This document shows positions 1-22,059 of a stretch of DNA of 22,059 nt, one piece after another (within the stretch, counting starts at the first letter, position 1; every line of letters begins with the position of its first letter). The stretch lies in the IMG/VR virus record IMGVR_UViG_3300030329_006221, positions 1 to 22,059 of that record; one strand, 5' to 3'. Source of the DNA: a virus. The notes beneath the pieces are model-generated. The model did no database searches. It saw only the letters and a list, made by a program, of their open reading frames with translations, and had not been told where the DNA came from. A program made the position numbers and the translations under genes.

Positions 1-1005
1 TCTTTCTTTATTCTCTTTCCAATGACTTTTCGCTATTTTCCTTTGCGCTTTTTCTGATTTGCTCATAGGGAGTTTTTTATGAGAATCTCCTAACATTTCT
101 TCATCAAGCAATGGAGCCATAATGCATAAACAATTCACAACTTGGTTTGCTGGTGCATTAGTGTCATTTGGATGTTTCATCTTAACTCCACCAACGGTGA
201 ACATTTCATCTTTTGCGACTTTCTGTCCGTCGGCTGCAAGATGGTCTGGTCTACTATTTTCAGCAAATGCTGCAATCCATTCTTTTCTCTCTACGAAATC
301 TACTTGCTCATATGTGAAATTATCACCAGCGTTTTGAATGTTTCCTAATTCTGTTCTTGCAATTTGTTGCATTTTCGCTTTTCCACCAGGGAATTGGAAA
401 TCTTCCATTTCGCTTTGCATCTTTCCAACTAAATCTTTCATAGACATTCCAGTATTCATCGCTCTCTGTAGTTCCCTTCTTATTCCATATATGTTAGCTT
501 CCGCGAGTTGCGTAGACCATTTTGGTACAGAATTGTAAAAACCCATTCTGTTTCTTCGTAAAGCTTCTCTTGAAGTTGCGAAAAACGCTCCTTCCTCGAA
601 AGATGGGATTATCTTTTCTCCGTTAGCAGCTTCGTATCCATATCCTGCATCTACTGCTCTTGACTTAATATCTTCCAATGGCTCTTTGATATATTCTTCC
701 ATATCGAATTCACCACTTGAAATTATTGAATCTGCAATCTCATTAGATAATTCAGTTTCTCCTATTGGATAAAAGAACATAAGCTTAGGGTCAGGTGAAG
801 TTTTATTCACAGATTTTCCTGACAATTGCTCCAAATATGACGCTGGTGCTAACGCTCTAATGTTCTTAAAGAAAGCTTTATTGTGTTTCTTGGTGATTTT
901 AAAAACTATCTCTAAAAGTCTTTTTTCTCTCTCTAGCTTCCTTTTTGTTTTCTCAACGCTATACTCATCTTTTCCCTTAAGCTTAACGTCTGGTAAGGTG
1001 ATTTT
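1..1005 (-). CDS. MuF-like minor head protein, partial, reached by -1 frameshift from portal
   Basis: This frame is open on the minus strand from 1056 to the left edge and reads as a head-morphogenesis protein of the SPP1 gp7 / Mu F family, which sits at the portal and takes part in head assembly or DNA ejection. Seen: a Lys/Glu-rich, probably coiled-coil first part, an ARTELG segment near 340-360, then an ERKEW...DH..ADGQ stretch, a hydrophobic-P-N-D segment and NCLC near 125. This is the usual MuF order, with C-L-C where C-R-C is common. The frame has no ATG, GTG or TTG between the in-frame stop at 1057-1059 and a TTG at 832-834. The first ATG (778-780) has no ribosome binding site and would delete the N-terminal third. 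The coding signal starts inside the portal gene in the -1 frame, so I infer translation as a portal extension. The end lies outside the window. Family call is firm; mode of expression is inferred. Confidence 0.8.
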
Positions 1006-2360
1006 TTTTTTGACTTGTCTTCGTTTCTTGCTGGACCTCTTTCTCCTTCCATCGCATTAGGCGCGGAGTTTGCATCTCCAGGTTTTGGTCCATTTCCTTG
1101 TCCGAAATCTCCTTCTAAAATATTAGACAATGGACCTAAATTCATTGGAGCCATTATTTCATCTCCACCTTCTATTGGTGGGAGACCATCTATTTTTCTT
1201 AATTCATTCCTTGTCGCATGTCCAAATGCGTAGTATGTTCGTAATTGCTCTAACCTAAATTGAGAATCTTTTGCACGTGGGTCTTGGAATTTTATGCTAT
1301 GACTACCTTTGAACATCGGCATGAGATATTTGTTGATAGTTCCTTCTAATTTCTTTAGCAATGGCATGATTACGTTATTGTTCATCATTCTCTCACTTGC
1401 TTCTAATTCGCTCTTGTTTGAACTTTGTCCTGCAAGTACAACGGTTACGGGTACACCGAATGCTGCGGCAATCTCTTCACGAATCTGTTCTCTAGATTCT
1501 ATATGTTCTATTTCGTCTAGAGGTATGTTTAACGGTACGAACTCTAGAGCACCATGTTCAATCACTGCAATCTTTCCTCTCTTATCTCCACCTGAGTAAA
1601 GTTGTTGCCACTTGTTTCTCAAAGCTCTTGCTTCATTTTCATCTAATGGCAATTTAGAAACTAAAAGTCCATCAGGGATTGCTCTGTTCTTCAAAAGTTT
1701 TAATCTATGTTCATTTGTCTGATTATCTAAATCTATAGCATATGCAGATGCTTCAAGAGGAGAGAATCCATAATAAATGCTTCTTGGTCCTGGAAGTTTG
1801 AAATGAATCACTTCTTCACGAGAGAAGGCAACAGATTTTTTACCTTCAGGCAAAGATTGGTGATAATGAGATTCTGTATTTCCAATTTCATAAACATATC
1901 CAGCTACCAATTCTCCATTTCCATCTTGAGTCGTTTCAGGAACCACTCTCATAAGATGTCCCATTAAAGGATGTAATTCAATTGGTTTTCCATTTCTATT
2001 TCTTACTACGTACCAATATGCATTTCCATGAAGTTGCAAATCTATCACTGTTCTTTCCCATAGTTCTGTTGTGTCCATGATTGGGTTTGGATTGTTGAAT
2101 AAATCGTTTATAGGTCCATCATTTATTTCATATTCCTTTTTAGCACCTTTGAACAAAACATTAAATTCATTCATCATCATCTTGTTAGCAATTAACCTAA
2201 CGAAGACATACACCCAAGATTTATATTCTTTTGCGATATCTTTTGGAGGGATTGCCCTATTAAGGTTATCACCTTTCCCATAAGGAGATGCAACAACGTC
2301 TAAATACCTTTCTGCATTTTTCCTTTTGAATAATTTTTTAAAATTGTCTACAATACCCAT
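933..2360 (-). CDS. HK97-type phage portal protein
   Basis: Forms the dodecameric ring at the unique head vertex through which DNA is packaged and released. The 475 residues fit the HK97/Phage_portal family in length and motifs: an early WVYVFVRLIANKM helix, LHGNAYWYVVRNRNG near 110-125, a P-L-E-A-S segment in the wing, then an AAFGVPVTVV segment followed by a long stem helix and a Gly/Pro-rich acidic tail. Its first 13 bases overlap the end of the terminase gene, so translation is probably coupled. In the zero frame the protein ends 23 codons after a run of ten A residues with a basic tail. A -1 shift on that run continues into the minor head protein instead. Confidence 0.96.
   Translation of the reverse strand: MGIVDNFKKLFKRKNAERYLDVVASPYGKGDNLNRAIPPKDIAKEYKSWVYVFVRLIANKMMMNEFNVLFKGAKKEYEINDGPINDLFNNPNPIMDTTELWERTVIDLQLHGNAYWYVVRNRNGKPIELHPLMGHLMRVVPETTQDGNGELVAGYVYEIGNTESHYHQSLPEGKKSVAFSREEVIHFKLPGPRSIYYGFSPLEASAYAIDLDNQTNEHRLKLLKNRAIPDGLLVSKLPLDENEARALRNKWQQLYSGGDKRGKIAVIEHGALEFVPLNIPLDEIEHIESREQIREEIAAAFGVPVTVVLAGQSSNKSELEASERMMNNNVIMPLLKKLEGTINKYLMPMFKGSHSIKFQDPRAKDSQFRLEQLRTYYAFGHATRNELRKIDGLPPIEGGDEIMAPMNLGPLSNILEGDFGQGNGPKPGDANSAPNAMEGERGPARNEDKSKKKSPYQTLSLREKMSIALRKQKGS
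1002..1011 (-). promoter_or_regulatory. Candidate -1 ribosomal frameshift site (A10) joining portal to MuF-like protein
   Basis: On the message strand ten A residues are read in the portal frame as TCA-AAA-AAA-AAA-TCA, which contains the canonical slippery heptamer A-AAA-AAA. Slipping back one base moves the ribosome into the frame that encodes the MuF-like protein. A purine-rich GGAGAAAGAGG lies about 30 bases upstream and could act as an internal Shine-Dalgarno stimulator. Downstream, CCTTA and TAAGG can pair to form a weak stem. RNA polymerase slippage on A10 would give the same product. A one-base undercount of the run in the assembly would also explain it. Confidence 0.6.
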
Positions 2361-3616
2361 AATTTCACTCCTCTTGCTTTTTTAATTCCAAAGAATGCTA
2401 ACATCAATGAGATAACGCAGTCATCATGCATTCCTCCTGGAGCGGAGTAAGTCACGGTTCCATGTTTCGTTTTATTCATTTCGTAAGACACTAATTCATC
2501 TATAAAAATTTTAGCTTTAGATGGAATCATTAAATCTTGATTCTCAATTCCAAAACTCAAATTATCTACTAATTCGTTTTTCCTTTGTGAAGATAATGTT
2601 ATCGGAATAACTCTCAAACCTTCCGCTCTTAACCCATCGCAAATTGGCACACCAATTGCAGTCTCATCTACTAACATTTTAGGGTTTCCATATTTATCTG
2701 CACAATATTTAATTCTCTTCTTTTGCGTCTCATAGTTCACATCCTGGAACCTATCATAATAAACTAATCGGCCCTCACTGTCCAGAACTGTAATTACAGT
2801 GAAGTCATTCTTCTTAGCAAGGTCAACTCCCATTGTGTAGTTTTCACCATCTTTATGAGCGATTGGGATATTGTATTCTTTAACAATTCTGTCAACTCCT
2901 TTAAATGCTCCACCTGCATAATCTACAAATTCTGCTAAAATCTCTTGCTTATATTTCAACATAGGCATTGTGCTTTTCATCTCTTCTATTTCTTCTCTCG
3001 CGATGAGTTCATTATTGTAAGTAGTAAAATGGAAACTCTTAAAAAGAGGGTCGTCTTTATCATTTCCTCTTAAGAAAAGTTGATAAAAGAAATCTCTTCC
3101 TTTTGGCGTAGATATGAATATAGCTTTGCCTTGTCCAACAGTTAACATAGGACGAATGTACCTATGCCATACATCTTCAGGTTCTTTAATCATTGCAAAT
3201 TCGTCAAATACGACTATGCCATCAATGGTCGCTCCTCTTAAGTTGTCTAGATGATTCTTCTCCGCTGAATGGAATTCTATCCTTGAGCCATTTATAAATT
3301 CAATGAAAAGTTCAGAATGAGAAACTTTAGCTATTTCGTTAGGAAATATGTTTATGGCAGTCCTGAATGGACGCTTAACTTGCTTATGTGATGGAGCAAT
3401 CCACCAATTTACACTTCCCTTTTTCTGCATGGCAACATTCTTTATCTCTTGGATACATGCTTGAGTTTTCCCACCCTGACGTCCTACACAGACAACTCTA
3501 TATCTCGTTTCGCAAGAATGAAGTTTTTTTTGCCACGCAAAAGGCTTGTATTCTATATTCTCTATTTTTGTTTGGCTACTTTTTCCTTTGCTGGCTAAAG
3601 CTTTCGCTAAACTCAT
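2348..3616 (-). CDS. terL: Terminase large subunit (ATPase and nuclease)
   Basis: Motor and nuclease that cuts concatemeric phage DNA and pumps it into the prohead through the portal. The 422 residues show an N-terminal ATPase with Walker A GRQGGKT (45-51), Walker B IVVFDE (134-139) and coupling motif FISTPKG (167-173). The C-terminal RNase H-like nuclease has acidic residues in MGVDLA (Asp265), MLVDE (Asp317) and HDD (398-399). Length and order are complete for the family. The start ATG overlaps the stop of a 24-residue miniprotein (ATGA), and its own 3' end overlaps the portal start. No small terminase subunit is recognisable; the helical protein just upstream is the only positional candidate. 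Confidence 0.97.
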   Translation of the reverse strand: MSLAKALASKGKSSQTKIENIEYKPFAWQKKLHSCETRYRVVCVGRQGGKTQACIQEIKNVAMQKKGSVNWWIAPSHKQVKRPFRTAINIFPNEIAKVSHSELFIEFINGSRIEFHSAEKNHLDNLRGATIDGIVVFDEFAMIKEPEDVWHRYIRPMLTVGQGKAIFISTPKGRDFFYQLFLRGNDKDDPLFKSFHFTTYNNELIAREEIEEMKSTMPMLKYKQEILAEFVDYAGGAFKGVDRIVKEYNIPIAHKDGENYTMGVDLAKKNDFTVITVLDSEGRLVYYDRFQDVNYETQKKRIKYCADKYGNPKMLVDETAIGVPICDGLRAEGLRVIPITLSSQRKNELVDNLSFGIENQDLMIPSKAKIFIDELVSYEMNKTKHGTVTYSAPGGMHDDCVISLMLAFFGIKKARGVKLWVL

Positions 3617-3687
3617 TTTCTACGACTCTTGTTTCTTAACAAAGTCCAAACAGCAAGAACTACTATCGCAATCTGCCACTCATTCAT
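3613..3687 (-). CDS. 24-residue single-span membrane miniprotein
   Basis: A short frame begins at an ATG preceded by AAGGAG with a six-base spacer, stronger than most starts nearby, and ends in a TGA that overlaps the terminase ATG. The peptide is MNEW, then a hydrophobic span of about 14 residues rich in Ile, Val, Leu and Ala, then a basic tail ending KSRRK. It is therefore likely a single transmembrane helix with a cytoplasmic positive end. The upstream gene stops two bases before this start. The site may serve mainly to couple terminase translation, but the hydrophobic-then-basic pattern suggests a real product. Function is not recognised; a small holin or spanin partner is possible. Confidence 0.6.
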   Translation of the reverse strand: MNEWQIAIVVLAVWTLLRNKSRRK

Positions 3688-3688
3688 G

Positions 3689-3997
3689 TTATTCTCCTTG
3701 GTTCCTCATTTGAGCAACTACAACTATTGAATTTCCTAACCTTTCCATAAATGCAATTTCTTGGTTAACTATTTTAGAAAGTTTCTCCATCATTATGACG
3801 TTCTGCATCTTTCTGTCTTCTGATTTTAAGGTATGAAACTTATCTTGGCACACATTAATACATGTCCTTAACTTCTCCAGTGAACTTAACGCTTGGACCT
3901 CTAGTTTATACAACCTAGTGAGTTCGTCACTCACCTCCACAGCCTCGTTAAAGTCTGGAAAGTTATCAGGTTCAGGTATATCATTATTCTTTACCAT
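3689..3997 (-). CDS. Helical protein of unknown function upstream of terminase
   Basis: About 102 residues, acidic N-terminus (NNDIPEPDNFPDFNEAVEVSDEL) followed by predicted helices with heptad-like leucines, so probably a small oligomer. Two ATGs lie six bases apart. The second (3995-3997) sits nine bases after a GGAGG and is preferred; the first abuts the ribosome binding site with no spacer. The start overlaps the end of the preceding -1 frame. Position just before the large terminase would suit a small terminase subunit, but no helix-turn-helix motif is evident, so this is only a possibility. Confidence 0.75.
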   Translation of the reverse strand: MVKNNDIPEPDNFPDFNEAVEVSDELTRLYKLEVQALSSLEKLRTCINVCQDKFHTLKSEDRKMQNVIMMEKLSKIVNQEIAFMERLGNSIVVVAQMRNQGE

Positions 3998-4170
3998 TTC
4001 CATCCTCCTCCAACAAACAGGATGTTTTCGTCATTTTTTCTTGTGACTCCAACAAATACTTCGTCGTTAATATGTTTACTAAAAACAAGTTCAGAATCTG
4101 ATAAACCCATGTTATCTAAAGACTCTAATATCCTTGCCTTATTAGTTATTCTATCAACGACTCTTAGGCT
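3991..4170 (-). CDS. Possible 59-residue -1 frame extension of the upstream membrane protein
   Basis: In the frame -1 relative to the 96-residue membrane protein there is an open stretch beginning right at that gene's end and finishing in GGGWKW and a stop overlapping the next gene's start. It reads as an amphipathic helix followed by a strand-like segment (NDEVFVGVTRKNDENILFVG), so it looks coding. It has no ATG, GTG or TTG until a Met at 4108-4110, which lacks a ribosome binding site. The frame can be entered by a -1 slip at C-CCA-AAA (4170-4176), immediately before the zero-frame stop. Starting at 4110 gives 39 residues. Function unknown. Confidence 0.45.
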   Translation of the reverse strand, partial: SLRVVDRITNKARILESLDNMGLSDSELVFSKHINDEVFVGVTRKNDENILFVGGGWKW

Positions 4171-4454
4171 TTTGGGACAAATGCTGCCAATTGTTGCATC
4201 AAACCTTTTCCATATTTGTTCAAAACAGAAACAAGTATGTTAATCAAATGACCCATGCAATTCTTCACCCAAGATTCAGAAATCCACGGATAGTCATCCT
4301 TTAGATTCTCCTCTAGCTTCGCAAGGACTTCAGCTTTCTTCTCGCTGCCAGACCCTTTGTTTTCAGATTCAGCTTCAGCAACAAGGACCAATCCCACTAG
4401 GACAGGCATCCATGTTGTGACGCTCATGTATAAGTCTTTTATTTTATCGAACAT
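4164..4454 (-). CDS. Small membrane protein, holin-like architecture
   Basis: The start at 4452-4454 is chosen because GGAGG lies nine bases upstream; an earlier in-frame ATG at 4490 has no such site. The 96-residue product has one hydrophobic span (residues about 14-27, WMPVLVGLVLV), then a charged helical region (SENKGSGSEKKAEVLAKLEE) and a weakly hydrophobic C-terminal part. One N-terminal span plus a Lys/Glu-rich helix resembles LLH-type phage holins, but similarity is architectural only. It lies in a run of small membrane proteins, which would suit a lysis cassette, though no endolysin was seen. Its stop follows a possible -1 slippery site. Confidence 0.65.
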   Translation of the reverse strand: MFDKIKDLYMSVTTWMPVLVGLVLVAEAESENKGSGSEKKAEVLAKLEENLKDDYPWISESWVKNCMGHLINILVSVLNKYGKGLMQQLAAFVPKA

Positions 4455-4491
4455 TGTGTATATCCTCCATATTCTTAAGATATTCCACATT

Positions 4492-4872
4492 TTAATTCAA
4501 AATCCACGATAATCCGTACAGAAAATAAACACACAACATTCCATAAGCCCACAACCCGAAATTAGTTATGAACACTGCAGTTCTGTTGTGGCCATGAACA
4601 CTCATCCACATTGCTATAAAAACTATTAGGCTCATGCAGAGAAGTTTCACCTCCAGCATAGAAACACCTACTCCGGACATGAAGAGCAAAACAGGGTTAA
4701 GTTCTATATCTCCATAGAAGAACATGACTACTCTCGTCGCTACAAGGTCCAAGAAGGAAAGAAAACAGAACAGAGGCAACTTCCACACGAGGTCAAACTG
4801 CCATAGACTGCTATCAGGGTCCTCCATCATTTTTTCCGAAATGTTATCTTCGTCAAAATAATTCCTTTCCAT
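4492..4872 (-). CDS. Integral membrane protein resembling DUF5658
   Basis: 126 residues with an acidic N-terminal segment and about four hydrophobic spans. The segment FLDLVATRVVMFFYGDIELNP followed by a Lys in the next span (EVKLL) resembles the DUF5658 pattern, in which an Asp in one helix, a Gly-x-x-Glu-x-Asn-Pro turn and a Lys in the following helix recur. The role of that family is unknown to me. The ATG directly follows the stop of the upstream gene, and GAGGTG about ten bases upstream can serve as ribosome binding site. Confidence 0.75.
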   Translation of the reverse strand: MERNYFDEDNISEKMMEDPDSSLWQFDLVWKLPLFCFLSFLDLVATRVVMFFYGDIELNPVLLFMSGVGVSMLEVKLLCMSLIVFIAMWMSVHGHNRTAVFITNFGLWAYGMLCVYFLYGLSWILN

Positions 4873-5118
4873 TTAACTCAACACCTCTTCGTGGTTTGGC
4901 ACCACTTCTTTCAATTGTTTCAATTCCCATTGCAAATCCCAAATAATCATTGAATATTCATGCAACATCCTATTCAAATCAAAGTTCTGTAGTTGCTCTA
5001 CTTCATAAGCGTCAACCACTGCCTTCACGTTCTTGTCATAACCAACCATGAAGGACCACTGGTAGCCATTCACTAATAGACTTACTACTAAAATCCATTT
5101 CTGTATCACCTTCTTCAT
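4873..5118 (-). CDS. Small membrane-anchored protein of unknown function
   Basis: Start at 5116-5118 is chosen because CAGGAGG ends seven bases before it; an in-frame ATG ten codons earlier lacks such a site. The 81-residue product begins MKKVIQKW followed by a hydrophobic span (ILVVSLLVNGYQWSFMV), then a helical, coiled-coil-like part rich in Glu and Leu (MIIWDLQWELKQLKEVV). A signal anchor followed by an extracellular helix is the shape of an inner-membrane spanin, but no specific family is recognised. First gene after the structured non-coding region, TAA-ATG joined to the next gene. Confidence 0.7.
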   Translation of the reverse strand: MKKVIQKWILVVSLLVNGYQWSFMVGYDKNVKAVVDAYEVEQLQNFDLNRMLHEYSMIIWDLQWELKQLKEVVPNHEEVLS

Positions 5119-5148
5119 AATATTACCTCCTGGTTTTAATCCTATCAA

Positions 5149-5546
5149 GAAACCTAGAGAATCTAGTCCAAAAGATATGGTTTGAGTCCTAATCTGGAAA
5201 GGTCAGTCCAGTATTCTATGGTAGTAGCCTTGCCTCTCGCAGCGCTGCTGGCGTATTAGGCAGCTAGCTACTCTCTTGGGACCCTTAGGTTCCTCTTTCG
5301 GGAGGGAGGCTTAGGGCAAGGCCATAGCGGGTCGCTAGGCGGTGAGGTGGTGTCGTTAAAGCTACACGACCTAGGTGTGCTACACGTAGGCACGTTTCAC
5401 GTACCACGTTTGCACCTGTTAGGACCTCTCCTACTCTAGTTAAGGGAACCTGGTTAGTCCCTAACCTAAGACCTAGGGTTCTAAGACCCTTAAGGGGATA
5501 GGGAATCCTACGGTTCTAGAATCCGGTTTGTCCCAAACAAGGGTCT
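5149..5546. ncRNA. GC-rich structured non-coding element, candidate RNA
   Basis: About 400 bases with no credible reading frame. GC content reaches about 62% in 5281-5340, against roughly 25-40% in flanking genes. Unusually many CTAG, CCTA and TAGG words occur. Paired segments I can place: 5223-5228 with 5267-5272, 5231-5235 with 5258-5262 and 5239-5243 with 5247-5252 (one long nested stem); 5275-5278 with 5317-5320 and 5282-5285 with 5313-5316 around a stem at 5292-5296/5301-5305; 5352-5355 with 5367-5370; 5373-5377 with 5413-5417, stacked directly on 5418-5425 with 5457-5465; and 5483-5491 with 5539-5547. The strand is undecided: neighbours are read leftward, but one small loop is UUCG on the plus strand. 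No known RNA family is recognised. Confidence 0.55.
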
Positions 5547-5547
5547 T
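5483..5547. other. Four-way junction closed by a 9-bp perfect stem at the end of the phosphoesterase gene
   Basis: AAGACCCTT (5483-5491) pairs perfectly with AAGGGTCTT (5539-5547) and encloses three small hairpins: GGAT/ATCC (5496-5508), CGG/CCG (5511-5525) and GTTTG/CAAAC (5526-5538). The outer stem includes the last base of the phosphoesterase stop codon. ACCCT (5486-5490) can instead pair with AGGGT (5475-5479) to form a local hairpin, so two mutually exclusive folds are possible. Confidence 0.5.
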
Positions 5548-6476
5548 TAGCCTCTACTGGCTGGGATAACCTGGTAGTCTACTTCACCAAGCAGATGGTT
5601 CCAAAAGAACCTTAGCCAATAAGCACCTAACGGCTTGGGTGGTCTTCCTTTTCTGCGATGCCATGAGTTAGGCTCATCAGTATACTCGTCCTTATAGGTT
5701 GGCAATTGTATGTGGGTTTGGTAATCCATGTAGGTGGTGCCTCGTGAATTACATCTGTCTCTACATATTTCTACTATCCATTGCTCGTGTATATGCCCTT
5801 GCACTACCATGTGTGCATCTGGGAGGTATACCGCCTTTCTATTAGACTGTATTACTCCCTTCGTGACAGGTCCACCTCCTCCTGAGCCATGAGTAAAGTA
5901 CAGTTTCTTCGAAAATACCTTCTTTGATTTTTCAAACCTGAATTGGAATATTATCCATCCTGAGTAGTTGCCTCCTTGGATAGAGAGGCCATGTTCTGCG
6001 TTCAATAAAGCGAGTAATCTTTGAATAACATCTGTCTCTTTGTGTTGGAGTATGGAATACTCGTGATTACCCATTCCTATATGCATGATATTCTTAGCAT
6101 AAGGTTCTAAATATTCTATTGAGGTCTCTACTACAGAATCGATATATCTGTTATTTTTATGTTCCGGGCGTATGTCTCCCTTTGCCATACGAGGGTCTCC
6201 TTTACCTTGCATGAGGCAATAAAAGTCTCCGAACATGAGGATACCTGCATCTCTCTCCATTGCTTGGTCAAGGTGCAAGCTCATTAGGTCTCTGTTTGTT
6301 TTAGGGTTATCCCAATGGTGGTCCGCTTGGAGAAGGAACCATTTCTCCCAACCTCTGCTCTTCCTTCCACAGGGCAGGCCTGCTTGTCTCGGTGTACCTG
6401 GCTCCGCTTTCACCGTAACGGAAGGCATCGTTATGTTGACTCTATAAACTGATTTGTTTAGTTTTTCTATTTCCAT
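5547..6476 (-). CDS. Calcineurin-like metallophosphoesterase
   Basis: A two-metal phosphoesterase of about 309 residues. Visible motifs in order: ADHHWD (51-56, metal ligands of motif I), FGDF (82-85), GMGNHEY (134-140), YFTHG with a Gly-rich turn, and VVQGHIHEQW near the C-terminal third. All five expected ligand blocks are present, so it should be active. The substrate is unknown; phage members act on DNA or nucleotides. The ATG is preceded by AAGGAGG with an eight-base spacer and overlaps the end of the PD-(D/E)XK nuclease by ten bases, which suggests joint work on DNA processing or base modification. Last recognisable gene before the structured element. Confidence 0.9.
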   Translation of the reverse strand: MEIEKLNKSVYRVNITMPSVTVKAEPGTPRQAGLPCGRKSRGWEKWFLLQADHHWDNPKTNRDLMSLHLDQAMERDAGILMFGDFYCLMQGKGDPRMAKGDIRPEHKNNRYIDSVVETSIEYLEPYAKNIMHIGMGNHEYSILQHKETDVIQRLLALLNAEHGLSIQGGNYSGWIIFQFRFEKSKKVFSKKLYFTHGSGGGGPVTKGVIQSNRKAVYLPDAHMVVQGHIHEQWIVEICRDRCNSRGTTYMDYQTHIQLPTYKDEYTDEPNSWHRRKGRPPKPLGAYWLRFFWNHLLGEVDYQVIPASRG

Positions 6477-6832
6477 CCTTTTAACCTCCTTAATTCTTTT
6501 ATCAATTTGAAAAAGTCTTTAACATCTAAAACTGCAAATTGCATACTTTTTCTTGAATCTTTAACATCTTGTTTTTCATATTTTATTAAAACTGTTGGGA
6601 TATCTTTCTTCCCTGACGCATCACATGCCTGTGAGTACGCTTTTTTAAAATTAGGTTTCTTTCCAGTTTTGCACTGAACTATAAATGGTTTAGTCTCTTC
6701 TAAATCTTTTCCTAAATCATTTCCTTGGTACTCTAAATGCCTTCTTGCATTAGACCACCCTATTTCCCTGAAGAGCTGAGCACACTTCCTTTCCCAGTTG
6801 TGTCCCTTTCTTCTACTATTTTTTCCTGACAT
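6467..6832 (-). CDS. PD-(D/E)XK nuclease, Holliday-junction-resolvase-like
   Basis: A small protein of about 121 residues beginning with a basic RRKGHNWERK segment. An early Glu (WERKCAQLFRE), a pattern ARRHLEYQGNDLGKDLEE supplying the acidic residue, and VQCKTGKK as the (Q/E)xK motif define the PD-(D/E)XK fold, close in shape to Hjc-type resolvases and phage VRR-like nucleases. It would cut branched or specific DNA during replication or recombination. The second of two adjacent ATGs (6830-6832) fits the AAGGAGG best. The start overlaps the end of the preceding gene. Catalytic Cys in place of Val/Ala in Q-C-K is a mild variation. Confidence 0.8.
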   Translation of the reverse strand: MSGKNSRRKGHNWERKCAQLFREIGWSNARRHLEYQGNDLGKDLEETKPFIVQCKTGKKPNFKKAYSQACDASGKKDIPTVLIKYEKQDVKDSRKSMQFAVLDVKDFFKLIKELRRLKGWK

Positions 6833-7658
6833 CATACCTCCTTGGATTGATGATTTGACCTTCCGCTATTCGATGGTATTTTCTCCATTCTCTTAAGGAA
6901 GATATTACATTTGAATTTGTGAATTTTCTTTTTGGTTGCAATCTATCATTCATGACATGCCTTAATGAAGTTATCCTAAAACTAGAATCTTCTTTGTTTT
7001 TAAAGTTCAACATTTTTAAAGACAAGTGGGTTGTTGCGTCTTGCACATAAAATTCTTTCATGTCACAAGGCTCTCCGTCAAATATGTTAGTGAAAGACAA
7101 GTCTTGCATTATAGTTCCTAATATTAAACTGTCTTCGTAATATAGATGACTTTTCATTCTTCCTGAGACATGACGTAAAGAACGAGTGTTATATGCAACT
7201 TGAGATACTACATTGCAATAAGGATAAAATTGTTCCATATCACTTAATATCTGATGAAGAGTATATTCGATTTGATAACTGTCATTAATCTTTCTATTAA
7301 AATCTCTATTCCATGCATATTTTATTCTTAAGATTCTCCTTCTGTCAAAAGACATTTTTGTAAACCAAGGTCCAGCTCTTTTCCAAAAAGCTATATTGTT
7401 TAAGAATCTAAAAAACGAAATGTTGAAAATAACCTCATGTGGAGGTCCTTTAGAATCATTTAGGTTTTCCATTACCCATTTGCTCATCGGGTCATCACAA
7501 TGCCTGATGTTTGTGAAATGGTATCTCTCTAAAATAGAATCGTTGACTTTTCCACCCAGTCTTCTCCTCTCTCTTCTCTTGCAGAATCTCAAAAAATCAC
7601 TTATGCTTTTCCTCAATCTGCCCTCTAAGGCTTGCTGCATTAATTTCCACAAAAACAC
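6816..7658 (-). CDS. aGPT-Pplase / HMUDK-helical family protein (DNA base hypermodification)
   Basis: About 280 residues. The segment at 22-62 (FLRFCKRRERRRLGGK, a gap, then SILERYHFTNIRHCDD and a Trp) matches the signature of the helical domain shared by 5-hydroxymethyluracil DNA kinases and the alpha-glutamyl/putrescinyl thymine pyrophosphorylase families: an aromatic-R-x-x-R helix, then D-x-I-L-x-x-Y-x-F-T-N, then D-x-x-x-x-W. A further FFRFLNNIAFW segment resembles their R-W-F-N block. There is no P-loop, so it looks like the transferase-type member rather than a kinase. Such proteins act on hydroxymethylated pyrimidines in DNA. The listed start is a GTG; an ATG at 7640 is an alternative. 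It overlaps the helicase loader gene by 62 bases. Family from memory; a profile search would settle the clade. Confidence 0.72.
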   Translation of the reverse strand: MFLWKLMQQALEGRLRKSISDFLRFCKRRERRRLGGKVNDSILERYHFTNIRHCDDPMSKWVMENLNDSKGPPHEVIFNISFFRFLNNIAFWKRAGPWFTKMSFDRRRILRIKYAWNRDFNRKINDSYQIEYTLHQILSDMEQFYPYCNVVSQVAYNTRSLRHVSGRMKSHLYYEDSLILGTIMQDLSFTNIFDGEPCDMKEFYVQDATTHLSLKMLNFKNKEDSSFRITSLRHVMNDRLQPKRKFTNSNVISSLREWRKYHRIAEGQIINPRRYDVRKK

Positions 7659-8217
7659 CGTCTCCTCTAATTCTGTCTATAACTCTATCTCCTACGTAAG
7701 AAGTGAATTCTCTTGCGTTGAGATTAGTTGTCATTATTGTTATTTTAGATTCTTCGTGCCTGGTGCTAAGAAGCACGTCAATTTTTGTTTGCGCATCTTC
7801 TGGTTTTCCAGTAGCTAAACCTAAATCATCAACAATTAAGACATCATTGTAAAACCATTTCTGTTTTTCTAACTCCCATGGAGCAACTAAGCCAATTTTG
7901 TATGAGGGCAAAAATGTACACATACTACTGCCATTAGGAAGATAAGTCCAATTGCCATCAACCATAGTTTGCGACCTATGTTGAAAATGCAATCCTGCCC
8001 AAGCCACAGCGATTGTTTTACCAACGCCAGGTGGTCCTGACAAAACTAACATATTTTGTTTATCTTCCATCCATTTCTTAACGCATTTAATAGCTTTAGT
8101 ATTTTCATCTACATTCTTGAGGGCCTCTCTAATTCGAGTGTTGAAATAGGTTTCTGAACCATATTTCGTTGCTATATCTTTGGAATAATTATTATCCCAG
8201 ATGTATTTTATACTCAT
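7597..8217 (-). CDS. DnaC-like helicase loader (AAA+ ATPase)
   Basis: 206 residues. Walker A SGPPGVGKT (60-68), Walker B VLIVDDLG (126-133), a sensor-1 type MTTN and an Arg-rich DRVIDRIRG (about 177-185), as in DnaC/IstB-type loaders that place the replicative helicase on DNA opened by the initiator. It starts at an ATG overlapping the stop of the initiator gene (ATGA), which is the usual initiator-loader pairing in phages. No replicative helicase appears in this window, so either a host helicase is used or the phage one lies elsewhere. The substrate-facing N-terminus is short. Confidence 0.92.
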   Translation of the reverse strand: MSIKYIWDNNYSKDIATKYGSETYFNTRIREALKNVDENTKAIKCVKKWMEDKQNMLVLSGPPGVGKTIAVAWAGLHFQHRSQTMVDGNWTYLPNGSSMCTFLPSYKIGLVAPWELEKQKWFYNDVLIVDDLGLATGKPEDAQTKIDVLLSTRHEESKITIMTTNLNAREFTSYVGDRVIDRIRGDGVFVEINAASLRGQIEEKHK

Positions 8218-9005
8218 AATTCAATTTTTCCTCCTATATACTTCTCTTTCGTGAATCTTGGTCTCTTAGAACGATTTTTGTTTTTCTGCAAAACCAATCT
8301 ATCGAAATGTTTTCTCACCTTGTAAGGACTTAAAATTGTTGTTTTCCAAAAATCATCTTTTGTGCAAAATTCGATGACCTCAACCATTTCATCAATTTCT
8401 CTTTTGTCTAACCTGTGAATCCTGTCAAATTCAATATCCCAGGAGTCAAAAGACTTTGGAAGTTTAAATTTTGGTGAATGAGATAAGAGATTATTTACGA
8501 ATATTTTTCTACACCCTATAACCTTCTTATTTATTTTTAATATCCTATTCTTGGTTTGTTGTTCAGTTTTGTTGTCTTTACGTTGTTCAGACGTTGTTAA
8601 CTTTTTGTTTTTTCTATCAACACGGTGTTGTTCATTTTCATTCTTAATGTTGTTCACTTTGGTTGTCTCACCATTTCCTTGATATTTGTCCCAATTCAGA
8701 ATGCTTATCAACACGCCTAACTTAGAAGAATCCATCTTCACGATTTTCAACTTTTCTAATTTCTTTAGTTTCCTATAAACGCTCAATGCTTTACTTCTAT
8801 CTAACCCTAAAGACTTCGTGATAGCATGCCTTGAAGTCATCAACTGACCACTTTTTAAAGGAAAGACTCTACCTTGGAAGTTGTATTCTTTAGCTTCATA
8901 ATTCACATTTAAGAGAAGCCACAAAAACAATTGCAAAGTTAATGGGTCTTCAAATGTTGGATTTGACGTTAAATTTCGATAAAGTTTGATATATCCTTTT
9001 CTCAT
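8214..9005 (-). CDS. Phage replication initiator (replisome organiser type)
   Basis: 263 residues in three parts. Residues 1-105 resemble the winged-helix N-terminus of phage replisome organisers (YIKLYRNL, a Pro-rich turn, FLWLLLNVNYE, LKSGQLMTSR, INWDKYQ). Residues about 111-160 are a Lys/Asn/Gln/Glu-rich linker whose DNA carries iteron-like repeats. Residues 165-250 are a helical C-terminus (DEMVEVIEFC, then LSPYKVRKHFDRL) typical of the loader-contacting domain. It should bind the phage origin and recruit the loader encoded just downstream. The 5' end overlaps the deaminase gene by 56 bases; GGAGG lies 12 bases before the ATG. Confidence 0.85.
   Translation of the reverse strand: MRKGYIKLYRNLTSNPTFEDPLTLQLFLWLLLNVNYEAKEYNFQGRVFPLKSGQLMTSRHAITKSLGLDRSKALSVYRKLKKLEKLKIVKMDSSKLGVLISILNWDKYQGNGETTKVNNIKNENEQHRVDRKNKKLTTSEQRKDNKTEQQTKNRILKINKKVIGCRKIFVNNLLSHSPKFKLPKSFDSWDIEFDRIHRLDKREIDEMVEVIEFCTKDDFWKTTILSPYKVRKHFDRLVLQKNKNRSKRPRFTKEKYIGGKIEL
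8558..8669. repeat. Iteron-like GTTGTTCA array inside the initiator gene, probable origin
   Basis: Exact GTTGTTCA occurs at 8558, 8582, 8627 and 8649, with near copies GTTGTCTT at 8571, GTTGTTAA at 8593 and GTTGTCTC at 8662. Start-to-start distances are 13, 11, 11, 34, 22 and 13 bases, mostly close to multiples of one helical turn. The repeats fall in different reading frames of the gene (coding for E-Q, N-N or T-T pairs), so the conservation is in DNA rather than protein. A very AT-rich stretch (8526-8546) lies next to the array and could be the unwinding element. This matches the arrangement in lambda O, where the origin lies within the initiator gene. Confidence 0.7.
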
Positions 9006-9393
9006 CTAATTTGATTACCTCCATATTAAATTCTTTTGCTCTTCGTAAAGTTTCTTTAGAATCTCGATGGTCCGTTTCCATTACATAGATTCTTTTTACA
9101 TTTACAGTAGCAAGTAATTTTAAACAACTTCTACACGGAGTGCATGTGCATATGCAATATTTAGTTTCTCTGTTATGTCCATCAAGAAAAGCTACTGCAT
9201 TTTGCTCTGCATGCAATGCTCTACATTCGTCTGAACTTTCACACCCTATTTCATTACAATGAGGCATCCCAGGTGGTGTTCCATTATACCCAGATGACAG
9301 AATTCGAAATTGTTTATTGATTATCACACATCCAACTTTTCTTCTTCTACAAGTGGAAAGACGTGATAACATCACGGCACATGCCGCTAACAT
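8950..9393 (-). CDS. dCMP deaminase
   Basis: Zinc enzyme that converts dCMP to dUMP. Motifs: STCRRRKVGCVI (13-24), SGYNGTPPGMPHC (34-46), the catalytic HAEQNA (61-66) and TPCRSC (85-90) supplying zinc ligands. Extra Cys and His between residues 46 and 57 match the second metal site of T4-type deaminases. From the ATG at 9391-9393 the first helix is short. The frame is open upstream and a CTG at 9433-9435 lies seven bases after AGGAGG, so the real start may be non-AUG and add 14 residues. The 3' end overlaps the initiator gene. Together with the dUTPase-like gene just upstream it controls dCMP and dUMP pools. Confidence 0.93.
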   Translation of the reverse strand: MLAACAVMLSRLSTCRRRKVGCVIINKQFRILSSGYNGTPPGMPHCNEIGCESSDECRALHAEQNAVAFLDGHNRETKYCICTCTPCRSCLKLLATVNVKRIYVMETDHRDSKETLRRAKEFNMEVIKLDEKRIYQTLSKFNVKSNI

Positions 9394-9424
9394 GACTATC
9401 TTATACCTTCTTCTACTAATGCAC

Positions 9425-9844
9425 TCAATATCCAGTTTTCTGCCTCCTTATGTTCTCTTCCATTTTAGACATATAAATAGTTTTGATACTTTTTGCGTCT
9501 AATCCCCACACCAAAGCTAATTCCAAAACGAAATGAAGCAAGTCTATAATTTCATATCTTATTTCATGAACGTCAGGAAGATTCGCTGCTGGTGTTTTCC
9601 AATATTTCCAATTTGTCCAATTGAGTATTTCGCTACATTCATCAAGAATAGCAATCATCATTTCTTTAGTTATTTTCTCTTTCGCATGTGGATGCAATTG
9701 GTCTAATTCTCCAAAGAATCTTTCAGCGAAAACTTTTTGAGTTTCACATATCTCTTCGAAGGATGGGTATTCTCCCTCTTCATATGTTTTCCTCAAGGCT
9801 TCTTCTCTATCTTTTAAACTTGCCATTTTCTTTCTGTCAGACAT
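9425..9844 (-). CDS. All-alpha dUTPase/dCTPase-like pyrophosphatase
   Basis: 139 residues of the all-alpha NTP pyrophosphatase superfamily. Metal-binding pairs are E-x-x-E in ILDECSEILNW (69-72) and E-x-x-D in RYEIIDLLHF (98-101). NWKYWKTP between them is typical of dimeric dUTPases and of the T4 gp56 dCTPase/dUTPase. It would hydrolyse dUTP, dCTP or both to the monophosphate, feeding the deaminase and the thymidylate-synthase-like enzyme and keeping unwanted triphosphates out of phage DNA. Which nucleotide it prefers cannot be read from the sequence. The last codons carry AGGAGG, which serves as the ribosome binding site of the deaminase gene. Confidence 0.82.
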   Translation of the reverse strand: MSDRKKMASLKDREEALRKTYEEGEYPSFEEICETQKVFAERFFGELDQLHPHAKEKITKEMMIAILDECSEILNWTNWKYWKTPAANLPDVHEIRYEIIDLLHFVLELALVWGLDAKSIKTIYMSKMEENIRRQKTGY

Positions 9845-9845
9845 A

Positions 9846-10121
9846 TTAACAACCTTGTCCTTGATTCACATTCACCTCTAAAGGATTATTAGAATATGGT
9901 CTTGGTGTAATTAAATCCTTAACATCGCAATCCAAGCATTCAGCAATTTTCTTCATATGCTCAGGAGATGGAAAGTTTTTCCCATTCGCCCATGAACCTA
10001 CAGCACCTTGCGTCACGCCTACCTCTTTCGCTATGTCAACTCCACGTTTCCCAGCGATTATTCTTAATTCGAAAAAGTTTTTAACAAACGTTTCCTTAAC
10101 TTCTTTTTTATCAAATTTCAT
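9846..10121 (-). CDS. Cro/CI-type helix-turn-helix regulator
   Basis: 91 residues with a complete XRE domain: helix RGVDIAKEVG (26-35), turn and recognition helix VTQGAVGSWANG, then FPSPEHMKKIAECLDCDVKDLI, as in Cro/CI-like repressors. The C-terminal tail is short with no peptidase domain, so a Cro-like or plain repressor role is likely. It lies in the middle of the early leftward operon rather than next to a divergent promoter, so it may act at the palindromes near 12544 and 12711, closing a feedback loop. AGGAGG precedes the ATG. Confidence 0.9.
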   Translation of the reverse strand: MKFDKKEVKETFVKNFFELRIIAGKRGVDIAKEVGVTQGAVGSWANGKNFPSPEHMKKIAECLDCDVKDLITPRPYSNNPLEVNVNQGQGC

Positions 10122-10129
10122 ATTTCCTC

Positions 10130-10759
10130 CTATATTTTTGTTTGATTTTCTTTTATTTCTTTCTTTATTGCTTCAGCGACTTCTTTCCTAGCTTTTTCAT
10201 CCAAAGTCTTGAATTGAACGCCTTGTGGCAAATGTTTTTTTGCCATCATGAAATTGTCATCACCATAAACTTGCCTTATTAACGCATACAAATCTTTTAG
10301 TGAATATTTGCTCGTGACAGGTGGTAAGTCTTTTGCTTCCACCACTGGCAAATCTCCTAAATCTACTCCGCCTTGTGAAAAGCTCGATGGAGATTTTTTG
10401 TAAGATTTTCTCGTATTTGCGATTTTCATCTCTTGCTTCGAGGCTCTTGCATCGCCTTCCCATCCGATAACTAATGTCAAAGCACGTCCTATGGCGGAAG
10501 TTGATGCTGTTTCGGTCCAGTTCGTAGCCTCAGCACCACGAGTTTTTGCTTTCCAATCGTAAGCAATATCACTACCCGCAGGGTGTTCATCTTTTGAATC
10601 ACGATAAACATCAGCTTTGACCATGACACTGGAAATTAATCCATTATGTTCTGTATGATGGACAACTTTTACATCAATCCTCCCTTTAGGGTATTTCTTT
10701 TGAAAACGTTTTATCCTACTTCCAACGTCTTCGTAATCGTTTAAATTAAATTTAGCCAT
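10130..10759 (-). CDS. Putative single-strand annealing / ERF-like recombination protein
   Basis: 209 residues. The N-terminal 110 residues show IKRFQKKYPKGRIDVKV, a VKADVYRD strand, DEHPAGSDIAYDW and ETASTSAIGRAL (83-94). The T-S-A-I-G-R-A-L motif is shared by ERF-type annealing proteins and related phage single-strand DNA proteins, which coat ssDNA and promote strand annealing. A variable linker follows, and a Lys-rich helical C-terminus. Its place among replication genes supports a recombination role. Whether it is an annealase or simply a binding protein cannot be decided here. Stop and start overlap with the TS-like gene at 10759. Confidence 0.6.
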   Translation of the reverse strand: MAKFNLNDYEDVGSRIKRFQKKYPKGRIDVKVVHHTEHNGLISSVMVKADVYRDSKDEHPAGSDIAYDWKAKTRGAEATNWTETASTSAIGRALTLVIGWEGDARASKQEMKIANTRKSYKKSPSSFSQGGVDLGDLPVVEAKDLPPVTSKYSLKDLYALIRQVYGDDNFMMAKKHLPQGVQFKTLDEKARKEVAEAIKKEIKENQTKI

Positions 10760-11718
10760 TAATATGTTTCCTCCTTATAATGTTTATTTAAATAATCTAC
10801 GCACAGGTCTAAATATTTAGAACCTGTCTTTTTTGGTTTTCTTTCCTCGATGCCTGTGAAGAATTTAGCTAATTCCATGCTCAAGGTCATATTGTCCAAA
10901 GGACTTAAATCAAAAGTTTCTTCGAAATGAAAATCTGGATGTCCTTCTAACTTTGGTATCTTCTTGAATCCACGTTCGTTATATTTAGCTGGTAATTCAT
11001 ATTCATCTACAAAACCTAAAAGTTTACTTTCAACTTGAGATTCGTAAAGATGAAGAGAAGATGTGTAATGTGTTAATTCATATGGTTTCCTCCCGGTCCA
11101 TTTTCCCATCACGTGGTGAATGAACGCAAACGCGGACAAATCGTAAGGGGTTCCCCATAGAAGGTCATTCGAACGCATGATAGAATTTGCATTCAACCTC
11201 GTAGGGATAACGTCTCCTCGAAAACTGAGATACATCGTGCACGGTTTATTTCTTAATTCCGTGTCCGTGTCCCGCCAGACGGTGAAAATTGCTTGTCTCG
11301 TATATTGGTCTTTTTGAAGTAGTTCTACGGTTTTTTTCCACATGAGTTTCGTCCTAGGTCCGTATGCGCCTGGGTCATAAATGTAATTGCCTTTATGTTT
11401 TTTCAATAATTCTTTTTTCACCAAAGACGGAGAATGGTAAGTTTCACAAAAATCTGCAAACCTTGGAACGTAACGAGAAAGGAGATGGCAACAATCCGCA
11501 CCATAAAGGTACGCTAATTTTTCAATTAAGCCAAATCCATAATTCATTTTTCTCGTAGGAAACGTGCATAAAGAATCTCCTAAATTGTTGAAGTTGAATT
11601 TTATAAGTTGAGGTCCTATGTCCAATGTACCTTGTCCACGAGCCTTCATCAACCTTCCTTCGTGATGGACCTTTTTCAAATAATCATAATAGAATTCGTT
11701 GAATTTTCTGTAAATCAT
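10759..11718 (-). CDS. Thymidylate-synthase-fold enzyme, likely dCMP hydroxymethylase
   Basis: 319 residues from an ATG with GGAGG seven bases upstream; a longer frame starting eleven codons earlier lacks one. Seen: nucleophile Cys160 in NKPCTMYLSF, phosphate Arg in MRSND (181-185), WGTPYD (188-193) and SLHLYE with His223/Tyr225. Known: thymidylate synthases have Asn in the G-x-P-F-N position that reads uracil, whereas T4 dCMP hydroxymethylase has Asp179 there. This protein has Asp193, so I infer cytosine specificity and hydroxymethylation rather than dTMP synthesis. The R-S-N-D run also matches T4 gp42. It is coupled by ATGA to the kinase gene. A variant thymidylate synthase or dUMP hydroxymethylase cannot be excluded. 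Confidence 0.85.
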   Translation of the reverse strand: MIYRKFNEFYYDYLKKVHHEGRLMKARGQGTLDIGPQLIKFNFNNLGDSLCTFPTRKMNYGFGLIEKLAYLYGADCCHLLSRYVPRFADFCETYHSPSLVKKELLKKHKGNYIYDPGAYGPRTKLMWKKTVELLQKDQYTRQAIFTVWRDTDTELRNKPCTMYLSFRGDVIPTRLNANSIMRSNDLLWGTPYDLSAFAFIHHVMGKWTGRKPYELTHYTSSLHLYESQVESKLLGFVDEYELPAKYNERGFKKIPKLEGHPDFHFEETFDLSPLDNMTLSMELAKFFTGIEERKPKKTGSKYLDLCVDYLNKHYKEETY

Positions 11719-12206
11719 AGTGAATCCTCCAACGTGCTTATGATGTGGCATAGTTCTTTTGTTGGGATTGAGAATGGGTCCACTCTAAATTTTATCAATT
11801 TACTTGCGGAGAATCCTTTGTCAAAATTTTTGACTATTTCATCTACCTCAGTTTCATCGATAAAGTCGTCTTTGCGTTGCTTTAACATTTCAAAAATCAT
11901 AGACTTTGGTGGCCTACAATAAATTAATATTGTTTTTTTGATTTTCATAAACTCCTCTAGAATTTGAAAATCTTGGTACTTTAAAACAGGCTGCCTTCCT
12001 TTCACGAAAGGATAAACAGTTTCACCAATATGAAATCTGTCAAACACCATTCTCCTATTAAGAAGTTCAAGTATGTCCCATCCCATAAAGGAATCTTTGT
12101 CCAATGGTGGTCCAAAATGTTTGTACGTGTATCCGTGGTTTTGACATAACATATTCGCCACGGTGGTCTTCCCGCTACAATCGCATCCTTCTAATATGAT
12201 ACTCAA
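11715..12206 (-). CDS. P-loop deoxynucleoside monophosphate kinase, thymidylate-kinase-like
   Basis: 163 residues. P-loop GCDCSGKTT (7-15) and VFDRFHIGETVYPF (about 54-67) match the D-R-x-x-x-G-E-x-V-Y block of phage thymidylate-kinase-like proteins; an Arg-rich lid is seen in the segment around MLKQRKDDF. It would phosphorylate a dNMP. Coupled directly to the TS-fold gene, it could activate the hydroxymethyl-dNMP for incorporation, as T4 gp1 does, although its fold is thymidylate-kinase-like. It could alternatively be a DNA-base kinase. The start overlaps the stop of the upstream gene. Confidence 0.8.
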   Translation of the reverse strand: MSIILEGCDCSGKTTVANMLCQNHGYTYKHFGPPLDKDSFMGWDILELLNRRMVFDRFHIGETVYPFVKGRQPVLKYQDFQILEEFMKIKKTILIYCRPPKSMIFEMLKQRKDDFIDETEVDEIVKNFDKGFSASKLIKFRVDPFSIPTKELCHIISTLEDSL

Positions 12207-12514
12207 AAGTCTAACCTCCTTGAGTTTTTGTCCACTTGATTTTTCACAATGTCATTCATCTTGACGATGTATTGACCCTGTTCAAAAAGCTCGTCTCCAG
12301 GCCATCTTCTCATCTCGCCAGGGTTTATAGTTTTCACGGCTTTTGACTTAATCCAACCTTTCGTAACGTTGGTAAATGCTTCATCGCCATTCTCTCTCAA
12401 GACGGTGATGTGAATCTCTTCATGAGTATCCATAGCATCGATGGTTTTTTTAGGGAATGCAAATCCTCTGTATTTTCGGAAAATAAATTTCTCCTTGAAT
12501 TTAAAAGTTCTCAT
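12203..12514 (-). CDS. Protein of unknown function, first gene of the leftward operon
   Basis: 103 residues, basic at the N-terminus (MRTFKFKEKFIFRKYR), with predicted strands and a GEMRRWPGDELFEQG segment. I do not recognise the family. Preceded by AAGGAGG and by the leftward promoter candidate; four-base overlap with the kinase gene. As the first gene after the divergent promoter it is probably expressed early. Confidence 0.8.
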   Translation of the reverse strand: MRTFKFKEKFIFRKYRGFAFPKKTIDAMDTHEEIHITVLRENGDEAFTNVTKGWIKSKAVKTINPGEMRRWPGDELFEQGQYIVKMNDIVKNQVDKNSRRLDF

Positions 12515-12542
12515 TCGAAACCTCCTTATTTTTGATATTTTT

Positions 12543-12570
12543 ATTGTATACTACAATTTATTAAAGTTAA
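12543..12570 (-). promoter_or_regulatory. Leftward early promoter with operator candidate
   Basis: On the minus strand TTAACT (12565-12570) and TACAAT (12543-12548) are 16 bases apart, close to sigma-70 consensus. The palindrome TTGTA-TAC-TACAA (12544-12556) overlaps the -10 element, so a bound repressor would block it. It would drive the replication and nucleotide operon starting at 12514. Confidence 0.6.
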
Positions 12571-12636
12571 TTTTGAAATACATTGAATATATTACAGTGC
12601 ATATAGGTGAACTAAAAAGTCAAAAAAACATCTCAT

Positions 12637-12667
12637 ATAGGCTGCCGGGTGCCCGTTTCAGGCCTAT
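12637..12667. other. GC-rich hairpin in the divergent control region
   Basis: ATAGGC (12637-12642) pairs with GCCTAT (12662-12667). Inside, CTG can pair with CAG, and CGG (12646-12648) pairs with CCG (12653-12655) around GTGC. It stands out in an AT-rich spacer of 237 bases. It lies between the two promoter candidates and belongs to neither transcript, so it may be a protein site or barrier. On the minus strand it is followed within about ten bases by seven T residues, so it could terminate leftward readthrough. Confidence 0.5.
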
Positions 12668-12691
12668 TTCGCTATATTTAGTAGTATTTCT

Positions 12692-12725
12692 GTTCATTTT
12701 AGTACAATATGGTATATAGTATACC
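12692..12725 (+). promoter_or_regulatory. Rightward promoter region with perfect palindrome operator
   Basis: A 15-base perfect inverted repeat GGTATA-TAG-TATACC (12711-12725) lies 26 bases before the amidoligase start. -10-like TACAAT (12703-12708) and TATAGT (12715-12720) are present with only weak -35 matches. A strong AAAAGGAG ribosome binding site follows at 12741-12748. The palindrome resembles the one near 12544 in carrying outward-facing GTATA/TATAC, so one regulator may control both directions. Confidence 0.55.
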
Positions 12726-12751
12726 TAACAAATATATATAAAAAGGAGATT

Positions 12752-13546
12752 ATGAATATGACAAACTTAAGACTAGAACTTGAAAACGAGAGACTAAACA
12801 ACGAAACTAAAAGAACTCTTGGAATCGAAGTTGAATTTAACAGACCAACAAATCTTAGCAAAAGCGAGACTGTTGAAAAGTTGAACGAAACTGGAATCAC
12901 TGTGGTAGACGCTTCTTATGGTCACTCAGTAAATTCAAATTGGAAGGTCGTGACTGACGGTTCTACTGACCTTGAATTAGTATCACCAATCCTTAAACTT
13001 GAAGAGTTGAAAGCTCAACTTAAAGCTCTTCTTGAAAAAATGAATGAGATTGGTTGCTCAGTTGACAGAAGATGTGGAGTTCACCTTCATGTTGGAGTTT
13101 CTGAATTCAAAAAGAAAAACTTCATCAACCTTCTTAACATCTACAAAAACAGTGAAAAGGTTATGGACAGCCTTCAACCAAGAAGTAGAAGAAATTCAAA
13201 TAACACTTACTGTGCAAGTCTTCAAAGAAAAAACATCGAAGATTTGGTTGGCTACTCAGCGAGAAGCAATGTTCGATACCACAAAATTAACTTTTGTTGT
13301 TTTGCAACTTACGGAACTGTTGAGTTCAGACATCAAGCTGGAACGCTAAACTTCGAAAAGATTATGCTTTTCGTAGCGATAACAACTGCGATGACTGAGA
13401 AAGCTTCATGCCCACCAAGTAAAGTTCACAAGTTCAATTCTTCAAAACCTTACTCAATGGCTAAAATGTTCCAAGTAATAAGAATGTCAAAAAGAAATCC
13501 TGAAATGGTAAACTTCGCAAAAGCTAGAGTTTCTGCTCTAGCTTAA
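12752..13546 (+). CDS. Amidoligase (COOH-NH2 ligase, Amidoligase_2 family)
   Basis: 264 residues of the glutamine-synthetase/ATP-grasp-like amidoligases that join an amine to a carboxylate using ATP. Motifs: GIEVEFN (24-30), WKVVTDGS...LELVSP (64-79), CGVHLHVG (108-115) and GTVEFRHQAGT (188-198), which give the expected metal/ATP carboxylates and His/Arg residues. Length is slightly short but complete. Known: phages and bacteria often pair this family with gamma-glutamylcyclotransferase-like proteins, as here. The acceptor is unknown: a peptide, a polyamine or a modified DNA base. Leucine codons are mostly CTT and the ribosome binding site is strong, suggesting high expression. Confidence 0.92.
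   Translation: MNMTNLRLELENERLNNETKRTLGIEVEFNRPTNLSKSETVEKLNETGITVVDASYGHSVNSNWKVVTDGSTDLELVSPILKLEELKAQLKALLEKMNEIGCSVDRRCGVHLHVGVSEFKKKNFINLLNIYKNSEKVMDSLQPRSRRNSNNTYCASLQRKNIEDLVGYSARSNVRYHKINFCCFATYGTVEFRHQAGTLNFEKIMLFVAITTAMTEKASCPPSKVHKFNSSKPYSMAKMFQVIRMSKRNPEMVNFAKARVSALA
13521..13544 (+). other. 9-bp perfect hairpin at the end of the amidoligase gene
   Basis: AAGCTAGAG (13521-13529) and CTCTAGCTT (13536-13544) form a perfect stem with a TTTCTG loop, ending at the first base of the stop codon. No T-run follows directly, so it is more likely a transcript-stabilising, processing or attenuating element between amidoligase and cyclotransferase than a classic terminator. Confidence 0.55.
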
Positions 13547-13570
13547 TGCGATTTTCAAAAGGAGAAAATT

Positions 13571-14029
13571 ATGAAAATGAAAAACGAATTATTAAAACGA
13601 AAATACGAAACTAAGAAAATCAAAGTCTTCGTGTACGGAACCCTTCTCGAAGGATTTGGAAACCACCGTCTCCTTAAGTATTCTAAAAAAATAAACAAAG
13701 TTGCCTCAATACGAGGCTTTACTATGTACAAAGATTACGGTGCCTTTCCAGTCATTCAACCTTCACATGGTGATAAAGGCGAAAGGGTATTTGGAGAACT
13801 ATACGAAATTGACGATGTCACTCTCCAAGGCTTAGACCTTCTTGAAGGCTATGTCGAAGGGAGAGACGGAAATCTTTATGAGAGAATTGTCACGGATGTT
13901 TTCTGCGAAGACGATTATGGAAATGAATTTTATTACGATATGGCTTATGTGTATGTGGATAAAAAAAGTTATTTTGAAAAAATATCCGACACAAATAAAA
14001 AAGGCTATTACGATTGGAGGATAAATTAA
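13571..14029 (+). CDS. Gamma-glutamylcyclotransferase-like protein (AIG2/GGACT fold)
   Basis: 152 residues. The signature KVFVYGTLLEGFGNHRLL (18-35) is the nucleotide-like loop of the cyclotransferase fold, followed by a G-x-x-x-Y segment, VFGELYEI and LDLLEGY, with the acidic residue expected to act as catalytic base, and a Tyr-rich C-terminus. Such enzymes release 5-oxoproline from gamma-glutamyl amines or epsilon-lysine linkages. Next to an amidoligase it may reverse, trim or proofread the amide formed. AAGGAG lies seven bases before the ATG; stop overlaps the next start (TAATG). Confidence 0.9.
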   Translation: MKMKNELLKRKYETKKIKVFVYGTLLEGFGNHRLLKYSKKINKVASIRGFTMYKDYGAFPVIQPSHGDKGERVFGELYEIDDVTLQGLDLLEGYVEGRDGNLYERIVTDVFCEDDYGNEFYYDMAYVYVDKKSYFEKISDTNKKGYYDWRIN

Positions 14030-14328
14030 TGATAGAGAAACTTGCAAAAATGTTTTTAGTACGTCAAGGAAAAACTTTAAAAAGAGTTATTGACCAAGAT
14101 TTTAAACAGAGATATGAAAGGCAGAAGGTTTTGACTTCGCTTTTCGCTGACAAAGATTACGACGAAAATGAATTCACTCGCCTTTCCGAAGTTGGACGAA
14201 ACGTTATCTTAGGAAAAGGCGTAAAGTTCGTCATGGACTATCTGCTCAATGATAGCGATTTCGTTATGTTAGGATTATTATATAAAGAGGACAAAGGTTC
14301 ACCACGACAACCCAAGGACACCTCTTGA
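14029..14328 (+). CDS. Small helical protein of unknown function
   Basis: 99 residues from the ATG at 14029, with GGAGG nine bases upstream and TAATG overlap with the previous gene. Mostly charged helices (LAKMFLVRQGKTLKRVIDQD) and a hydrophobic LGKGVKFVMDYLL segment; no family recognised. Its coupling to the amidoligase and cyclotransferase suggests the same process or a shared early role. Confidence 0.75.
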   Translation: MIEKLAKMFLVRQGKTLKRVIDQDFKQRYERQKVLTSLFADKDYDENEFTRLSEVGRNVILGKGVKFVMDYLLNDSDFVMLGLLYKEDKGSPRQPKDTS

Positions 14329-14330
14329 TT

Positions 14331-14372
14331 AACTACTTTTAGTTGGTATAAATTGATATTTTATAGTAAAAT
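14331..14372. other. Paired palindromes before the 45-residue gene
   Basis: AACTA/TAGTT (14331-14344) and ATTTTA-TAG-TAAAAT (14358-14372) follow the stop at 14328. The second has the same TAG-centred form as the operator at 12711 and contains a -10-like TATAGT. It could be a third operator-promoter site or weak terminator hairpins. Confidence 0.35.
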
Positions 14373-14379
14373 AAAGTTA

Positions 14380-14517
14380 ATGAATGAAGAAGTTTACTTC
14401 ATAAATTTACCTCGCGATGGTCGTTGGTATGTTGAGTCGCCCCTTAAGGCATACTTTCATAATACAAAATTACAATCAAATATTTTTACTCACTCACTTA
14501 CCTCGGCCATCCAATGA
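14380..14517 (+). CDS. 45-residue protein of unknown function
   Basis: A complete short frame starting MNEEVYFINLPRDG, then WYVESPLKAYF, and ending in TSAIQ. Its stop TGA overlaps the ATG of the next gene, which fits the coupling pattern of this region. The sequence looks protein-like rather than random. No clear ribosome binding site precedes it, which lowers confidence. It fills most of a 185-base gap. Confidence 0.5.
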   Translation: MNEEVYFINLPRDGRWYVESPLKAYFHNTKLQSNIFTHSLTSAIQ

Positions 14518-14756
14518 AAACCACATATAAAGCTCATTACGTGGATGGCACCACCAAAATATTCACATACGAAGAAAAACCAAAATTAGAACACCTTTAC
14601 GAAATAATAGGAACTGATATCGTGGAACCTTTGCCTGGTGGAAAAAACAAATGGTTCGTAGACGAAGAAGCTTCCTTCAAGAAAGGTGTCAAATATAACA
14701 TTTACGTAGATTGCCTAGGAACTGCAGTTGAATTGATAGACTGCGAATTAGACTAA
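14514..14756 (+). CDS. DUF3846-like small protein
   Basis: 80 residues. The pattern LEHLYEIIGTDIVEPLPGG followed by WFVDEEASFK and a late Asn-x-Tyr resembles DUF3846 proteins, common in phages and plasmids and of unknown role. Short alpha/beta fold expected. Joined to its neighbours by ATGA at the 5' end and TAATG at the 3' end. Confidence 0.65.
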   Translation: MKTTYKAHYVDGTTKIFTYEEKPKLEHLYEIIGTDIVEPLPGGKNKWFVDEEASFKKGVKYNIYVDCLGTAVELIDCELD

Positions 14757-15112
14757 TGAGCAATAATATTAAATGGAATTGGCAAGATTCTCAAAAGGTC
14801 CACATTCACGACATCTCGCCCGGACTCCGCTTTGGCGGGAACGCGAGATACACGAAGAAACCATTCCCTGTGAAAAAGTTCGATGACCCTGTCACGACAT
14901 ACGAAAGAAACATGACAAATAGGTATTTCAAATATCCTGAATTACGTGATAGAAAATGGTGGACGGACAAAGGATACATTTGGGATAGAGACAACGAGGA
15001 ATGGATAAAACTAAATTCTCTCGTCAAAGGTCGAAAATATAAATTTGATTCTTATGGAAATCTTCAGTTCACTGATGTATACGACCCTTGGCAAGACTAT
15101 CTTTCTGGTTAG
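14756..15112 (+). CDS. Trp/Tyr-rich protein of unknown function
   Basis: 118 residues with seven or so Trp residues (IKWNWQD, DRKWWTDKGYIWDRDNEEW, DPWQDYL) and many charged residues. No family recognised. Last gene of the rightward group; its end converges with the leftward tail genes and overlaps the small zinc-ribbon gene by 44 bases. No terminator is evident in the gap. Confidence 0.75.
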   Translation: MSNNIKWNWQDSQKVHIHDISPGLRFGGNARYTKKPFPVKKFDDPVTTYERNMTNRYFKYPELRDRKWWTDKGYIWDRDNEEWIKLNSLVKGRKYKFDSYGNLQFTDVYDPWQDYLSG

Positions 15113-15215
15113 AGTATTTCTTATAACATCTCCCACAAGTATTCACCTTGGTAGACCCTATTAACTTCTTAGGAACTGTCATCATCTGACATCTAGAACA
15201 CCACTTCCTTCGCAT
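15069..15215 (-). CDS. 48-residue zinc-ribbon protein
   Basis: Starts with a basic MRRKW and carries two CxxC knuckles (Cys6/Cys9 and Cys27/Cys30) separated by 17 residues, then a basic tail, the shape of a small zinc ribbon that binds DNA, RNA or protein. It lies 17 bases after the end of the tail gene cluster and overlaps the opposing gene by 44 bases. No strong ribosome binding site is visible, so expression is less certain than the motif. Confidence 0.55.
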   Translation of the reverse strand: MRRKWCSRCQMMTVPKKLIGSTKVNTCGRCYKKYSNQKDSLAKGRIHQ

Positions 15216-15231
15216 GAATTGGTTATTATAT

Positions 15232-16011
15232 TTAGATTATCATTTGATAATTGTCAGGAACTGGTTGAGACACAAGTAATTGCGGCCTTTGGTTCGTGAC
15301 ATTAGAAGATATGTTCACGGCTATTGCGGCAGTGGCTGAATATGGTGCCTCATTCGATGTATTACAAGCGTCGTGAGTTGACGTATCTCCAAACCAAGTT
15401 TCATGAATCGCATACATGTAAGTGAAGTTGTCTCTATCGCACCAATCCACGAAATCAGTGCCTGAGCCTGAGTCCAAGGAAATGTCATTGTATTGTCCCG
15501 TTGTAAGGTCTGAATGGTTAACCGTCTTGATTAACACTAACCCCTCATTCACGTTGCACGTGCCCGATCCGCATCCCGCGTGTGTTTCACAATAAATATT
15601 CCAATCGTCTGGGTTGGTAGGATTTACTGAATGGCTGGGCCTATCACTTCCTCCAGTTATTCCTGCGTAGATTCTTATTTTCTGAGAAGCGGTCCCTAGC
15701 CCTGTCGTGTTCGTTATTGAATTTACATACAACCTTAACGTGACTGAGTTTATATCTGTACTATCTTCCAAACCGGTGACACCCGATACGCCAGTGCCGA
15801 ATCTAAAATACATGCTTCTTATAGTATATCTGTAATATGAAAACGACCTAAGACAAGCGGAACCTAAATCCATTGTTGTCGTGCTTAATTGAGCAAAGCT
15901 TCCAGTGTTGAATTTCGCCGCGCTCCATGCAGCGTCGTCTCCAAGGGTCACTGGACTCGTTTGTGAAACTAATGAAGGTATATTTTCGAATGTTCTTATT
16001 CTATTTGCCAT
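15232..16011 (-). CDS. Virion surface or tail fibre protein with clustered cysteines
   Basis: 259 residues rich in Ser, Thr, Asn and Gly, with beta-strand-like repeats (SVTLRLYVNSITN, KIRIYAGI). Shape resembles the jelly-roll DNRLRE-type or carbohydrate-binding modules found in phage fibres. Six cysteines, three of them in ETHAGCGSGTC, could form disulphides outside the cell. It follows the fibre gene with TAATG coupling, so it is probably displayed on the tail. No family is certain. Confidence 0.7.
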   Translation of the reverse strand: MANRIRTFENIPSLVSQTSPVTLGDDAAWSAAKFNTGSFAQLSTTTMDLGSACLRSFSYYRYTIRSMYFRFGTGVSGVTGLEDSTDINSVTLRLYVNSITNTTGLGTASQKIRIYAGITGGSDRPSHSVNPTNPDDWNIYCETHAGCGSGTCNVNEGLVLIKTVNHSDLTTGQYNDISLDSGSGTDFVDWCDRDNFTYMYAIHETWFGDTSTHDACNTSNEAPYSATAAIAVNISSNVTNQRPQLLVSQPVPDNYQMII

Positions 16012-17123
16012 TACGCTGCGGTTATCTCCAAAAATACCGTTATAGATAAATTTTCTGGAGAGCCACTAACTCCAGAGATGATAGGTGCAAGTTCATCTTT
16101 GTCAGAAAGTGTTATCGTCCCTTCTGTGGTGGCTGGTGTTGTTGTCGCCGTCAATGGCGAACCAGATGTTCCATAACCACTTATGTCAGAACCATTTCTC
16201 AATAATCTCCAAGTCGCGTTTGTTCCACCACTTATTGAATATATCACAGAAACGAGTTTAACAGTTGTTGTATAACCCGCTCCACTGTATGTATTTCTTA
16301 CTGTCATTGGCAGGAGGGTTGATGCTTCCACAGTTTCAGCTATCGCCCATGTGTGAGAGATTATAGACCTAGACGTGGTTGATATCGTTTGCCATGAACA
16401 TGAACCATCTCCATCTTCTCTTAAGAATTTACTTCCTCCACTTTCTCCTGTGGATTTAAGTTCAGTTCCTTCTAAATCTACCGTAAAAGTCAAATCGTAA
16501 GGGTCTGCATCTGTTCCATCACTCGTGTCCGTCCAATCGATATCTATCCCAGTTCCTTCTACAAATTTTATTTCTTTAGCGTTTTCAATCGTGACTTCGT
16601 CTCCGTTTCCATCTTCTAAAACGAAGTTTGACATTGAGCCTCCACCGCCTCCACCACTTGTCAAATCTACTTCGGCACCTGCATCATCTTTGAGATAAAG
16701 GTTCCCATCATTCTTTAAATACAAGACACCTTCACCACTCGAGGGTGTGCCTGGTGCTGTCGTGCCCGAACCTTCTTTTAGATATATAGCCACACCATTG
16801 GTGTCATTGGCCTCTATCCTCATTCTTTCATTTCCACCCGTGTCGAATCTTATCTTGTCTTCGTCATCGCTCTCTTCACATTGGACTTTTGTATCAGCAT
16901 CTGTATCCGTTATGAGGGTTAGTTCATCAGAATCTGGAACGCTTGGGTTGTCTGGTCCACCAAAATCATCAGTAAACCCTGCAGCCTCTGCCTCTCCAAA
17001 TTCTACGGAAACAGGTTTTGTTGTATCTACAAAATCTATTCTTTCTGTTTCCTTCTTGTGGAAGAATCTTTCGAAATATCTTTTGAAACTTTTTAATGGT
17101 TTTTGTCTATCAAATATGCTCAT
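16011..17123 (-). CDS. Tail fibre-like protein
   Basis: 370 residues. After a basic N-terminus comes an acidic stretch, then a fibre-type module (GTTAPGTPSSGEGVLYLKND, GNLYLKDDAG, a Gly run) common in phage tail fibres and baseplate-attached proteins, and a C-terminal Thr/Ser-rich beta domain (LVSVIYSISGG, ATWRLLRNG). Likely trimeric and involved in host contact. GAGGATGAG precedes the ATG. The N-terminal part may attach to the baseplate. Confidence 0.8.
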   Translation of the reverse strand: MSIFDRQKPLKSFKRYFERFFHKKETERIDFVDTTKPVSVEFGEAEAAGFTDDFGGPDNPSVPDSDELTLITDTDADTKVQCEESDDEDKIRFDTGGNERMRIEANDTNGVAIYLKEGSGTTAPGTPSSGEGVLYLKNDGNLYLKDDAGAEVDLTSGGGGGGSMSNFVLEDGNGDEVTIENAKEIKFVEGTGIDIDWTDTSDGTDADPYDLTFTVDLEGTELKSTGESGGSKFLREDGDGSCSWQTISTTSRSIISHTWAIAETVEASTLLPMTVRNTYSGAGYTTTVKLVSVIYSISGGTNATWRLLRNGSDISGYGTSGSPLTATTTPATTEGTITLSDKDELAPIISGVSGSPENLSITVFLEITAA

Positions 17124-17130
17124 CTCATCC

Positions 17131-20100
17131 TCACTTCGCCTGTATCAATTTAGCCGTTTTGTTTCTATCATAATCCTCTAACCTAAAATCAAACCTTGAA
17201 CCATCAGCAGTTAATGAAAACTTATATGATGTAAGAACTCCAGTGAATGAATCATCAGACACGGTGATAGTCTTCCCTAATGCTGGAAGATTGTTTGAAT
17301 CCACGAATGGAGACTTCCCTTCTAAGGAATAATCTCTTGCTTGGAATCTCCTTAACTTATCATCAATGTGTTGTTGACCTAAAGATTGTCCTTCTGTTTT
17401 TGAGAAATTTCCTAGATTTACTGGCATTGTCTTATATCCTAAAGAAGCGATTTTCTTATATGTTGGAGAGTATGACAACCTTTCTGGGTCATCTTTAGTG
17501 ATTTGGTTTTTCGTGCTTCTTATGAACATGGCTTTTTTACCAACGCCTGTGACTTCAAAATTACTTAAAGTATTTCCACAATACACGTAACCCGCTCTGT
17601 GACCTGCATCATTAGTCGTAGCATCTATGGCATTGTCAAATGCAGTGTATCTATAAGTGTTGTTATGTGTGTTTGGGTCTACTGAAAAAAACCAAGAATC
17701 TTGTCTTAGTTTATTTCCTAGCGCGTGTCCTCTTCCATGGTTCGTGAATACGTTTGGCCTTTGGAATGCTTCTGCCGCATTGTCTCCTCTTGAACTTCCG
17801 TCAACTTCTAAATCGAAGCCATAAGTCTTGTATCCTTTCGCTGCGTTAGTTTGCCTTAGCCAGCATCTTCTTTCTCCTGCCCAACCGGGTTGTGCCGCGG
17901 GTGAGCCTAACGCGAGGATTCTTATTCCATTCACGCCTTTGACGGCGCAGTCTTTAAGCTTGAATCTTTTTCCTCCGTTCGAAGCGCGGAGTTCTACAGC
18001 ATTATCATTGAAGTTTTGCCATGTTGTCGATGCTGAAAGTGGGTCTGATGCATTGAGTTCCGTTGTGACTTGGACCCTCCATCTTCCTCCATTCCATTTC
18101 AATCCTCTGTCTGCGGCGAGTTCTGTTGTGAAACTAAATTCGTCTAAGTCTAAAGATATTCCGTCTCTAAACCAAAAAGTGCATAAGTGGAGAGGGTCAT
18201 TCAAAGCATTTGTTGTTGGGATGCCCATAGATGATTTTTTTACCCATTGGTATGAATCATCTCCAGTTCCACCATCTGTTCTCCATTCCATACGTCTCCA
18301 TAATGCTTGATGCAAATAAGTACTTTTGCCTCTAAATGCCTCAGTGTTTACATCGAATTTCTGAACATCTGGACCTAACCCTCCTAAGAAAGTGGAATCC
18401 CAAAAGTAAAGAGGTGGTGTTGCACCGTCTGACGTGGAATTCCATGTTCCACCATAATCTTTAGAAAATCCTGTTTGTGGTGCATCAGATTTTGCTACAC
18501 TAGCCGTGGAGTAATTGCACCCATATTGAAGAATATTTTTCGGTGCGAAGTAATTTTGGTCAGGTAATTGTATTTGGAGCAAGACTGCGGAATAGACATC
18601 GGACAAATCTCTTTCTCTTGACAAGGACACTAAACTCCCTGCGGCAAAAGTTATATCAGCCGATGATTTTTGTGTCAATGGCTTAAATACCATCTTCTCT
18701 GAATTGTCGTCATATCTCAAATCGTAAAGGAGACCTGCATCTTCACATACTTTGTCTATCAATGATTTTGGTTCTAGTGGAATCTTTCCTCCTTCAAACG
18801 CTTTGTATTGAATATTATTAATCTTCACACCAGTGTTCTGGCTGTTTGTTGTGTCATATATAAGCCCAGCACCACCAGTTTCTTTAGATGATTTGATGAT
18901 ATCTTCGTTAGATGCAGTTAAGCTAGTCAATCCAGTCGTTGCGATTTGCACTATCTCTGAAATATCTAAAGATGTTGTATCTGTTCCCTTGTCTGGATTC
19001 GCTGAACTAGCATCAGCATCGTATGTGTACATGTGAGAATATATGGAAGTCTTTCCGTCCCATCTGTTATCACCTTGTGAAAAATGAATTAGTCCTTCCG
19101 ATGCAGTTACGGCATAATCACCTTCGTCCGCACTCATAGGACTCGTTTTATCTACGTTGTAAACTAAAGGTGGACTTCCTCCAAATCTATTAGGGAAACA
19201 TTCAATGACGTAGGTGTCCGCAGCCCATGCGATACCATATTCATCATTGTCATCGGTATCCCATGAGTTCGTTAAATCTCCTCTTGTATGTCTGTCTTCT
19301 TCCGCTCCATCGCTAAACGCTGAAAGGTACCATTTGTCCTTATCGTGGTCAGGCAAATTTCCATGGTAGTGTGCCAATTCAATGAAATTGTTTGTCGCAC
19401 CTTTTAGTATCGCTACCCAGCCTCTTCCATTGAAACCTATTCTATCATCTCTATCGCTTCCGCTCGTCCTTCCTACATATATCCTATTTGAATCATTATC
19501 AGATTCAGTTCTTGTCGCAGGCGCTGTGAGAGCCTCTCTCAAAACGGTATTGAAACCATAACCATCATTGCTTCCACCCGCAACATAATCAGCGTCACTC
19601 TCTACGCCTTCTCCAATTTGCCAATTACAAGAGAAGATAACAAACCTATCATTCGTATTCCATATTGCGTCAATAGTTGTTATTTGAGTATTACTGTCTA
19701 CGACTTCTACATAAGTGGCTTTGTTCTGAGTGCAATTCAAAACCACACACCCAGGTTTAATGATATCGCTAGTGAATCCACCAGTGGAATATTGCATGAC
19801 ATCAGAATTTGTCACAGTGTTTGTTATCGCTAAGGTTGTATATGTTCCATCGGTATTTGTCGTAGAATTTGGCAATGCAAATGGTTGCGCAACATACGTA
19901 TAATCTTGGTACGCTTTAGTTTGAAAGATTTTATTGTCGCTTCCATAACCTGCGTTTCCAGTTTCTATTAATTCGGTTGACTTTGTCCAGTTGAAAGAAG
20001 GCAACACTCCTGCTGTGGACATTTTGTTCCCTGGAATTATCGTGTAATCTAAAGACGCAGACTTATCCATCGCAGTGAACGTAATTTCACGAGAATCACT

Positions 20101-20880
20101 ATGGACTTGTGTAGGAGCATCGATAATATGACCGTCAAATATTACCTTACTCCCGGTAGTTTCTGTCACTCGGACAGTACTGCCAAGTTGCAATGCATTT
20201 GATATTGAATCATCATCAGAATATTTGTTTGCACCTTCTATATCATTCAATACGGTTGCAGTTAATTGTTTTGGTTCATTTAGTTCTCCATCAATGTCAA
20301 TGGATTCTGGATATAAGGTTGCTGAGGCTCCTCTCCCTATTTCGAAAGATGTTGCCGAAACGGCTATGGACGTGTCGATGGTAAGCGTTGTTGTGTTCGA
20401 ACCTGTGGTCGTGTTCGCAGAAATAAGGTAAGCAGTTCCGTCTAATTTGTCAGGAACGAAATACATTCCTTTAAATTCATGTTCTTCAGGATTTACATTA
20501 GTTCCATATTTATTCTTTATCGCTGTCAATGCTATGCTCGTTGATGCGGTTCCATTTGCAGTGACGGTTCCTACCACTCCACCCGCTATGCGATACGTGT
20601 CTGTACCCGCAGTTAACGAAGAGTGGTTCCCAGTGACAGTTAATGTATTTACTGTATTATCAGTTATTGCAGCCACAGTTGGATTAGATTCATTGGTGTC
20701 AACAACAACATAATATCCAATCCATTCATCTACAACCCAATTCGCATTGTCATCTGTTAGAACGGTTGACGGAGCCGAATAAGAACCTACGCCGGTCCAT
20801 GTTCCTCTATCACCCCAATTCTGCAATGATTCTTGAAAATGTCCATTAGAAACTGCGACTTTGATTGTTGGTAATGCCAT
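17131..20880 (-). CDS. Large baseplate-hub-like tail protein with inserted domains
   Basis: 1249 residues. An N-terminal module (TDDNANWVVDEWIGYYV, then NTVNTLTV) is a short repeat known from phage structural proteins. From about 190, GELNEPKQLTATVLND, a G-S-T-V-R-V strand, VIFDGHI and REITFTAMDKSASLDY are the barrel of a gp27/gpD-like hub. SLIDKVCEDAGLLYDLRYD (near 760) and the C-terminal ALGKTITVSDD...FSLTADG...FRLEDYDR continue this fold. Long Gly/Asp/Asn-rich stretches between these blocks have no assigned role and may be receptor-binding insertions. It follows the small tail protein with TAATG coupling, the usual place of the hub after the tape measure. Confidence 0.75.
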   Translation of the reverse strand: MALPTIKVAVSNGHFQESLQNWGDRGTWTGVGSYSAPSTVLTDDNANWVVDEWIGYYVVVDTNESNPTVAAITDNTVNTLTVTGNHSSLTAGTDTYRIAGGVVGTVTANGTASTSIALTAIKNKYGTNVNPEEHEFKGMYFVPDKLDGTAYLISANTTTGSNTTTLTIDTSIAVSATSFEIGRGASATLYPESIDIDGELNEPKQLTATVLNDIEGANKYSDDDSISNALQLGSTVRVTETTGSKVIFDGHIIDAPTQVHSDSREITFTAMDKSASLDYTIIPGNKMSTAGVLPSFNWTKSTELIETGNAGYGSDNKIFQTKAYQDYTYVAQPFALPNSTTNTDGTYTTLAITNTVTNSDVMQYSTGGFTSDIIKPGCVVLNCTQNKATYVEVVDSNTQITTIDAIWNTNDRFVIFSCNWQIGEGVESDADYVAGGSNDGYGFNTVLREALTAPATRTESDNDSNRIYVGRTSGSDRDDRIGFNGRGWVAILKGATNNFIELAHYHGNLPDHDKDKWYLSAFSDGAEEDRHTRGDLTNSWDTDDNDEYGIAWAADTYVIECFPNRFGGSPPLVYNVDKTSPMSADEGDYAVTASEGLIHFSQGDNRWDGKTSIYSHMYTYDADASSANPDKGTDTTSLDISEIVQIATTGLTSLTASNEDIIKSSKETGGAGLIYDTTNSQNTGVKINNIQYKAFEGGKIPLEPKSLIDKVCEDAGLLYDLRYDDNSEKMVFKPLTQKSSADITFAAGSLVSLSRERDLSDVYSAVLLQIQLPDQNYFAPKNILQYGCNYSTASVAKSDAPQTGFSKDYGGTWNSTSDGATPPLYFWDSTFLGGLGPDVQKFDVNTEAFRGKSTYLHQALWRRMEWRTDGGTGDDSYQWVKKSSMGIPTTNALNDPLHLCTFWFRDGISLDLDEFSFTTELAADRGLKWNGGRWRVQVTTELNASDPLSASTTWQNFNDNAVELRASNGGKRFKLKDCAVKGVNGIRILALGSPAAQPGWAGERRCWLRQTNAAKGYKTYGFDLEVDGSSRGDNAAEAFQRPNVFTNHGRGHALGNKLRQDSWFFSVDPNTHNNTYRYTAFDNAIDATTNDAGHRAGYVYCGNTLSNFEVTGVGKKAMFIRSTKNQITKDDPERLSYSPTYKKIASLGYKTMPVNLGNFSKTEGQSLGQQHIDDKLRRFQARDYSLEGKSPFVDSNNLPALGKTITVSDDSFTGVLTSYKFSLTADGSRFDFRLEDYDRNKTAKLIQAK

Positions 20881-21293
20881 TAACTTGTTTCGTATCTATC
20901 GACATCGATGACTACGGAATATTCAGGTTCTGACATCTTCGCCTCTGAGTACGCACCTCCATCTAGACTTAAGATATATCCAAAGAAATATTTTGGAGTG
21001 GCATCGTAATATGTGGAATTAGATGCATGCTCTCTTATCCTAACTTGAGTTCCAGCATTCATCCACGTGTTAAGTTGTGTCCATTCACTCCTTGTCACGG
21101 CACCAATTGGAAGTGATAAAGTTATTTGCCTTATTTTTCCATAAGTCTGAATATCTTTTGTTCGTACATATCCGTTTATATCTCTATAATTCCAATCGTC
21201 TCTATGCAAGACTTCCATTAAAATCACAGGTTCCAAATCCATGGTTGGACTTCCATCAGTTTCTTCTATCGTTATTCTTCCTTCGTTTGCCAT
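20880..21293 (-). CDS. Small tail protein between tape measure and hub
   Basis: 137 residues, beta-rich (GKIRQITLSLPIGAV, TPKYFFGYILSLDGG, YSVVIDV) with no recognised family. Position suggests a distal-tail or tail-hub adaptor protein. Both junctions are TAATG overlaps. Confidence 0.65.
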   Translation of the reverse strand: MANEGRITIEETDGSPTMDLEPVILMEVLHRDDWNYRDINGYVRTKDIQTYGKIRQITLSLPIGAVTRSEWTQLNTWMNAGTQVRIREHASNSTYYDATPKYFFGYILSLDGGAYSEAKMSEPEYSVVIDVDRYETS

Positions 21294-22059
21294 TACAATC
21301 TCGCTCCTTGGTTAATCGCGTTAGACATAGTTATGTTTGCAGGGTTAGTTATCATTGGAGAAACATTTCTTCTTGATGCGACCTTTAGCATTTCTCCACT
21401 CATATCGTCCCAGTTAACAACCTTTACGGGTTGAGGTTTTTTCTCAACTTTCTTCTTTTTATTGAACAAACCCATAATTCCGCTTGTCAAGAATCCTCCA
21501 ACTCCACCACCTAATAAACCTCCTAAAGGTCCACCACCAAACATACCTGCGATCGAAGATGAGAATCCTTGAATCATTGGGTTAACCTGTTGCATGACAG
21601 CATTTTGCAAAATGTTCATTGCTCCACCACTTTGTCCACCACCAATCATTGTTCCTATTTGAGTCGCGAAAGAATTCCAATCAAAACCTTTTTCTCCGTC
21701 TTCTCCTCCATTTCCATCATCACCACCAGTTCCTGCTGTTCCTTCACCTGGGTCAGGCAAGACGGGTGTAGTCGTAGTTGAAACTGTTTCATTCAAGCCA
21801 TCAAGCGATTCTGATAGATTGTCTAATCTTTCTTCTAAATCTTCGTTGATTGTTCTTAACGCATCTTCATGTCGTTTATCTTCATTTTCAAATCCATCTA
21901 AAATCATGCCACTCGCTTCTGCTTGACCTTCTTTGAAGGCTTTTGATAAATCTACATCTCCAGTTGCGATGTCAATTATGTTTTTAAATGGAATCTTCGA
22001 ACCTTTAAGGTCTTCTTCTAAATCTAGAATTTGGTCAGAAATACTTTTTCCTTCTTTGT
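21293..22059 (-). CDS. Probable C-terminal part of the tape measure protein, partial
   Basis: The frame is open through the right edge, so the start is missing. The visible 255 residues comprise a charged coiled coil (EDALRTINEDLEERLDNLSESLDGLNE), a Thr/Pro/Gly/Asp linker, and a Gly-rich hydrophobic segment (GGGPLGGLLGGGVGGFLTSG) followed by a basic patch, then a short C-terminus. Coiled coil plus membrane-active Gly-rich span just before the distal-tail and hub genes fits a tape measure protein, which sets tail length and enters the host membrane. An ATG at 21905-21907 could be an internal start, but the reading frame looks coding upstream of it. Confidence 0.6.
   Translation of the reverse strand, partial: KEGKSISDQILDLEEDLKGSKIPFKNIIDIATGDVDLSKAFKEGQAEASGMILDGFENEDKRHEDALRTINEDLEERLDNLSESLDGLNETVSTTTTPVLPDPGEGTAGTGGDDGNGGEDGEKGFDWNSFATQIGTMIGGGQSGGAMNILQNAVMQQVNPMIQGFSSSIAGMFGGGPLGGLLGGGVGGFLTSGIMGLFNKKKKVEKKPQPVKVVNWDDMSGEMLKVASRRNVSPMITNPANITMSNAINQGARL

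Follow-up and report, generated by a model that had tools for sequence, protein, structure and literature searches.

Portal and MuF-like frames of the window

The window, the whole 22,059-nt stretch of viral DNA analysed here, carries on its minus strand a large terminase gene (3616-2348), a portal gene (2360-933), and a MuF-like frame (1056-1), in this order. The terminase, nearest to the Tunturi_4 and Thermus P23-45 type, served to find syntenic relatives. The portal ORF encodes 475 aa, starts at an ATG preceded by the Shine-Dalgarno sequence GAGGAG, and ends at a TAG; a profile match over its core (PF04860, E 1.3e-61) identified an HK97-type portal. The MuF-like frame is -1 relative to the portal ORF, follows an upstream stop just before 1056, and stays open for 352 residues, reaching the contig end before any stop. 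Its residues 192-312 matched PF04233 (1.5e-9, 39 bits vs the curated cut-off of 29.6), which indicated membership of the MuF/SPP1 gp7 family.

Exactly ten A residues occur in the mRNA at 1011-1002 (TC A AAA AAA AAA T; T10 on the plus strand), 22 codons before the portal stop. The portal codons at the run are GAC AAG TCA AAA AAA AAA TCA CCT, and the -1 frame continues from KKK into ITLPDVK and on into MuF, so that the run and the frame entered by a -1 slip were as the original prediction had described. The run contains the in-phase heptamer A AAA AAA, of the form X XXY YYZ, and direct reading of the overlap found no second -1 heptamer that fits. Both frames are open behind the run (936-1001), where the portal tail reads SPYQTLSLREKMSIALRKQKGS and the MuF frame reads ITLPDVKLKGKDEYSVEKTKR.

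The same prediction held that the MuF frame lacks a start codon until well inside and that its coding signal begins within the 3' end of the portal gene, and both points were confirmed. No ATG, GTG, or TTG was found in the frame from 1056 down to a TTG at 834-832, which lies 98 nt past the portal stop and has no Shine-Dalgarno sequence, a feature present at many of the window's other genes. A product begun at TTG 834 would still include the Pfam domain but not the basic helical N-terminus seen in other MuF proteins. The codon-usage signal crosses between the frames over the A run: the score before it was 0.52 for the portal frame vs -0.55 for the MuF frame, the scores of the two frames over the 22 codons after it were intermediate (0.05 and 0.08; true frames average 0.23 and stop-free off-frames -0.28), and past the portal stop the signal was in the MuF frame only. 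Over the 55 codons from the run to TTG 834, the MuF frame is free of stops and the other two frames contain 4 and 9.

No other A/T run in the window reaches a length of 9. A run of 10 somewhere in 22 kb arose in 22-61% of Markov simulations and in 71% of synonymous reshuffles, and is therefore not itself rare; the unlikely part is its place in the 124-nt overlap, since the probability that a sole run of at least 9 would land there was about 0.1-0.5% by arithmetic from the same simulations.

Folding of the 60 nt 3' of the run gave z -1.5 in the window, and no strong stimulatory RNA structure was found there. A weak hairpin at 990-955, 11 nt 3' of the run (about -9 kcal/mol, z -1.1), was considered as a frameshift stimulator and was not convincing. 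In addition, no Shine-Dalgarno sequence was found 10-14 nt upstream of the run in the window.

Three other regions of the window were noted. An Amidoligase_2 gene followed by a gamma-glutamyl cyclotransferase-like gene (12752-14029, plus strand), on the strand opposite to most of the window, is possibly a peptide-tagging pair. Coding is dense except for about 400 nt between gene blocks (5149-5546) that hold no ORF of at least 60 aa. A 1249-aa protein (17131-20880, minus strand) and its neighbours (15232-17123 and 20880-21907) had no match in PHROGs and probably serve as tail or fibre proteins in a phage lineage that has not been sampled.

Relatives and the homopolymer at their portal-MuF junction

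The portal family PHROG 2662 contains portal and MuF segments in one profile, and the two frames of the window match its two ends. Viral contigs were scanned with MuF, terminase, and portal alignments. None of them contained a relative of the window above about 40% identity in terminase or portal, the best terminase matches being at about 36-40%; scans with the window's portal and terminase as single proteins likewise yielded no close relative. The junction DNA, searched with 0-8 extra bases after A7, was found in no other contig. The best terminase matches with both head genes were L092, L093, L094, and L137, each of which has portal and MuF fused in a single ORF. That the nearest relatives syntenic for terminase, portal, and MuF are fused in this way indicates that the two halves in the window belong together.

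In-frame portal-MuF fusions are common among relatives. Portal and MuF were fused in 65 of the 151 loci scored, MuF had a start near the portal end in 76, and it lay further away in 5. An overlapping MuF frame with no nearby start was found in the remaining five: L324, L325, L326, L308, and the window. All five are in the -1 frame and all are at a homopolymer. The original prediction had named as refuting evidence relatives with a normal MuF start; about 76 loci are of this kind, but they represent a separate-gene architecture and are not the nearest relatives, and among them no MuF ORF overlapping the portal has its start at such a distance beyond the portal end.

L324, L325, and L326 come from three metagenomes, are about 59% identical to the cultured phage GBK2, and are 98.9-99.9% identical to one another. 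Their junction reads GGC CGT TTT TTT ACG GTA ATG TAA, and a MuF homologous to that of GBK2 resumes in the -1 frame right after T7 (YGNVKAFDIETDEEKD...), which here forms the in-phase heptamer U UUU UUU. The overlap is 28 nt long, and the earliest start lies beyond the stop by 35 or 50 nt. The three contigs differ from one another only synonymously in both halves (up to 8 differences), and a miscount of T7 in all three is unlikely. The 60 nt 3' of the run gave a folding z of 0.4 in L324, in which a purine-rich stretch precedes T7. The fifth locus, L308, belongs to the L137 clade and has A9 where the clade has A10; its portal ends in AKKKYLPIFR, and its MuF is in the -1 frame. As L308 is a single contig, its A9 could be an error. 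The search that the prediction had called for thus found the same kind of overlap and run in L324-326 (T7) and L308 (A9), and the nearest syntenic relatives proved instead to be fused in frame.

These fused relatives also have homopolymers at the junction, A10 in L093, L094, and L137 and T9 in L092, in the codon phase of the window and at the end of an acidic or glycine-rich linker. All nine fused contigs of the L137 clade, which share 65-100% protein identity, have A10. The residue before KKK varies there between Leu, Val, and Ala (CTA, GTA, and GCA), with a codon that always ends in A, and the three Lys codons of the run are always AAA, as against 6 of 27 invariant Lys columns elsewhere. T9 in the same phase was found in the cultured phages GBK2 (KJ159566) and Silence (KT001912) as well as in L092 and the prophage L321; most of the prophage relatives recovered by genome scans have no run. 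L186 and L187, contigs of 56-57% GC, have A9.

Linker runs of at least 9 were found in 7 of 50 fused clusters at 80% identity, vs 1.7 expected from synonymous reshuffling (P 1.3e-4), and the rest of the same ORFs had none vs 2.1 expected. Coarser clusters gave 5 vs 1.5 expected (60%, P 0.0055) and 3 vs 1.0 (45%, P 0.047); these P values are indicative, as the linker boundary was fixed after the runs had been seen. Enrichment was slight in portal ORFs with no fused MuF, where the window and L308 account for two of the three cases. The presence of the run at the junction in several lineages, with its conservation there, indicates selection on this site as a run. It is absent from most fused lineages (43 of 50 clusters), so that the fused architecture does not need it; slippage thus appears to be an option within the portal-MuF gene family and not its rule.

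Several further loci were recorded. The fused ORF of L300, in the L137 clade, has at about residues 490-620 a conserved insert (GNIQGNDTYRVIKRIREENKSADELTDND...) between A10 and MuF that is absent from the window. The group of L374, L394, L395, L396, and L397 has A8 or A9 where the portal core ends (QKKTNFPERG / LKKTNFPERG). No MuF was detected in the same ORF, and a -1 shift at the run ends after one codon; these runs are possibly the same device with another C-terminal domain. In L297 (Parageobacillus phage JGon-2020a, CP063417), the portal-MuF match is in three pieces and the ORF ends early in the MuF motif (...GGEKAMYPR), and the frame may therefore be broken close to the 3' end; this ORF has no homopolymer of at least 7.

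A candidate slippery site and its alternatives

We consider it probable, from these comparisons, that both portal and portal-MuF come from one gene with a conserved slippery site, through -1 frameshifting by ribosomes, slippage during transcription, or both. The original prediction that the two are joined by a -1 shift thereby gained strong comparative support from the junction homopolymers of several lineages, L324-326 and L308 among them. Its further parts, by which the fusion would be the product of a minority and would have a fixed ratio in the ring, are conjecture. Normal reading would give the 475-aa portal, ending 22 codons past A10, and a -1 change at A10 would give a single longer polypeptide of portal, linker, and MuF. 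Either ribosomes could slip on A AAA AAA or RNA polymerase could add one A to the transcript. The A10 of the window, which exceeds the 9-nt length prone to transcriptional slippage, would allow both routes. T7 falls below this range, and hence in L324-326 the slip is most likely ribosomal, on U UUU UUU. Both forms would be present in the dodecameric portal ring, and MuF would reach the head interior by fusion and not by binding.

Two designs would be in use. Plain reading would yield the short portal and slippage portal-MuF in the window, L308, and L324-326, which may be likened to lambda G/GT; plain reading would yield the fusion and slippage the short portal in the L137 clade, GBK2, Silence, and L092. 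Slip products of the second design end within 16 codons in either frame (after 22 in the -1 frame in L321). The immediate stop of the T9 lineages lies in the +1 frame and not in the -1 frame; in L323 (T7), the -1 frame does stop at once.

The main rival is that the run was undercounted and really holds eleven A in one in-frame portal-MuF gene, the split being a sequencing or assembly error. It is the main rival because the nearest syntenic relatives are in frame: they are fused at A10 and the window would be in frame at A11, one extra A yielding the MuF frame. Moreover, the A10 rests on one base of one contig with no close relative, and lone frame breaks with fused homologues were mostly sequencing errors in the GeneTack survey (PMC3711429). 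However, the same break is found on a mere seven T in the three contigs L324-326, and the conserved runs point to selection on the site as a run. The other large ORFs of the window all look intact, and a run of A11 would be slippery too, as in tssM (PMC4256274). We judge an undercount unlikely, and if the count is eleven, the window would hold an in-frame gene whose junction is slippery in the manner of the L137 clade.

The length of the run may also vary at the DNA level by mutation on replication, so that the fusion would be encoded in part of the genomes and the short portal in the rest, through phase variation or a recent indel. The A9 of L308 vs the A10 of its clade would fit this, as would the proneness of A/T runs of at least 9 to replication slippage (PMC1088944), but A10 is identical throughout the nine fused contigs of the L137 clade, T7 is identical in L324-326, and random switching off of a head gene seems costly; we regard such variation as improbable. 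Least probable of all is that MuF is translated alone, from TTG 834 or from an unusual start codon, for instance the ATC that follows the run: the roughly 76 loci with a separate MuF and the retention of the Pfam domain agree with it, but TTG 834 was judged unlikely to be a normal start from the coding signal and from the start positions of relatives, it lacks a Shine-Dalgarno sequence, its product would lack the basic N-terminal helix, and no stop interrupts the MuF frame between the run and TTG 834.

Known systems and implications for portal genes

In-frame portal-MuF fusions are known from actinobacterial phages of Microbacterium clusters EA and EB (PMC7302621), and Gordonia DalanDe also has one. 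Together with PHROG 2662, they match the product proposed here in uniting both domains, identically ordered, in a single polypeptide; their ORFs are uninterrupted, whereas the halves in the window are in different frames at a homopolymer. Structural genes of phages with -1 frameshifts include the lambda-type tail chaperones and the extended major capsid proteins of Lactobacillus A2 and phage T3 (PMC5009743). They resemble the candidate slippery site of the window in that a slip near the 3' end of the gene yields a virion or assembly protein in two forms, one short and one with a C-terminal extension, but they concern tail chaperones, capsid, and tail tube, and not the portal. In agreement with the original prediction, we found no portal frameshift in the literature searched, which lay largely outside subscription journals, and a portal-MuF junction on a slippery run is not described for the portal in these papers.

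Transcriptional slippage on A9 of Thermus dnaX gives mixed mRNAs and short and long products (PMC1088944), and slippage on A11 of Citrobacter tssM is needed for the long form (PMC4256274). Like tssM, Shigella mxiE (a U run) and the window need slippage for the long form; the long form of dnaX is in frame, like those of the A10 and T9 relatives. None of these three is a phage portal gene. Slippage was measured in them, whereas in the window we infer the slippage, how efficient it is and how it comes about, and also that virions take up both products. In SPP1, the portal targets gp7, of the MuF family, to the procapsid interior in few copies, and gp7 raises infectivity (PMC6316719). The proteins are the same as here, but SPP1 gp6 (portal) and gp7 are encoded by separate genes and bind non-covalently. 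Given that gp7 enters in few copies via the portal, mixed portal forms would be useful.

We propose tentatively, and with less confidence than the slippery site itself, that in a family of tailed phages the conserved slippery homopolymer of the portal gene sets how many of the twelve subunits carry a covalent MuF, in mirrored designs that add MuF (window, L324-326, and L308) or remove it (L137 clade, GBK2, and Silence). Although they are dodecamers, portal rings meet capsids of five-fold symmetry, and the number of MuF copies on them is small. If the proposal is true, tagged and untagged subunits from one gene would be a simple way to set the number of MuF, and would also place a cargo-bearing domain inside the head. 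Since MuF proteins carry toxin domains in many temperate phages (PMC6316719), the mechanism would bear on how phages load proteins together with DNA. It is testable in GBK2 and Silence, both cultured and genome-sequenced. The same idea suggests two products for some of the portal genes whose annotation is that of a broken gene or a simple fusion.
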